Below are positions 1 through 64,000 of a DNA stretch of 64,000 bases, one piece after another. The stretch is from positions 62,001-126,000 of the forward strand of contig JAFGBM010000002.1 of assembly GCA_016933155.1 (NCBI GenBank), in the 5' to 3' direction. How positions within the stretch are numbered: the first letter of the stretch is position 1; each line of letters starts with the position of its first letter. The position numbers and the translations under genes are program-made. This DNA is from Demequinaceae bacterium. GTDB taxonomy: Bacteria; Actinomycetota; Actinomycetes; Actinomycetales; Demequinaceae. The notes beneath the pieces were generated by a model. It was given only the letters and a program-made list of their open reading frames with translations. It had not been told where the DNA came from and searched no databases.

Positions 1-658
1 TGGATCCGCCCTTGACCCGGCACAGGGTGAAGAGCCCGACGATTCCGGCGATGAGCGTCACCCAGATCAGTCCCGAGACCAAGTGGAAGTGCCCCGGCTG
101 AAACCCGTGATGTAGACCGTGGACGGCGGCGAATCCGATGGCGCTCGCAGCCACACCGATCCTGAGCCCCCAGCGCTCCTTGAACGACTCGTGCACGAAC
201 CCTCGGAAGAACATCTCCTCGCCGATGGGGGAGAAGATCATGGACGGGATGGCGTACATCGCGAAGAGGGCCGCGGTGGAGAACCCGAGGGAGTCATCGA
301 TCGCCCAGGACCTGAGGATGCTCATGTACCAGTTGTCGGGACCGGTCCCATAGAGCCCGTACCCGATGGCGAAGATGAGGAATCCGGCGGCCGCGCCCAT
401 GAGGGGGGCCCAGAGCAGCCAGATGGGCTTCTTGACGGTCGTGATGCCGGTCCGTACCCGCCCGGCCTTCGAAAGGAACACGATCGGCACAAACCACATG
501 AGGAGGAACCCGGCCATGATCCACATGCGCATCGACTCCGGCCCGAAGAGCCCGAAGGCCCGGATGCCGGCGAGGACGACGAAGAGGACGGCGGCGACGA
601 TCCAGGCCTGCTTGGCGATTCGCGCCCAGGCGGGGCGCAGGAGGGATGACGTTTCCAC
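1..658 (-). CDS. CPBP-family intramembrane metalloprotease (CAAX protease-like), 3' end cut by window edge
   Basis: The frame runs leftward from a GTG at 658 and is still open at position 1, so 219 codons are seen and the C-terminus is missing. The GTG follows an AAGGAG Shine-Dalgarno sequence by a few bases. The product has several hydrophobic segments, the EExxxR motif GEEMFFRG (E147, E148, R152) and a second motif FAAVHGLHH (H180), the metal-binding signatures of CPBP/Abi proteases. These are integral membrane glutamate/histidine proteases. In bacteria their substrates are mostly unknown, with roles proposed in peptide maturation or self-immunity. It is divergent from ftsK. Family assignment is firm; substrate is unknown. 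Confidence 0.85.
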   Translation of the reverse strand, partial: METSSLLRPAWARIAKQAWIVAAVLFVVLAGIRAFGLFGPESMRMWIMAGFLLMWFVPIVFLSKAGRVRTGITTVKKPIWLLWAPLMGAAAGFLIFAIGYGLYGTGPDNWYMSILRSWAIDDSLGFSTAALFAMYAIPSMIFSPIGEEMFFRGFVHESFKERWGLRIGVAASAIGFAAVHGLHHGFQPGHFHLVSGLIWVTLIAGIVGLFTLCRVKGGS

Positions 659-938
659 GGGGGACTCCTTCTGTGGCCATGGGGTCGCGATCACGGTACA
701 CACCTGCGCCCAACCGTGTCTGTGGGGAATCGCCCCCACCCGACCCCGGTCTTCGGTGCCCGGGATAAGAGGAGCCCCTTCCCCCGAAAGGGGTACGTGC
801 CGGCTCATCTCGAAGGAGGTATGGGGCGTTCGGCCTCGATTCGGTACCAGGGCCCAGGCGTATCGCCCCACAGGGGGTTGCAGCGGGCGCGGGGTGCCTG
901 TCCACACGCGTCGCCGAGCCAGGGTAGCGTGGCGGATC
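659..938. other. Intergenic region between the CPBP gene and ftsK
   Basis: This 280-nt gap separates divergent genes. It holds GC-rich inverted repeats, for example CCCC-GAAA-GGGG near 790 and GTGGGG/CCCCAC near 722-737. It ends with a TAGCGT hexamer before ftsK. I recognise no RNA gene or riboswitch in it. Confidence 0.4.
925..930 (+). promoter_or_regulatory. Candidate -10 (TAGCGT) for leaderless ftsK
   Basis: TAGCGT lies 8 nt before the ftsK ATG and no Shine-Dalgarno sequence is visible. Transcription would start at or next to the start codon. The -35 is not recognisable. Confidence 0.45.
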
Positions 939-3527
939 ATGGCTCAACGCAAGCCCAACCGATCGCGGAGCGCCCCCCAGAGGTCGCGCCCCGCATCGTC
1001 GCGCACCCGCACTCGAAGGAAGAAGCGCGCCCCTTGGCCCCTCCGCGCCATCCGAGGGGTCGGCATCGGGATGTCCCGGCTCATGGGAGGGGGCGCGCGC
1101 AAGGTGGGGAATGGTGTCCGCGGTGTCGACCCCTCCGTCCGCCAGAGTGTCGCCGCATTGATGTGGCTGTTCCTCGCGGTCCTGGTCGCCGCGCGCGAGT
1201 GGTTCGGCTGGGAGAGCATGGTCGGCGACTTCGTCCATTGGCTCGTCGCCGGCACCTTTGGCATCGCGACCTACGCTCTTCCCGTTTTCCTGGCCCTCCT
1301 CGTCGTCCGGATGCTCCGCCATCCCGAAGCGGCGAGCGAGACGACCGGGATCGCCCTCGGCGTCTTCCTCATGGTGTGGGCGTGGTCCGGCATCGTTCAC
1401 ATCGCGCTCGGCCAGCCCAACCCCGACGACGGGCTCGAGGGCGTCCAGGAGGCGGGCGGCATCCTGGGATTCATCATCGGCGGGGGAATGTCCCGGCTCG
1501 TCACCTCCCCCTTCGCCATCGTCTTCCTCTCCCTCATCATCCTCTCGGGGCTGCTGGTCGCCACCCGCACCCCCGTCCGGGAGGTCTGGCCGCGCTTCAG
1601 GGGGCTATTCGCACACGACACGCCCGAGGGTGAGTTCGACCTGCCGGAGCACAAGACCCTCGAGACCCGGCGCCGATGGCTCGGCCGAGGGCGTGACGAC
1701 CCGCGTCACGGGAAGGGGGCCAAACTCAAGGAGTACTCCGGGGACGAGGCCTTCGCCGGGGCCAGTTTGCGCGACGAGTTCGACGGGATCGTCTACCCGG
1801 ACGGAGCTCCAGAGCTCGACGACGGACAGGACGACGGGACGAGTCTGGCCCGGTCCAGCCTCTTCCCCGAATTGGAGGGAGCGGGCTTGGCCGGGGGAGT
1901 CGCCCAACGCGTCGTCAAGCCCGGCAACGATCCCGACGCCACCGAGGTGCTTCCCGTTGCGGATGGAGGTCCCGACACCCAGCCGGACGCCCCTGCCGGG
2001 CCCTACCTCCTCCCGAGCCTCGACCTCCTCAAGAAGGGCACCCCGCACAAGTCCGCCTCTCCGGCGAACGACAAGGTCGTCACCGCCCTCGCCGACGTCT
2101 TCAAGCAGTTCGACGTGGAGGCCAAGGTCACGGGATTCACCCGGGGCCCGACCGTCACGCGGTACGAAGTGGAACTGGCCTCCGGCGTCAAGGTGGAGAA
2201 GATCACCCAACTGACCAAGAACATCGCCTACGCCGTCGCCAGCTCGGAGATCCGCATCCTCTCCCCGATCCCGGGAAAGCGCGCGATCGGCATCGAGATC
2301 CCCAACTCCGACAGAGAGACCGTCGCACTCGGGGACGTCTTCCGTTCCCCGGCAGCTCGCAAGGCCGACCATCCCCTGACCGTCGGGGTGGGCAAGGACG
2401 TCGAGGGCGGGTACGTCTTGGCCAACCTCGCCAAGATGCCCCATCTGCTGGTCGCCGGGGCCACGGGTTCGGGGAAGTCGTCGTTCATCAACGCCATGAT
2501 CGTCTCCATCCTCATGCGCGCCACGCCGACCGAGGTCCGCCTTGTCCTCATCGACCCCAAGCGCATTGAGCTCCAGGCCTACGAGGGCATCCCCCACCTC
2601 ATCACCCCGATCATCACCGATCCGAAGAAGGCATCCCAGGCCCTCGACTGGGTCGTCAAGGAGATGGAACTCAGGTACGAGGAGCTTTCCAAGTACGGAT
2701 TCAAGCACATTGACGACTTCAACAAGGCCATCCGGAGCGGCCAGGTCGCGGCCCCTCAGGGCGAGAAGGCCCTCACGACCCGGCCCTACCTCCTCGTCAT
2801 CGTCGACGAACTCGCCGACCTCATGATCGTCGCACCCCGGGAGGTCGACGACGCCATCCAGCGCATCACCCAACTGGCGCGTGCGGCCGGGATCCATCTG
2901 GTCCTCGCCACCCAGCGGCCGTCCGTCGACATCATTACCGGGACCATCAAGGCCAACGTTCCCTCACGCCTGGCCTTCGAGACGGCGTCCCTCGCGGACT
3001 CCCGCGTCGTCCTCGACCAGCCCGGGGCCGAGAAGCTCGTCGGACAGGGGGACGCACTATTCGTGCCCATGGGGGAGTCCCGGGCGATCCGGGTCCAGGG
3101 TTCGTGGGTCGGCGAGTCCGAGATCCACGCCGTCGTGGAGCACGTCCGGGCCCAGGGAGGTCCCGTATACCGGCAGGGGGTTTTTGACGAGACGAAGGGC
3201 CGTGCCCAGACGCAGGAGATCGGCGACGACCTCGACGAGGTCCTCAAGGCCGCCCGGCTGGTCATCACGACCCAGCTCGGCTCCACCTCGATGCTCCAGA
3301 GGAAGCTCCGGGTGGGGTTCGCCAAGGCGGGAAGGCTGATGGACATCCTCGAAACCCGAGGGATCGTGGGCCCGTCCGTCGGCTCGAAGCCTCGAGAGGT
3401 TCTCATTCCGGCCGACCGCTTGGCCTCCACTCTCGCTATCCTCGGAGGAGAGGCGGCCTTGCCTCACCACGAAGGAGGGGCGCCGCTCGAGGGAGATGCG
3501 GCATGGGCGGACTCACCGGGGTCATAG
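939..3527 (+). CDS. ftsK: DNA translocase FtsK/SpoIIIE
   Basis: FtsK pumps chromosomal DNA through the closing septum and aligns dif sites. The 862-residue product has a basic N-terminus, about four membrane segments around residues 65-220, an acidic linker, and a motor domain with Walker A GATGSGKS (507-514) and Walker B LLVIVDE (618-624). It also has the ATQRPSVDIITGTIKANVP motif and a C-terminal winged-helix gamma domain (about 785-850). The ATG at 939 was chosen because the hydrophobic region begins soon after it and a TAGCGT hexamer sits just upstream; the frame is open further upstream but without domain content. The next gene starts inside its last 25 nt. Confidence 0.96.
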   Translation: MAQRKPNRSRSAPQRSRPASSRTRTRRKKRAPWPLRAIRGVGIGMSRLMGGGARKVGNGVRGVDPSVRQSVAALMWLFLAVLVAAREWFGWESMVGDFVHWLVAGTFGIATYALPVFLALLVVRMLRHPEAASETTGIALGVFLMVWAWSGIVHIALGQPNPDDGLEGVQEAGGILGFIIGGGMSRLVTSPFAIVFLSLIILSGLLVATRTPVREVWPRFRGLFAHDTPEGEFDLPEHKTLETRRRWLGRGRDDPRHGKGAKLKEYSGDEAFAGASLRDEFDGIVYPDGAPELDDGQDDGTSLARSSLFPELEGAGLAGGVAQRVVKPGNDPDATEVLPVADGGPDTQPDAPAGPYLLPSLDLLKKGTPHKSASPANDKVVTALADVFKQFDVEAKVTGFTRGPTVTRYEVELASGVKVEKITQLTKNIAYAVASSEIRILSPIPGKRAIGIEIPNSDRETVALGDVFRSPAARKADHPLTVGVGKDVEGGYVLANLAKMPHLLVAGATGSGKSSFINAMIVSILMRATPTEVRLVLIDPKRIELQAYEGIPHLITPIITDPKKASQALDWVVKEMELRYEELSKYGFKHIDDFNKAIRSGQVAAPQGEKALTTRPYLLVIVDELADLMIVAPREVDDAIQRITQLARAAGIHLVLATQRPSVDIITGTIKANVPSRLAFETASLADSRVVLDQPGAEKLVGQGDALFVPMGESRAIRVQGSWVGESEIHAVVEHVRAQGGPVYRQGVFDETKGRAQTQEIGDDLDEVLKAARLVITTQLGSTSMLQRKLRVGFAKAGRLMDILETRGIVGPSVGSKPREVLIPADRLASTLAILGGEAALPHHEGGAPLEGDAAWADSPGS

Positions 3528-5752
3528 ACACCCCCGCGTTCCTCATCGTCGCGAGCATCCTTCTCCTCCTCATGGCTGTTATCGGGCTGGTCTCCGTGTC
3601 TGGAGCGACCAAGGCCAGGGCAGCCAAGGCCGAGGCCGTCGCACGGGAGGGGGCCGTACGCGAGCAGATGACGGGGCTGTTCGAGATGCTCCGCGAGGGC
3701 GTGGTCGTCACGGCACCCACGGGGGAGATCCTCATGATGTCGGATTCGGCGGCGAGCATCCTCGCGGTCGAGAAGGACGATGTCCTCGGCCGACCCATTG
3801 CGCGACTGCCCCTTCGGGTCATCAATCCCCTCATGCATCCGGTCAACCTCCAGGAGGTCTTCTCGGCCCGGTATGGCGACTCGGACGAGGCTCGGATCAT
3901 CGGGGTTCCGGGACGGCGTGGCGCGGACGACGTCCGCTGGATCCAAGTGACCCCGCGCGAGATCGGCAAACAGATCGGGGACCCGGTCAACGTCTCGATC
4001 CTCGTCGACTCGACGGGGACGAAGGAGGCCTCGGACGCGTCCCACCGGACGGACGCCCTCTTCAGGAGGGCGGTCGAGAGCGCTCCCATCGGTCTCGCCC
4101 TCGTCGACCTCGAATGGAGGCTGATGGAGGTCAACCGGACCTTCGCGGCCATCCTCGGGACGACGGTGGCCTCCCTCAGGGGGGCGCCCCTCGCATCGAT
4201 CTCCCACCGGGAGGACGTGGGCAAGGAAGGCCCCCAGACTCAGGATCTCTACGACGGGAAGATCAGCCGGTTCTCGGTGGAGAAGCGGTTCGTCAAGGCC
4301 GACGGGGGGACGGTCTGGGCGGTGCTCGACGTGGGGCTGGTGCGTCATCCCGGGGGTGCGCCGGATCACTACATCGTCCACCTGAGGGAGACGAACGAGG
4401 AGCGCATCCGCAAGGAGAATCTTGAGCACAGGGCCGAACGCGATCCCCTGACCCAACTCGCCAACCGCACCCTGTTCTACGAGGAACTCCGCAAGGCCAT
4501 CGCCTCCCCCAGTGCGGTGGGGAAGGTCGCCGTGCTCGCCGTCGACCTCGATGGATTCAAGGGCCTCAACGACCGCTTCGGGCATGCGATGGGGGATCTC
4601 GCCCTCCTTCACCTGGCGGGGGTGCTGCGACAGTCCGTCGGGTCGAAGGGGACGGTCGCCCGGCTCGGGGGGGACGAGTTCGCCATCATCCTCCTCGGCC
4701 CCAGCGTGGGACGCTCCGGATTCGACACCGCGACCGTCATCCACGAGAAGCTCAGGGAACCCGTCCAGATCAAGCGGCATCGCATCATCCTCCACGCATC
4801 GATCGGCATCGCCGTCGCCGACGTCGACACCCTCGCCAACGGAGAAATGGGGCTGGTCGAGGCTGCCGACGCCGCGATGTATCGGGCGAAGGGCGCGGGG
4901 AAGAGCAGGACGGAACTCTTCGTCCCCTCCATGCGATCGGGTGACGATGCCCACGGGGCCCTGAACGCCGAGCTCGCCCGCGCTGTCGAAGCCGGTGATC
5001 TCGTCCTCCACTACCAGCCGATCCTTGAACTCGAGAGCCGGACGGTCGTGGGATACGAGGCCCTCGTCCGCTGGCAGCACCCCACCCGAGGGGTCCTCCT
5101 TCCCGGCACCTTCCTTCCCGCCATGGACGACCGGGCCCTGAGCATCGCCCTCGGGAGCCTGCTCGTCGACCAGGCGGCCGCGTTTCTGGCCGCCAACAAG
5201 GAGGCGCCCATCTGGGTGTCGCTCAACGTCTCGGCCGACCAACTGGGGGACTCGGCCTTCGCGGACCGGGTTCTGACGAGCATCGCCCGGCACCACCTCT
5301 CCCCCCAGAGGATCGTCGTCGAACTGACCGAGGCCTCGCTCGTCTCGCCCAACACCCGAATCCGCCACGAGCTCACCGAACTCAGGAACGCAGGCGTCCC
5401 CATCCTGTTGGACGATTTCGGCACGGGGGTTTCCCCGCTTTCGTACCTCCGAGACCTTCCGGTATCGGGGGTCAAGCTCGACATGTCCTTCACGGCCGGG
5501 ATTCCCGAGGACCCGGCGGGGGCCAGGGTGTCGCGGGCGCTCGGGGCGCTCGCGAGGGAGTTGGGGCTGGCGACGATCGCCGAGGGAATCGAGACGGAGT
5601 CCCAGGCGGAGTTCCTGATGTCCTGTGGATGGAGGTATGGGCAGGGTTGGCTCTTCGGCGTCGCCCAGCCGGGGCACTGCGTGCGGGACCCCTCGATCAC
5701 CTACACGGAGAGTTACATCGAACCCCAGCCGAACCTGGACGAGGAGGGCTGA
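3503..5752 (+). CDS. PAS-GGDEF-EAL cyclic-di-GMP enzyme, membrane-anchored
   Basis: The 749-residue protein has one N-terminal membrane helix (about 10-33) and two PAS-like regions (about 55-160 and 185-305). These are followed by a diguanylate cyclase domain with an intact GGDEF (389-393) and a phosphodiesterase domain with EAL (519-521), ELTE, DDFGTG and a final QGWLFG. Both catalytic signatures look complete, so it could make or degrade c-di-GMP; no RxxD inhibitory site is seen before GGDEF. The ATG at 3503 follows a GAGGGAG sequence and lies 25 nt inside ftsK, which suggests co-transcription and possibly translational coupling with the division translocase. The signal sensed by the PAS domains is unknown. 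Confidence 0.92.
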   Translation: MGGLTGVIDTPAFLIVASILLLLMAVIGLVSVSGATKARAAKAEAVAREGAVREQMTGLFEMLREGVVVTAPTGEILMMSDSAASILAVEKDDVLGRPIARLPLRVINPLMHPVNLQEVFSARYGDSDEARIIGVPGRRGADDVRWIQVTPREIGKQIGDPVNVSILVDSTGTKEASDASHRTDALFRRAVESAPIGLALVDLEWRLMEVNRTFAAILGTTVASLRGAPLASISHREDVGKEGPQTQDLYDGKISRFSVEKRFVKADGGTVWAVLDVGLVRHPGGAPDHYIVHLRETNEERIRKENLEHRAERDPLTQLANRTLFYEELRKAIASPSAVGKVAVLAVDLDGFKGLNDRFGHAMGDLALLHLAGVLRQSVGSKGTVARLGGDEFAIILLGPSVGRSGFDTATVIHEKLREPVQIKRHRIILHASIGIAVADVDTLANGEMGLVEAADAAMYRAKGAGKSRTELFVPSMRSGDDAHGALNAELARAVEAGDLVLHYQPILELESRTVVGYEALVRWQHPTRGVLLPGTFLPAMDDRALSIALGSLLVDQAAAFLAANKEAPIWVSLNVSADQLGDSAFADRVLTSIARHHLSPQRIVVELTEASLVSPNTRIRHELTELRNAGVPILLDDFGTGVSPLSYLRDLPVSGVKLDMSFTAGIPEDPAGARVSRALGALARELGLATIAEGIETESQAEFLMSCGWRYGQGWLFGVAQPGHCVRDPSITYTESYIEPQPNLDEEG

Positions 5753-5758
5753 CAGCCC

Positions 5759-7090
5759 CTACTGTTCCGGCTCCCAGGGCTTCCGCCGGATCCAGTACGC
5801 ATTGTCGGCGAGTGGTCCTGGTGGAAGGAGGCGCTCGGGGGCGGCGGATCCGACGGCGTTCTCCACCCGCTCGTGCCGGGCCGCCACCTCCGCCGAGGAG
5901 AGTGTTCCCGCCCCGTTGGGAATCTCGCTCAACACGTACATGGTGTGACGATTGCGGCGATCGACGGTGACGGCGGACCATTCGACCCCAGTCTCCACCG
6001 TGCCGTCGACTTCGACCGTGAAGGTGGCGGTGAGGAGGACGCCGTTTGTCGTCGCGGCAGGGAGGCCGAAGGCGGTGTCCTGGTTGGAGATGTAGTTCCC
6101 GAGGCCGTAGGCGACCCACATGCCGTCCCCGTTCGGCCCCCCGGACAGGAGGGTGATCGGCTGCGGGACGTGGGCGTGATGCCCGATGTAGAGATCGACA
6201 AGGCCGGAGTCGGCGATCTTCTTGGCGAGGGAAGCTTGGGCCTTGGTCGGGGCCGTGACGTATTCCGAGCAGCAATGGATCGAGGCGATGACGACATCGG
6301 CGCCGGCGTCGCGGGCCGCTTGGGCCGCATTCAGGACGGGCGAGGCATCCACCGCATTCATGTCCAGGGTGTTGACGGACCAGGGTTTGCCGGAGGGCTT
6401 GGGGATGCCGTTGGTTCCGTAGCTGTAGGCGATGTGCGCCACCGTGATCGTCCGCTTTCCCTCGCGCACGCGGTAGTACTGGGCCGATGCCGCCTCCTCG
6501 GCGGTCCTGGCTGTTCCCACCGCCCCCAGCCGCACATCGTCGAAGGCATCGAGGGTTGTGACGATTCCGGCCCATCCCCGGTCGACCGCGTGGTTGCTGG
6601 CCGTCGAGCAGCCGTCCCACCCCGCCTCGTCGAGGGATGCGACGAGTTCTCGAGGGGCGCCGAACTTGGGGTATCCGCTCGGTTCCGTTCCGGCCGGAGC
6701 GACGGGGGTCTCCATGTTGCAGAAGGCCAGGTCAGCCCCGGAGATCCAGGGATCGAGGTTCTCCCACAGCGGCCCGAAATCGATGGTTCCGCCGCTGGTG
6801 GCGGAGTTGACGACGGATTCATGGGCGATGACGTCCCCCCCTGCGATGAGAGTGAAGGAGACGGGGCCTTCGGGCTCGGGAGAGGGTGTGATGACGGGAG
6901 TGACGACGGGAGAGGGGGACGGGGAGGGGGATGGCTCGGGAGGGGCGGGCGGGTCCGAGAAAGCCGCGTGTGCGGCGAATCCGATGCTCACGGCGACCAC
7001 GGCGACACCCACCGTTTCGAGGGCGACACGGACCGCCAGCGGAAGCGATCGACGGGAATCGCGCTCATCATCTGGGGCTGGCCTGGCCAT
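5759..7090 (-). CDS. CapA-family (PGA_cap) metallophosphatase-fold protein, exported
   Basis: The 443-residue product has one N-terminal hydrophobic segment (about 17-45), then a Pro/Ser-rich linker rich in PSPSPS, then a CapA domain. The domain shows AGGDVIAHE, NMETP, SNHAVDRG and GHHAHVPQP, the conserved blocks of the CapA/PgsA poly-gamma-glutamate family, which adopts a calcineurin-like fold. The helix and linker suggest anchoring on the outer face of the membrane. No capB/capC partners are nearby, so a polyglutamate capsule is not implied; actinobacterial paralogues are mostly uncharacterised. It ends 6 nt from the convergent GGDEF-EAL gene and is divergent from pgsA. The ATG at 7090 has a TAATGT hexamer 6 nt upstream and no Shine-Dalgarno sequence. 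Confidence 0.88.
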   Translation of the reverse strand: MARPAPDDERDSRRSLPLAVRVALETVGVAVVAVSIGFAAHAAFSDPPAPPEPSPSPSPSPVVTPVITPSPEPEGPVSFTLIAGGDVIAHESVVNSATSGGTIDFGPLWENLDPWISGADLAFCNMETPVAPAGTEPSGYPKFGAPRELVASLDEAGWDGCSTASNHAVDRGWAGIVTTLDAFDDVRLGAVGTARTAEEAASAQYYRVREGKRTITVAHIAYSYGTNGIPKPSGKPWSVNTLDMNAVDASPVLNAAQAARDAGADVVIASIHCCSEYVTAPTKAQASLAKKIADSGLVDLYIGHHAHVPQPITLLSGGPNGDGMWVAYGLGNYISNQDTAFGLPAATTNGVLLTATFTVEVDGTVETGVEWSAVTVDRRNRHTMYVLSEIPNGAGTLSSAEVAARHERVENAVGSAAPERLLPPGPLADNAYWIRRKPWEPEQ

Positions 7091-7096
7091 GGGGGA

Positions 7097-7102
7097 ACAT
7101 TA
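7097..7102 (-). promoter_or_regulatory. Candidate -10 (TAATGT) for leaderless capA-like gene
   Basis: On the minus strand TAATGT is followed by TCCCCC and the ATG at 7090, which predicts a transcript starting at about the start codon. It lies back to back with the pgsA -10, only 6 bp away. Confidence 0.5.
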
Positions 7103-7108
7103 CCCCAC

Positions 7109-7114
7109 TAGTGT
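7109..7114 (+). promoter_or_regulatory. Candidate -10 (TAGTGT) for leaderless pgsA
   Basis: TAGTGT is followed by TGACCC and the GTG at 7121. No Shine-Dalgarno sequence is present. The matching -35 would fall on the start codon of the divergent capA-like gene. Confidence 0.5.
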
Positions 7115-7120
7115 TGACCC

Positions 7121-7690
7121 GTGACCATGCTCGTGCCGAACCTCCTGACCGGTTTGCGTCTGACGGCCATGCCGATCGTCGTTTGGCTGATCCTTGGCGA
7201 CAACGGCACGAATGGGCAGGGGCGATGGTGGGCCCTTTTCGTCTTCCTCGTGGCGGCGGCGACGGATTTCCTCGACGGGCACCTGGCCCGACGCTGGCAG
7301 GTCGTGACGTCGTTCGGCAAACTCGCGGACCCCATCGCCGACAAGGTCCTGGTCTTGGCCGTTCTCGCCTCCCTGTGCATCGTCGACGACGTCCCTTGGT
7401 GGCCGCTGGTCGTCCTCGTCCTGCGTGAGATCGCCGTCACCTTGGGGAGGCTCGGGGTCGCGAGAAGGCTCGTCATCCCGGCTTCCAGGGGTGGGAAACT
7501 CAAGACGGCGCTGCAGGTCGCAACTATCGCTTTCTACCTGTGGCCCCCTTCGCCCGCCTGGCTGGACCGGGCGGCGTGGTGGTGCCTCGTCGCCGCCGTC
7601 CTCGTCGCCGTCCTCAGCGGCATCGACTACATGGGCCGCATCGTCGCCGCCCGCCGCCTCGGAGAAGGTCCAGCCGACGGAAAGCGCTGA
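7121..7690 (+). CDS. pgsA: CDP-diacylglycerol--glycerol-3-phosphate 3-phosphatidyltransferase-like enzyme
   Basis: This is a CDP-alcohol phosphatidyltransferase of 189 residues with about five membrane helices. The full signature D-x2-D-G-x2-A-R-x8-G-x3-D-x3-D is present in DFLDGHLARRW...GKLADPIAD (about 48-73), including all metal- and CDP-binding aspartates. PgsA makes phosphatidylglycerol phosphate, the first committed step to phosphatidylglycerol and cardiolipin. In actinobacteria the family also includes phosphatidylinositol-phosphate synthases, but the position before cinA/clgR/recA fits the pgsA annotation. The start may be GTG 7121 or ATG 7127; 7121 is favoured by the TAGTGT hexamer 6 nt upstream. 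The stop is 1 nt before pncC. Confidence 0.9.
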   Translation: MTMLVPNLLTGLRLTAMPIVVWLILGDNGTNGQGRWWALFVFLVAAATDFLDGHLARRWQVVTSFGKLADPIADKVLVLAVLASLCIVDDVPWWPLVVLVLREIAVTLGRLGVARRLVIPASRGGKLKTALQVATIAFYLWPPSPAWLDRAAWWCLVAAVLVAVLSGIDYMGRIVAARRLGEGPADGKR

Positions 7691-7691
7691 C

Positions 7692-8189
7692 ATGGATCCC
7701 CATGCCGAGAAGGCGGTTTTGGCGGCCCGAGCGGCGCGCCTGACGATCGCAACGGCCGAGTCGCTCACGGGTGGCCTCGTCGCGGCGGCCCTGACGAGTG
7801 TGCCGGGGTCCTCGGAGGTCTTCCTGGGAGGGGTGGTCGCATACGACACCAGGGTGAAGGTCGGGATGCTTGGCGTCGATGAGCGGCTGTTCCGGGAGAG
7901 GGGTCCCGTCAGCGAGGAAGTCGCGCTGGAGATGGCGGAGGGGGTCAGGGCGACCCTCGGCTCGGACGTGGCCGTTGCGACGACCGGCGTCGCGGGCCCG
8001 GAGTCGCATGGGGGGCGGCCTCCGGGGACGGTCTGCGTCGCCGCGGTCGGACGGGGAAGGAAGGTGTCGACGACCCTTGCTGTGCAAGGGGATAGGGCGG
8101 CCGTCAGGCGTGAAGCGGTTGCGGGCGCGATTGTGGCGTTGGTAACGATCTTGCAACCCGAGCCCTCCGGGGGAACATCGGTGGAGTAG
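7692..8189 (+). CDS. pncC: CinA C-terminal domain protein (nicotinamide-nucleotide amidase PncC)
   Basis: The 165-residue protein consists only of the CinA C-terminal domain. [11 protein letters not shown] near the N-terminus, [11 protein letters not shown], and [19 protein letters not shown] are the hallmark blocks. Known family members deamidate nicotinamide mononucleotide to nicotinate mononucleotide in pyridine nucleotide salvage. The N-terminal molybdopterin-like half found in full-length CinA is absent, which is common for PncC forms. It starts 1 nt after pgsA, so it is probably in the same operon, and it precedes the XRE regulator gene. Confidence 0.9.
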
Positions 8190-8242
8190 TGTGCGTTGTG
8201 TCGGATGTGGAACCGATAACTGGCACACGGAAGGGGAGGCGC

Positions 8243-8578
8243 ATGCCGATCCTGCGATACGAGTTGGGGGACGTCCTTCGCGACGCCCGCCTCGCGCAGA
8301 GCAAGACCCTGCGCGACGTGTCCTCGGTCGCCCGCGTGTCGCTCGGCTACCTCTCCGAGGTCGAACGGGGCCAGAAGGAGGCGTCGTCCGAACTGCTGGC
8401 CTCCATCTGCGAGGCGCTCGACATCCCGATGTCGGAGATTCTCCGGGAGGTCTCCGACCGGTTCTCCCTCGCCGAGGCGGCCGCTCTCGTGGACGCCGTT
8501 CCAGCGGTTCCCGACACCGTGCCGGAGTGGATGGCGACTCACCGACGCCCGCCCTTTGTCGATTCCCCAACGCTGTAG
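8243..8578 (+). CDS. XRE-family transcriptional regulator, ClgR-like
   Basis: The 111-residue protein has an N-terminal helix-turn-helix of the Cro/C1 type (about 7-62, core [26 protein letters not shown]). In Streptomyces, Mycobacterium and Corynebacterium the homologue in this place is ClgR, an activator of clp protease genes and other stress genes. The ClgR name therefore rests on helix sequence and synteny (after cinA, before recA). The ATG at 8243 is preceded by AAGGGGAGG, which decides the start over an upstream GTG that overlaps pncC. The C-terminal tail is short and shows no recognisable degradation signal. Confidence 0.85.
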
Positions 8579-8812
8579 ATGCTCCTGAGCGACTTCTGGG
8601 CCCTTCTCGACGACGTTTTCGGGTCGGCGTATGCCCGAACCCTGGCGAGGGAGCATCACTTGACGGTCCTGGACGACAGGACGGTCATCCAGGCACTGGA
8701 CGAGGGTGTCGCGCCCAGGGATGTCTGGCATGCCCTCTGTGACGAAATGGACGTTCCGGAGGCGGCGAGGGACGGCGGGGACCGTACCCGCCTCATCCCC
8801 CCGGCCCGATAG
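8579..8812 (+). CDS. DUF3046 family protein
   Basis: This small protein of 77 residues belongs to DUF3046, a family found in actinobacteria directly upstream of recA. The conserved core is visible: an F-W/H-x-L start, FGSAYARTLAREHHL, then IQALDEGVAPRDVWHALCDEMDVP. Function is unknown. The ATG follows the stop codon of the regulator immediately, so the two are probably co-transcribed. A recA promoter with a LexA box lies in the gap after it. Family identity is from the recognisable motif and the gene order. Confidence 0.85.
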   Translation: MLLSDFWALLDDVFGSAYARTLAREHHLTVLDDRTVIQALDEGVAPRDVWHALCDEMDVPEAARDGGDRTRLIPPAR

Positions 8813-8850
8813 GGAGCCGGGCGACACGCCGGATGCCCGCTATCGCCATT

Positions 8851-8871
8851 CGAACATGTGTTCGGTAGGCT
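8851..8871 (+). promoter_or_regulatory. LexA (SOS) box and candidate recA promoter
   Basis: CGAAC-ATGT-GTTCG at 8851-8864 is a perfect actinobacterial/Gram-positive LexA operator. TAGGCT at 8866-8871 follows at once and would serve as the -10, so LexA would sit in the promoter spacer. A recA leader of about 110 nt would follow. Confidence 0.85.
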
Positions 8872-8990
8872 TGTCCCCAGGACATCATCGAGGGTTGATC
8901 TTCCCCAAGGAGGACCGACTCCTCGCCGATGTCAGGGGCTCGGCCTAGTGTCGTCCTCATAACGGCAGTCAGCGACCACGAGGTGATGAG

Positions 8991-10097
8991 ATGGCATCCA
9001 CACAGGATCGAGCGAAGGCGCTAGAGGCGGCCCTCGGACAGATCGACCGACAATTCGGCCGGGGCTCGGTGATGAGGCTTGGCGAAGGGGAGGCCGTGCC
9101 GGTCGCGGTGATCCCGACCGGGTCGCTTTCCCTTGACCTCGCCCTCGGGATAGGGGGGCTTCCTCGGGGGAGGGTCGTAGAGATCTACGGTCCGGAGTCG
9201 AGCGGAAAGACCACGCTGGCGCTCCACGCCGTGGCCAACGCCCAGAAGGCTGGGGGAGTGGCGGCCTTCATTGACGCCGAGCACGCCCTCGATCCCGAGT
9301 ATGCGCGCAAACTGGGGGTTAAGGTCGACGAGCTCATCATCTCCCAGCCGGACACGGGGGAACAGGCCCTTGAGATCACCGACATCCTGATCCGATCGGG
9401 TGGGGTCGACATCGTCGTCATCGACTCCGTCGCCGCCCTTGTCCCCAAGGCCGAGATCGAAGGGGAGATGGGGGACAGCCACGTCGGACTCCAGGCGCGT
9501 CTCATGTCCCAGGCGTTGAGGAAGATCACCGGTGGGCTCAGCACTTCCGGAACCACGGCCGTCTTCATCAACCAACTGAGGGAGAAGATCGGGGTGTTCT
9601 TCGGCTCTCCCGAGACGACGACCGGAGGAAAGGCCCTCAAGTTCTATGCCTCCGTTCGGCTCGACATCCGCCGGATCGAGACCCTCAAGGAGGGCACGGA
9701 CGCGGTAGGCAACCGTACCAGGGTCAAGGTCGTCAAGAACAAGATGGCCCCCCCGTTCAAGCAGGCGGAGTTCGACATCTTGTACGGCGTCGGTATTTCG
9801 CGCGAGGGCGACGTCATCGACCTAGGGGTCGAGCATGGCTTCGTTCGCAAATCGGGCTCGTGGTACACCTACGAGGGCGACCAGCTCGGGCAGGGCAAGG
9901 AGAACGCCCGAACCTTCCTCAAGGACAACCCCAACCTGTGCGACGAGATCGAGGGCAAGATCAAAGGCAAGCTGGGGATTCAGACTCTGGACTCCGGAAT
10001 CGGAGAAGAGAGCCAGGCGCCGGCCGTCGAGCCGGAGGACGACGTGGCTCAGATCGTCGCGGAGGCCGAGGCCGCCATCGAAGAGGCAGCGCTCTGA
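8991..10097 (+). CDS. recA: Recombinase RecA
   Basis: RecA forms filaments on single-stranded DNA, drives homologous recombination and triggers LexA self-cleavage. The 368-residue product has the N-terminal oligomerisation helix, Walker A GPESSGKT (67-74), the [17 protein letters not shown] block and loops L1/L2 ([36 protein letters not shown]). An acidic C-terminal tail follows. No intein interrupts it. The ATG at 8991 is preceded by GAGGTGATGAG. A LexA box lies about 130 nt upstream. recX begins 2 nt after the stop. Confidence 0.99.
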
Positions 10098-10099
10098 CG

Positions 10100-10648
10100 A
10101 TGGAGACCCGCGCTCGGCGGGATCCGGTGGGGGCAACCGTGGATCCTGCCGAGCGCGCGCGGGAGATCGCCCTCAGAATCCTGTCCGGCGCCCCCAGAAG
10201 CGCCGCTCACCTGAGAGAGCGTCTGTTGGCCAAGGGGGTGGAAGAGGCCATCGCGGATGAGGTCATCCGGCGGTACCGGGAAGTCGGGCTTCTCGACGAC
10301 CGGGCCCTGTCAGCGGCGATCGCGAGGGCTCGTCACCGGGAACGGGGACACGCCCGGGGGGCCATCCGGGACGAGCTTCGTCGGAAAGGATTCGAGGACT
10401 CCGACATCGAGGCCGCACTGACCGAGGTATCGGACGACGACGAACGGTCAATGGCATCGATCCTGGCTTCCCGACACTGGGAGGCGACCCGAGGACTCGA
10501 CGATGAGGCCAGGACCAGGCGGGTGGTGGGAGCCCTCGGTCGGAGGGGATATCGACCCGGAATCGCCTTCCCCCTTGTCCGCGCCCTCAAAGATGCCGAT
10601 ATCTGGGACAATCTGATCGGGGAGGCCGAGGCAACCGAGGAGGACTGA
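10100..10648 (+). CDS. recX: Regulatory protein RecX
   Basis: RecX binds RecA filaments and inhibits recombinase and coprotease activity. The 182-residue product has the tandem three-helix repeats of the family: RSAAHLRERLLAKGV, IRRYREVGLLDDRALSAAIARAR, and GAIRDELRRKGFEDSDIEAAL. The ATG at 10100 is 2 nt after recA. The stop (TGA 10646-10648) directly abuts the rny start, so recA-recX-rny look like one transcript. Confidence 0.92.
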   Translation: METRARRDPVGATVDPAERAREIALRILSGAPRSAAHLRERLLAKGVEEAIADEVIRRYREVGLLDDRALSAAIARARHRERGHARGAIRDELRRKGFEDSDIEAALTEVSDDDERSMASILASRHWEATRGLDDEARTRRVVGALGRRGYRPGIAFPLVRALKDADIWDNLIGEAEATEED

Positions 10649-12112
10649 ATGTGGACGCAGTCGCTCATCATCGTCCTCCTCTTGGCCGCCTGCCTCGTAG
10701 CGCTGCTCCTCGTCCAGTTCGCACGCAAGGAGGCGACGGCCGAGAGGGAAGCCGCCCACCGAGACTCGATCACCCTCAGAGAAGAAGCGAAGGCCGTCCT
10801 CGCCAACGCCAAGCGACGGGAGGAACGCCTGGAGAGCAGGGAGAGGGAGGTCGTGGCGGATCAACGCGCAGCGGCCGAATATTCGAGAAGTCTTGAGGAA
10901 CGGGCGAACCTGCTGGGGAAGAGCGAGAAGAAACTTGCCGCAGAGAAAGACACCCATCGGAAACGGATCAAGGACGACCTCGCGGCCATCGTCGGCCTCA
11001 CCCCCGAGGACGCGCGAGAGGAACTTGTCAAGAAGTTGACGGCTGAGGCCGAGGCCGATACACGGACCACGGTCAGGCGCATCGAGAGGCGAGCATTGGA
11101 AGAGGCCGAATCGCGCGTCCGCCAAATCCTGGTGTCGGCGATGCAGCGGCATGCGGGCGAGACCACAACCCAGCAGACCGTCACCTGGATCAGCCTTCCC
11201 AACGAAGAAATGAAGGGGCGGATCATCGGGCGTGAGGGAAGGAACATCCGGACTTTCGAGGCCTTGACCGGGGTCAACCTCATCCTTGAGGAAGGGACGA
11301 ACGCCGTCATGCTCTCGTCCTTCGACCTCGAACGCAGGGAGATCGCGGAGGCCACCCTCGCCCACCTCATCCAAGACGGAAGGATTCAGCCTCATCGCAT
11401 CGAGGCCGCCTACAAGTCCGCCCTGGAGGCTGCCCCGGAACGCAACAACGCCGCTGCCGTCGACGCCCTGACCGAGGCCGGTGTCGCAGGCCTTCACTCG
11501 GACATCGTCGAGACCCTCGGCCGCCTTCGACTTCGGACCTCGTACGGTCAGAATGTCCTTGGCCATCTGGTCGAATGCGCTCACATTGCCGCGGAAATCG
11601 CCCGCGAGATCGGGGCCGACGTCGAAGTCGCGCGTCGGGCGGCCTTCCTCCATGACCTGGGAAAGGCCTTCAGCGCCGAGAGGGAGGGCACCCATGCGGC
11701 GATCGGGGCAGAGGAGATCGCCCGGTGCGGGGAGTCCCCAGCCGTCGTCAACGCGGTCGCCGCCCATCACGACGAGGTTCCTCAGGAGACGCTGGAGGCG
11801 GTGATCGTGCAGATTGCCGACGCCGTCTCCGCTTCCCGGCCGGGCGCGAGGCGTGACGATTATGAGGGCTACGTGGAGAGGCTCGAATCCCTGGAGGCCA
11901 GGATCCGGGAGTTCGAGGGCGTCGCGGATGTGGTCGTGATGTCGGCGGGTCGCGAAATCCGGGTCGTCGTCGAGCCGACGACGGTGGGAGATGAGGGCAT
12001 CGAGGATCTTGCCTTCAGCATCGCCAAAGAGATCGGCAAGGACCCGGCATACCCCGGGGAGATCAAGGTCACAGTCATCCGCGAACTCCGGGCAGAGGCC
12101 GTGGCGAACTAG
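10649..12112 (+). CDS. rny: Ribonuclease Y
   Basis: RNase Y is a membrane-bound endoribonuclease that starts mRNA decay. The 487-residue protein has one N-terminal membrane helix (about 5-23), a long charged coiled coil (about 28-165), and a KH domain around [20 protein letters not shown]. These are followed by an HD domain with H335-D336 in FLHDLGKAF and a second metal region AAHHDEVP. The usual family length is about 510-520, so the coiled coil is slightly short. Its position between recX and miaB is notable, because Streptomyces and Mycobacterium rely on RNase E/G and RNase J. No Shine-Dalgarno sequence separates it from recX. Confidence 0.96.
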
Positions 12113-12114
12113 GC

Positions 12115-13557
12115 ATGGCCCAAGGGAAATCGGCGCCGACCTACGCCATCAGGACCCTCGGCTGCCAGATGAACGTCCACGATTCGGAGCGCATGGCGGG
12201 GCTGTTGGAGGAGGCGGGCTATGAACGGGCTCCGGGGGACCCTGACGACGCGGACGTGATCGTCGTGAATACCTGTGCCGTTCGGGAAAACGCAGCCACC
12301 CGCCTGTATGGAAACCTCGGATTGCTGGCGACGGCGAAGGCACAACACCCCGGGATGCAGATCGCCGTCGGAGGCTGCCTGGCGCAGAAGGACCGGGGGG
12401 AGATCCTTCGGAGGGCTCCATGGGTCGATGTGGTCTTCGGGACCTACAACATCGGCTCCCTCCCCGCGCTCCTGGAACGAGCCCGGCACAACCAGGAGGC
12501 TCAGGTCGAGATCGAGGAAGCCCTCGTGACCTTTCCGTCCGCCCTGCCTGCACGCCGCGACTCCGTCGCCTCCGCCTGGGTGTCGATCTCGGTCGGATGC
12601 AACAACACCTGCACCTTCTGCATCGTGCCCAGCCTTCGTGGCCCGGAGAGGGATCGACGCCCCGGAGACGTGCTTGCCGAAGTCCGCGCCCTCGTCGAAT
12701 CGGGGGCGATCGAGGTCACCTTGCTAGGTCAGAACGTCAACACCTATGGGGTCGCCTTCGGAGACAAGTTGGCGTTCCCCTCCCTGCTCCGAGCATGCGG
12801 GGGCATCGAGGGGCTGGAAAGGGTGCGGTTCACCTCCCCCCACCCGGCTGCGTTCACCCTGGATGTCGTATCCGCCATGGCCGAGACCTCGAACGTGATG
12901 CCGAGCCTGCACATGCCCCTCCAATCCGGATCCGATCGAATCCTCAAGTCCATGAGACGGTCCTATCGGGCCGAGCGATTCCTCGGAATACTCGACCGGG
13001 TCAGGGGCGTGATTCCGGACGCCGCGATCACCACCGACGTCATCGTTGGATTTCCGGGAGAGACGGAGGAGGATTTCCAGGACACCCTTCGGGTGATCGA
13101 ACGGGGCCGTTTCGTCTCGGCCTTCACCTTCCAGTACTCCCCGAGGCCCGGCACCCCGGCCGCGCTCCTCGACGACCAGGTTCCGCGGGAGGTGGTCCAG
13201 GAGCGCTTCGAGAGGCTGCTGGAACTCCAAGAAGCCATCTCCCTCGAGGAGAACAGGGCCCTCGTCGGACGCACCCTCCACCTCCTCGTACTCGACGATG
13301 CCGGGCGCAAGGATGCCGAAAGCGACCGCATGAGCGGGAGGGCACCCGACAACCGTCTCGTTCACTTCGCCGTTCGAGAGCCCAGGCCCCGTCCGGGCGA
13401 CATCGTCACGGTGGAGATCACCTACGGCGCACCCCACCACCTGCTGGCTGACTCCCCGGCCGAGACGTATCACGTGCGTCGGACCCACGCCGGGGACGCC
13501 TGGGAGGGATCCGGGAAATCCGTCGGCCGTTTCTCTCCCCGTTCGGGGGAGGCGTGA
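12115..13557 (+). CDS. miaB: tRNA-2-methylthio-N6-dimethylallyladenosine synthase MiaB
   Basis: MiaB adds a methylthio group to isopentenyl-adenosine 37 of tRNAs. The 480-residue protein has the N-terminal UPF0004 domain with its cluster cysteines (C17 in LGCQMN, plus NTCAVRE and GGCLAQ). A radical-SAM motif CNNTCTFC (C162, C166, C169) and a C-terminal TRAM domain (about 375-445) complete it. About 30 extra residues after TRAM show no motif. The gene starts 2 nt after rny and overlaps miaA by 4 nt (GTGA), so MiaB and MiaA, which act in sequence on the same base, are translationally linked. Confidence 0.96.
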
Positions 13558-14486
13558 TCGTGCCGGAATCCGTCGTCGCCATCGTCGGCGCAACGGCGAC
13601 GGGAAAATCGAGTCTCGCCCTGGCGATCGCGGAGGCCGTCGGGGGGGAGATCGTCAACGCCGATCCCCAGCAGTTCTACCGGGGGATGGACATCGGGACG
13701 GCCAAGGTGCCCGTTTCGGAACGGAGGGGGATTTTCCACCATCAGATCGATACCCTCGGTATTCGGGAGGAGGCATCGGTCGCGAGGTACCAGAAGGGAG
13801 CCAGGGCGGACCTGGAGTCGATCCGTGCACGGGGATCGGCGGTCGTGGTCGTCGGCGGTTCGGGCCTGTATATCAGGGCCTTGCTCGACCGACTCGACAT
13901 CCCCCCAACCGATCCCGGAGTTCGGGCCGCCATCGAGGCCCGGGTCGACGAGGAGGGTCCGGGCGTCCTCCATCGCGAACTCATGGCCGTCGATCCCGAG
14001 GCCGCGGCAAGGATTCCAGCCCAGAACGCGAGGCGAATCATCAGGGCCCTCGAGGTCATCGCGATCACGGGTGGGCCCTATTCCGCGACCTTGCCGCGAC
14101 GCGAGTACGTCCTCCCCACCGTGCAGATCGGGCTCCGCACGGACAGGGACGTCCTGGATCGGCGCATCGAGGAACGCACCCGGCGGATGTGGGACGGGGG
14201 ACTCCTCGAGGAGACGGAGGAACTGGTCCGGGTCGGGTTGAGGGAAGGCAGGACGGCCCGGCGGGCGGTGGGGTATGCCGAGGCGCTCCGATGCCTCGAT
14301 GGGGAGATCACGCGCGACGAAGGGGTGACCCTGACGGCCCAGAGGACCCGGCGCTTGGCCCGCAGGCAGGACCGGTGGTTCAACCCGGACGAGAGGGTGA
14401 GGTGGATCGGCGGTGCGGCATCGCCGGGGCACGAGGCTGGGGTGGTAAGGGAGGCTCTCCGCCTCCTGGGTAGGGTTGAACCATGA
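13554..14486 (+). CDS. miaA: tRNA dimethylallyltransferase MiaA
   Basis: MiaA transfers a dimethylallyl group from DMAPP to N6 of A37. The 310-residue protein has a P-loop GATATGKS near residue 12, the substrate motif [22 protein letters not shown], and [22 protein letters not shown] and a C-terminal [14 protein letters not shown] segment follow. The GTG at 13554 overlaps the miaB stop and has GGGGGAGG upstream. Its last codons overlap the dapF start (ATGA). Confidence 0.95.
14471..14476 (+). promoter_or_regulatory. Candidate -10 (TAGGGT) for leaderless dapF transcript
   Basis: TAGGGT lies inside the miaA 3' end and is followed by TGAACC and the dapF ATG at 14483. It could provide an internal leaderless start in the operon. 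Confidence 0.4.
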
Positions 14487-15361
14487 GCGACGAGACCTTG
14501 GCCTTCACGAAGGGGCACGGAACGGGGAACGACTTCGTCCTCATTCTGGACGAGGCTGGCACACTCGACCTTAGTCCCGCCCTGGTCGTGGCCCTGTGCG
14601 ACCGCAGGACGGGAATCGGCGGCGACGGTGTCATCCGCCTCACCCGCGCCGGTGTCGTCGAGGGGATCGACACCGCCCACCCGGACCGCTGGTTCATGGA
14701 TCTCAGGAACGCCGACGGGAGCACGGCGGAGTTCTCCGGAAACGGGGCGAGGGTGCTTGGGGCATTCCTCGAGCATTCGATCGGAGAGGATCTCTCCGAA
14801 GGCTTCTCGATCGAAACCCGGGCGGGGGTACGGACGATCTCCTTCCTTGGAGGCCATCGATATGCGGTCGGCATGGGCATGGGCGTGGTGACCCCCGATG
14901 CGGGACCTCAGGTGACGATCGCGGGTGTTTCCGAGCGACGCGTCGGAGTCCCCGTCGACATGGGCAATCCCCACATCGTCGTCGCGTTGGAAAGCGAGGA
15001 CGAACTCGACGCTGCGGACCTGGCGTCCGCCCCCACCGTCGATCCCACACCGGCGGCCGGGGCGAACGTCGAACTCGTCGTCGGCCTAGAGTCCCTTCCG
15101 GGGCCCGTTGTTCGTGGTCGATTGCGTCTCCGGGTGCATGAGCGGGGGGTGGGGGAGACGCTGTCGTGCGGAACGGGCAGTTGTGCATCCGTGCTCGCGG
15201 CCAGGGCCCGGTGGGGGGAGGGTGCTCCGGTGGAATGGGACGTCCTCGTTCCGGGAGGGGAACTGCGCGTCATCGTGCACACCGAGGGGTTGACGCTCGA
15301 GGGCCCGGCGATACTCGTTGCCGAGGGGCTCGTCGACCTCGGTGCGCTCAGCTCCGAGTGA
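14483..15361 (+). CDS. dapF: Diaminopimelate epimerase, first catalytic Cys replaced by Ser
   Basis: DapF interconverts LL- and meso-diaminopimelate for lysine and peptidoglycan. The 292-residue protein keeps GHGTGNDF, RTGIGGDGVI, MGNPHIV and the second catalytic cysteine (C229) in ERGVGETLSCGTG. The first catalytic position, normally Cys in CGNG(A/V)R, reads SGNGAR: the codon is TCC (S85). A two-base epimerase normally needs both thiols, so activity may be altered. The change is one base from TGC. The rest of the protein is intact and of normal length. It overlaps miaA by 4 nt and is convergent with the RsmC-like gene. No second dapF is in the window. Confidence 0.93.
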   Translation: MSDETLAFTKGHGTGNDFVLILDEAGTLDLSPALVVALCDRRTGIGGDGVIRLTRAGVVEGIDTAHPDRWFMDLRNADGSTAEFSGNGARVLGAFLEHSIGEDLSEGFSIETRAGVRTISFLGGHRYAVGMGMGVVTPDAGPQVTIAGVSERRVGVPVDMGNPHIVVALESEDELDAADLASAPTVDPTPAAGANVELVVGLESLPGPVVRGRLRLRVHERGVGETLSCGTGSCASVLAARARWGEGAPVEWDVLVPGGELRVIVHTEGLTLEGPAILVAEGLVDLGALSSE

Positions 15362-15977
15362 GCCTGAGGATGCGGAACCCCTTGGAACTCGCGATCCGGT
15401 CGACCGATCCCCATGGGCGACCGTCGTCTCCCACCTGCGCGGACATCCACGCCGCGAGCGAATCCGAGCCGAGGTTGCGCTGGACGACCAGGTAGGCCTC
15501 TCCCCTTGAGGTGAGCCTCGGCAACCAGGAGGCGAGGAGGGCATGCAGAGCCTCCTTCCCGATGCGGATCGGGGGATTCGACCAGATCGCTTCGAATCGG
15601 AGGAGGGGCGGAACGTGGTCGGGGGGAAGGGCCGAGATGGGGGCGAGGGGGTGCTCCTGTCCCACGGATTCGGCGTTGCGTCGGGTCAGGTCAAGGGCCC
15701 GTCGATTGACGTCGACAGCCCAGATCCGGGCATCGGGCTGCAAGAGTCCCATCGTCAGGGCGATCGCCCCCCACCCGCACCCGAGGTCGAGGAGGTTCCC
15801 CTTCGGAGGAGCGGGAACGCGATCGAGGAGGACGGCGGTGCCGAGGTCGAGCCGGTCGTGGCTGAACACCCCCGGGGCCCCTTCGAGGTTCAGGGTGAAC
15901 CCGGCCAGGCGGACGGACAGCGGAAATCGCTCGTCTTGGCTCGCCGGTTCGGCCGAGAAGTAGTGGTCTTCCGTCAC
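15348..15977 (-). CDS. Class I SAM-dependent methyltransferase, RsmC/RlmG-like
   Basis: The 209-residue protein has a glycine-rich SAM motif LLDLGCGWGAIAL (about 62-74), an acidic residue ending the next strand (AVDVNRRAL), and the NPP catalytic motif in WSNPPIRIGKE. This combination marks the methyltransferase-small family (RsmC-like, N2-guanine of rRNA). It is a single-domain form without the N-terminal pseudo-domain of E. coli RsmC, as usual in Gram-positives. Its 3' end overlaps dapF by 14 nt. The GTG at 15977 has TACGCT 6 nt upstream. The exact RNA target is not predictable. Confidence 0.85.
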   Translation of the reverse strand: MTEDHYFSAEPASQDERFPLSVRLAGFTLNLEGAPGVFSHDRLDLGTAVLLDRVPAPPKGNLLDLGCGWGAIALTMGLLQPDARIWAVDVNRRALDLTRRNAESVGQEHPLAPISALPPDHVPPLLRFEAIWSNPPIRIGKEALHALLASWLPRLTSRGEAYLVVQRNLGSDSLAAWMSAQVGDDGRPWGSVDRIASSKGFRILRLTRS

Positions 15978-15983
15978 GAGCCG

Positions 15984-15989
15984 AGCGTA
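15984..15989 (-). promoter_or_regulatory. Candidate -10 (TACGCT) for leaderless RsmC-like gene
   Basis: On the minus strand TACGCT is followed by CGGCTC and the GTG at 15977. A small AGCCG/CGGCT inverted repeat brackets the hexamer. Confidence 0.4.
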
Positions 15990-16052
15990 CCCGGCTGAGG
16001 CGTTGCGTGGTCAGGGGCAGGTCCGCCAGGGGTGAGAGAATGACGCGGAGCC

Positions 16053-17531
16053 ATGGTGACCCATCCGGAAGACGAGCCCACCGCTCGCGCCCAGGAGGCG
16101 ATCGAGCGGGTGTTGTCGCGCGCGGGTACGGCGGTCTCGCGGGATGGGGCCGAGGGGGGCGAGGACGACGGCCGCCTGGAAAGGGAGGAGAGGGCTGCCC
16201 TCAAGCGGGTCGAGGCCATCTCGACGGAGCTTCAGGATGTCAGCGAGGTCGAGTACCGCGCCCTCCGGTTGGAGCGGGTCGTGTTGGCGGGGCAGTGGTC
16301 CCATGGCACGGTCGGGGACGCCGAGGTTTCGATGAGGGAACTGGCGGCGTTGGCGGAAACCGCCGGTTCCAGGGTGCTGGACGGGGTGCTCCAACACCGC
16401 CCCCACCCGGATCCGGCGACCTACTTCGGATCGGGAAAGGCCAGGGAATTGGCCGGTGTGGTGGCCGCCGTCGGCGCCGACACCGTCATCGTCAACGGCG
16501 ATCTCGCGCCGTCCCAGCGCCGGGCGTTGGAGGACATCGTCCGGGTCAAGGTCGTCGACCGGACGGCGGTCATTCTCGACATCTTCGCCCAGCACGCGAA
16601 ATCGAAGGAAGGCAAGGCCCAGGTCGAGCTCGCCCAACTCGAATACCTGCTTCCCAGGCTGAGAGGGTGGGGTGAGTCGATGTCCCGTCAGGCCGGGGGA
16701 CGGGTCGCCGGGGGTGAGGGGATCGGCGCCCGCGGTCCGGGGGAGACCAAGATCGAACTAGATCGTCGTCGGATCCGCACCCGGATGGCCAACCTCAGGA
16801 GGCAGATCAAGGCGATGGCTCCGGCTAGGGAGGTGCAGAGGGAGAGGCGGGAGGCGGTGCCGAACGTGGCCATCGTCGGCTACACGAACGCGGGGAAGTC
16901 CTCCCTCCTCAACCGACTGACCCATGCGGGGGTCCTGGTGGAGAACGTCCTCTTCGCCACCCTCGACCCGACGGTGCGACGAGCGGAGACCTCGGGCGGA
17001 AGGGTCTTCACCATCTCCGACACCGTCGGCTTCGTCAGGGACCTGCCCCACCAGTTGGTCGCGGCATTCCAGTCCACCCTGGAGGAGGTCTCCCATGCCG
17101 AACTCCTCCTCCACGTGGTCGATGCCGCCCACGACGACCCGGAGGGGCAGATCCGTGCCGTTCGGGAGGTCCTCGGAGGGGTCCCGGGGGCCCAGGCCAT
17201 CCCTGAAATCCTCGTGCTCAACAAGTGCGATATCGCCGACCCCGCCGTCGTCATCCGGCTCCGGGCCGCGGCCGACGTCTCCGTCGAGGTTTCCGCTCTG
17301 ACGGGGGAGGGTATCCCCGATCTCCTGGAGGCTCTCGAGAAGGGATTGCCCGAGCCGCAGGAACTCGTCGAGGTGACGGTGCCCTACACGAGAGGGGATC
17401 TCATCAACGAGGCTCACGAGCGGGGCGAGATCCTCGAGGAAACCCACGACGCCGCCGGGACGCGTATCCGTGCCCGGGTCGACGGCTCCCTTGCCGCCCG
17501 GCTAAGAGATGCAGCAGAAACCCGTGGGTGA
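16053..17531 (+). CDS. hflX: GTPase HflX
   Basis: HflX is a ribosome-associated GTPase that splits stalled or hibernating 70S ribosomes under stress. The 492-residue protein has an N-terminal HflX domain with HPDPATYFGSGKARELA and a coiled-coil linker with the GRVAGGEGIGARGPGETKIE signature. The G domain shows G1 GYTNAGKSS, G3 DTVGFVRDLP and G4 NKCD. The acidic N-terminal extension of about 50 residues shows no motif. It overlaps the following helicase gene by 23 nt. The ATG at 16053 has a weak upstream GCGGAG. Confidence 0.96.
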   Translation: MVTHPEDEPTARAQEAIERVLSRAGTAVSRDGAEGGEDDGRLEREERAALKRVEAISTELQDVSEVEYRALRLERVVLAGQWSHGTVGDAEVSMRELAALAETAGSRVLDGVLQHRPHPDPATYFGSGKARELAGVVAAVGADTVIVNGDLAPSQRRALEDIVRVKVVDRTAVILDIFAQHAKSKEGKAQVELAQLEYLLPRLRGWGESMSRQAGGRVAGGEGIGARGPGETKIELDRRRIRTRMANLRRQIKAMAPAREVQRERREAVPNVAIVGYTNAGKSSLLNRLTHAGVLVENVLFATLDPTVRRAETSGGRVFTISDTVGFVRDLPHQLVAAFQSTLEEVSHAELLLHVVDAAHDDPEGQIRAVREVLGGVPGAQAIPEILVLNKCDIADPAVVIRLRAAADVSVEVSALTGEGIPDLLEALEKGLPEPQELVEVTVPYTRGDLINEAHERGEILEETHDAAGTRIRARVDGSLAARLRDAAETRG

Positions 17532-19512
17532 GGATTCGGGACTGGATACGGCGGGGCTGCTCCGGCTCGCCGTCGCCGCTCTCGGGGGCGACGACCGGCC
17601 CGGCCAGGTGGCGATGGCCGAGGCGGTTGCCGGCGCAATTGCCGACGGGCGCCACGCCCTCGTTCAGGCTGGGACCGGCACCGGCAAGTCCCTCGCCTAC
17701 CTCGTCCCTGCGGTGGCCAGCACCGTCAGGGATGATGCCCGTATCGTCGTCTCGACCGCCACACTCGCCCTCCAGCGCCAGGTGATCCAGCACGATCTTC
17801 CCCTGATTCTGGACGCCCTTGAGAGCGCGCTCGGGGCCCGGCCCCAAGTGGCCCTCTTCAAGGGGCGGGCCAACTACCTGTGCCGGTTCAGGCTTTCCGG
17901 GGGCTATCCCGAACCCGACGACGGCCTCGACCTTGGATATTCCCCCGTCTCCCGCCTCGGGAAGGAACTGGCCCGCCTCACCACGTGGGCGAGGGAGACC
18001 GATACGGGGGACCGGGACGACCTTGAGCCCGGGGTGTCCGGCCTGGCCTGGGGGCGGGTGAGCGTCGACGGCCGAGAATGCCTCGCATCGGCCTGCCCGC
18101 TGGCGGGGGAGTGCTTCGGCGAAGAGGCCTCGGCCAAGGCGAAGGAGGCTCAGATCGTCGTGACCAATCACGCCATGCTCGCCCTCCAGGCCTACTCCCA
18201 CGATGTCCTCGGTCCCATGGACGCCCTCATCGTCGACGAGGCTCACGAACTCGTGTCCCGGATAACCTCGGGAGCGACGAAGGAACTGACGGCGAACCGG
18301 ATCGAGGCCGCCGCCAGAGCCGCTCGAAGGTGCGGGGCGGAAGCGACCAGGCTGGAGGAGTCGGCCAGAGCATGTGAGGGGGTTCTGGAGGACCTCCGGG
18401 TCGGACGCCTGGCGATCGGCCTGCCGGAGTCTCTTGCAGGGGTCTTGGGCGAGGTTCGGGAGGGAATCCGGGAGGCCCTCAGGGGGGTTTCGGCATCCAA
18501 AGAGGCTGCGAAGCCCCAAGACGCACATGAGGCGCAGGATGGTGCGATGGCCAAAGTCGCCGAGGCCCACCTCCTCGGCGTTATGGAGATCATCGATGCG
18601 GTGATCGATTCAGCCGAGCGTTTCGTGGTGTGGCTCGCGCCCCGAGACGGAGACTACGGTTCGTCCGTTCCCGAGCGGTTGCTCGCTGCCCCCCTCGATG
18701 TCTCCGGGCTGATCGGATCGAGGCTGGTCGACGGGCGCGCGGCCGTTTTCACGTCGGCCACCCTCGCCCTGGGAGGGACGTTCGATCCCATGGCCGCCCA
18801 GTTGGGGATCGACGATCCCGTGACCATGGACGCGGGCTCGCCGTTCGACTATCCCAGCCAGGGGATCCTCTACATCGCCTCCCACCTCGATCGGCCGGGT
18901 TCCGGGGGGATCGGGGCGGATGCCATCGAGGAGTTGGGCACGCTGATCGAGGCCGCGGGTGGGCGAACCCTGGGCCTCTTCTCCTCCCATCGGGCGGCCC
19001 TGGAAGCGGTCGAGGCGATGCGAGCCCGGCTGGACTACCCCGTCCTGTACCAGCGTGACGACCAGGTGTCGACCCTTCTCGCCCGGTTCAAGGAGGATCC
19101 ACGGGCCTGTCTCTTCGGCTCGATGACCCTTTGGCAGGGGGTCGACCTCCCGGGCGAGACCTGTCAGCTCGTCGTCATCGACCGCATTCCCTTCCCCAGG
19201 CCAGACGATCCGATCGCCCAGGCGAGGTCCGAGGCGATAGAAGCGAGCGGCAGGAATGGGTTCATGGCGGTGTCCGCAGCCCACGCCGCCCTCCTCCTCG
19301 CCCAGGGGGCGGGGCGCTTGATCCGGACCCTGACCGATCGCGGGGTGGTCGCGGTCCTCGACTCGAGGCTGGCGACGGCCCGGTACGGGGGCTTCCTCAT
19401 GCGATCGCTTCCGGGGCTTTGGCCGACCACCGACAGGGTGACCGTTCTCGATGCCCTCCGCCGCCTGGACGGCGGCGACTCCGAGGACGCCGCAGAGGCC
19501 TTGATGGCCTAG
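17509..19512 (+). CDS. dinG: DinG/XPD-family ATP-dependent DNA helicase
   Basis: This superfamily 2 helicase of 667 residues has Walker A AGTGTGKS (54-61), four cysteines placed for an iron-sulfur cluster (C125, C191, C196, C202), a DEAH box (243-246), VTNHAMLAL, and C-terminal motifs SMTLWQGVDLPG and AQGAGRLIRT. DinG unwinds 5' to 3' and resolves R-loops and replication conflicts. In E. coli it is LexA-controlled; here no LexA box is seen upstream, but lexA is the convergent neighbour 4 nt away. The start at 17509 overlaps hflX by 23 nt. Actinobacterial versions lack the N-terminal exonuclease domain found in Bacillus, as here. Confidence 0.93.
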   Translation: MQQKPVGEDSGLDTAGLLRLAVAALGGDDRPGQVAMAEAVAGAIADGRHALVQAGTGTGKSLAYLVPAVASTVRDDARIVVSTATLALQRQVIQHDLPLILDALESALGARPQVALFKGRANYLCRFRLSGGYPEPDDGLDLGYSPVSRLGKELARLTTWARETDTGDRDDLEPGVSGLAWGRVSVDGRECLASACPLAGECFGEEASAKAKEAQIVVTNHAMLALQAYSHDVLGPMDALIVDEAHELVSRITSGATKELTANRIEAAARAARRCGAEATRLEESARACEGVLEDLRVGRLAIGLPESLAGVLGEVREGIREALRGVSASKEAAKPQDAHEAQDGAMAKVAEAHLLGVMEIIDAVIDSAERFVVWLAPRDGDYGSSVPERLLAAPLDVSGLIGSRLVDGRAAVFTSATLALGGTFDPMAAQLGIDDPVTMDAGSPFDYPSQGILYIASHLDRPGSGGIGADAIEELGTLIEAAGGRTLGLFSSHRAALEAVEAMRARLDYPVLYQRDDQVSTLLARFKEDPRACLFGSMTLWQGVDLPGETCQLVVIDRIPFPRPDDPIAQARSEAIEASGRNGFMAVSAAHAALLLAQGAGRLIRTLTDRGVVAVLDSRLATARYGGFLMRSLPGLWPTTDRVTVLDALRRLDGGDSEDAAEALMA

Positions 19513-19516
19513 GTCT

Positions 19517-20206
19517 CTAAGGGAGCCGACGAAGGACGGACACGACCTTTCCCATGACCGTGGCATGGTCCCCGTCGATCGGAGTGTAGGCGGGGTTATG
19601 GGGCATGAGCCAGACGTGGCCATCCCTGAGGCGAAGGGTCTTGACCGTCGCCTCGTCGTCGAGAAGGGCGGCGACGATGTCCCCGTCCTCGGCGGAATTC
19701 TGACGTCGGATGACCACCCAGTCTCCGTCGCAGATGGCCGCGTCGACCATCGAGTCACCCTGGATCTTCAGCATGAAAAGCTCGCCGAATCCCGTCAGTT
19801 GACGGGGGAGGGCGAAGGTGTCCTCGACCGACTGCTCGGCGAGGACAGGGCCACCGGCGGCGATTCGGCCGAGTAGGGGGACCATCGTGATGTCGTCATC
19901 GGTTCCGGTGAACCGCGTTGTGCCTTCGAGGACGGATTCCGGCATGACGACATCGATCGCCCTCGGAAGGTTCGGATCCCGGCGGAGGTACCCCTTGGCC
20001 TCGAGGGCTTGAAGCTGATGCTTGACACTCGATGTGGAGGTGAGGCCGACGACTTCGCCGATTTCACGCATCGTCGGCGGGTATCCCCGATCGTGAACCG
20101 AGGCGCGGATGGTGTCGAGGATCCTTTCCTGGCGCGGGGTGAGGACCGCGTCGCTTTCGACGTCGGGAAACTCGTGGATGGTCGCTCCAGCGGCCTCGTC
20201 GTCCAT
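19517..20206 (-). CDS. lexA: SOS repressor LexA
   Basis: LexA represses DNA-damage genes and cleaves itself when RecA is activated. From the ATG at 20206 the protein has 229 residues: an acidic 20-residue lead, a winged helix-turn-helix (about 22-85, with [26 protein letters not shown]), the cleavage site A117-G118 in IAAGGP, the nucleophile S152 in QGDSMVDA and the base K189 in EATVKTLR. The start at 20206 is set by a GGAGGTG sequence 5 nt upstream; a longer frame exists but lacks a ribosome site. A LexA box overlaps its own promoter, implying autoregulation. Confidence 0.97.
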
Positions 20207-20269
20207 GTCGCACCTCCATGGTTGAGTCAATACAGGTATTCCGGTCAGGTCGGTTGTCCTCAAGACCTG

Positions 20270-20309
20270 ACGTTAGGGCAAATCCGACGAAGAATCAAAC
20301 ATATGTTCG
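20270..20309 (-). promoter_or_regulatory. lexA promoter with LexA box
   Basis: On the minus strand TTGATT (20298-20293) and TAACGT (20275-20270) are separated by 17 nt and form a good -35/-10 pair. CAAAC-ATAT-GTTCG (20296-20309), one mismatch from a perfect LexA box, overlaps the -35. Confidence 0.75.
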
Positions 20310-20316
20310 AGAACTC

Positions 20317-20376
20317 TTGCGGCGTGTCGCACATACGTGCTAATAATGGACCTGTCAAGAATCGAACAAGTGTTCG
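20317..20376 (+). promoter_or_regulatory. Promoter and LexA box of the LysM gene
   Basis: TTGCGG (20317-20322) and TAATAA (20341-20346) are 18 nt apart. A perfect LexA box CGAAC-AAGT-GTTCG (20363-20376) lies just downstream of the predicted transcription start, where bound LexA would block RNA polymerase. Confidence 0.75.
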
Positions 20377-20391
20377 AAGAGGGGAGAGGCG

Positions 20392-20697
20392 ATGCTCATG
20401 CGGCCAGATGGAAGGCTGACCCGACAGGGACGTCTCGCCCGCACCTTCCTCTTTGTATCCCTCGTTGTGGCCGGGGTCGTCCTGGGGTCTCAGGCCGTTG
20501 CGGTGGGCGATGCGGGACCCGAACCCACCGATACCTATTCCGTCTCGCCTGGGGAGACCCTGTGGGAGATCGCGACCGCCCTGAGGGGGCCGGGGGAGGA
20601 TACCAGGGACATCATCGACGAGATCATCTCCCTCAACGGGCTCGAGGGCGCCGGGGTGCGGGCCGGGCAGCAGATCCTCATTCCCGTCTCGTCGTAG
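20392..20697 (+). CDS. LysM-domain membrane protein, SOS cell-division suppressor type (YneA/ChiZ/DivS-like)
   Basis: The 101-residue protein has a short basic N-terminus, one membrane helix (about 17-38) and an extracytoplasmic LysM domain (about 48-98, from [13 protein letters not shown] to GQQILIPV). It is divergent from lexA, and a perfect LexA box lies between promoter and start codon. In Bacillus (YneA), Corynebacterium (DivS) and Mycobacterium (Rv2719c/ChiZ), genes in this place encode damage-induced inhibitors of septation. The sequences diverge greatly, so the role is inferred from architecture, control and synteny. GGGGAGAGG precedes the ATG. Confidence 0.85.
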
Positions 20698-20743
20698 CCG
20701 GGGCCCCGCGCCGTTTGACCTCGATCCGTGCCACAGTAGGGGC

Positions 20744-21205
20744 ATGAATTGTCCTTTCTGCCGTGTATCCGATTCCCGCGTCGTCGATTCTCGAACCACG
20801 GAGGACGGCGCTGCCATCCGTCGTCGCCGTGAATGTCCCGCCTGCGGTCGACGATTCAGCACGGTCGAGACGGCAAGCCTGTCCGTCGTCAAGCGTTCCG
20901 GGGTTACGGAGCCCTTCAACCGCAAGAAGATCGTCCTGGGGTTGAAGAAGGCCTGTCAGGGGCGGGGGGTTGACGACGACGCGATCGAGGTCCTCGTCAA
21001 GAAGGTGGAGGACACCATCCGCGGGACGGGTCAGGCGGAGGTCAAGAGCGAGGAAGTCGGCCTGGCCATCCTCGCGCCCCTCAGAGAACTCGACGAGATC
21101 GCCTACCTGCGGTTTGCCAGCGTCTACAAGAGCTACTCATCGCTCGAGGACTTCGAACAGGAGATCGAGCGCCTGCGGGAAGAGGACGCGGCGCCCTCAG
21201 ACTAG
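20744..21205 (+). CDS. nrdR: Transcriptional repressor NrdR
   Basis: NrdR represses ribonucleotide reductase genes according to the ATP/dATP ratio. The 153-residue protein has a zinc ribbon (C3, C6, C31, C34) and an ATP-cone domain (about 47-137, beginning [17 protein letters not shown]). Length is typical. It follows the LysM gene as in Mycobacterium, where nrdR lies next to lexA-Rv2719c. A TTGACC hexamer at 20716-20721 may be the -35 of its own promoter. The stop shares 4 nt with the convergent serA. Confidence 0.96.
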
Positions 21206-22398
21206 GAGAGGATCCGAAGCCTGACCGTCTGGGGCATGGCCTGGAGCTCATCGATGGCTTTGTCCGTGATCCCGGCCGCCACATCCGTCACCACGTAGCC
21301 CAACTCCCCCCGGGTCGCGAGCATCTGTCCCTCGATATTGACCTTGTGGGAGGCGAAGACGTTGTTGACGGCCGCCAGCACCCCGGGGACGTTCTGGTGG
21401 AGGTGGGCGAGCCGGTGGGAGCCGGTGGTCTGCTCGAGCGAAAGGTTCGGAAGATTGACGCTGAGGGAGGTCGATCCGTGTTCCACGTAGTCCCGGAGAC
21501 GGGTCGCGACGAAGATGCCGATATCGCGCTGGGCCTCCTCCGTCGATCCGGCGATGTGGGGCGTGAGGAAGGTGTTCGCCATGCCCTGCAGCGGAGTCTG
21601 GAAGGGGTCGCCCTTGCGCTTGGCCTCGACGGGGAAGACGTCGACGGCAGCGCCTGCGAGGTGTCCCGACTCAAGCGAATCCCGGAGGGCGTCGATGTCG
21701 ACGATGAATCCACGGGAGAGGTTGAGGAAGACCGAGCCCTTCTTCATCCGATCGAACTCGGGCTTGCCGAAGAAGCCGGCATTTCCGGGGCGGCCGTCCA
21801 CGTGGAGGGTGACGATGTCGGAGACCTCGAGGAGCTCGGCAAGGGAGCGCATCCTGGTCGCGTTGCCCAGGGCGAGTTTTTCGGCGATGTCGAAGAAGAC
21901 GACTTTGAGCCCGAGCGCTTCGGCGATGACGGACAATTGCGAACCGATGTTGCCGTAGCCGACGATGCCGACGGTTCGGCCCCTGATCTCGTGTGCGCCG
22001 TCCGCGCTCTTGCTCCAGACCCCCTCGTGGAGCAACCGGTTGTGCTCCGGAAGACGGCGGGTCAGGCCGATAATCTCGCCTACCGCGAGCTCGACGACCG
22101 AACGCGTGTTGGAGAACGGGGCGTTGAAGACGGCGATGCCTCGCCTGACGGCCGCGGCCAGGTCGATTTGGTTGGTCCCGACGCTGAAGGCGCCGGCCGC
22201 GATAATGCCGGTCGCAGAATCGAACACCTTCGCCGTCAACGTGGTCTTGGATCGCAGCCCGACCAATTCGACCCCGTCGAGGGCCTCAATGAGTTCGTCT
22301 TCGTCGAGGGCGCCGGGCAGATTGGTGACCTCGATGCCGGCGTCGGTCAGGATCTCGGTGGCCTTGGGGTGGAGGTTTTCCAGAAGTAGTGCTCGCAC
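21202..22398 (-). CDS. serA: D-3-phosphoglycerate dehydrogenase, Escherichia type with ACT domain
   Basis: SerA oxidises 3-phosphoglycerate to 3-phosphohydroxypyruvate, the first step of serine synthesis. The 398-residue protein closely follows E. coli SerA block by block: [78 protein letters not shown]. It ends in an ACT domain (about 325-398) for serine feedback. It lacks the extra allosteric substrate-binding domain of the long (about 530-residue) mycobacterial SerA. The GTG at 22398 begins the conserved region; an in-frame GTG 9 codons upstream is possible. The stop overlaps nrdR by 4 nt. Confidence 0.93.
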
Positions 22399-22462
22399 GG
22401 GGACTATTGTGGCACTAATCACGTGGTCCCCAGGCCGTCGGATTTCCTGGCAATCTGTATCC

Positions 22463-23278
22463 ATGACCTCACGCGCCAAGTTCTGGCTGAGCTTCCTATT
22501 CCTCGTCCTCGTCGCCGTCGTCTACCTGGGTGCGTCGGGAATGACGTGGACGGACATCCAGAACCTCGGCACCCCGAGAAACGCCCTCATCATCGAGGGA
22601 GAGGACATCAGGATCCCGCTCCCGGAGGACAGCGACGGGAGGGTGCTTCCCGTGGTCGAGGCCACCACATCCGGTGCATACAGCTTCATGTTCATGGATG
22701 GAGACACCCCGGTTCTCTGGGATCCCTGCCGACCGATCCATTACGTCATCAACCCGACGGGGGCCCCTCCGGGGGGCGAGGCCCTCATCCGTCAGGCGAT
22801 CGCGAGCGTGTCGGAGGCCACCGGCCTGTCCTTCTACCCCGAGGGGTTGACCTCCGAGGTCGCCTCCTTCGACCGGGCGCTGATCCAGGAGGATGTGTAC
22901 GGCGAGCGTTTCGTCCCGTTCATCATCGGCTGGTCGACCGAAACGGACTTGCCCGAGCTTCAGGGAAGCGTCGCGGGACTTGGGGGATCGAGTTCGGTTC
23001 CGGGAGCCTTCGGGGACCAGCGGTTCCTTCAGGGGGGCGTCGTCGTGCTCGACGCCCCGGATCTCGCCAAGATGATGTCGACCGAGGAGGGGCGTGCCCT
23101 CGCCCTCGCGGTCATCATGCACGAGATCGGTCATGTCGTCGGCCTGGGTCACGTCGACGATGCCCTGGAACTCATGAATCCCAGCAACTCCAACGTCAAG
23201 GGCTGGGGCCCCGGCGACCTTCAAGGCCTGGCCCTTGCGGGGGCGGGTGCCTGCCAGGGGATCGGAGACCCAGAGTAG
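22463..23278 (+). CDS. Matrixin-like zinc metalloprotease, membrane-anchored or secreted
   Basis: The 271-residue protein has an N-terminal hydrophobic helix (about 8-28), then an extracytoplasmic part with the metzincin zinc motif HEIGHVVGLGH (H220, E221, H224, H230) and a following LMNP Met-turn candidate near 238. This is the peptidase M10A-like pattern. Most of the N-terminal part (about 30-150) resembles no domain I recognise; substrate is unknown. A CAATCT hexamer lies 6 nt before the ATG at 22463, so a leaderless transcript is possible. It is divergent from serA and convergent with helD. Confidence 0.85.
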   Translation: MTSRAKFWLSFLFLVLVAVVYLGASGMTWTDIQNLGTPRNALIIEGEDIRIPLPEDSDGRVLPVVEATTSGAYSFMFMDGDTPVLWDPCRPIHYVINPTGAPPGGEALIRQAIASVSEATGLSFYPEGLTSEVASFDRALIQEDVYGERFVPFIIGWSTETDLPELQGSVAGLGGSSSVPGAFGDQRFLQGGVVVLDAPDLAKMMSTEEGRALALAVIMHEIGHVVGLGHVDDALELMNPSNSNVKGWGPGDLQGLALAGAGACQGIGDPE

Positions 23279-23287
23279 GTCGGCCGT

Positions 23288-25441
23288 TCAGCCAAGCCCC
23301 GGGGGCAAGGCTCCGTCGTGGACGATCTCCAGGATGCCCGTGGGTCGGGTGAGGGCGACGTACAGGTCGCCGGGCCGGAAGGCTATGGACACCGGGTCGG
23401 CAATCACGACGACATCGAACTCCAGCCCCTTGGCGTCCCTGGGGCTCAGGACCGAGACCTCGGGGGCGTCGGCGACCGCCCTCAGGGCGTCCGTCAGGCG
23501 CGACTCGGGGGCGATGACGGCCGAGGTGCCACCCCCGCTCGATGCGAGGCGGTCGGCGTGGGCACGGGCGATTCGGGCGGCTTCGGCGATGGGGTCGTCC
23601 GCTCGGGTGAGTCGCACCGCATCCTCGACCTCGCGGACGGCCGACAGGGGGCTAACGGGCAGGCCTGCGGCGGAGGCATAGGCTTGGGCGGCGTCCGTCA
23701 CGCTGGCCGGAATCCGGTAGCCGACGGTGAGGGTGCGCTCCGAAAGGGCGTTTCCGAACAGGGATCCGAGTGTTTCGGTCCAGCCCCGGACGCCACCGGA
23801 GGAAGCCTGGGCCAGGTCCCCCACGATCGTGAAGGACCTCGAGGGACAGCGACGGAGGAGCATGCGCCACGCCATCGGGCTCAGGTCCTGAGCCTCGTCG
23901 ACGATGACGTGTCCGAAGGTCCACCGCCTGTCTCGGGCGGCATGCTCGGCAATCGTCAGGCGAGCCCGCGTCCCGGCCATCCTTTGGGCGAGGAGGTCCG
24001 CCGAAACCATCCCGCCCCCGAAGATGTCGAGTACCCCGCGGGCGTATTCCACTTCCTCTCGGGAGGGCCCTCCCGGCCTCGCCTCCCCGCCCGGAAGGTC
24101 CCCCAAGAGGTCGAAGGCCTCGTCGATGAGGGGAAGGTCGGCGTCGGTGAAGGGGGCGTCTGCACTTCGACGGAGAAGGGCGCGGTCCGCCCGGCTGAGC
24201 CGCGGGGCGGCGTGGTCGAGGAGGTGGGGCCGGGAGAAGAGGTCCTGGAGGAGTTGCTCGGGCGTGAGAGGGAGCCAGGCCAGGTTGAGGGCGATCCTGA
24301 CGTCTCTGTTGTCCCGGATTTCACCCTCCAGTTCACGCCGATCGGCCTCATCGAGGCCCCCTCCGAGCTGCTCGACGAGTTGGGTCGTCAGGCGTCGGAT
24401 CATCTCCCTCACGAACGTGGTGCGGGCGGTGTTGTAGGGCGAGCCGTCCTTCCTGGCGCGGGCCTGGGCATCGGCGATGTCTTGTCTCCGGATGACGATC
24501 CTGCGCCCGTCGATCGATACCTCTTGGTCGTCGAGGGGAAGGCGTTGTCGCTCCCTCACCGCCGCCGCGATGACCCGAGCCATCGAGGGGCGGCCCTTGA
24601 CGGCCGCGACCTCGTCCGATTCCCGGATCGAGGCGTCGACGCCGGGGACGAGCCCCGCAAGGGTGGTCGACACCGCGCCCGTTTCGCCAAGGGAGGGGAG
24701 GACATGGTCGATGTACTTGAGGAACAGTATCGAAGGGCCGATGACCAGCACCCCCGAGGCGACGAGCCTCTCCCTGTGGTGGTACAGGAGGAAGGCCGCC
24801 CGATGGAGCGCCACCGCCGTCTTGCCCGTTCCGGGTCCTCCCTGCACAACCAGGGCCCCGGCGAGGGGGGCCCGGATCACCGAGTCCTGTTCGGCCTGGA
24901 TGGTCGCGACGATGTCGGTCATCCGGCCGGTCCTTCGGGCAGAGAGGGCGGAGAGGAGGGCCCCTTCCCCGGTCAATTCGGCGTTCCGGCCTGCCGATCG
25001 AAGGGCCTCGACGTCGAACACATCGTCCTCGAGGGCGGCAACCCTCCGTCCGACCGTGGTGATGTGGCGTCGGCTGATGATGCCCTGGGGGTCCCTGGCC
25101 GTTGCGGAGTAGAAGGGCGCGGCCGCCTTGGCGCGCCAGTCGGTGAGGAGGGGGACGTAGTCCGGGTCGGAGATGCCGATCCTCCCGATGTAGTGCCGCT
25201 CCGAGACCCCATCGATTCGGCCGAAACACAGGCGATCCTCCACGGCGTCGAGCGAGGCGATCCGGTCCTCGTACAGTGACGCGAAGGCGTCGCGTTCGGA
25301 GCGATTCTGGGGTGATCCAGAGGGGCCCTCCTTGCGGATCGCGGCAAGTCGATCGGTTGCCTCCGCACGCAGGTCATCGAGGCGGACGTACATCCCGTCG
25401 ATGATGGCCTGCTCGGCCCCGAGGCCGGCGGCGTCTTCCAT
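23288..25441 (-). CDS. helD: HelD/HelR-type RNA polymerase-recycling ATPase (UvrD-like)
   Basis: This UvrD/Rep-like superfamily 1 protein of 717 residues has the HelD layout: an N-terminal coiled-coil arm (about 1-70), a FGRIDGVSERHYIGRIGI barrel segment, Walker A GGPGTGKT (201-208), IVDEAQDLSPMAWRML, and C-terminal helicase motifs ending in YVALTRPTG. Such proteins remove stalled RNA polymerase from DNA; some actinobacterial versions (HelR) also displace rifampicin. It looks single-gene, ending 10 nt from the convergent metalloprotease. AAGGATCCGCA precedes the ATG at 25441. The canonical rifampicin-associated element was not recognised upstream. Confidence 0.92.
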   Translation of the reverse strand: MEDAAGLGAEQAIIDGMYVRLDDLRAEATDRLAAIRKEGPSGSPQNRSERDAFASLYEDRIASLDAVEDRLCFGRIDGVSERHYIGRIGISDPDYVPLLTDWRAKAAAPFYSATARDPQGIISRRHITTVGRRVAALEDDVFDVEALRSAGRNAELTGEGALLSALSARRTGRMTDIVATIQAEQDSVIRAPLAGALVVQGGPGTGKTAVALHRAAFLLYHHRERLVASGVLVIGPSILFLKYIDHVLPSLGETGAVSTTLAGLVPGVDASIRESDEVAAVKGRPSMARVIAAAVRERQRLPLDDQEVSIDGRRIVIRRQDIADAQARARKDGSPYNTARTTFVREMIRRLTTQLVEQLGGGLDEADRRELEGEIRDNRDVRIALNLAWLPLTPEQLLQDLFSRPHLLDHAAPRLSRADRALLRRSADAPFTDADLPLIDEAFDLLGDLPGGEARPGGPSREEVEYARGVLDIFGGGMVSADLLAQRMAGTRARLTIAEHAARDRRWTFGHVIVDEAQDLSPMAWRMLLRRCPSRSFTIVGDLAQASSGGVRGWTETLGSLFGNALSERTLTVGYRIPASVTDAAQAYASAAGLPVSPLSAVREVEDAVRLTRADDPIAEAARIARAHADRLASSGGGTSAVIAPESRLTDALRAVADAPEVSVLSPRDAKGLEFDVVVIADPVSIAFRPGDLYVALTRPTGILEIVHDGALPPGLG

Positions 25442-25532
25442 TGCGGATCCTTAAGTTCGGTGTTGGCTCGAAACTCGGCCATCCATTATCCCAGGGTGGC
25501 GGGATGACGTCGTCCTCGGCATCGTCGGGCCT

Positions 25533-25553
25533 CGGGGGACAGGCCGTCCCCCG
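25533..25553. promoter_or_regulatory. Perfect inverted repeat between helD and the PAC2 gene
   Basis: CGGGGGAC and GTCCCCCG flank a 5-nt centre AGGCC. The element lies 15 nt before the PAC2 start codon and about 90 nt before the divergent helD start. It could be an operator or an RNA hairpin in the PAC2 leader. Confidence 0.5.
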
Positions 25554-25568
25554 TGAGAGACTGGGGTG

Positions 25569-26483
25569 ATGAGCGACGATCTCTTGACTTGGGATCCCCA
25601 TGGGGTCGAGGCATGGGAAGGAGCGCGGGGGGAGGCTCCCCGTGTGCTCGTCCACACCCTGCGGGGATTCATCGATGCCGGTCATGCAGGAACCGTCCTC
25701 GGTCGTCACGTTCTGGATCAGTGCGAACCCGTGAGGGTGGCGAGTTTCGACATCGACCGCCTTCTTGACTATCGGTCGCGCCGCCCGGAGATGGTCTTCA
25801 GCGTCAACGAATGGACGGAATACGACGAGCCCCACCTGGTGGTCGATCTCGTGAGGGATGCGGGGGGACGCGCCTTCCTCCTCCTTCAAGGTCAGGAGCC
25901 GGACGTGCTCTGGGAGGCGTACATCTCGGCCGTGAGAACCCTTGTCGAGCGTCTCGGCGTCAACCTGGTCGTCGGCGTCAGCGGCATCCCCATGGCGGCC
26001 CCCCACACCCGGCCCGTTCAGGCGACCATCCACGGGACCCGATCGGATCTCCTGCCCCCCTCGCCCTCCTTGCTCGGAACCATGACCATTCCCGCGAGCG
26101 CCATGAACCTCCTGGAGTACCGATTCGGGAAATGGGGCCTGGACGCCCTCAGCATCGCCGTCCATGTCCCTCACTACCTGTCGCCGTCGACCTATCCGCA
26201 AGCCGCGCAACGAGCCATGGAACTCCTGAAGGACCTCACCGGCCTCGACGGCGGCCCTGCGGCCCTCGACGAGGCCGCTCAGAGGGCGATGGAGGAGATC
26301 GAGCAACAGGTTGAGGCGTCCGAGGAGGTCCAGGAACTCGTCCGGGCCCTGGAGAGGCAATACGACGACCTCCTAGAGTCGCGGCAGGGTGTCATGCCCC
26401 TTGACGGCAGGCTTCCGACGGCCGAGGAAATCGGGGCGGAATTCGAGAAATATCTCGCCGATCGCGGAAAGGGCGTGCTCTAG
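25569..26483 (+). CDS. PAC2-family protein
   Basis: The 304-residue protein belongs to the PAC2 (proteasome assembly chaperone 2-like) family of actinobacteria. The conserved pattern is visible: VLVHTLRGFIDAGHAG near the start, VASFDIDRLLDYRSRRP, EPHLVVDLVRD, a central VVGVSGIPMAAPHTRP, and VPHYLSPSTYPQAA, followed by a C-terminal helical tail (about 225-304). Role in bacteria is unsettled; a link to the Pup-proteasome is suggested by name and distribution only. ATG 25569 or the adjoining GTG 25566 may be used. It is divergent from helD. Confidence 0.88.
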   Translation: MSDDLLTWDPHGVEAWEGARGEAPRVLVHTLRGFIDAGHAGTVLGRHVLDQCEPVRVASFDIDRLLDYRSRRPEMVFSVNEWTEYDEPHLVVDLVRDAGGRAFLLLQGQEPDVLWEAYISAVRTLVERLGVNLVVGVSGIPMAAPHTRPVQATIHGTRSDLLPPSPSLLGTMTIPASAMNLLEYRFGKWGLDALSIAVHVPHYLSPSTYPQAAQRAMELLKDLTGLDGGPAALDEAAQRAMEEIEQQVEASEEVQELVRALERQYDDLLESRQGVMPLDGRLPTAEEIGAEFEKYLADRGKGVL

Positions 26484-26640
26484 GGCGGTTTTTCTGTCAT
26501 GCTTGTCCTGTTGCAGTGAGAGTGTGCGACGCAAACTGTCTGGCACGACCGGTACAGCAAGTGGGGCACGGCATTACAGCAGCGAGGTCCGACGACGTGT
26601 CGGGCCGCCGAGTCCCCGGTAGGGACGCACGAAGTTAAGG
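26484..26640 (+). other. Long leader region of the cold-shock gene
   Basis: This 157-nt gap before csp starts with a short T-run after the PAC2 stop. A long 5' leader is typical of cold-shock genes, where RNA folding adjusts translation to temperature. I cannot define a promoter here with confidence. Confidence 0.4.
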
Positions 26641-26850
26641 ATGGCAATGCCCCAGGGTGCTGTTAAATGGTTCAACGCCGAAAAGGGTTATGGTTTCATC
26701 GCCCAAGATGGCGGCGGACAGGATGTTTTCGTTCACTACTCGGCCATTGAGGCCGAGGGTTATCGCTCGCTCACGGAGCAGCAGCGCGTGGAGTTCGAGG
26801 TTGTGCAGGGCCCCAAGGGTCCGCAGGCCGAGAAGGTTCACCCGCTGTAG
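26641..26850 (+). CDS. Cold-shock protein (CspA family)
   Basis: This is a 69-residue single cold-shock domain with the RNA-binding motifs [12 protein letters not shown] (RNP1 region) and DVFVHYSAI (RNP2). It acts as an RNA chaperone or transcription antiterminator. Base use is less GC-biased at its start than in neighbours. The spacing of AAGG favours initiation at the second ATG (26647, MPQGAVKWF), giving 67 residues; the first ATG has the site only 2 nt away. A strong terminator follows at 26867, so it is a single-gene unit. Confidence 0.96.
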
Positions 26851-26866
26851 CAACTGACGACGTTGC

Positions 26867-26900
26867 GGAGGCCGTCCCCTCGGGGGCGGCCTCCGTTCTT
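26867..26900 (+). terminator. Intrinsic terminator after the cold-shock gene
   Basis: GGAGGCCG (26867-26874) pairs with CGGCCTCC (26887-26894), and the inner CCCC/GGGG extends the stem. GTTCTT follows. Confidence 0.85.
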
Positions 26901-27016
26901 CGCTCCAGGGAACACTCGGGAGGGATCGTGTGTTCTTTCCATCAGACGAGTTGTGTGGTTCTCGCGCCCCAGGGGAACTATCCTTGAAGGGACGGAGAGA
27001 AATGGAGGAGACCGGA

Positions 27017-27370
27017 ATGCCGCTGTCCGAGTATGAGCAGCGTGTCCTCAACGAACTTGAGCGCGACCTCGGGACCGATCCGAAGCTCAAGAGCGCGATG
27101 AAGCGCGGCCATCGTTCGGGGGGGCGGCTGTTGGCGGCAGGCCTGGGGATCCTCATCGGTCTGTGCATCGTGCTGGCCGGGGTCATGTCCCAGGTTCCTC
27201 TTCTCGGGATACTGGGGTTCGCGGTCATGACGGCGTGCGCGCTGTGGGCGCTGTCGGGCGGCTCCTCCGGGGCGACGTCGGCGAAGAAGAAGGAATCTCA
27301 GCCCAAGAAGGGGTTCATGAGCCGGATCGAGGAGCGGTTCGAACGCCGCCGCGAGCAGGGCGACCTGTAG
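27017..27370 (+). CDS. DUF3040 family membrane protein
   Basis: The 117-residue protein begins with the DUF3040 signature MPLSEYEQRVLNELERDLGTDP, followed by a basic stretch, two membrane helices (about 44-63 and 66-86) and a basic, Lys/Arg-rich C-terminus. The family is restricted to actinobacteria and often lies close to mraZ, as here (4.7 kb away). Function is unknown. The start at 27017 follows GGAGGAG, which decides it over upstream in-frame codons. TATCCT at 26980-26985 may be the -10. The last 56 nt overlap the convergent transglutaminase gene. Confidence 0.85.
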   Translation: MPLSEYEQRVLNELERDLGTDPKLKSAMKRGHRSGGRLLAAGLGILIGLCIVLAGVMSQVPLLGILGFAVMTACALWALSGGSSGATSAKKKESQPKKGFMSRIEERFERRREQGDL

Positions 27371-29543
27371 CCTCGGCCGTTGCGCTTTCCGCCTCCCAGA
27401 CCACTTCCATCACCCAGGAGTCGAGTTGTGCCTGAGTGGCGGCGGTCCCACCCGGTGCGTACCGGTGATCGGAGACCGCCCCGCTGAGGAAGACGAGGGC
27501 GTCGGCCCCAGTCTGGGCCGGAGGCCTGTCCCCCAGCCTCTGTATCGCCTTGAGGACGTGTGACCGGGCCTCGAGCGGGGTCGCCGAGGCGGGCCAGGCA
27601 AGCTCACCCAGTCGGTCGGCCAAGCGCTGCCAGGCCCCTTCCGGACCGTGGAGAGCCCGTTCGATGGCGACGGTCCGACGCCTCCAGAGAAGGAAGGCCC
27701 CGAATAGCCCCAGGGCGACGACGACACCGAGCGTCCGGATCGCCCACGCAGGCAGGAAGGGGGCATCGTCCGAGGGGGTCGGATCATCCCCCGGGGTCGT
27801 TGGGCCATTGGGGAGGGGGCCGACGGGGTAGCTCCCCCCTTCGAGCACCTCTCGGGGGACGGGGATCACGGTGGTCCCCGCGAAGGGGTCGGCCCACGTC
27901 GGGGGGGCTCCGGACTGGACGGAGGGCGTGGGTTCGAACCGCACCCATCCGTGGGACGGGAAGTACACCTCGGGCCAGACGTGGGCGTCCTTGCCCCGAA
28001 CCACGTATCCGTTGGTGCCGTCGAAGCCGCCGGGAAGGAAGCCGTAGCCGAGGCGGGCCGGGATGCCGATGGATCGGAGCATGATGACCATGGTGGTCGC
28101 GAACTGGAGGCAGTAGCCCCGCTTCGACTCCAGGAAGGCCGAAACGGCATCGCCGGGTGCGGGGTCGACGGAGGTGGTGTAGGTGAAGACGGAGGGATTC
28201 CGAAGGTAGTTCTGGATCGCCAGCGCCTGGTCGTACCGGGTGGTCTTCCCCGCGGTCAGTTCTTCGGCCAGAGCGCGGATGGAGGCGAGGTCGGCCGCGG
28301 GTGGAACCTCGAAGACCGCGGGGTCTGAGGCGTCTTGGGACGGATCGGAGGCGAGGATGGCGTCCGTGGCACGCAGGGCTTGGGAGGTGTGATACGAGGT
28401 GCCGGCCACGATCGTGTAGTCGAGATTCCTGGTGGTCTCGCTGTCGCCGATGATGGTGTCGCTCGAGGCGTCGTAGCTCCAGTTCCCCGCCACCTCGACC
28501 GTCCGCGGCTCGGTGGGGACGGGAAGGGAGTTGGCCGCTAGGCCGAGAACGCTGACGTCGAGGCGGGTCCTCTCGCTTTCGCTCCATCCTGCGACGGACT
28601 CGGGCCAGAGGAGCCCGGTGCCCGCCGGGCGGTTCGTCGGTTCGGGGGCCTCGTAGTCCCAGCCGGCTCCGTCGAAGTCGGTGAGGGTGTACAGGCGGAA
28701 AGCATCGGGGCGGGGTCCCGAGGAGACGTACAGGATCACGGGGGAGTTGGAGTTCTCGTTGAGCGAGCTTCGGAGGTCGAGGTCGAGGTTGAGGCGAAGG
28801 GGGGTGTCGAAGAACTCGGGGGTGTCGAAGGACGGGATGGATCCCCATCCTTGGCCTCCGAGGGCGGCGGGGACGGCGAGGCCCGTCAACATGAGCGACG
28901 CCAGGGTCGCGGTGGAGGCGGAGGCGAGGGAGATCCCCCTCTCCAGGGGGGCGTTCTTCCTGGACAGCGACATCGCCGCGATCCAGGCGGCCAGCCCGAT
29001 GACGAGGACGGGGATCGACACCCGGCGGTTGAGGACGATGGCGGGGATCCAAGGGGCGAACAGGAGGAGGCCCGCACTTGCGACGGCCCTCCACGACACG
29101 GCGATGTGCTCGCAGACGAGGAACAGGCCCAGGATCAAGACAGCGAAGAGGGCGGCGAGGGGCGGAACAACCGGGATGGGGCCCGAGTCTCCCGGGGCTC
29201 CGAGGGCGTAGTCGTATCCGTCCGCGAAGGTGCGGAAGAGGGTGGTCACCGCGGTCGGTGTGGGGAGGGTGTATCCCTGTCCCTCGGCGTCCGTGGCGTA
29301 CAGGGGGACGAGCAGAAGGATGCTCGCCACCAGCCCGACGATGGAGGGCACGATCCTAGACCGGGATGCGAGGCGGGAAAGCATGACGGCGAGGGTGACG
29401 CCGAAGAGGGCGAAGGCTGCCGTCACCACCCATTCGTCGAGCTGGATCATGGTCGTCAGGGACCAGAGGGAGGTCAGGGTGGTGACGGCGATGAGGGGGG
29501 TCGCCAACCAGGGGGATCGGGAAGACCGGAGAAGATCGCTCAT
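27315..29543 (-). CDS. TgpA-type membrane transglutaminase-like protein (DUF3488 + transglutaminase core)
   Basis: The 742-residue protein has about seven N-terminal membrane helices (about 12-225), an extracytoplasmic region, and a transglutaminase/protease core. The core contains C478 in KRGYCLQFATT, H521 in GKDAHVWPEV and E in GWVRFEPTP as the likely triad. A Pro/Thr-rich linker, another helix (about 580-600) and a DUF4129-like tail follow. It is the third gene of a MoxR-DUF58-TgpA operon, a widespread cassette thought to act in envelope protein maturation; the substrate is unknown. The start overlaps the DUF58 stop by 4 nt. Confidence 0.9.
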   Translation of the reverse strand: MSDLLRSSRSPWLATPLIAVTTLTSLWSLTTMIQLDEWVVTAAFALFGVTLAVMLSRLASRSRIVPSIVGLVASILLLVPLYATDAEGQGYTLPTPTAVTTLFRTFADGYDYALGAPGDSGPIPVVPPLAALFAVLILGLFLVCEHIAVSWRAVASAGLLLFAPWIPAIVLNRRVSIPVLVIGLAAWIAAMSLSRKNAPLERGISLASASTATLASLMLTGLAVPAALGGQGWGSIPSFDTPEFFDTPLRLNLDLDLRSSLNENSNSPVILYVSSGPRPDAFRLYTLTDFDGAGWDYEAPEPTNRPAGTGLLWPESVAGWSESERTRLDVSVLGLAANSLPVPTEPRTVEVAGNWSYDASSDTIIGDSETTRNLDYTIVAGTSYHTSQALRATDAILASDPSQDASDPAVFEVPPAADLASIRALAEELTAGKTTRYDQALAIQNYLRNPSVFTYTTSVDPAPGDAVSAFLESKRGYCLQFATTMVIMLRSIGIPARLGYGFLPGGFDGTNGYVVRGKDAHVWPEVYFPSHGWVRFEPTPSVQSGAPPTWADPFAGTTVIPVPREVLEGGSYPVGPLPNGPTTPGDDPTPSDDAPFLPAWAIRTLGVVVALGLFGAFLLWRRRTVAIERALHGPEGAWQRLADRLGELAWPASATPLEARSHVLKAIQRLGDRPPAQTGADALVFLSGAVSDHRYAPGGTAATQAQLDSWVMEVVWEAESATAEATGRPARGGVRTAPRSGS

Positions 29544-30862
29544 TCCATGTCCCCTCCCACTGTCAGCAGGGTGGTCCAGACCTGTTCGAGGTCGGATCCT
29601 ATGCCGGCCGTTGTGACCTTCCAGCCGGCTCGCCTCAGGGCGGTGAGGGTGTCGTCCACCCCTTGCTTGCGGGCGGCGTCCCCGCCAGAGCGGACGATCG
29701 CCCAGGCTCGACCCGAATCGCCGATGGGGACGAGGACATCCAGCGCGTCCTTGCTGAGAGGTTCGAAGACCCCGACGATCACCTCTCCCGACGGGGCCGC
29801 AAGGGCCGCCTCCCTCAAGGCTCGAAGGAGGTCGCGTTCGGCGGCCGTCGCCGATATGGGGACCTTGAGGTCGACCGTGTCGTTGAGAAGGGAGGCCCGG
29901 GCGAGGGCGCTGGAGTGGCCTCGGTCTTCATGGCTGGCTTCGGGGTTGATGTTGCCGCCGAGAAGCCGGACGGGGTGGCCGCTGTCGAGCACCGAAAGCG
30001 CGATGGAGGTCGACGCCGAGATGGTCCATTCGATCGCCTCACTGTCGCGGGGTAGGTCCATGACGACGGTCGCGGGCCGGCGTCCGGCACGCTCGTCCGA
30101 GCGGACGACCATCGTCCCCCGTCGGGCCGTGCTCTTCCAATGCACACGCCGCAGATCGTCGCCCTCCCGGTAGTCCCGGAGTGCCGCGTCGTCGGGGGAG
30201 GGGGTCCGGGCCCCCAGCACGATCCGGTCCGCATGTCCCATAAGGGCCCCCGCCGTCGCGGACAGGTCGACGGTTGCCGGCCACACGGGGATGAGTTCGG
30301 CCCCACCGACCGAGGTGTCGGCCTGGAGGATCCCGAGGGGATCCGAAGAATGCACGAGCGCCGGACCGAGCGGCCACCGTCCCCGCCGGGCGGGCAGGAG
30401 ATTGTAGGTCAGGGTGAGGGACTGGGAGCTCCGGGAGACGGTGGCCTTGGTCCCCGCCCCTCCGGTGAGTTCGGCGGCAGCCTGTTCCCTGATGTCGAGG
30501 CTTTCGACCAGGGTTCGCGTGAACCGGCGGGCGGGATGAATCCCCATCTCGCGCTCGCGTCCGTGGGAGTGGGCAGATTCGATGCTGACGACGACCTTTC
30601 CGGGGACCCCGACGGTCAGGGGTCGGGGGGTCACGTCCCTGCGGGCGAAGGGGAAGCGCAGCAGGAAGGTGTGGATGCTGAGAAGCATCCACAGGCACCC
30701 GACGGCGACGGCCGAGGTCATCCCCACTCCGATGTACACCAAGACCGGGCTGGCCAGTCCGACCCCGCCACCCCCGACGAGTAGGCCTGCGACGGCCATC
30801 CCGACGCCCCGCGAGGTGATGACGGTCGCGGAGGACGATTCTCGCGCCGCGGGAGCGGTCAT
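29540..30862 (-). CDS. DUF58 domain protein
   Basis: The 440-residue protein has two N-terminal membrane helices (about 17-60), then a region ending in the DUF58 signature REGDDLRRVHWKSTARRGTMVVRSDE (about 230-255), followed by a von Willebrand A-like fold. In MoxR cassettes the DUF58 protein is the proposed partner on which the AAA+ MoxR ATPase acts. It overlaps moxR and the transglutaminase gene by 4 nt each. Confidence 0.9.
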   Translation of the reverse strand: MTAPAARESSSATVITSRGVGMAVAGLLVGGGGVGLASPVLVYIGVGMTSAVAVGCLWMLLSIHTFLLRFPFARRDVTPRPLTVGVPGKVVVSIESAHSHGREREMGIHPARRFTRTLVESLDIREQAAAELTGGAGTKATVSRSSQSLTLTYNLLPARRGRWPLGPALVHSSDPLGILQADTSVGGAELIPVWPATVDLSATAGALMGHADRIVLGARTPSPDDAALRDYREGDDLRRVHWKSTARRGTMVVRSDERAGRRPATVVMDLPRDSEAIEWTISASTSIALSVLDSGHPVRLLGGNINPEASHEDRGHSSALARASLLNDTVDLKVPISATAAERDLLRALREAALAAPSGEVIVGVFEPLSKDALDVLVPIGDSGRAWAIVRSGGDAARKQGVDDTLTALRRAGWKVTTAGIGSDLEQVWTTLLTVGGDME

Positions 30863-31890
30863 ACTCGGGAGGCCCCCCGGTGGGAGGGGATGGCGGACTG
30901 TCGGGGAATCGGGATATCCCTCGCCTCCGTGGGGACGGGGGTGCGCTGGATGGTCTCCGTGATGATCTGGGCGGCCGAGCGGCCCGCCAGGCGGGCCTCC
31001 GTACTCAGGAGCATCCGGTGAGCGAGGACTGGAACGGCCAGCGCCTTGATGTCGTCCGGGAGGACGTGATTCCGTGCGGCCATGGCGGCGCGGGACTTGG
31101 CTGCCGCGAGCAGTTGAAGGGAGGCCCGGGGGGAGGCCCCCAGCCGGAGGCCGGGTTCTCCCCGGGTCGCCGTCACGATGTCGACGATGTACTGCTTGAT
31201 GGCGGGGGCCCCGTACACCCCCTTGACGAGGGCGATCATGCGGGCAAGGGTTGCCGCGTCCGTGACGGGCTTGACGTCATCGAGCGGGTCGTCGCCATCG
31301 TGGGAATCGAGCATGGCCATCTCGGCAACCGCCGCGGGATACCCCACCTTGACCTGGGCCATGAACCGGTCGCGTTGAGCCTCGGGGAGGGGATAGGTGC
31401 CCTCCATCTCGACGGGATTCTGGGTGGCGACGACGAGGAAGGGAGACGGCAGGGGGCGGGTGGTGCCGTCGACCGTGACGCATCGCTCCTGCATGGCCTC
31501 GAGAAGGGCGGCCTGGGTCTTGGGCGAGGCTCTGTTGATCTCGTCGGCGATGACGACGTTGGCGAAGACCGGGCCGGGCCTGAACTCGAAGTCCTTTTCC
31601 CCCGCCCGGAAGATGCTGACCCCGGTGACGTCGGCGGGGAGGAGGTCCGGTGTGAACTGGATTCTGCCGACCGTGCAGGCGATGGACTTCGCGAGAGCCC
31701 TCGCCAGCGTGGTCTTTCCCACCCCGGGGACGTCTTCCATCAGGACATGGCCCTCGGCGAGGACGACCGCGAGGGTCGATGAGATCGCGGGGTCCAGTCC
31801 GGACAGGACTGTGGAAATCGCCCCACGAATGCGCATCGTGACGTCGGCGATCTCGGCGAGCTCCGGATCGGAGGGCAAAGTCTGGTTCAT
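30859..31890 (-). CDS. MoxR-family AAA+ ATPase
   Basis: The 343-residue protein has Walker A EDVPGVGKTTLARAL (about 52-66), Walker B VVIADEINRA, sensor 1 VVATQNPVEMEGTYPLPEAQRDRF and the C-terminal lid. MoxR ATPases act as chaperones for DUF58/VWA partners. The ATG at 31890 follows AGGAGC. A TAGGCT -10 candidate lies about 30 nt upstream on the same strand. The operon is divergent from the mraZ cluster and shares a 194-nt control region with it. Confidence 0.93.
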   Translation of the reverse strand: MNQTLPSDPELAEIADVTMRIRGAISTVLSGLDPAISSTLAVVLAEGHVLMEDVPGVGKTTLARALAKSIACTVGRIQFTPDLLPADVTGVSIFRAGEKDFEFRPGPVFANVVIADEINRASPKTQAALLEAMQERCVTVDGTTRPLPSPFLVVATQNPVEMEGTYPLPEAQRDRFMAQVKVGYPAAVAEMAMLDSHDGDDPLDDVKPVTDAATLARMIALVKGVYGAPAIKQYIVDIVTATRGEPGLRLGASPRASLQLLAAAKSRAAMAARNHVLPDDIKALAVPVLAHRMLLSTEARLAGRSAAQIITETIQRTPVPTEARDIPIPRQSAIPSHRGASRV

Positions 31891-31920
31891 GAGGGCTCCT
31901 CTTCGTGCCTGACACCACAG

Positions 31921-31926
31921 AGCCTA
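31921..31926 (-). promoter_or_regulatory. Candidate -10 (TAGGCT) of the MoxR operon
   Basis: TAGGCT on the minus strand predicts a start near 31914, giving a 24-nt leader with the AGGAGC ribosome site. The same hexamer occurs before recA and the TraR gene. Confidence 0.5.
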
Positions 31927-32023
31927 GGCGATTCGGGAAGGGCTCGTGTTCCGGGGTTCGTCTTTCGGTGTCGAACCGCAATCTTCGCCCGCCGACGCGA
32001 ATATGTGGGGGAGATCTTGCGAG

Positions 32024-32050
32024 AAGTGGGGGAAAGTGGAGTAAAGTGGT
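32024..32050 (+). promoter_or_regulatory. MraZ operator repeats
   Basis: AAGTGG occurs at 32024, 32034 and 32044, exactly one helical turn apart. MraZ is known to bind TGGGN direct repeats with a 10-bp period upstream of its own gene. A further GTGGGG occurs at 32005. Confidence 0.85.
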
Positions 32051-32084
32051 GGATGCGGGAGCGGTGTGGCGGAAGGAGGCCGGA

Positions 32085-32552
32085 ATGGCAGAGGAAGGTG
32101 CGCTCGGGATGGGACCCTCGGGGGTCTTCCTGGGCACCTTCACGCCCCGGCTCGACGACAAGGGCCGGCTCATCCTGCCCGCCAAGTTCCGTCCCCGGCT
32201 CTCGACGGGCCTCGTCTCGACCCGGGGCCTCGACCGATGCATCTTCGTCTTCCCCATCGACGAGTTCCACCTGATCCACGACCGCCTGCGTCGGGCACCC
32301 TTGGAGAACAAGGGAGCCCGGGACTACCTGAGGGGGTTCCTCGCCTATGCAAGCGATGAGGTCCCCGATCGGCAGGGGAGGATCCCCATCAGCCCCGCGC
32401 TTCGCACCTACGCCGGGATCGACAGGGACGTGGCCGTGATCGGGCTCGGATCGCGGGTGGAGATCTGGAACGCCGACGCATGGTCCGAGTACCTCGGGCA
32501 GACGGAGAAGGACTACGCCGAAACGGCCAGGGAGGTGGTCGACTACCTGTGA
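32085..32552 (+). CDS. mraZ: Transcriptional regulator MraZ
   Basis: MraZ is the first gene of dcw clusters and represses its own operon. The 155-residue protein has two SpoVT/AbrB-like repeats: [22 protein letters not shown] (about 15-36) and [20 protein letters not shown]. The family usually starts MFLGT...; here 13 extra residues precede it, and the ATG at 32085 is supported by GGAAGGAGG. Three operator repeats lie 35-60 nt upstream. Confidence 0.95.
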
Positions 32553-32676
32553 CAGGGAGGCCTTCCATCGTGTCGTGCGGCCTCCTCCCGAGCGATCTCT
32601 GGGACCCTTCCCCGTCCCAGAGCCGCCGGAGGGAGACCACGGGACGCGAAGGGAGCGGGGCCAGGGAAAGGAACGC

Positions 32677-33639
32677 GTGGACGTCGTCGGCAAGCACCTG
32701 CCGGTCATGCTCGACCGGTGCGTCGAACTGCTCGCCCCTGCCCTCGACCGGCAGGGGGCGATCATGGTCGACGGCACTCTTGGGCTGGGGGGACACGCGG
32801 AGGCCCTGCTCCGGAGCCTGCCGGGGGTGACGGTGGTCGGCATCGATCGGGACGCGGAAGCCCTGGCCCTCGCCGCCACACGCCTGGAGACCTTCAGGAA
32901 GCGATTCATCGCCCACCACGCCGAGTTCGATGACATCGAGGGGGCGCTCGCCAGGGTAGGGGCGCAGAGGGCCGATGGGATCCTCCTGGACCTCGGGGTG
33001 TCATCCCTCCAGATAGACGAGGCGGAGCGGGGTTTCAGCTACTCCCAGGACGCCCCCCTCGACATGAGAATGGACCGGGGCGGCTCGAGGACGGCGGCCG
33101 ACGTCCTTCGGGACGAGCCCGAGGAGGAAATCGTCAGGATCCTGAAGGAATACGGGGAGGAGAGGTACGCGAGGAGGATAGCCCGGGCCATCGTGCGCCG
33201 CCGGGAAGTTTCTCCCCTCGCGAGGAGCGGTGAGTTGGTCGGTCTGATCAGGGCTTCGATCCCTGCAGCGGCCCGCTCCGAAGGGGGCAACCCGGCCAAG
33301 CGCACCTTCCAGGCGTTGCGCATCGCCGTGAACGACGAACTCATCCTCCTCGGCACGACCCTTCCGAGAGCAGTGGCCAGGCTTGCCGTCGGTGGACGGA
33401 TCGTCGTCCTCTCCTATCACTCCCTTGAGGATCGGCTCGTCAAGCGCACTCTCGTCGAGGCGTCGGAGGTCCGGGCGCCCCGGGGGATGCCCGTCATACG
33501 CGAGGAGGATCGGCCGTACCTCAGGCTTCTGGTCAAGGGGGCGGAGAAGGCATCGGAGGCCGAGGTCGAGGCCAATCCGAGGAGCCGGTCCGTGCGCCTT
33601 CGGGCCGCCGAACGGATCCGGGAGGGGTGGGCGGCATGA
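32677..33639 (+). CDS. rsmH: 16S rRNA (cytosine1402-N4)-methyltransferase RsmH
   Basis: The 320-residue protein has the family start KHLPVMLDRCVELL, SAM motif DGTLGLGGHAEALL, DLGVSSLQIDEAERGFSY, and VLSYHSLEDRLVK. It methylates C1402 in the ribosomal P site. I placed the start at GTG 32677, just before the conserved region and after an AAAGGA sequence; the frame is open 34 codons further upstream. Its ATGA overlap with ftsL suggests coupling. Confidence 0.95.
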   Translation: MDVVGKHLPVMLDRCVELLAPALDRQGAIMVDGTLGLGGHAEALLRSLPGVTVVGIDRDAEALALAATRLETFRKRFIAHHAEFDDIEGALARVGAQRADGILLDLGVSSLQIDEAERGFSYSQDAPLDMRMDRGGSRTAADVLRDEPEEEIVRILKEYGEERYARRIARAIVRRREVSPLARSGELVGLIRASIPAAARSEGGNPAKRTFQALRIAVNDELILLGTTLPRAVARLAVGGRIVVLSYHSLEDRLVKRTLVEASEVRAPRGMPVIREEDRPYLRLLVKGAEKASEAEVEANPRSRSVRLRAAERIREGWAA

Positions 33640-33959
33640 GCCTCGCGCACCCGCCTTCGCGACGTGGATCGATCGTGCCGTTCGCAATCCTGTGCGTGAC
33701 GATCATCATTGGGTCCCTCGTCGCCGTGTTGCTCCTCAACACCACCATGGCGGCCGGAGCCTACGAGGCCAGGGACCTCCTCATCGAGACCGCGAATCTG
33801 ATGGAGCGTCGGGCGGACCTGCTCCTCGAACTCGACGAGCATGCCTCCCCGCAGAGCCTGGCCGACAAGGCCCTCGCCCTCGGCATGCATCCGGCCACTG
33901 AGGTGGGGTACATCTCCCTTGAGGATGGCACCGTCAGGCGAGCGGGGGGCCGGGGATGA
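33636..33959 (+). CDS. ftsL: FtsL-like septum protein
   Basis: The 107-residue protein is basic at the N-terminus, has one membrane helix (about 16-38) and a short periplasmic coiled-coil-like segment (AYEARDLLIETANLMERRADLLLELDEHA). A conserved-looking LGMHPATEVGYI end follows. This architecture and its place between rsmH and ftsI identify FtsL, which with FtsB and FtsQ activates FtsWI. Sequence similarity alone would be weak. It overlaps rsmH and ftsI by 4 nt each. Confidence 0.85.
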   Translation: MSLAHPPSRRGSIVPFAILCVTIIIGSLVAVLLLNTTMAAGAYEARDLLIETANLMERRADLLLELDEHASPQSLADKALALGMHPATEVGYISLEDGTVRRAGGRG

Positions 33960-35809
33960 GCCTCTTAATCGATTCCAGGTCCCGGGTGGCCCCAACCGAG
34001 GTGAGCCCCGTCCGACCGGCCTATCCCCGCGGGCCTCGTCCGCCCCGGATCGGAGACCCCCGGGGCCGACAGGCCCTGATCACGCTTTCGATGCTCCTCT
34101 TGCTGGCGGTCTTCGCGTTCCGGCTCATCCAGATTCAGGCGATCGACTCCGAGAACCTCGCGGCCAGGGCCCTCGATCAACGGCTGGTGACCGCGGAGAT
34201 CGCCGTGCCGAGGGCGGACATCCTCGATCGGGACGGTGTCGTGCTGGCGACCTCCGTCGACCGCTACCACGTGTGGGTGGATCAACGGGAGGTGGCCGAT
34301 TGGAAACGCACCTTGAACGGGCAGGTCATCGCGAGCGGCCCGTCGGGGGCGGCCGAGATCCTGGCCCCCATCCTCGGGATCGACGCGGGGACGCTCGAGG
34401 CCGCCCTCACGGGGGATTCGCGATTCACGTACATCGCCAGAAACGTCGCACCCGAGACCTGGAGCCTCGTCCGGGCGGAGGGGATCCTGGGCGTTGAGGG
34501 GGAACCGACCTCCACCCGCATCTACCCCAACGGGGACGTCGCCGGGAACGTCGTGGGGTTCGTCGGCGGCGTGTCCGATCGCCAGGGGACGTGGGGAATC
34601 GCCGGGCTCGAATACGCCTACGAGGAGGACCTCCTCGGAACCCCGGGCTCGATGACCTACGAGAAGGGAGGCGGGAACGTCGTCATCCCCACCGGGGTCC
34701 AGCAGGAGAGCCCGGCCATTCCGGGTGATGCCGTCGTGACGACCATCGACAGGGACCTGCAGTGGCAGGTCCAGGAGCGCCTGGAGAAGGGAGTCGCCCA
34801 GACCGGGGCCGAGTGGGGGGTCGTCATCGTCATGGACGTCCACACGGGTGAGGTGTACGTGCTCGCTGACTCCTCGGTCGTCGATCCGAACCATCCCGGC
34901 CGTTCCGCAGCCGAGGATCGGGGATCCCGGGCCGTCTCGGCCGTCTTCGAACCCGGTTCGACGGGGAAGGTCATCACCATGGCCGCCCTCCTGGAGGAGG
35001 GGCTGGCAACGCCGACGGATGAGTACATCGCGCCGTACGAGTACACGACCTCGAACGGGCAGACCTTTCACGACTCCCACGAGCATTCGAGGCTCAGGCT
35101 CACTCTGACCGGCATCTTGGCGAAATCGTCGAACACCGGCACCGTCCAGGCGGGGGAACTGCTCACGGTCGACCAGCGATACGCCTACCTCAGCGCCTTC
35201 GGCTTCGGGGAGGCGACCGGGGTGGGACTGCCCGGGGAATCCCGTGGCATCCTTCATGACGTCGAGGACTGGGACGGGCGTACGCGGTACACCGTGCTGT
35301 TCGGGCAGGGGGTCTCGGGCACGGCCATGCAGATGACGCAGGTGTACGCCACCATCGCCAACGGAGGGGTGTCGGTATCGCCGACCGTGGTGAAGGGTTT
35401 CGAGGCCGCCAACGGGACCTTCACCCCGATCCAACGACCAGGAGGAGAGCGGGTGATCTCCGAACAAACGGCCGACGAGCTCCTCCTCATGCTCGAATCG
35501 GTCGTGCACGACGGGACCGGCGGAGCCGCCCAGGTGCCCGGATATCGCATCGCCGGAAAAACGGGGACGGCGCAGGCCGCAGACGGCAATGGGACGATGG
35601 AGGACATCGTCGCCTCCTTCATCGGCATCGCACCGGCCGATGATCCGCGTATCGTCGTGTCCGTGATCCTCTACAACCCGACCACGACCATCTACGGCGG
35701 TTCCGCAGCCGGCCCCATCTTCGCGGACGTCACCTCTGACGCCCTGCGCGCCCTCGGGGTGCCACCCAGCGAGACGGCGGGGACGCTCTACCCCCTCACC
35801 TGGGGCTAG
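33956..35809 (+). CDS. ftsI: Septal penicillin-binding protein FtsI (PBP3)
   Basis: FtsI is the transpeptidase that crosslinks septal peptidoglycan with FtsW. The 617-residue class B PBP has a Pro/Arg-rich cytoplasmic lead (about 1-38), one membrane helix (about 41-60), a pedestal domain starting RADILDRDGVVLAT, and a transpeptidase domain. Its active-site motifs are S335-T-G-K338, S391-S-N393 and K535-T-G-T538. No PASTA domain is present. Confidence 0.96.
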   Translation: MSLLIDSRSRVAPTEVSPVRPAYPRGPRPPRIGDPRGRQALITLSMLLLLAVFAFRLIQIQAIDSENLAARALDQRLVTAEIAVPRADILDRDGVVLATSVDRYHVWVDQREVADWKRTLNGQVIASGPSGAAEILAPILGIDAGTLEAALTGDSRFTYIARNVAPETWSLVRAEGILGVEGEPTSTRIYPNGDVAGNVVGFVGGVSDRQGTWGIAGLEYAYEEDLLGTPGSMTYEKGGGNVVIPTGVQQESPAIPGDAVVTTIDRDLQWQVQERLEKGVAQTGAEWGVVIVMDVHTGEVYVLADSSVVDPNHPGRSAAEDRGSRAVSAVFEPGSTGKVITMAALLEEGLATPTDEYIAPYEYTTSNGQTFHDSHEHSRLRLTLTGILAKSSNTGTVQAGELLTVDQRYAYLSAFGFGEATGVGLPGESRGILHDVEDWDGRTRYTVLFGQGVSGTAMQMTQVYATIANGGVSVSPTVVKGFEAANGTFTPIQRPGGERVISEQTADELLLMLESVVHDGTGGAAQVPGYRIAGKTGTAQAADGNGTMEDIVASFIGIAPADDPRIVVSVILYNPTTTIYGGSAAGPIFADVTSDALRALGVPPSETAGTLYPLTWG

Positions 35810-35811
35810 CC

Positions 35812-37377
35812 ATGATGGGGCTCCGTCCGTCGCATCTCGAGGCGATGCTCCTTGCCTCCGTGGCCGCCCATGCCGGCGCCGATCTCAGGGGTCCGGGGGA
35901 GGCGCCGATCACCGGGGCCACCGTCGACAGCAAGGACGTCAGGCCGGGGGACCTCTTCGGGGCACTTCCCGGACTCAAGGTCCATGGAGCCCTTTTCGCG
36001 GCGGAGGCCGTTGCGGCTGGCGCGCTCGCCGTCCTGACCGACGAGGAAGGGGCGCGGCTGGCGCGGGGGATCAAGGCACCGTTGCTCGTCAGCCCGGAGC
36101 CCCGGGTGGCGATCGGGCGGGCGGCTGCGGCCATTTACGGGGATCCTTCCCGGAACATGACCGTCGTCGGGGTGACGGGGACGAACGGCAAGACGACGAC
36201 GGCCTATTTCATCGATGCCGCCCTCCGGCGCATCCACCCCCGCACCGGCATCCTCGGAACCGTCGAGCTTCGCATCGCCGACGAGGCCATCGAAAGCCCG
36301 AGGACGACGGTCGAGGCTCCCGCTCTGCAGGCCCTGCTCGCCCGCATGCTCGAGGAGGGTTGCTCCGCAGCCACGGCCGAGGTCTCTTCTCATGCCGCGG
36401 CCCTTCACCGCATCAGCGGAACGGAGTTCGCCGTCGCCGTCTTCACCAACCTCCAGTGGGATCACCTCGATTTCCACGAGACCATGGATGGCTATTTCAA
36501 GGACAAGGCGCGCCTCTTCGAACCGGGGCGGTCGCACCGGGGGGTCATCTCAATCGATGACGAGTACGGGGTCCGCCTCGCCGGGCAGGCGAAGATTCCG
36601 GTGGTCACCGTCGCGACCCGTCCCGAGAGCCGACCGGCGGATTGGAGGGTGGGGAGCGCCGACATCGGCCTCGACGGGGTCGGGTCCTCCTTCGAGCTCG
36701 TGGGGCCGGGCAAGGCCCGTTTCGAGGCCGCCAGCCCCCTTCCCGGACTTGTGAACGTCTCCAATGCGGCCCTGGCGATCGTCGCGGCGGTCGAGGCCGG
36801 GGTCCCCGTCGAGGAGGCCATCGAGGGGGTGGCCAAGGCTCACGCCATCCCGGGCAGGATGGAGAGGGTCATCGAAAGGAGCCCCGAGGATCCGCTGGCC
36901 ATCGTGGACTACGCGCATACCCCGGACGCCCTGACCCTCGCCCTTGAGGCCGTCCGAGCCATCACCCCCGGCCGGCTCATCCTCGTTTTCGGCTCCGATG
37001 GGGACCGCGACAAGGGGAAGCGGCCGGTCATGGGGGAGATCGCGGCGAAACTCGCCGACATCATCGTGCTCACGGATGAGAATCCCCGTTCGGAGGAGCC
37101 CTCGATCATCCGAGCGGCCATCAAATACGGCATCGAACGGGTGAGGCCCGGCCTCAAGGCGGTCGAGGAAGTGTCCCCGCGGTGGGACGCGGTCGCGAGG
37201 GGGCTGGAGATCGCCCGTCCGGGGGACACCGTCCTCGTCACGGGCAAGGGGCACGAGCCCACCCAGGAGATCGCGGGCGTCTTCCACCGCTACAACGACA
37301 GGGATGCATTCAAGGCGGCCCACGAGCGGATCGTCGCGGCGAGGACGGGCGGGAAAGAGAAGAGGGCAGGACCGTGA
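35812..37377 (+). CDS. murE: UDP-MurNAc-L-Ala-D-Glu--meso-diaminopimelate ligase MurE
   Basis: MurE adds the third stem-peptide residue. The 521-residue protein has the ATP loop GVTGTNGKTTTAYF (about 119-132), ATAEVSSHA, the C-terminal VDYAHTPDAL, and ENPRSEEP, a variant of the DNPR motif whose Arg contacts meso-diaminopimelate; lysine-adding enzymes lack it. GKGHEPTQEI lies near the end. This predicts a meso-DAP wall. It starts 2 nt after ftsI and overlaps murF by 4 nt (GTGA). Confidence 0.96.
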   Translation: MMGLRPSHLEAMLLASVAAHAGADLRGPGEAPITGATVDSKDVRPGDLFGALPGLKVHGALFAAEAVAAGALAVLTDEEGARLARGIKAPLLVSPEPRVAIGRAAAAIYGDPSRNMTVVGVTGTNGKTTTAYFIDAALRRIHPRTGILGTVELRIADEAIESPRTTVEAPALQALLARMLEEGCSAATAEVSSHAAALHRISGTEFAVAVFTNLQWDHLDFHETMDGYFKDKARLFEPGRSHRGVISIDDEYGVRLAGQAKIPVVTVATRPESRPADWRVGSADIGLDGVGSSFELVGPGKARFEAASPLPGLVNVSNAALAIVAAVEAGVPVEEAIEGVAKAHAIPGRMERVIERSPEDPLAIVDYAHTPDALTLALEAVRAITPGRLILVFGSDGDRDKGKRPVMGEIAAKLADIIVLTDENPRSEEPSIIRAAIKYGIERVRPGLKAVEEVSPRWDAVARGLEIARPGDTVLVTGKGHEPTQEIAGVFHRYNDRDAFKAAHERIVAARTGGKEKRAGP

Positions 37378-38738
37378 GGGCCGTGACGGCCCGCTGGGTG
37401 GCCGAGGCCGTCCGGGGGACGCTTGCCGCGGATCCGGAGATCGCCGTGATGAGCGTGGTCCGGGATTCGAGGGAGTCGGGGCCGGGCGCGCTGTATGTCG
37501 CGCTGCCCGGGGAGAGGGCCGACGGTCACGACTTCGTCGGGGAGGCCGCCCAAAGGGGGGCCGTCCTCCACATGGTGTCCAGGCCCGTCGACCGGCCGCA
37601 CGTCCTGGTCCGGGACTGCACGGAGGCCTTGGGTTTCCTCGCTGCCAAGTACCTTTCCTCCCTGAGGGAGTCGGGTCGGCCCACCGTCATCGGGGTCACC
37701 GGGTCGGTGGGGAAGACCACGACCAAGGACCTCCTCTCCCAGATCCTCCCCGGGGTGGTCGTGCCCGTGGGGTCCTACAACAACGAGATCGGGCTGCCCC
37801 TGACGGTCCTCCGGGCCAAGGAGACGACCGAGAACCTGGTGCTCGAGATGGGGGCCAACGGGGTTGGGCACATCGCCTACCTGTGCGGGATCGCCCCCCC
37901 GGATGTGGCCGTCGTCCTCGCCATAGGATCGGCTCATCTGGGCGAGTACGCCTCGATGGACGAGTTGGCGCGGACCAAGGCCGAGATCCTCACGGGGAGC
38001 GTCGACGGGGCGACGGCGATCCTCAACGCCGACGACCCCAGGGTCGCGGCGATGGCGGTCCTCGCCGAGCGGGTGACGACGTTCGGGATCGACAGCGGGG
38101 ACGTCCGGGCAGAGGAACTGAGGACGGAGGAGGGGAGGGCCCGGTTCGTCCTCGTCTCCGGCGGGGAGCGGGCGGAGGTCGCCCTGAGGCTCGTGGGCCG
38201 ACACAACGTCTCCAACGCCCTCGCAGCCGCGGCCGTGGCCCTCGACAGGGACATGCCCATCTCCGAGGTCGCGGAGCGATTGAGCGAGGCCCATGCCACC
38301 AGTCCTCATCGCATGGCCGTCGTCGAGCGTTCCGACGGGGTCACGGTCATCGACGATTCTTACAACGCCTCCCCGGAAAGCATGCGGGCGGCGCTCGATG
38401 CGCTCCGTGAGATGGCCCCGCGGGGACGAACGATCGCGGTACTCGGGGAGATGCTGGAAATGGGAGAGGCCTCGGCCGGGGCCCATGAAGAACTGGGGTG
38501 TCAGGCGGCCAGGCTGGGGCTCGACGGCCTCGTTGTCGTGGGGGAGGGGGCCAGGGCCGCGTACGATGCTGCCGTGCGAGAGGGACTCCAGGACCGAGCG
38601 GTGTTCGTCGCCACCGTCGACGAGGCCGCTCGATACCTCGATGCTTTCCTCGTCCCCGGAGACACCGTCCTCGTCAAGTCGTCCCACGGTTCGGGGCTGT
38701 GGGAACTGGCCGATCGGCTCGTTGAGGTGGGCCCATGA
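37374..38738 (+). CDS. murF: UDP-MurNAc-tripeptide--D-Ala-D-Ala ligase MurF
   Basis: MurF adds D-Ala-D-Ala to complete the pentapeptide. The 454-residue protein has DSRESGPGALYVALPGERADGHDF, the ATP loop GVTGSVGKTTTKDLL, ENLVLEMGANGVGHIAYL and VIDDSYNASPESM. The GTG start at 37374 overlaps the murE stop and follows AGGGCAGG. The stop overlaps mraY (ATGA). No ddl gene is present in the window to supply D-Ala-D-Ala. Confidence 0.95.
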   Translation: MRAVTARWVAEAVRGTLAADPEIAVMSVVRDSRESGPGALYVALPGERADGHDFVGEAAQRGAVLHMVSRPVDRPHVLVRDCTEALGFLAAKYLSSLRESGRPTVIGVTGSVGKTTTKDLLSQILPGVVVPVGSYNNEIGLPLTVLRAKETTENLVLEMGANGVGHIAYLCGIAPPDVAVVLAIGSAHLGEYASMDELARTKAEILTGSVDGATAILNADDPRVAAMAVLAERVTTFGIDSGDVRAEELRTEEGRARFVLVSGGERAEVALRLVGRHNVSNALAAAAVALDRDMPISEVAERLSEAHATSPHRMAVVERSDGVTVIDDSYNASPESMRAALDALREMAPRGRTIAVLGEMLEMGEASAGAHEELGCQAARLGLDGLVVVGEGARAAYDAAVREGLQDRAVFVATVDEAARYLDAFLVPGDTVLVKSSHGSGLWELADRLVEVGP

Positions 38739-39817
38739 TCGCGGTCGTCCTCGCCGGGGCTATCGCCCTGACCCTGTCCCTGTTCGGGACCCCGCTCTTC
38801 ATCCGCTATCTCACCGAGCGTCAGTACGGGCAATTCATCCGGCACGACGGCCCGGCCTCCCATCACGTCAAGCGAGGAACCCCGACCATGGGAGGGGTCG
38901 TCCTCATTCTCGCGACGATCCTGGGCTGGCTGGGGTCGAGCGCCATCACCGGACGGTCGGTCCATGCCTCCGCCCTGCTCATCATCGGACTCATGGTCGG
39001 CCTCGGCCTCATCGGCTTCATCGACGACGCTATCAAGATCTCGAGGGAGCGTTCCCTGGGGCTCAAGGCCCGGTGGAAGATCCTCGGACAGGGTGCGGTC
39101 GGGATCACCTTCGGGGTGCTGGCCCTGAGGTTTGCCGACAGTCACGGAGTCACCCCCGGGTCCACGAGCATCTCCTTCCTCCGGGACACGGGACTCGACC
39201 TGGCCATGTGGGGGGCGACGGCGGGCGTCGTGCTCTTCGTGATCTGGGCCAACTTCCTCATCACGGCCTGGTCGAATGCCGTCAACCTCACCGACGGGCT
39301 CGACGGACTCGCCACGGGGGCCGCCATGGTCTTCTTCGGGGCGTACACCATCGTCGGAATCTGGCAGGGCAACCAGTGGTGTGAACGCGCCGACGCCCTC
39401 GCGAACTGCTACGTCGTCCGAGACCCGGGGGACCTGGCCGTCCTGGCCTCCGCCATCACCGGCGCGGCCTTCGGCTTCCTCTGGTGGAACGCCCAGCCCG
39501 CGAGGATCTTCATGGGGGACACCGGAGCCCTCGCCCTCGGGGGGGCCATCGCCGGATTCTCCATCGTGTCCAGGACCGAGATCCTCGCCGCCATCATGGG
39601 AGGGCTCTTCGTCATCGTCATGCTGTCGGTCGTCCTCCAGGTCACGGGATATCGGTTGACGAAGAAGCGGATCTTCAGGATGGCTCCTCTCCATCATCAT
39701 TTCGAGCAATTGGGCTGGAGCGAGGTCACCATCGTCACCCGTTTCTGGATTATCGCCGGACTGTGCACCGCGGCAGGCATGGGTCTCTTCTATGCGGAAT
39801 GGGCCGCGACCCTGTGA
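38735..39817 (+). CDS. mraY: Phospho-MurNAc-pentapeptide transferase MraY
   Basis: MraY transfers phospho-MurNAc-pentapeptide to undecaprenyl phosphate to make lipid I. The 360-residue protein has about ten membrane helices and the loops KRGTPTMGG, FIDDAIKISRERSLGLKARWK, NAVNLTDGLDGLATG, MGDTGALALGG and HHHFEQLGWSE. All catalytic aspartates and the HHH loop are in place. It overlaps murF and murD by 4 nt each. Confidence 0.97.
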   Translation: MIAVVLAGAIALTLSLFGTPLFIRYLTERQYGQFIRHDGPASHHVKRGTPTMGGVVLILATILGWLGSSAITGRSVHASALLIIGLMVGLGLIGFIDDAIKISRERSLGLKARWKILGQGAVGITFGVLALRFADSHGVTPGSTSISFLRDTGLDLAMWGATAGVVLFVIWANFLITAWSNAVNLTDGLDGLATGAAMVFFGAYTIVGIWQGNQWCERADALANCYVVRDPGDLAVLASAITGAAFGFLWWNAQPARIFMGDTGALALGGAIAGFSIVSRTEILAAIMGGLFVIVMLSVVLQVTGYRLTKKRIFRMAPLHHHFEQLGWSEVTIVTRFWIIAGLCTAAGMGLFYAEWAATL

Positions 39818-41178
39818 GCATCGCCGGGGCCAGGGTCCTCGTCCTGGGGATGGGGGTGACGGGAAGGGCCGTCGTCGAGGCCCTTCGCGGCGCGAGCGCG
39901 TCGACCGTGACCGTCGACGGCAGGGAACCCGCGGATCATCGAGACCTCTCGGGCGTCGACCTCACCCGCATCGATTTCGCCATCGCCTCACCGGGCTGGC
40001 CTCCCTCGGGGGAGTCCCTCCGGGCCGTCGAGGCGGCCGGGATCGAGGTGTGGAGCGAGGTCGAGTTGGCGTGGAGGCTTCGGGAGTCCTCGACCCCGTG
40101 GGTCGTCGTGACGGGGACAAACGGGAAGACGACGACGGTGCGGATGGTCGGGGCGATGGCGGAGGCCGCGGGCCTTCAGTATGCCGTCGTCGGAAACGTC
40201 GGGGACGCCGTGGTGACGAAGTCCTCTGAGGCGCTTGACGTCCTCGTCGTCGAGATCTCGAGTTTCCAACTCCACTACACCTCGTCTGTCGAACCGCACG
40301 CATCGGTGTGCCTCAACGTCGATGACGATCACCTCGATTGGCATGGCGGAGCGGACGGGTATCGGTCGGCGAAGGCCAAGGTCTACGAGGGGACGAGGGA
40401 GGCCTGCCTCTTCCCGACGGGTTGCCCGGAGATCGAGGAGATGGTGAGGGACGCGGAGGTCGCCGAGGGATGCCGGGCGATCGGGCTCTCGCTCGACGCC
40501 CCTGCCGTCTCCCAAATCGGGGTCGTGGAGGGCATCCTGCTCGACCGCGCCTTCCTCGTCGGCCGGCAGACGGAGGCCCTGGAGCTCGCGAAGGTCTCAG
40601 ACCTCGCCCACCTGGTTGCCGGGACGGTTCCCTCCTACCTCGTCGCCAACGCCCTCGCCGCGGCCGGACTCGCCCGGTCGATCGGGATCGAGCCGGGACG
40701 GGTGGCGGAGGGGTTGAGGGGTTTCCGGCTCGACGCCCACCGGACCGCACACGTCGCCACCATCGCCGACGTCGTCTATGTGGACGATTCGAAGGCCACC
40801 AATCTCCACGCGGCCCGCGCCGCCTTGGGGGGATTTCCCGCTGGAACGATCGTCTGGATACTCGGGGGCCTCGCCAAGGGGGCCGACCTTGCGCCCCTCA
40901 TCCGGGAGGCGGCACCCCGGCTCAGAGCCGCCATCGTCATCGGCCTGGAACAGGAGGCCATCATCGAGGCCTTCGGGCGACACGCACCGGCAATCCCGCT
41001 GGGCGTGATCGCCCCGGGCGACACTGTGATGGAACGGGCGGTCCGTGCCGCCCGTGAGCATGCGCACGCCGGCGACACGGTGCTGTTGTCCCCGGCCTGC
41101 GCATCGATGGATCAGTTCCGCGACTATGCGGACCGCGGGGAGGCGTTTTCCGCTGCGGTGAGGGCTCTCGAGGGATAG
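39814..41178 (+). CDS. murD: UDP-MurNAc-L-alanine--D-glutamate ligase MurD
   Basis: The 454-residue protein has an N-terminal UDP-binding fold (VLVLGMGVTGRAVVEAL), ATP loop VTGTNGKTTTVRM (about 105-117), EISSFQLHYT, CLNVDDDHLDWHG, and DDSKATNLHAARAAL. It adds D-glutamate to UDP-MurNAc-L-Ala. The GTG at 39814 overlaps the mraY stop. The stop is inside the Shine-Dalgarno region of ftsW. Confidence 0.96.
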   Translation: MSIAGARVLVLGMGVTGRAVVEALRGASASTVTVDGREPADHRDLSGVDLTRIDFAIASPGWPPSGESLRAVEAAGIEVWSEVELAWRLRESSTPWVVVTGTNGKTTTVRMVGAMAEAAGLQYAVVGNVGDAVVTKSSEALDVLVVEISSFQLHYTSSVEPHASVCLNVDDDHLDWHGGADGYRSAKAKVYEGTREACLFPTGCPEIEEMVRDAEVAEGCRAIGLSLDAPAVSQIGVVEGILLDRAFLVGRQTEALELAKVSDLAHLVAGTVPSYLVANALAAAGLARSIGIEPGRVAEGLRGFRLDAHRTAHVATIADVVYVDDSKATNLHAARAALGGFPAGTIVWILGGLAKGADLAPLIREAAPRLRAAIVIGLEQEAIIEAFGRHAPAIPLGVIAPGDTVMERAVRAAREHAHAGDTVLLSPACASMDQFRDYADRGEAFSAAVRALEG

Positions 41179-41187
41179 GAGGTGCGC

Positions 41188-42393
41188 ATGGCGGTCACCA
41201 CGACCCGCCCCATCGGCCGCCTGACCTCACCCGTCACCAGCTACTACCTCCTCGCATCGTCGACCGCCCTCTTGGTCGTCGTCGGCCTCGCTGTCGTCCT
41301 ATCGAGCTCGTCGATCGACTCCATCAAGAAGGAGGGGGACCCCTTCTCGCTCTTCAAGGCTCAGGTCGTGTACCTCGTCATCGGTGTCGCGCTATGCATT
41401 CTCGTCAGCCGGGGGACAGTCGCCTTTTACAAAGCCCTCGGCCCATGGCTACTTTTCGGAAGCATCCTGACCCTCATCCTGGTGGCCCTATCCCCTTGGG
41501 GTCGGTCGACCGGGGGAAACCGCAACTGGCTCGACTTCGGAGATTTCTCCGCTCAGCCGAGCGAAGCGGCCAAACTCGCCCTCGCCCTGTACCTCGGCCT
41601 GGCACTGTCCCATATGAGGTCCCGCCTCTCGACGCTCCGGGGGGCCCTCGTCCCCGCAGGGGTCGTCGCCGGTCTGGTCGTCGCCCTGGTTCTGGCCGGA
41701 GGGGACATCGGGACGGCCGCGGTCATGATCCTCCTCGTCTCCGCCGCGTTCTGGACCGCGGGACTGCCCTTCAGGTTCTTCGCGGCGGGTTCCCTGGCGG
41801 CGGTCTCCGGGCTGGCGATGCTCATCGCATTGCGCCCGGCCCTGCTCGAACGGGTGACGGCTTGGTGGTCGCCCGGCTGCGACGAGTTGGACGAATGCTT
41901 CCAGGTCACCCATGGAACCTGGGCCCTCGCCTCCGGAGGGGTGTGGGGACTGGGGCCGGGGCTTTCCCGGGAGAAATGGTCATACCTTCCGGAGGCGTCC
42001 AACGACTTCATCTACGCCATCCTCGGGGAGGAATTCGGGCTGGTCGGCACCGTCTTCGTCCTGGTGGCGTTGGCCATGATCGTCTTGGCCGTGAATCGCA
42101 TCGTCCAGCGGCACCGTGACCCCTTCGTCCAGGTCACGGCCGCGGCGATCGGAGCCTGGATCGTGGGACAGGCGTGCCTCAACATCGCCGTGGTGATCGG
42201 CCTGGCCCCGGTGACGGGAGTCCCCCTGCCGCTCGTGTCGTCCGGGGGGTCTTCGCTCGTCACCTCCCTGGTGGGTATAGGAATACTCTTGGGATTCGCC
42301 CGGGGGGAGCCCGGGGCCCGTGAGGCCCTGGCCGCGCGTCGGGTTCGGCGGATGGGAGACGGTGACGTGATCGAGGTGCGACGTGGTGCCTAA
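41188..42393 (+). CDS. ftsW: Septal peptidoglycan polymerase FtsW
   Basis: FtsW is the SEDS glycosyltransferase that polymerises lipid II with FtsI. The 401-residue protein has about ten membrane helices and the SEDS blocks GGNRNWLDFGDFSAQPSE, WALASGGVWGLGPG, KWSYLPEASNDFIYAILGEEFGLVG and PLPLVSSGGSSLV. The start is ATG 41188, 6 nt after a perfect AGGAGG (41177-41182); GTG 41182 is an alternative. It overlaps murG by 11 nt. Confidence 0.96.
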   Translation: MAVTTTRPIGRLTSPVTSYYLLASSTALLVVVGLAVVLSSSSIDSIKKEGDPFSLFKAQVVYLVIGVALCILVSRGTVAFYKALGPWLLFGSILTLILVALSPWGRSTGGNRNWLDFGDFSAQPSEAAKLALALYLGLALSHMRSRLSTLRGALVPAGVVAGLVVALVLAGGDIGTAAVMILLVSAAFWTAGLPFRFFAAGSLAAVSGLAMLIALRPALLERVTAWWSPGCDELDECFQVTHGTWALASGGVWGLGPGLSREKWSYLPEASNDFIYAILGEEFGLVGTVFVLVALAMIVLAVNRIVQRHRDPFVQVTAAAIGAWIVGQACLNIAVVIGLAPVTGVPLPLVSSGGSSLVTSLVGIGILLGFARGEPGAREALAARRVRRMGDGDVIEVRRGA

Positions 42394-43501
42394 GACTTTC
42401 CTCCTCGCGGGGGGAGGGACGGCTGGCCATGTCAACCCGCTTCTCGCGACCGCGGCGGAGCTCGTCTCCCGGGGCCATCGCGTCGTCGCACTCGGGACGG
42501 GGCGGGGCTTGGAGGCGGACCTCGTGCCCGCGGCCGGGCTGGAACTCCGGACCATTCCACGGGCGTCGGCCCCCCGTCGCATCGGCATGGACGCCCTCCG
42601 CTTTCCTGGACGGTTCAGACGGGCCGTCAAGGAAACCTCGCGGATCGTGGACGAGGTGAAGCCCGAGGCGATCGTCGGTTTCGGGGGCTATGTCTCGACC
42701 CCCGCCTACATCGTGGCCCATCGCCGAGGAATCCCCATCATCGTCCATGAGGCGAACGCCCGTCCCGGTCTGGCGAACCGCTTGGGAGCCCGGTGGGCGT
42801 CTCGGGTGGCGGTTCAGTTTGCCGGAACCCCGCTCCGGGGGGGAGAGGTGACGGGCTTTCCCCTCCGCCCCGAGGTGGAGGAACTGGCCGTTCTCAAGCG
42901 GACGGGGAGGGCGGGCGCCCTTCGGGCCGGGGCCCGGGCCGCCCTCGATTGGCCGGACGATGCCGTTGCGGCTCTCATCATGGGGGGATCGCTCGGGGCG
43001 GCCAGGCTCAACGGAGCCGTCGCCGAGGCCATCCCGGCGATCGTCGGCCACGGGATACACCTGATCCATCTGACGGGTCGGGGCAAGGACGAGGATGCCG
43101 AGAGGGCGTTCGGAGACCTCGCCGCCAAGCACCGTCGGCAGTATGTGGTGGAGGAGTACCGGCGGGATATAGCCCCGGCCTTCGCCGCCGTCGATGCCAT
43201 CGTCTGCCGTGCCGGGGCCGCCACAGTGGCCGAGGTCAGCGCCCTCGGGTTGCCCGCTCTCTACGTCCCTCTACCCGTCGGGAACGGGGAGCAGACGCTC
43301 AACGCGGCCGTCGCTGTCGAGGCGGGTGCCGCGACCCTGATCGAGGATGATCAATTGACGGCGGCGGCCCTGACCCTCCGGCTCGAGGCGATGCTGCTCG
43401 ATGTCAAGACGGGAAGGGCGATGGCCGCGGCCGCAAGGAAGATTGGCATCGTTGACGGCGCGGAGAGGCTCGCGAGCCTCATCGAGGGCGTGGTGCGGTG
43501 A
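42383..43501 (+). CDS. murG: Lipid II synthase MurG
   Basis: MurG adds GlcNAc to lipid I. The 372-residue GT-B protein has GGGTAGHVNPLLATA (about 10-24), VGFGGYVSTPAYI, VHEANARPGLANRLGA, MGGSLGAARLNGAV, and CRAGAATVAEVSALGLPALYVPLP, with the GEQTLNA substrate motif. The start GTG 42383 lies inside the ftsW 3' end. It overlaps murC by 4 nt (GTGA). Confidence 0.96.
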   Translation: MVPKTFLLAGGGTAGHVNPLLATAAELVSRGHRVVALGTGRGLEADLVPAAGLELRTIPRASAPRRIGMDALRFPGRFRRAVKETSRIVDEVKPEAIVGFGGYVSTPAYIVAHRRGIPIIVHEANARPGLANRLGARWASRVAVQFAGTPLRGGEVTGFPLRPEVEELAVLKRTGRAGALRAGARAALDWPDDAVAALIMGGSLGAARLNGAVAEAIPAIVGHGIHLIHLTGRGKDEDAERAFGDLAAKHRRQYVVEEYRRDIAPAFAAVDAIVCRAGAATVAEVSALGLPALYVPLPVGNGEQTLNAAVAVEAGAATLIEDDQLTAAALTLRLEAMLLDVKTGRAMAAAARKIGIVDGAERLASLIEGVVR

Positions 43502-44871
43502 TGGCCGAGGACGCGCGGAGGGTGCACCTCATCGGGGTGGGGGGTGCGGGGATGTCGGCGGTCGCCTTCCTCTTATCGCGGAAGGGCGTCCGGGTGTCCG
43601 GTTCGGACGGCGCGGACGGGCCGTACCTCCGGGCGCTCGCCCGGGAGGGCGTCGACGTAAGGGTCGGCCATGATCCGGCCCTCATCGACGGGGTGGCCGA
43701 GGTCATCGTCTCCTCGGCCATCCACGACACCAATCCGGAACTCGCCGCCGCGCGAGCCGCGGGCGTCCCCGTCATCCACCGGTCGGAGGGGTTGGCGAGG
43801 GCCGTCGAGGGAATGCGGGTCGTTGCGATCGCGGGGGCGCACGGGAAGACCACAACGGCGGCGATGACGGTCCGGGCCCTGCATGGGGCGGGGATCGATG
43901 CCACCTTCGCCATCGGTGCTCCCGTCCTCGGGGTTGAGGGAGCCGTTGGGGGCGCCTATGCGGGGGAATCGGACGTCGCCGTCATCGAGGCGGACGAGTC
44001 GGACGGTTCCTTTCTCGCCTACGAGCCAGAGGTGGCGGTCATCACCAACGTCGAGGCCGATCATCTGGACCACTACGGGACGATCGAGGCCTTGGAGGAC
44101 GCCTTCGTCGCCTTTACGCGCCGTGCGGGCCTTGTCGTGGCCTGTGTCGACGACGAGGGCACGGGCCGGGTGATGGGCAGGATCCGTGAGGGCGGGGCCA
44201 GGGTGGTGACCTACGGTTCGGCCGAGGAGGCCGAGATTCGGGTGGACGACGAGGGGGTCTCAAGGGAGGGGAGGCGGACCCCGATTCGGATCCCCCAGCC
44301 CGGTTGGCACAACCGACTGAACGCCGTGGCCGCCTGGACGGCCGCCGTCGCCATGGGGGCGGACGGGGACGCTGCGGCCGAGGGGCTCTCCGCCTATCGG
44401 GGTACCGGTCGAAGGTTCGAGCACCGGGGAACCGTCGACGGGGTCGAGGTCTACGACGACTACGCCCACCACCCGACCGAGATCGTCGCCCTCCTGAAGG
44501 CCGTGAGGGAGCACACCTCCGGGCGCCTCGTCCTTCTCTTCCAGCCCCACCTCTACTCTCGGACCAGGCTGCTGGCGGAGCGGTTTGCCGCCGCCCTGGC
44601 CGTCCCCGACGCCGATGTCATCGTGACGGGGATCTACGGCGCGCGCGAGGACCCGGAGCCCGGGGTGAACGGGGACACCATCGGTCGGCTCGTTTCTTCG
44701 GCCGAGGGGGGGACCTTCCGGGTGATCGAGGACCTCGACGAGGCCGCGGTCGAGGCGGCCCGGCTCGCCCGGCGAGGAGGAATAGTCGTGACGGTGGGGG
44801 CGGGTTCGGTCACGGATGCCGCCGATCGGATACTGGAGGAGCTCCGGAGGCGTGAGGCTGGGCGTGCCTAG
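43498..44871 (+). CDS. murC: UDP-N-acetylmuramate--L-alanine ligase MurC
   Basis: The 457-residue protein has HLIGVGGAGMSAVAFLL, the ATP loop AGAHGKTTTAAM (about 116-127), EADESDGSFL, NVEADHLDHYG, and VYDDYAHHPTEI followed by FQPHLYSRT. It attaches L-Ala to UDP-MurNAc. Starts at GTG 43498 or ATG 43501; the first overlaps the murG stop. murB, which would normally supply the substrate and often follows murC, is absent. Confidence 0.96.
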   Translation: MMAEDARRVHLIGVGGAGMSAVAFLLSRKGVRVSGSDGADGPYLRALAREGVDVRVGHDPALIDGVAEVIVSSAIHDTNPELAAARAAGVPVIHRSEGLARAVEGMRVVAIAGAHGKTTTAAMTVRALHGAGIDATFAIGAPVLGVEGAVGGAYAGESDVAVIEADESDGSFLAYEPEVAVITNVEADHLDHYGTIEALEDAFVAFTRRAGLVVACVDDEGTGRVMGRIREGGARVVTYGSAEEAEIRVDDEGVSREGRRTPIRIPQPGWHNRLNAVAAWTAAVAMGADGDAAAEGLSAYRGTGRRFEHRGTVDGVEVYDDYAHHPTEIVALLKAVREHTSGRLVLLFQPHLYSRTRLLAERFAAALAVPDADVIVTGIYGAREDPEPGVNGDTIGRLVSSAEGGTFRVIEDLDEAAVEAARLARRGGIVVTVGAGSVTDAADRILEELRRREAGRA

Positions 44872-45580
44872 TCCGGGACCCAGCCGGCCCAGCGCGGCAC
44901 GCATCGTTGTCCGACGCCTGGGTCTTCTCGCCCTGGTGGGAGCCCTGGTCTGGGGTGTGTGGTGGTCCCCCTTGTTCGCCCTCAGGTCCGAGGGGGTGTC
45001 GATTTCCGTCGACGGGAGCCTCGTGGATCCGGCCGAGGTCCGGGAGGCGGTCGAGCCATTCATCGGGGTGTCCCTGCCCCGACTCGGTCTCGACGAGGTT
45101 GAGGCGGCCGTCGCGGCCGTCCCCGGGGTGAAGGGAGCGACGGCAACACTGTCGTGGCCGCACGGGCTTGCGATCGAGGTGGTCGAGAGGGTGCCGATCG
45201 CCGCCATCGCCGATTCCAGGCTGGGGTACCTCCTGGTCGACGTCGAGGGGGCGGTGTTGGCGTCCTCCACCGCGGCTCCCGAAGGGATGCCGGTCGTGAC
45301 GGTGCCCGTCGGCGAGGAGAATTCGAGGATCCTCATGGCGGCGTTGACGGTGGCGGGCTCCCTCCCGCCGGAGTTGGCGGTCCGGGTCGAGGCGGTGCGG
45401 GCCGAGACCGAGGATTCCGTGACCCTTTTCCTCCGGAACGGCCCGCGGATCGAGTGGGGAAGCGCGGAGGATTCCGCCCTCAAGGCCGAGGTCGTCGTGG
45501 TGCTGTTGGGGTCGGATGCGGCCTCATCCGCCGTCATCGACGTCTCGGCCCCGACCCTGCCCGTGACCCGAGAGGGGTAG
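44852..45580 (+). CDS. ftsQ: Cell division protein FtsQ
   Basis: The 242-residue protein has a short basic cytoplasmic lead, a membrane helix (about 25-43), a POTRA domain (about 48-115, with VREAVEPFIGVSLPRLGLDEVEAAVAAVPGVKGATATL) and a C-terminal beta domain. FtsQ links FtsL/FtsB to the divisome. The start is uncertain: GTG 44852 and GTG 44864 both lie after GGAGG and inside murC. Position between murC and ftsZ supports the call. Confidence 0.9.
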   Translation: MRLGVPSPGPSRPSAARIVVRRLGLLALVGALVWGVWWSPLFALRSEGVSISVDGSLVDPAEVREAVEPFIGVSLPRLGLDEVEAAVAAVPGVKGATATLSWPHGLAIEVVERVPIAAIADSRLGYLLVDVEGAVLASSTAAPEGMPVVTVPVGEENSRILMAALTVAGSLPPELAVRVEAVRAETEDSVTLFLRNGPRIEWGSAEDSALKAEVVVVLLGSDAASSAVIDVSAPTLPVTREG

Positions 45581-45664
45581 GCCGCGCTTTCGGCTTGTGG
45601 CAGCGACACGCGCGCCGTTCCCCGATTCAACGGGGTCCCCGCCGTACCGTAGGCGTGGACAAAC

Positions 45665-45702
45665 TTGACATAACTCTAACCTTCAACTTGAGGGTGAGAG
45701 TT
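45665..45702 (+). promoter_or_regulatory. 31-bp near-perfect palindrome with TTGACA upstream of ftsZ
   Basis: AACTCT (45672-45677) mirrors AGAGTT (45697-45702), and ACCTTCAA (45679-45686) mirrors TTGAGGGT (45688-45695) around a single central C; only one position is unpaired and one is G-T. TTGACA (45665-45670) adjoins it. The layout resembles MerR-family operator-promoters; FtsR, a MerR-type activator of ftsZ, is known in Corynebacterium. Confidence 0.7.
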
Positions 45703-45719
45703 GGGCGAAAGGGCGGCAC

Positions 45720-46895
45720 GTGGCCTCTCCACAGAACTACATCACGGCGATCAAGGTCGTCGGCGTCGGTGGTGGTGGCGTCAACGCGGTCAACCGCATG
45801 ATCGACGTCGGCCTCAAGGGGGCGGAGTTCATCGCCGTCAACACCGACGCTCAGGCGCTTCTCATGTCCGACGCCGACGTAAAGCTCGACATTGGACGCG
45901 AACTGACGAAGGGCCTCGGCGCGGGTGCGGATCCGGAGGTCGGGCGTCGCGCGGCCGAGGACCATCTCGACGAGATCGAGGACGCCCTTCGGGGCAGTGA
46001 CATGGTCTTCGTCACGGCAGGGGAAGGCGGAGGCACCGGAACCGGAGGGGCTCCCGTGGTCGCCCGTACGGCCCGGATGATGGGGGCGCTGACGGTCGGG
46101 GTCGTCACCAAGCCCTTCGGCTTCGAAGGACGCCGCCGGGCCGATCAAGCGGAGGCGGGCGTCGAGGCGCTTCGTCCCGAGGTCGATACCCTCATCGTTA
46201 TCCCCAACGATCGCCTCCTGGAGATCAACGACCAGAAACTCTCGGTGCTCGGGGCGTTCGCGGCCGCGGATCAGGTTCTTCAAGGGGCCGTCCAGGGCAT
46301 CACCGACCTCATCACCACCCCCGGGCTCATCAACGTCGATTTCAACGACGTCCGGAGCGTGATGCAGGGCGCGGGCACAGCCCTCATGGGGGTGAACTCG
46401 GCCAGGGGAGAGAACCGGGCCATCGAGGCGGCCGAGGCGGCCATCACGTCGCCCCTTCTCGAGGCCAGCATCGAAGGGGCCCACGGAGTCCTTCTCAGCG
46501 TCGCGGGGGGCTCCACCCTCGGCATCAAGGAGGTGGAAACCGCAGCCAAGCTCGTCCGCGAGGCCGCGCACCCCGAGGCGAACATCATCTTCGGGACCGT
46601 CATCGACGACGCCCTCGGGGACGAGATTCGAATCACCGTGATCGCCGCGGGCTTTGACGGGGGGTCGCCCCCGATGCGCCGTCATGCCGGCGCCCTCGCT
46701 CAGGTGGATGGCGCCAAGCCCCGCAAGGCCCCGGCGAAAGCTCCCGTCGAGGCCCTCCTCGACATACCCGTCGAACCCCGGAAGCCTGAGGTCGAGGAAT
46801 CCGGGGAGGAAGCCGAGGAGACGGAGGTCCTCAGGGTTCCGGGAAGCCTCTTCGAAGAGGAGGAGCTCGACATCCCCGACTTCCTGAAGAGGTGA
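45720..46895 (+). CDS. ftsZ: Cell division GTPase FtsZ
   Basis: FtsZ polymerises into the Z-ring. The 391-residue protein has a short N-terminus, [12 protein letters not shown], the tubulin signature GGGTGTG (103-109), the T7 loop region [11 protein letters not shown], and a variable linker rich in Pro/Glu (about 325-375). It ends in DIPDFLKR, the conserved peptide that binds SepF in organisms lacking FtsA. The start GTG 45720 fits the conserved N-terminus. It overlaps pgeF by 4 nt (GTGA). The 139-nt gap before it contains a large palindrome. Confidence 0.98.
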
Positions 46896-47626
46896 CGGAC
46901 GAGGGCGACGCGGTCCGAGCGCTGGACGCCGGGCTCGGGGTTCGAGCCTTCTTCACGACGCGCTCGGGCGGGGTGAGCCGGGCTCCCTACGACTCCCTCA
47001 ACCTCGGACGGAACACGGGCGACGACCCGATCGCGGTCGCCCGCAACCGAGCCCTCCTGGCTGAGATGGCGGGAGTTCCCATCGCCTTCATGTCCCAAAT
47101 CCATGGCGCCACCGTCGCCCTCGTCCGGGACCCGGCCGATGAGCCGGAAGCCGATGCCATGGTGACCCTGACCCCGGGGATCGCCCTGGGAGTGCTCGTC
47201 GCCGACTGCGCACCCGTCCTCCTCCACGACCCCGGGTCCGGAGCCGTCGCGGCCGTCCATGCCGGTCGGAAGGGACTGGCCGAGGGGGTCGTCGGGGCCG
47301 CGGTCGACCGATTGAGGGAGGCGGGAGGGAGGAGTGCGGGGATTCTCGAGGCCGCGATCGGGCCCGCGATCTGCGGGGGATGCTACGAGGTTCCCGAGGA
47401 GATGAGGGACGAGGTCGCCCGGGCCGCACCGGAATCCTGGGCGGAGACCACATGGGGGACGCCTTCGCTCGACCTCAAGGCCGCCGTCGAGGCACAGTTG
47501 CGGTCCGCGGGCGTGGCCCAGGTGAGGATCGTCGGGGGGTGCACCTTCGAGAGCCCGGACCTGTTCTCCCACCGTCGGGATTCCGTCACGGGCAGGACGG
47601 CCGGGGTGATCGTGTGCGGTGGCTGA
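46892..47626 (+). CDS. pgeF: Multicopper-oxidase-like fold purine nucleosidase PgeF (YfiH/LACC1 family)
   Basis: The 244-residue protein belongs to the DUF152/YfiH family. It has [57 protein letters not shown] and [13 protein letters not shown], which carry the conserved His/Cys zinc site. Family members have purine nucleoside phosphorylase/adenosine deaminase activity, and E. coli PgeF has been described as an editing factor for wall precursors. Such genes commonly follow ftsZ in Gram-positives. Confidence 0.92.
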
Positions 47627-47717
47627 TCCGCGTTGGCGTGTCGTTCCCCGAGTTGGTCTCGGCCACGACCTATCGTGATGTGACAGGTGTTGTTCTTCTT
47701 GAGGATCGAGGGTAGGC

Positions 47718-48170
47718 ATGGGCGCACTACACAAGGCGATGGTGTACCTGGGCTTCAGTGCCGACGAGTACGAGCCGTACCCCGACCCAGACGGGCCCAT
47801 GGCCCCCGTCACCCCGCTCCACGACGTCAATCATCCGAGGCCGTCGAGGGGCTCCCCGTCCACGCCCTACGGGGCGACACCCGCCATGGATCTCAGGAAG
47901 ATCCAGACGGTCAAGCCCCGCTCCTACAACGACGCGCGGGTCATCGGGGAGGCCTATCGCGAGGGGATTCCGGTCATCATGAACCTCACGGAGATGACGG
48001 ACGCCGACGCGAAAAGGCTCGTGGATTTCTCCGCCGGGCTGTCCTTCGGGCTTCAGGGCTCGATCGAGCGTGTGACGACGTCCGTCTTCCTCCTGTCACC
48101 GGCACACGTCGAGATCGGGGTGGAGAGCGAGCCCGCCACATCGGAGCGCAGCTTCTTTAATCAGAGTTAG
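47718..48170 (+). CDS. sepF: Cell division protein SepF
   Basis: SepF anchors FtsZ to the membrane, replacing FtsA. The 150-residue protein has an N-terminal amphipathic start (GALHKAMVYLGF), a variable Pro-rich linker (about 20-58) and a SepF core (about 62-140) with VKPRSYNDARVIGEAYREGIPVIMNL and DFSAGLSFGLQGSIERV. Length and arrangement are typical. The yggS gene, usually between pgeF and sepF, is missing. TATCGT at 47671-47676 may be a -10. Confidence 0.95.
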   Translation: MGALHKAMVYLGFSADEYEPYPDPDGPMAPVTPLHDVNHPRPSRGSPSTPYGATPAMDLRKIQTVKPRSYNDARVIGEAYREGIPVIMNLTEMTDADAKRLVDFSAGLSFGLQGSIERVTTSVFLLSPAHVEIGVESEPATSERSFFNQS

Positions 48171-48176
48171 GCGGCC

Positions 48177-48464
48177 ATGTCCGTCGTCATCGGGATCGTC
48201 CAACTGGTGATTTTGCTCTTCGTCGTCCTCCTTTTCGGCCGGGTCGTCGTCAACCTCATCTCCCTCTTCTCCCGCTCGTGGAGGCCGCGGGGGGTGACCT
48301 TGCTCCTCGTCGAGGGGGTGCTTTCGGCCACGGATCCCCCGGTGCGTTTTGTGCGGGCGCTCCTGCCGGATATCAACCTCGGAGGGGTTCGCCTTGACCT
48401 GAGTGTGTTGGTTCTGATGATCGTGGCCATGCTGGCGATCGACCTTTTATCGCTCGCTCAATGA
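48177..48464 (+). CDS. yggT: YggT family membrane protein
   Basis: The 95-residue protein has two membrane helices (about 5-27 and 70-92) and the YggT core RVVVNLISLF...LLLVEGVLSATDPPVRFVRALLPDINLGGVRLDLSVLVL. Its position between sepF and divIVA is conserved in Gram-positives. Function is unclear; roles in envelope or osmotic homeostasis have been proposed. Confidence 0.92.
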   Translation: MSVVIGIVQLVILLFVVLLFGRVVVNLISLFSRSWRPRGVTLLLVEGVLSATDPPVRFVRALLPDINLGGVRLDLSVLVLMIVAMLAIDLLSLAQ

Positions 48465-48487
48465 GCCCTGCGGAGGTTCGGTGACGG

Positions 48488-48493
48488 TACTAT
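48488..48493 (+). promoter_or_regulatory. Candidate -10 (TACTAT) of divIVA
   Basis: TACTAT lies 27 nt before the divIVA ATG at 48521, in the 56-nt gap after yggT. No convincing -35 is seen. Confidence 0.45.
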
Positions 48494-48520
48494 GAAATGC
48501 CCGAGAGGACGGTAAGCGCC

Positions 48521-49072
48521 ATGGCACTGCTCACGGCCGAAGACGTGAGGGAGAAGCAGTTCTCCAAGACGAAGTACCGAGAGGGCTTCGACCAGGACGA
48601 GGTTGACGACTTCCTCGACCAGGTCGCCGACACCATCGAGCAATTGAGCATCGAGCGCGACCGCATTAGGAACGAGATGTCGGCCCTGGAGAGCAAGGGC
48701 CCCGACATCTCTGCCGAGTTCCTCCGGGCCGCCACGGACACGGCCAACCCGCCCTCCCCGCAGAGCATGCTCGCAATGGCGCAGAAGCTCCACGACGAAT
48801 ACGTGAGGTCGGGCCAGGAGGAAAGGGAGAAGATCATCTTCGATGCGAAAGCCGAAGCCGATCGCATCAAGGCCAGGGCCGAAAGGGAGGCCCAGAACAG
48901 GCTTCAGAGCCTCGGGTCGGATCGGGTCGAACTGGAGCGGAAGATCGACGACCTCCGGCGGTTCGAACGGGACTACCGGGCCAGGCTCAAGAGCTACCTC
49001 GAGAATCTCCTCGGCGACCTCGATCACGGCACGGGCAAGGACAGGATGCCCAACACCCTGCCCTCCATCTAG
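48521..49072 (+). CDS. divIVA: DivIVA/Wag31 polar growth protein
   Basis: DivIVA binds negatively curved membrane and directs polar wall growth in actinobacteria. The 183-residue protein starts MALLTAEDVREKQFSKTKY, the classical DivIVA N-terminal domain with GFDQDEVDDFLDQVADTIEQL. A coiled coil (about 30-55 and 85-165) and a short tail follow. The ATG at 48521 matches the family start; an upstream in-frame ATG (48497) has no ribosome site. Confidence 0.95.
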   Translation: MALLTAEDVREKQFSKTKYREGFDQDEVDDFLDQVADTIEQLSIERDRIRNEMSALESKGPDISAEFLRAATDTANPPSPQSMLAMAQKLHDEYVRSGQEEREKIIFDAKAEADRIKARAEREAQNRLQSLGSDRVELERKIDDLRRFERDYRARLKSYLENLLGDLDHGTGKDRMPNTLPSI

Positions 49073-49080
49073 TCCGCGCG

Positions 49081-49109
49081 TTGCCTTTTCCCGGGAAGCC
49101 GACTAGGCT
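49081..49109 (+). promoter_or_regulatory. Promoter of the TraR/DksA gene
   Basis: TTGCCT (49081-49086) and TAGGCT (49104-49109) are separated by 17 nt, a standard sigma-70-type spacing, 31 nt before the start codon. Confidence 0.55.
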
Positions 49110-49139
49110 CACGTAGCCATTGACAGGATGAGGAGAGTC

Positions 49140-49592
49140 ATGACGAGTCCCGAGGTTTCGATCATCGTGGTCGACCCTGCTTCCATCAAGCCAGCGGACG
49201 CGAGGGCGCTTCCGGTGCGCGAGGGGGACGAGCCCTGGAAGGTGGCGGAGCTGCGCACCATCGTCAAGGCCCTGAACGGGGACGTCGAACGCCTGGTCGA
49301 CGAGGTTGAGACCACCGAAGCCGAACTTGACGACCTCCTCCACACCGCGGAGGGCTCGGGGGACGATCAGGCCGATGCCGGCTCGACCGCGCTCGAGCGC
49401 GAGCAGGAGATGTCAATCGTCCACAACACGAGGGAGATGCTCGAGCAGAGCGTCGATGCGCTTCGTCGGGTTCAGCACCACCAATACGGTGCCTGCGTCG
49501 TTTGTGGAAAGGGGATCGGAAAGGCGCGCCTCATGGCGTTCCCTCGCGCTACGCACTGCGTGTCATGCAAGCAGCGCGAAGAGCGGCGATGA
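49140..49592 (+). CDS. TraR/DksA-family zinc-finger protein
   Basis: The 150-residue protein has a coiled-coil central part (about 45-105) and a C-terminal zinc finger CVVC...CVSC (about 121-144). DksA/TraR-type proteins bind the RNA polymerase secondary channel; short actinobacterial members are little studied, so regulation of transcription is an inference. The ATG at 49140 is preceded by AGGAGA. The stop overlaps lspA by 4 nt (ATGA), a linkage seen in many actinobacteria. Confidence 0.88.
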   Translation: MTSPEVSIIVVDPASIKPADARALPVREGDEPWKVAELRTIVKALNGDVERLVDEVETTEAELDDLLHTAEGSGDDQADAGSTALEREQEMSIVHNTREMLEQSVDALRRVQHHQYGACVVCGKGIGKARLMAFPRATHCVSCKQREERR

Positions 49593-50101
49593 AGGTCCGC
49601 CTTGCCGTTTGGCTCGTCGCGCTCGGGGTCCTTGCCGTCGACTACGCGACCAAGGTCTGGGCGATCCGTGAACTCTCCGACGGCCGCAAGATCGATGTCA
49701 TCGGCTCCCACCTCACCCTGAAACTGGTCTACAACGAGGGCGCGGCCCTGTCGATTCTCGGGGACTTCGGGGTCGGCATCACCGTCTTCATGATCCTGGT
49801 CATCGCTGTCCTGGTCTGGTACCACGGGAGGGCGGCCGGGTGGTACAGCATCATCGTCTTCGGGGCGGCCCTTGGCGGGGCGTTCGGGAACCTCTTCGAT
49901 CGCCTGGTGCGGGGGGAGGGCTGGGGACGGGGCCCCGTCGTCGACATGATCAACTACGGTGACTTCTTCATCGGAAACGTCGCCGACATCGCCATCGTCT
50001 GTGCGGCCGCCGCCACGATCGCCGCCTCGTGGATGAACCTTCCGATGCTGAGGCCCAAGGACGAGGTTCGCGTTGAGGCGGGGGATCACCGGGGTGAGTG
50101 A
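49589..50101 (+). CDS. lspA: Lipoprotein signal peptidase LspA
   Basis: LspA removes signal peptides from prolipoproteins. The 170-residue protein has four membrane helices, the [10 protein letters not shown] motif, and the aspartyl pair D104 in GNLFDR and D133 in NVADIA. VVDMINY lies between them. The ATG overlaps the TraR gene stop. It also overlaps rluD by 8 nt. Confidence 0.95.
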
Positions 50102-51023
50102 GAGGCGCTCGTTTCCGGTCCCCGAGGGGCTCGTGGGTGAGCGCGCGGACACGGGACTGGCCCGCCTCTTGGGGATCAGCAGGACCCGGGCGGCCCTCCT
50201 GGCCGACTCCGGTGCGGCGTCCGTTGACGGCAGGGCTGTCGGCCGATCGGACCGCCTCACCGAGGGCCTCCTCGAGGTGGACCTCCCCGACCTTGATGAG
50301 CGTCCCTCCGAACCCTCCGTTCCGGGGGGCCTCACCATCGTGTACGAGGACGACGACATCCTCGTCGTCGACAAGCCGGTCGGTGTCGCCGCCCACCCGT
50401 CTCCGGGCTGGACGGGGCCGACGGTCGTGGGGGCGCTCGCCGCCGGGGGCAGGACCCTTGCGGCCCAGGGGGCGGCGGAGAGGCAGGGGATCGTCCACCG
50501 GTTGGACGCGGGGACCTCGGGGTTGATGGTCGTGGCCAAGTCGAACGACGCCTATCGCGGACTCAAGAGGGCTTTCAAGGAACGGACGGTCGAGAAGATC
50601 TACCACGCCCTCGCCCAGGGACACCTGGACCCGGGTGAGGGCACCATCGACGCCCCCATCGGTCGCCATCCCACCGCCGGCTACAAGTTCGCCGTCACCT
50701 CCGACGGGCGAGAATCGGTGACCCACTACCGGGTGGTGGAGATGATGCCGTCCGCGTCTTTGCTCGAAATCCTCCTGGAGACCGGAAGGACGCATCAAAT
50801 CCGGGTTCACATGAGCGCGCTTCGCCATCCCCTCGTGGGTGACCTGACGTATGGGGCGGATCCCACCCTCGCCGAGCGCCTGGGACTCACGCGACAGTGG
50901 CTTCACGCTCACCGATTGGCCTTCGCCCATCCGGTCACGGGGAGGCAGGTGGAGTTCGAGAGTCCGTACCCGGCCGACCTCGCCCGGGCGCTGGACTTGC
51001 TGAGGGTCGGGGGAGCGGAGTAG
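50094..51023 (+). CDS. rluD: Pseudouridine synthase RluD/RluA family
   Basis: The 309-residue protein has an N-terminal S4 domain (about 13-75), then the RluA catalytic domain with [32 protein letters not shown] (catalytic D138), IYHALAQG, and [13 protein letters not shown]. RluD modifies helix 69 of 23S rRNA; which uridines this one targets cannot be read from sequence. Position after lspA is typical. GTG 50094 is the likely start. Confidence 0.93.
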
Positions 51024-51060
51024 GGGCTCGGTCGCCGACCCCGAAGCCTAGGCCCTTGGT

Positions 51061-51084
51061 CCCGCACGGCCTGGCCCGTGCGGG
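51061..51084. other. GC-rich hairpin downstream of rluD
   Basis: CCCGCACGG (51061-51069) pairs perfectly with CCGTGCGGG (51076-51084) around CCTGGC. No T-run follows, so it is a weak candidate terminator or an mRNA 3' stabiliser. Confidence 0.5.
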
Positions 51085-51114
51085 GTAGCGTCACCCGTGA
51101 TGGATACGGCCCCC

Positions 51115-51120
51115 TAGGAT
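51115..51120 (+). promoter_or_regulatory. Candidate -10 (TAGGAT) of hppA
   Basis: TAGGAT lies 43 nt before the hppA ATG. The predicted leader carries a strong AGGAGGAG ribosome site. Confidence 0.5.
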
Positions 51121-51163
51121 GGGGGCGTTGTTGCGTCATCACGACTCACTAGGAGGAGTCCAC

Positions 51164-53500
<2,337 letters not shown>

Positions 53501-53520
53501 GTCTATAGAGGGATTGGTCA

Positions 53521-53568
53521 GGGTCGGGCGGGTCTGCCTAGCGGCAGACAAGCCCGACCCGGCCTTTT
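53521..53568 (+). terminator. Intrinsic terminator after hppA
   Basis: GGGTCGGGC (53521-53529) pairs with GCCCGACCC (53552-53560), and the inner GTCTGCC pairs with GGCAGAC around a TAGC loop. GGCCTTTT follows. Confidence 0.9.
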
Positions 53569-53636
53569 CCCGGCGTCACGGACCACGACAACGGCGACTC
53601 GCGGGAAGGACCCACGGCGGCATGAGGGAACGAGCC

Positions 53637-53642
53637 TAGAAT
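53637..53642 (+). promoter_or_regulatory. Candidate -10 (TAGAAT) for leaderless dnaE
   Basis: TAGAAT is followed by CACGTCC and the ATG at 53650. No Shine-Dalgarno sequence is present. Confidence 0.55.
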
Positions 53643-53649
53643 CACGTCC

Positions 53650-56600
53650 ATGCCTGGAAGCGATTTCGTCCATCTCCACGTCCACACGGAGTACTCGATG
53701 CTCGACGGGGCGGCTCGCATCGACGATCTGTTCGAGGAGGCGAATCGGCAGGGTCAGAAGGCCCTCGGGATGACCGATCACGGGTACCTTTTCGGGGCGT
53801 ATGAGTTCTGGTCGAAGGCGATGAAAGCCGGCGTCAAGCCTGTCATCGGGATCGAGGCCTACCTGACCCCGGGCACGGCTCGGGCGGACAGGACCCGGGT
53901 TCGATGGGGAGATGGAGCCCAGGTGGGGGACGACGTCTCGGCCAGCGGGGCGTACACCCACGCAACCCTCTGGGCACGGAACAACGATGGCCTCCACAAC
54001 CTGTTCCGGATGGCCTCCCTTGCCTCCCTCGAGGGTCATTTCTACAAGCCCCGCATGGACAGGGAACTCCTCAGCCGCTACTCGAAGGGCCTCATAGCGA
54101 CGACCGGCTGCCCCTCGGGGGAGATCCAGACCCGGCTCCGACTCGGTCAATACGACGAGGCGCTCCGAGCCGCACGCGAGTTCCAGGACATCTTCGGCAA
54201 GGAGGACTTCTACGTCGAGCTCATGGACCACGGCCTCGAGATCGAGCGACGGGTAGTCGGGGACCTGAGGAACATCGCCCGAGACATCGGGGCTCCTTTC
54301 GTCGCGACGAATGACTCCCACTACACTCGGGCCGAGGACGCAGCAGCACACGACGCCCTCCTGTGCATCCAGTCAGGATCCACCCTCGACGATCCTGGGA
54401 GGTTCCGCTTCGACGGCTCCTCGTACTACATCCGTTCGTCGGAGGACATGCGGCGGACCTTCGAAGACTTCGACGGCGCCTGCGACAATACCCTGGCGAT
54501 CGCCGAGCGATGCGAGGTCGCCTTCGACACGTCGGCGGACTTCATGCCCCGCTTCGCGTGTCCCCCGGGAGAGGACGAGCACTCCTGGTTCGTCAAGGAG
54601 GTCCAGGTGGGCCTCCATCGGAGATACCCGGGGGGCATCCCGGCCAAGGTCCAGGAGCGGGCGGACTTCGAGACTGAGGTCATCACCTCGAAGGGGTATG
54701 CCGGGTACTACCTCGTCGTGGCCGACTTCGTGCGGTGGGCCAAGGAAAACGGCATCCGCGTGGGGCCCGGGCGGGGTTCGGGCGCCGGTTCGATGGCGGC
54801 CTACGCGATGGGCATCACCGACCTCGACCCGATCGTCCACGGACTGTTCTTCGAGCGATTCCTCAATCCAGAGCGAGAGACCAAACCCGATTTCGACATC
54901 GATTTTGACGAGCGTCGGCGGGGCGAGGTGATCCGGTACGTCACCGAGAAATACGGCGAGGACAAGGTCGCCCAGATCGTCACCTACGGCACCATCAAGG
55001 CCAAGCAGGCCCTCAAGGACGCCGCCCGGGTGCTCGGAAAACCCTTCTCCCTGGGCGAGCGGCTGACGAAGGCCTTCCCCGAACCGCTTCAGGGCAGGGA
55101 CATGTCCCTCGGCACCGCATACGACAAGACGAACGAGCGGTATGGGGAGGCGCAGGACTTCCGATCTCTGGTGGACTCGGACCCGGAGGCGAAGGAGACC
55201 CTGGACCTGGCCCGTGGGCTCGAGAACCTCAAGCGTCAGTGGGGGGTCCACGCCGCCGGTGTCATCATGTCGAGCGAGCCCCTCAAGGACATCATCCCCA
55301 TCATGCGGAGGGAGCAGGACGGGGCGATCATCACCCAATTCGACTACCCCACCTGTGAGGCCCTCGGGCTCGTCAAGATGGACTTCCTCGGGCTCCGCAA
55401 CCTCACCCTCCTCGACGATGCCTTAGAGAACATCGTCGTGAACGGCAAGCCCCCCGTCGTCCTCGAGAACCTTCCCCTCGAGGATGCAGCGACCTTCGAG
55501 ATGCTGGGCAGGGGCGACACCCTGGGGGTGTTCCAACTCGATGGCGTGGCCATGCGGGGGCTCCTCCGGCAGATGCGGCCCGACTCGTTCGAGGACATCT
55601 CCGCTGTTCTCGCCCTGTACCGGCCGGGGCCCATGGGGGTCAACTCCCACACCAACTACGCCCTCCGCAAGAACAAGCAGCAGAAGATCAACCCCATCCA
55701 TCCGGAATTGGAGGAGCCCCTCAAAGAGGTCCTCGGGCCGACCTATGGCCTCATCGTGTACCAGGAGCAGGTCCTCAGGGTGGCGCAGATCGTCGCGGGC
55801 TACTCCCTCGGTCGAGCGGATCTCCTGCGCAAGGCGATGGGGAAGAAGAACAAGGAGGTGCTCGACAAGGAGTTCGAGCCCTTCAGCGCGGGCATGAGGG
55901 AACGGGGCTACTCGGAGGCGGCCATCACCGCCCTCTGGGAGGTGCTCGTCCCCTTCGCCGACTACGCCTTCAACAAGGCGCACACGGCCGCCTACGGGGT
56001 CCTCAGCTTCTGGACCGCCTACCTCAAGGCCCACTACCCGACGGAGTTCATGGCCGCCCTCCTCACCTCAGTCGGGGCGGACAAGGACCGCACGGCCGTC
56101 TACCTGAGCGAATGCCGTCGGATGGGCACCACCGTCCTTCCTCCCGATGTCAACGTGTCGCGTCCCACCTATTCGGCCGTCGGCGAGGACATCCGTTTCG
56201 GGCTGACGGCGGTCAGGAACGTCGGGGCCGGGGTCGTCGACGACATCATCCGCACCAGGGAGGAGAAGGGGGCCTTCACCTCCTTCCTCGACTTCCTTGA
56301 GAAGGTTCCCGTGTCGGTGTGCAACAAACGGACCGTCGATTCGCTCATCAAGGCGGGGGCCTTCGACTCGCTGGCGCCGTCCAGGAGGGCCCTGTGCGCG
56401 GTTCACGAACAGGCGATCGACGCCGTCGTTCCGGTCAAGAGGCAGGAGGCGAGCGGGCAGTTCGACCTGTTCGGGCAGACCCCGGGGGCCGGGCCCGGGG
56501 TGTCCGTCATCGTGCCCTCGATCGAGGAATGGGACCGCAAGACCCGGCTCGATTTCGAGAGGGAGATGCTCGGGCTCTACGTCTCTGACCATCCCTTGAG

Positions 56601-57207
56601 GGGCATGGAGCACGTCCTCAGGGCGGAGGCCACCCACCAGGTGTCCCGGGCGAATCCGGCCCACGGTGTCGCCGAGGGGGACCATGTCACCTTCGCCGGC
56701 CTCATCACCCACGTGGACAGGAGGATCGCCCGATCGGGGAACGCCTACGGAATGGTGATCCTTGAGGACATGACCGGCGAGGTGGAGATCTCGTTCTTCG
56801 GGAAGGTCTACGACCAGTATTCCGGCGACCTCGCCAACGACGCCGTCCTGGCGATCAAGACGAGGACGAGGGAGAAGGGGGACGGGGGTCTGCAGTTCTC
56901 GGCGATGGAGGTCAAGGTTCCCCACGTGGCCCCGGAGGATACCACCCCCGTCTTCCTCACCCTCCCGTCCAATCGGGTGAACCCCGGTCTCGTCGAGCGG
57001 GTGAAGGACATCCTCCGCGCCCATCCCGGCGCCGTGGAGGTCAGGATGGTGCTGACGGGCCGGGAGAAGCCCGTGACGATGCGTCTGGACGACGAATTCA
57101 GGGTGACGCGTTCCAGTGCCCTATATGGGGACCTCAAGGCCGCCCTGGGCCCGTCTTGCCTGTCGAGCGAAGCGCCGGCCCCCGACCGGAGCGCCGCGGC
57201 GGGGTAA
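53650..57207 (+). CDS. dnaE: DNA polymerase III subunit alpha
   Basis: DnaE is the replicative polymerase. The 1185-residue protein has an N-terminal PHP domain (HLHVHTEYS, MTDHG), the palm with PDFDIDFD, GPGRGSGAGSMAAYA, helix-hairpin-helix region (KVPVSVCNKRTVDSLIKAGAF), and a C-terminal OB fold (VTFAGLITHVDRRIARSG). This is the DnaE1 arrangement with an intact PHP active site, consistent with intrinsic proofreading as shown in mycobacteria. It lies between hppA's terminator and hisD. Confidence 0.97.
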   Translation: MPGSDFVHLHVHTEYSMLDGAARIDDLFEEANRQGQKALGMTDHGYLFGAYEFWSKAMKAGVKPVIGIEAYLTPGTARADRTRVRWGDGAQVGDDVSASGAYTHATLWARNNDGLHNLFRMASLASLEGHFYKPRMDRELLSRYSKGLIATTGCPSGEIQTRLRLGQYDEALRAAREFQDIFGKEDFYVELMDHGLEIERRVVGDLRNIARDIGAPFVATNDSHYTRAEDAAAHDALLCIQSGSTLDDPGRFRFDGSSYYIRSSEDMRRTFEDFDGACDNTLAIAERCEVAFDTSADFMPRFACPPGEDEHSWFVKEVQVGLHRRYPGGIPAKVQERADFETEVITSKGYAGYYLVVADFVRWAKENGIRVGPGRGSGAGSMAAYAMGITDLDPIVHGLFFERFLNPERETKPDFDIDFDERRRGEVIRYVTEKYGEDKVAQIVTYGTIKAKQALKDAARVLGKPFSLGERLTKAFPEPLQGRDMSLGTAYDKTNERYGEAQDFRSLVDSDPEAKETLDLARGLENLKRQWGVHAAGVIMSSEPLKDIIPIMRREQDGAIITQFDYPTCEALGLVKMDFLGLRNLTLLDDALENIVVNGKPPVVLENLPLEDAATFEMLGRGDTLGVFQLDGVAMRGLLRQMRPDSFEDISAVLALYRPGPMGVNSHTNYALRKNKQQKINPIHPELEEPLKEVLGPTYGLIVYQEQVLRVAQIVAGYSLGRADLLRKAMGKKNKEVLDKEFEPFSAGMRERGYSEAAITALWEVLVPFADYAFNKAHTAAYGVLSFWTAYLKAHYPTEFMAALLTSVGADKDRTAVYLSECRRMGTTVLPPDVNVSRPTYSAVGEDIRFGLTAVRNVGAGVVDDIIRTREEKGAFTSFLDFLEKVPVSVCNKRTVDSLIKAGAFDSLAPSRRALCAVHEQAIDAVVPVKRQEASGQFDLFGQTPGAGPGVSVIVPSIEEWDRKTRLDFEREMLGLYVSDHPLRGMEHVLRAEATHQVSRANPAHGVAEGDHVTFAGLITHVDRRIARSGNAYGMVILEDMTGEVEISFFGKVYDQYSGDLANDAVLAIKTRTREKGDGGLQFSAMEVKVPHVAPEDTTPVFLTLPSNRVNPGLVERVKDILRAHPGAVEVRMVLTGREKPVTMRLDDEFRVTRSSALYGDLKAALGPSCLSSEAPAPDRSAAAG

Positions 57208-57218
57208 CGAAGGGGCCC

Positions 57219-57224
57219 TAGACT
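57219..57224 (+). promoter_or_regulatory. Candidate -10 (TAGACT) for leaderless hisD
   Basis: TAGACT is followed by TGGGGAC and the ATG at 57232. Confidence 0.5.
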
Positions 57225-57231
57225 TGGGGAC

Positions 57232-58548
57232 ATGCTTTCGAGAATCGACCTCCGAGGGAAGACCCTCAGCGTGGGCGAGTTGCTCGCCATCGTGCCCCGG
57301 GCTCGGGAGGACGTGACCGACGCCCTCGCCATCGTCGAACCCATCATCGCCGACGTGCGGGCCCGGGGGGGCGAGGCCCTCAGGGAGTACGGCCGACGAT
57401 TCGACGGGGTGGCCCCCGCCCACCTCCGGGTCCCGGTGGGAGATGTCACGGCGGCGCTTGAGGCCCTCGACCCGGCCGTCCGCTCCGCTCTTGAGGAGGC
57501 GATCCGGCGGACTCGGACCTACCACGATGCGACCATCCCGCCCCCCATCAGCGTCGAGATCGCCCCCGGGGCAAGGGTCTCCCAGAGGTGGATCCCCATG
57601 AGGAGGGTCGGGCTCTACGTACCCGGGGGGCTCGCCGTCTACCCGAGTTCGGTGGTCATGAATGTCGTGGCCGCGCAGTCCGCGGGGGTGGCCTCGATCG
57701 CCGTTTCCAGCCCTCCCCAGGAGGCCTTCTCGGGTCTTCCGCATCCGACGATCCTCGCCGCGTGCGCGTTGCTGGGTGTGGACGAGGTATACGCCGTCGG
57801 GGGTGCCCAGGCCGTCGCCATGCTCGCCTACGGGGCATTCGACGGCGGGGAGGTGCTGTGTGAGCCCGTGGATGCCATCACGGGGCCGGGGAACCGGTTC
57901 GTCACCGCGGCCAAGCGCGCCGTCCAGGGCGTCGTCGGCATCGACGCGGAGGCGGGTCCGACGGAGATCGCCGTCATCGCGGATGCCGCGGCCGATCCCG
58001 AACTCGCGGCCGCGGACCTCGTCAGCCAGGCGGAGCACGATCCGTTGGCTGGATCGGTCCTCATCACCGACTCGGCGGAACTGGCGGACGCCGTGGACGA
58101 GGCGGTCGAGCGTCGAGGGGCGGCGACCAAGCACGCGGCCCGCGTCAAGGAGGCCTTGACGGGGGAGCAGAGCGCGATCGTGCTCACGGATGGGCTCGAC
58201 CAATCGATTGCGGTCGCGGACGCCTACGGTGCCGAGCACCTGGAGATCCACACGGCCGACCCGGCCGCGGTGGCCGCGCGGATCACCTCGGCCGGATGCA
58301 TCTTCGTCGGCCCCTATTCACCGGTTCCCCTCGGCGACTACCTCGCCGGTTCCAACCACGTCCTGCCGACGGGAGGGACGGCCCGTTTCGCCTCCGGGCT
58401 CAACGTCACCTCCTTCCTCCGGGCCGTGTCCGTCGTCGAGTATGACGCTGACGCTCTTGCGGAGGTCGCTGACCGGGTGGTCGCGCTCGCCGATGCGGAG
58501 GACCTGCCGGCGCACGGCGAGGCCATCCAGGCACGCATCGACCGGTAG
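57232..58548 (+). CDS. hisD: Histidinol dehydrogenase
   Basis: HisD carries out the last two oxidations of histidine synthesis. The 438-residue zinc enzyme has [57 protein letters not shown] and a C-terminal [20 protein letters not shown]. Length is typical. It heads a his segment shared with a metal transporter. Confidence 0.96.
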
Positions 58549-58557
58549 GTCCGATTC

Positions 58558-59793
58558 GTGAGCGGCGGCATGGCCTCCCCGCCCAGGCGTCGATTCATCG
58601 GCCTGCTCGGGCCGGCCTTCGTCGCGGCGGTGGCCTATGTCGATCCGGGGAACGTCGCGGCCAACCTGACCGCGGGCGCCCGCCATGGGTACCTGCTCGT
58701 CTGGGTCCTAGTCTTCTCGAACGGCATGGCCGTCGTCATCCAGTACCTCTCCGCCAAGCTCGGCCTGGTGACGGGAAGGAGTCTTCCCGAGATCCTGGGG
58801 GAGCGCCTGCCCCGCTCTTCACGTCTGGCGTATTGGGGACAGGCCGAGTTGATCGCCGCGGCCACGGATCTCGCCGAGGTAATCGGGGGGGCGATCGCCC
58901 TCAACCTCCTTTTCGGCCTCCCCCTGTGGTGGGGCGGCCTCATCGTCGGCCTGGTGTCGCTGGTGCTGTTGGCGATTCAGTCCCGGGGCGGGCAGAGGCC
59001 GTTCGAGTTCGTCGTCATCGGACTGCTTCTCGTGGTCACGATCGGGTTCATCACGGGGTTGGTCTTCAAGGGGGTGGAGTGGTCGGAGGCGGTCGGGGGC
59101 TTGGTTCCACGTTTCGAGGGCTCGTCGACGGTCCTCCTGGCCGCGGGGATGCTGGGCGCGACCGTCATGCCCCATGTCATCTACCTCCATTCGTCGCTCG
59201 CGAGGGATCGACATGGGAGGGAGACCGACCCGGGCAGGCTGAGGAGGCTTCTCTCCGCAACGCGATGGGATGTCGGGCTGTCGCTCGTCGTGGCCGGGAC
59301 GGTCAACATCGCGATGGTCCTCGTCGCGGCCGCGCATCTTCGCGGGGTGGAGGGGACGGATTCGATCGAGGGGGCCCACTCGGCGATCTCGGCGGAACTC
59401 GGGCCGGGGGTGGCCCTCGCCTTCGCGGTGGGGTTGCTCGCCTCGGGGCTGGCTTCGACGTCCGTCGGCTGCTACGCGGGCTCGGTCATCATGGAGGGCC
59501 TGGTCAGGAAGCGGATCCCCCTCCTCGCCCGGAGGTCGGTCACGTTGGTCCCCGCCCTCGTCATCCTCGCCTGGGGGGTCGACCCCACCTGGGCTCTCAT
59601 CATGAGCCAGGTGTTCTTAAGCATCGGCATCCCCTTCGCCCTCATCCCGCTCATCGTGTTCACAAGCCGCCGAGGCCTCATGGGGGAGTACGCGAACCGG
59701 GTGCCCCTCAAGACGGCGGCGTGGGCCTTCGCGGCCGTGATCGTTGTCCTCAACCTGGCGTTGATCACGCTCGCTGCTCTTGGGGCTCACTAG
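58558..59793 (+). CDS. mntH: NRAMP-family Mn(II)/metal transporter
   Basis: The 411-residue protein has about eleven membrane helices and the two metal-site motifs of NRAMP transporters: DPGN (29-32) in helix 1 and M204-P-H206 in helix 6. It should import Mn(II) or Fe(II) with protons. It is inserted between hisD and hisC; HisD uses a divalent metal and HisB needs Mn(II), so the placement may be functional, but this is inference. Start GTG 58558; ATG 58570 is possible. A TAGGTC lies 6 nt upstream of the GTG. Confidence 0.92.
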   Translation: MSGGMASPPRRRFIGLLGPAFVAAVAYVDPGNVAANLTAGARHGYLLVWVLVFSNGMAVVIQYLSAKLGLVTGRSLPEILGERLPRSSRLAYWGQAELIAAATDLAEVIGGAIALNLLFGLPLWWGGLIVGLVSLVLLAIQSRGGQRPFEFVVIGLLLVVTIGFITGLVFKGVEWSEAVGGLVPRFEGSSTVLLAAGMLGATVMPHVIYLHSSLARDRHGRETDPGRLRRLLSATRWDVGLSLVVAGTVNIAMVLVAAAHLRGVEGTDSIEGAHSAISAELGPGVALAFAVGLLASGLASTSVGCYAGSVIMEGLVRKRIPLLARRSVTLVPALVILAWGVDPTWALIMSQVFLSIGIPFALIPLIVFTSRRGLMGEYANRVPLKTAAWAFAAVIVVLNLALITLAALGAH

Positions 59794-59796
59794 ACT
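59791..59796 (+). promoter_or_regulatory. Candidate -10 (TAGACT) for leaderless hisC
   Basis: TAGACT includes the mntH stop codon and is followed by TTGCGC and the ATG at 59803. Confidence 0.45.
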
Positions 59797-59802
59797 TTGC
59801 GC

Positions 59803-60897
59803 ATGGAACTGCCCCTGCGTCCGGAGATCCGAGGGCTCGCACCCTACGGTGCCCCCCAGTTGGACGTTCCCGTGCTCCTCAACGTCAATGAGAACCCCTA
59901 CGCGCCGCCCGCGGTCGTCGTGGAAGCACTTGCGGCGGCCGTCCACAAGGCCGCCGAGGGGCTCAACCGTTACCCGGACCGGGAGTTCGTCGGCCTCCGG
60001 GCGGAACTCGCCGCGTACCTGGCCCGGGAGTCGGGAGCGGACTTCCTCCGGTTCGAGAACATCTGGGCGGCGAACGGCTCGAACGAGGTCATGCTTCACC
60101 TCCACCAGGCGTTCGGGGGGCCCGGTCGCACCACCCTGAGTTTCGCGCCGACCTATTCGATGTATCCGGAGTACGCGAGGGATACCTCCACCACCTACGT
60201 GACCCTCCCCCGCAGGGACGATTTCTCCATTCCCGTCGAGGAGGCCTCGGCCGAGATCGCGGCCAGTCAGCCCAGCCTCGTCCTGCTCGCGAGTCCGAAC
60301 AATCCGACGGGGACCGCCCTCCCCCTCAATGATGTCCGGGCCCTCTGTGACGCGGCGGCAGCCGTGGACGGCGGCTGCGTCGTCGTGGTCGACGAGGCTT
60401 ATGCGGAGTTCAGGAGGAAGGGGGTGCCGAGCGCCCTCATGCTCCTGCCCGAGATCCCCCACCTCGCCGTCAGCCGCACCATGTCCAAGGCCTTCGCCTT
60501 CGCCGGGGGACGGCTCGGCTACCTCGCGGCCTCCGTGGACATCATCGACGCCCTCCGGATCGTCCGGCTGCCCTACCACCTCAGCACCGTGACCCAGGCC
60601 ATCGCCCGGGCGGCCCTCGCTCACGTCTCCGACCTCCAGGCCCAGGTGGACGAGATCCGTGCCGAACGGGACGAGACCGTGGCCTGGTTGCGGGCCCAGG
60701 GATACACGGTCGCGGACACGGACGCCAACTTCGCCCTCTTCGGTCCCTTCGAAGATCGTGAGAAGGTATTTGCAGGACTCCTGGAACTCGGGGTGCTGAT
60801 CCGAGTCGTGGGGCCCGACGGGTGGTTGCGGGTGTCGATCGGCACGCCGCAGGAGATGGCGCGATTCCGCGCCGCGCTACTGGAGGTGACGCGATGA
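59803..60897 (+). CDS. hisC: Histidinol-phosphate aminotransferase
   Basis: The 364-residue fold-type I PLP enzyme has [11 protein letters not shown] near the N-terminus, [18 protein letters not shown], the PLP lysine K229 in [17 protein letters not shown], and RVSIGTPQE. It converts imidazole-acetol phosphate to histidinol phosphate. ATG 59803 is preferred; a TTG two codons upstream is unlikely. The stop overlaps hisB (ATGA). Confidence 0.95.
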
Positions 60898-61505
60898 GCC
60901 CCGCCAAGGCCCGGAAGGCCCGCATCGAACGGAAGACGTCGGAATCGGACGTCCTGGTGGAACTCGACCTCGACGGAGCCGGGGTCACGGAGATCTCCAC
61001 AGGCGTGCCGTTCTACGACCACATGCTCACGGCTTTTGGCAAGCACTCCCTCATAGACCTCACGGTCCAGGCGACGGGCGACATCGAGGTCGACTCCCAC
61101 CACACGGTCGAGGACGTCGCCATCTCCATCGGCGAGGCGATCAAGGAAGCCCTCGGGGATAAGGCGGGGATCTCGCGGTTCGGTGCCGCCGCTGTCCCCC
61201 TCGACGAGGCCCTCGCCCAGGCCGTGGTCGACGTGTCGGGGCGGCCGTACTTCGTCCACGAGGGCGAACCTCTCGGCCAGGCCCAGCACCTCATCGGCGG
61301 GAACTTCGCCGGATCCCTCACCGGGCACGTGCTCGAGTCGATCGCCCACCACGCGGGCATCACCCTCCATGTCCGGGTGCTGGCCGGGCGCGACCCCCAC
61401 CACATCGTCGAGGCCCAGTTCAAGGCCGTGGCGCGGGCTCTCAGGGCTGCCGTGGCTATAGATCCCCGCGTCAAGGGCGTGCCCAGCACCAAGGGCGCCC
61501 TGTGA
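60894..61505 (+). CDS. hisB: Imidazoleglycerol-phosphate dehydratase
   Basis: The 203-residue monofunctional HisB has [16 protein letters not shown], the di-Mn ligands in [33 protein letters not shown] and [16 protein letters not shown]. No phosphatase domain is present. hisH and hisA, which normally follow in actinobacteria, are absent here. Confidence 0.96.
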
Positions 61506-62014
61506 CGGGTGGGGAAGGGGGAGCGGGTGCCGGGGCCCCGGAGGGGACGCCGGAGTACCTCGTGCGGGACACCGTCGCGTTGCTGACCCCCATTGCGAAC
61601 GGCAAGGTGCTCGCGGCCATCTGCGCCCTCAACGGATGCCGGTGCGACGTCATCGAGTTCCGGCAGGGCACGCTCGCCGTCATGGTCGACGACCGGGAGG
61701 GTCTGGCCGACTTCGCCGCAGCGAGGGTGGGGGCCTTCGCCAAGGACGCCATCATTCTCGCGATGGAACGGCGCGACGGGCAGCTCTCTGTTGTGCCCTG
61801 GACGGGTGGGCTGCGGGGTGAGGAACTGCCGCCGGGCTTGGCGCTCGACCGTGCCCCCGAAGCCGTGGTCGCGCTCATGTCGGGCGCCATGACGATCGAG
61901 ACCCTTCTGGAGCACGCTCCCGGCAGGGTCTTGTCGGGCCGGACGGGCCGGTGGCGGGCGTTCTGGGCGCTCCGGAGGCTCGCCCGCCAGGGGCGGCGTG
62001 AGCAACGAGCATAG
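61502..62014 (+). CDS. Hypothetical protein of unknown function following hisB
   Basis: I do not recognise the family. The 170-residue protein is soluble, with a Gly/Ala/Pro-rich lead (about 1-17), a compact alpha/beta-looking middle ([35 protein letters not shown] and [21 protein letters not shown]), and a basic Arg-rich C-terminus (about 140-170). The GTG start overlaps the hisB stop (GTGA), so it is very likely co-expressed with the histidine genes. The C-terminus overlaps the next gene by 17 nt. Confidence 0.75.
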
Positions 62015-62699
62015 TCTCGGGTCGGACGGCTCAAGTGGGCCGAATACGTGCCAGTCGACCATGAGTCCGGGCACGCAGGCGCACCGGTTCGCAGTGTTCT
62101 TTTCTGCGCTCGCCCTGGGTGCGGCCACGGGGATCCTCGCAAAGCTGGCGGATGCCTCGGGCTCGTATGAGGCGGGGATCATCACGAGCAATGTCGCCGT
62201 GTGGGTTCTGGGGGTGAGCCTCTGGGGTGCTCGGGCCGTGAGGATGCTTGACGCGGTCGCACGGTCGGCCGCGTTCTCGCTGACCATGAACATCGGATAC
62301 TACGGATGGGCCTCCTGGGTCCTCGGTGATCACTGGCCCGAGATCGCCAGCGTATGGATCCTCATCGGCCTGACGGCCGTTCCCATCATCGCAGCGGGCG
62401 TCCACCTGGCCGTGCGCTCGCCCGCACCCTGGTCGGGGGCCGTCTTCGCCCTCGTCGGCGCGATCGCCCTCACCGACGAGCCGGTCACCCGGGCCTGGGA
62501 CTGGGTCTTCGGGCACGCTCGCTACCTTCCCCAGGCGCCTCTTTCAGCGGCGATCTCGGTCGCGACATGGGCGGTCGTCGTCTTCGTGCTTCCCCGGCAC
62601 CGCCCGACGCGGCTATGGGGCCTCGCCTTTGCCCTTCCCGCCTATCTGCTCGTCGACCAGGCGTCCCAGGTCTCATGGCCCATCCTGCTGGGCTTCTAG
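61998..62699 (+). CDS. Hypothetical integral membrane protein
   Basis: The product of up to 233 residues has about seven predicted membrane helices and a soluble N-terminal lead of about 30 residues. No motif is recognised; it loosely resembles small actinobacterial polytopic DUF proteins. The start is uncertain: GTG 61998 overlaps the previous gene, while ATG 62061 (MSPGTQAHRF) would place the first helix close to the N-terminus. No ribosome site decides between them. Confidence 0.7.
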   Translation: MSNEHSLGSDGSSGPNTCQSTMSPGTQAHRFAVFFSALALGAATGILAKLADASGSYEAGIITSNVAVWVLGVSLWGARAVRMLDAVARSAAFSLTMNIGYYGWASWVLGDHWPEIASVWILIGLTAVPIIAAGVHLAVRSPAPWSGAVFALVGAIALTDEPVTRAWDWVFGHARYLPQAPLSAAISVATWAVVVFVLPRHRPTRLWGLAFALPAYLLVDQASQVSWPILLGF

Positions 62700-62792
62700 C
62701 ACTCGGGTCGCTTCCTGTTCGGTTCTGAAAGGTTGGAACGGAAACAAGGGACCGATCGTTCCTTGGACGATATCGATTGGAGAGGGGTTGCT

Positions 62793-63791
62793 GTGGGGAG
62801 AAAGACCATCGTAGGGATGCTCGCCGTTGTCGCAGTGCTCACGCTGGCGACGGGGTGTGAGTCGTCGACCGAGGATGAGCTCCAGTCCTTCCCGGCAGGG
62901 TATATCGATTCGGCCTACGCCGTCCCGGACGGGTCTGCGTTGTACTTCCTCCACGGGGTGGGCTCGACCATCGACATGCTGCAGTCCAACCAGGATGCCC
63001 GACCCGTCACGGCGCACCTGCCCGGGCACCAGGCGGCGGACGGTGGGTATTGGTGGAACACGGACCTTTATGTCAGCCAGTCGACGGGAACCGGCGGATG
63101 GGGGGAACCGCAGAATCTCGGTTCCGCGATCAACACCGAACACATGGAATGCTGTGCGTGGGTGAGCGACGACCAGACGGTCCTGGTCTTCACCCGGGAG
63201 TCGGTGACGGAGCCGTCGCTTTCGGGCTCTTTCCTGTCCCGTTGGGACGAGGAAACGGACACCTGGGGGACCCCTGAACGGCTGCCGGGGGACCTCGGCG
63301 ACTATGAGGTGACGGGATTCGCGGATTTCCAGTTGCTCCCGAGCGGCAATCTCTACTTCTGGAGCGCAACGCTCCTCGGGAACGGAGCCCTCTATTGGGC
63401 GGAGAGCACCGGTCCGAACGAATGGGCCGCCTCGACGCTCCTCCCGGATCAGTTCCAGACCGACCTCGATGAGACCCAGCCTTGGGTGAACGACGAGGAG
63501 ACGATTCTCTGCTTCAACCGCAGAGGCGAGGACGCCAACACTCAGTTGCTGTGCGCCACTCGGGGGAGTGCCGACGAGGAGTGGGGCATCCCCGACGTCA
63601 TCCCCGTCGAGGGAATGGCAGACGCCAATGGGCTTTCCGTCTGGGGCGAGCCGAGCTTCTCGAGTGAGGGATCGCTCTACATGATCCGGTTCGACACCTC
63701 GGTCGAGGGTTGGCAGGCCGAGATCCTCGTCTCGGAACGCCAGGAAGACGGGAGCTTCGGTATTCCTCGCCCGGTGGAATTCGACTACTAG
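62793..63791 (+). CDS. Putative lipoprotein with beta-propeller-like (PD40/WD40) repeats
   Basis: The 332-residue protein has a signal peptide ending in a lipobox-like LATGC (Cys at about 22), so it is probably a lipoprotein processed by LspA. The rest shows repeated blocks with a similar cadence: SAYAVPDGSALYFLH, CAWVSDDQTVLVFTR, DFQLLPSGNLYFWS, QPWVNDEETILCFNR and EPSFSSEGSLYMIRF, each followed by Trp-containing turns. This suggests a beta-propeller of PD40/TolB type. The GTG at 62793 follows GGAGAGGGG. Function unknown. Confidence 0.8.
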   Translation: MGRKTIVGMLAVVAVLTLATGCESSTEDELQSFPAGYIDSAYAVPDGSALYFLHGVGSTIDMLQSNQDARPVTAHLPGHQAADGGYWWNTDLYVSQSTGTGGWGEPQNLGSAINTEHMECCAWVSDDQTVLVFTRESVTEPSLSGSFLSRWDEETDTWGTPERLPGDLGDYEVTGFADFQLLPSGNLYFWSATLLGNGALYWAESTGPNEWAASTLLPDQFQTDLDETQPWVNDEETILCFNRRGEDANTQLLCATRGSADEEWGIPDVIPVEGMADANGLSVWGEPSFSSEGSLYMIRFDTSVEGWQAEILVSERQEDGSFGIPRPVEFDY

Positions 63792-64000
63792 GGTTGATCG
63801 CACGCTCGGACAACCTCGATTGCCGTCCTCTGTGGCTGGAGATCGCTGAAAGGAGCGTCTCCCCATAACGCGATCGACGAGCCCGCGCTGCTATTGTGTG
63901 AGCGGCGGCGAACCCTTCTTGCGGGGGCGCCGGTGTCATGCCTCCCTCACGGAAGACCGTGAGGAGTCCCAAGCGAAGAGTTGTCTAGCCTGCCTGGGGG
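63792..64000. other. Hairpin-rich region at the right edge, no gene recognised
   Basis: This 209-nt stretch holds two strong hairpins: GGAGA-T-CGCT/AGCGTCTCC (63838-63862) and CCTCACGG/CCGTGAGG around AAGA (63945-63964). A weaker GGCG...CGCC arrangement near 63904-63932 lies between them. No open frame of interest, T-run or known riboswitch signature was recognised. It may be the leader of a gene beyond the window. Confidence 0.4.

Follow-up and report, generated by a model that had tools for sequence, protein, structure and literature searches.

The window, that is, the whole 64-kb stretch of Demequinaceae DNA that was analysed, contains a dcw cluster in which ftsZ is preceded by an ftsQ/divIB-like gene. 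The closest named proteins to its FtsZ are those of Demequina (85-88%). The features of the ftsQ-ftsZ region are as follows.

44816..45580, plus strand: ftsQ/divIB-like gene, upstream, assigned from ORF position and gene order in the dcw cluster
45645..45650, plus strand: TACCGT, fitting TA[ACG]C[GT]T, 14 nt upstream of TTGACA; candidate -10 of a putative FtsR-independent upstream promoter
45665..45670, plus strand: TTGACA, candidate -35 of the FtsR-controlled ftsZ promoter
45672..45702, no strand: 31-bp palindrome, proposed full FtsR operator with four half-sites
45673-45677, 45679-45683, 45691-45695 and 45697-45701: half-sites AnnnT within the palindrome
45672..45696, plus strand: predicted FtsR site A, 25 bp; 17/25 to the C. 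glutamicum site, 17/25 to the M. tuberculosis site
45678..45702, plus strand: predicted FtsR site B, 25 bp, 6 bp downstream of site A and overlapping it; 17/25 to the C. glutamicum site, 18/25 to the M. tuberculosis site (minus strand)
45690..45695, plus strand: GAGGGT, candidate -10 with a 19-bp spacer from TTGACA
45707..45713, plus strand: GAAAGGG, ftsZ ribosome-binding site, from sequence and spacing to GTG
45720..46895, plus strand: ftsZ, the target gene (TIGR00065, 402 bits against a cut-off of 295.2)

The palindrome reads AACTCTAACCTTCAA-C-TTGAGGGTGAGAGTT and is centred at 45687. Its two 15-nt arms flank a single central base and are complementary at 13 of 15 pairs; A/G at 45678/45696 and T/G at 45682/45692 break the pattern. 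The spacer to the GTG start codon at 45720 is 17 nt (45703-45719). These values agree with the sequence-only reading, which had described a 31-bp palindrome with one mismatch and one G-T pair, 17 nt before ftsZ. The TTGACA hexamer that it had placed next to the palindrome is separated from it by one base, so that TTGACAT directly precedes the palindrome. As had been claimed, the 139-nt gap between ftsQ and ftsZ (45581-45719) is longer than any other between neighbouring genes in the region from murE (35812) to divIVA (48497), since a yggT-like ORF (48177-48464) occupies a later gap. When the ftsQ-ftsZ gap was shuffled 5000 times with dinucleotides preserved, an equally good 15-nt inverted repeat (gap 0-8) turned up in 4 of the shuffles. 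A few repeats of the same quality are present elsewhere in the 64 kb (26866, 53522-53525); the repeat alone is therefore unusual, not unique.

Control of ftsZ by FtsR, and the conservation of this circuit in Actinobacteria, were described in a study of 2019 (PMC6683498). In C. glutamicum, FtsR binds AACCCTAAAGTAAAGGTTGAGGGTA at ftsZ, as shown by ChAP-seq and gel shift, and ftsZ expression falls in cells without FtsR; a similar M. tuberculosis site (Rv1828, ftsZ P1 promoter) was listed in the same study (Kraxner et al. 2019; PMC6683498). Within the window, the C. glutamicum site is matched best by the two stretches beginning at 45672 and 45678, with 17 of 25 bases identical in each case. The M. 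tuberculosis site matches at the same two positions, with 18/25 at 45678 (on the minus strand) and 17/25 at 45672. The match in two registers indicates that the palindrome corresponds to two 25-bp sites overlapped with an offset of 6 bp. In the whole genome (1.89 Mb in 15 contigs), the sole exact match to the 25-bp dimer pattern AACYYT-N13-ARRGTT is at 45678-45702, its one-mismatch matches elsewhere being at the control level, and a 29-base pattern spanning all four half-sites has a zero-mismatch match only at ftsZ. Neither search revealed a further FtsR target in the genome above the control level besides ftsZ.

The palindrome resembles the C. glutamicum operator in its position upstream of ftsZ, in the half-sites ACYCT and AGGGT, and in the 17/25 agreement in either register. 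Whereas the published C. glutamicum site is one 25-bp inverted repeat, however, the element here extends over 31 bp, has four half-sites and carries the fixed TTGACAT flank. In C. glutamicum, the site is centred at -73 relative to the mapped transcription start (PMC6683498). The 25-bp stretch here ends 23 bp (site A) or 17 bp (site B) before the start codon, while the published range is 41-193 bp. Relative to the Rv1828 site of M. tuberculosis, 17-18 of 25 bases are the same. Relatives in the Mycobacteriaceae share TTGACAT and the four half-sites with the operator here, but differ in bases 13-19 (NTGGTTG, against CAACTTG here), and in most of them the spacing from operator to start codon is longer.

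The sequence-only reading had found no ftsR gene in the window and had proposed looking for one elsewhere in the genome. Such a gene is present outside the window, on contig C9 (L005:1093-1845, minus strand). It has 250 codons, is of the MerR type and scores 174.5 bits against NCBIfam NF050798 'transcriptional regulator FtsR', the curated cut-off of which is 150. On one side of it lies a garA-like FHA gene and on the other a second gene of the MerR type, in the order garA, ftsR, second merR. The same neighbourhood is found in C. glutamicum and has been published as a conserved locus (PMC6683498). In the ftsR cluster here (L245:1633-3516, minus strand), the two merR genes lack the bifunctional nuclease gene that usually separates them. 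The host FtsR is divergent in its C-terminal half, with 30-35% overall identity to FtsR of other families. A single-sequence phmmer search with it did not reach Rv1828; a profile of 13 FtsR sequences, the host's included, found 5ydc, the solved C-terminal domain of M. tuberculosis Rv1828, with an E-value of 3.3e-30.

A search of related genomes for the palindrome, also proposed in the sequence-only reading, found the element upstream of ftsZ in 23 of 24 Demequinaceae genomes, including the host's own. The element was likewise present in 79 of 80 named actinobacterial ftsZ loci chosen for FtsZ similarity, in most other actinomycete families examined, and in nearly all of the 30 Mycobacteriaceae loci examined. 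The exceptions in the Mycobacteriaceae are G161, with no element, G156, with a single 25-bp site, and G180, with an operator 6 bp shorter. When operators were scored without anchoring on TTGACAT, the exact heptamer was found at a fixed spacing before the operator in 56 of 69 genomes. The half-site ends (A and T at offsets 2/6, 8/12, 20/24 and 26/30) are kept in 54-58 of 58 distinct operators. In Microbacterium and other Microbacteriaceae (L019-L049), the half-sites are kept but TTGACAT has given way to other sequence, in most cases similar to GCATAC(C/T)(g/c)GGCAA; the ftsZ promoter seems to be rearranged in these genomes.

The symmetry of the element was compared in 44 actinomycete sequences anchored on TGACATAA. 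The axis at offset 16 (45687) was the strongest, with 69% of cells paired, followed by offset 19 (58%) and the published axis at offset 13 (45%). The strongest axis is thus 3 bp off that of the published 25-bp motif, a fact that counts against the reading as an FtsR operator. No 6-bp periodicity of the information content was seen (autocorrelation of 0.04 at lag 6). The claim of four half-sites therefore rests on the half-site positions, the two-register match and the shortened operator of G180. The last of these (L213; TTGACATAACCTTCAACCTGTGGTTGAGGGTT) is shorter by exactly one 6-bp unit, which suggests a modular array of half-sites. There is evidence that the conserved unit is about 38 bp, composed of TTGACAT and four half-sites, and not one 25-bp repeat.

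It could be supposed that the palindrome acts as RNA, either by regulating translation as a hairpin of the ftsZ leader or as a terminator for upstream transcripts. The plus strand can be folded into a hairpin by the ribosome-binding site (-24.2 kcal/mol, z -1.95). This fold, however, is mildly better than those of shuffled sequences, 9 of 200 of which were as good, and neither a T-run nor a terminator call was found at the palindrome, nor a match to any Rfam family. Across relatives, moreover, the palindromic pairs are 69% complementary, whereas the A/T ends of the half-sites and the non-palindromic TTGACAT are nearly invariant. Such invariance together with weak pairing fits protein-DNA contact rather than a stem. 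We consider a function in RNA very improbable; a hairpin, a terminator and a riboswitch were dropped because of the weak fold, the lack of an Rfam match and the sequence-specific conservation.

To relate the site to the regulator, each sequence was scored with a leave-one-out weight matrix and compared with 60 of its own dinucleotide shuffles. A site outscored every shuffle in 55 of 59 FtsR-positive genomes versus 2 of 10 FtsR-negative genomes (Fisher p 2e-6, with kinship ignored). The two genomes with a site-like sequence and no detected ftsR are G033 (91% complete, 6% contamination) and G096 (90% complete). Among the FtsR-positive genomes, no recognisable site was found in G042, G043 and G057, all from deep-branching families; the site of G051, also deep-branching, was not above its best shuffle, and those of G026, G121 and others were weakly above theirs. 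The Demequinaceae genome G002 (L109; 1.1 Mb, 89% complete) has no ftsZ operator, and ftsR, the garA orthologue and the second merR were all undetected in it. It is possibly a reduced genome, and the missing genes could also be explained by incompleteness.

Another possibility is that the palindrome is the operator of a different regulator, for example the second MerR protein beside ftsR (P0002, Rv1830-like), the gene of which is also of the MerR type and lies in the ftsR cluster. Four genomes of 95-100% completeness, however, keep this sister gene (E-values of 1.8e-59 in G161, 1.2e-73 in G030, 7.5e-38 in G027 and 5.5e-36 in G118) and have neither ftsR nor the site. The absence of the site despite the sister gene points to FtsR, not to its neighbour, and it is the published FtsR sites that match at the palindrome. 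The sister MerR protein was discarded as the regulator on account of these genomes, and we consider the operator of any other regulator very improbable.

The promoter elements around the operator were also examined. Of 62 genomes, 58 carry the hexamer TA[ACG]C[GT]T in the 35 nt that precede TTGACAT, against 2 of 283 control windows; across genomes it lies 14-21 nt upstream of TTGACA. By eye, it is kept in the operator-lacking G002 and G030 and probably in G161. It may be the -10 of an FtsR-independent ftsZ promoter, the FtsR site being downstream of it. A scan with the sigma-70 consensus found no promoter. The arrangement TTGACA-19-GAGGGT exists and is conserved, with A at the second position of the candidate -10 in 57 and T at the sixth in 56 of 58 distinct operators. 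The bases of the candidate -10 coincide with half-site bases; since this A and this T are also half-site positions, the conservation of GAGGGT is not independent.

In principle, TTGACA, which is a consensus -35 hexamer, might belong to a constitutive ftsZ promoter, and the palindrome might be incidental. Both arms of the palindrome are conserved over many genera, however, and the hexamer is missing together with the operator in the FtsR-lacking G002, G161, G030 and G027, in which no TTGACA was found in the last 150 nt before ftsZ. We regard an incidental palindrome as exceedingly improbable.

MerR-family regulators act on spacers of 19 bp, where they twist the DNA, and in classical MerR promoters the centres of the half-sites are about 15-17 bp apart. 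The ftsZ promoter here resembles those of MerR, CueR, SoxR and ZntR in having a regulator of the MerR type and inverted ACYYT/ARRGT-like half-sites, and a 19-bp spacer is possible in TTGACA-19-GAGGGT. Unlike in the classical promoters, the operator here overruns the spacer and overlaps the candidate -10, and the half-site centres are 18 bp, or 12 or 24 bp, apart.

On the basis of these results, we are highly confident that the palindrome is the FtsR operator of ftsZ, at which an FtsR dimer would bind beside TTGACA and activate ftsZ. FtsR control of ftsZ, which the sequence-only reading had suggested, is supported by the ftsR gene, by the match to the published sites and by the presence of the site tracking that of ftsR. 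Binding, activation and the use of the promoter elements would follow by analogy with C. glutamicum and M. tuberculosis. The MerR-type FtsR dimer, the gene of which lies outside the window, would occupy all four half-sites of the palindrome beside the TTGACA -35. It would thereby activate transcription of ftsZ independently of transcripts that run on from the dcw genes upstream. TTGACA and GAGGGT with their 19-bp spacer might allow a DNA-twisting step of the MerR type.

We also put forward a further hypothesis, about which we have more doubt than confidence. Most actinomycetes might possess a compound operator consisting of two FtsR dimer sites with a 6-bp offset, fixed in position to TTGACA. 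Occupancy by FtsR could then move initiation away from a constitutive promoter further upstream (TA[CG]CGT) and towards one that depends on FtsR, and C. glutamicum, the source of the 25-bp motif, might retain only part of this operator.

Starting from raw sequence, the present analysis confirmed a control of the master division gene that is known but has been little studied. Observed directly for this case were the sequence and its conservation, the presence of ftsR and the co-occurrence of site and regulator. Beyond the work of 2019, it adds the case of the Demequinaceae, the correlated absence of site and regulator with a neighbouring gene as control, and evidence that the conserved operator has four half-sites and a length of about 38 bp instead of 25 bp. 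The analysis suggests a functional operator of greater size than the published one, and this would affect the design and the reading of binding and promoter mutants.
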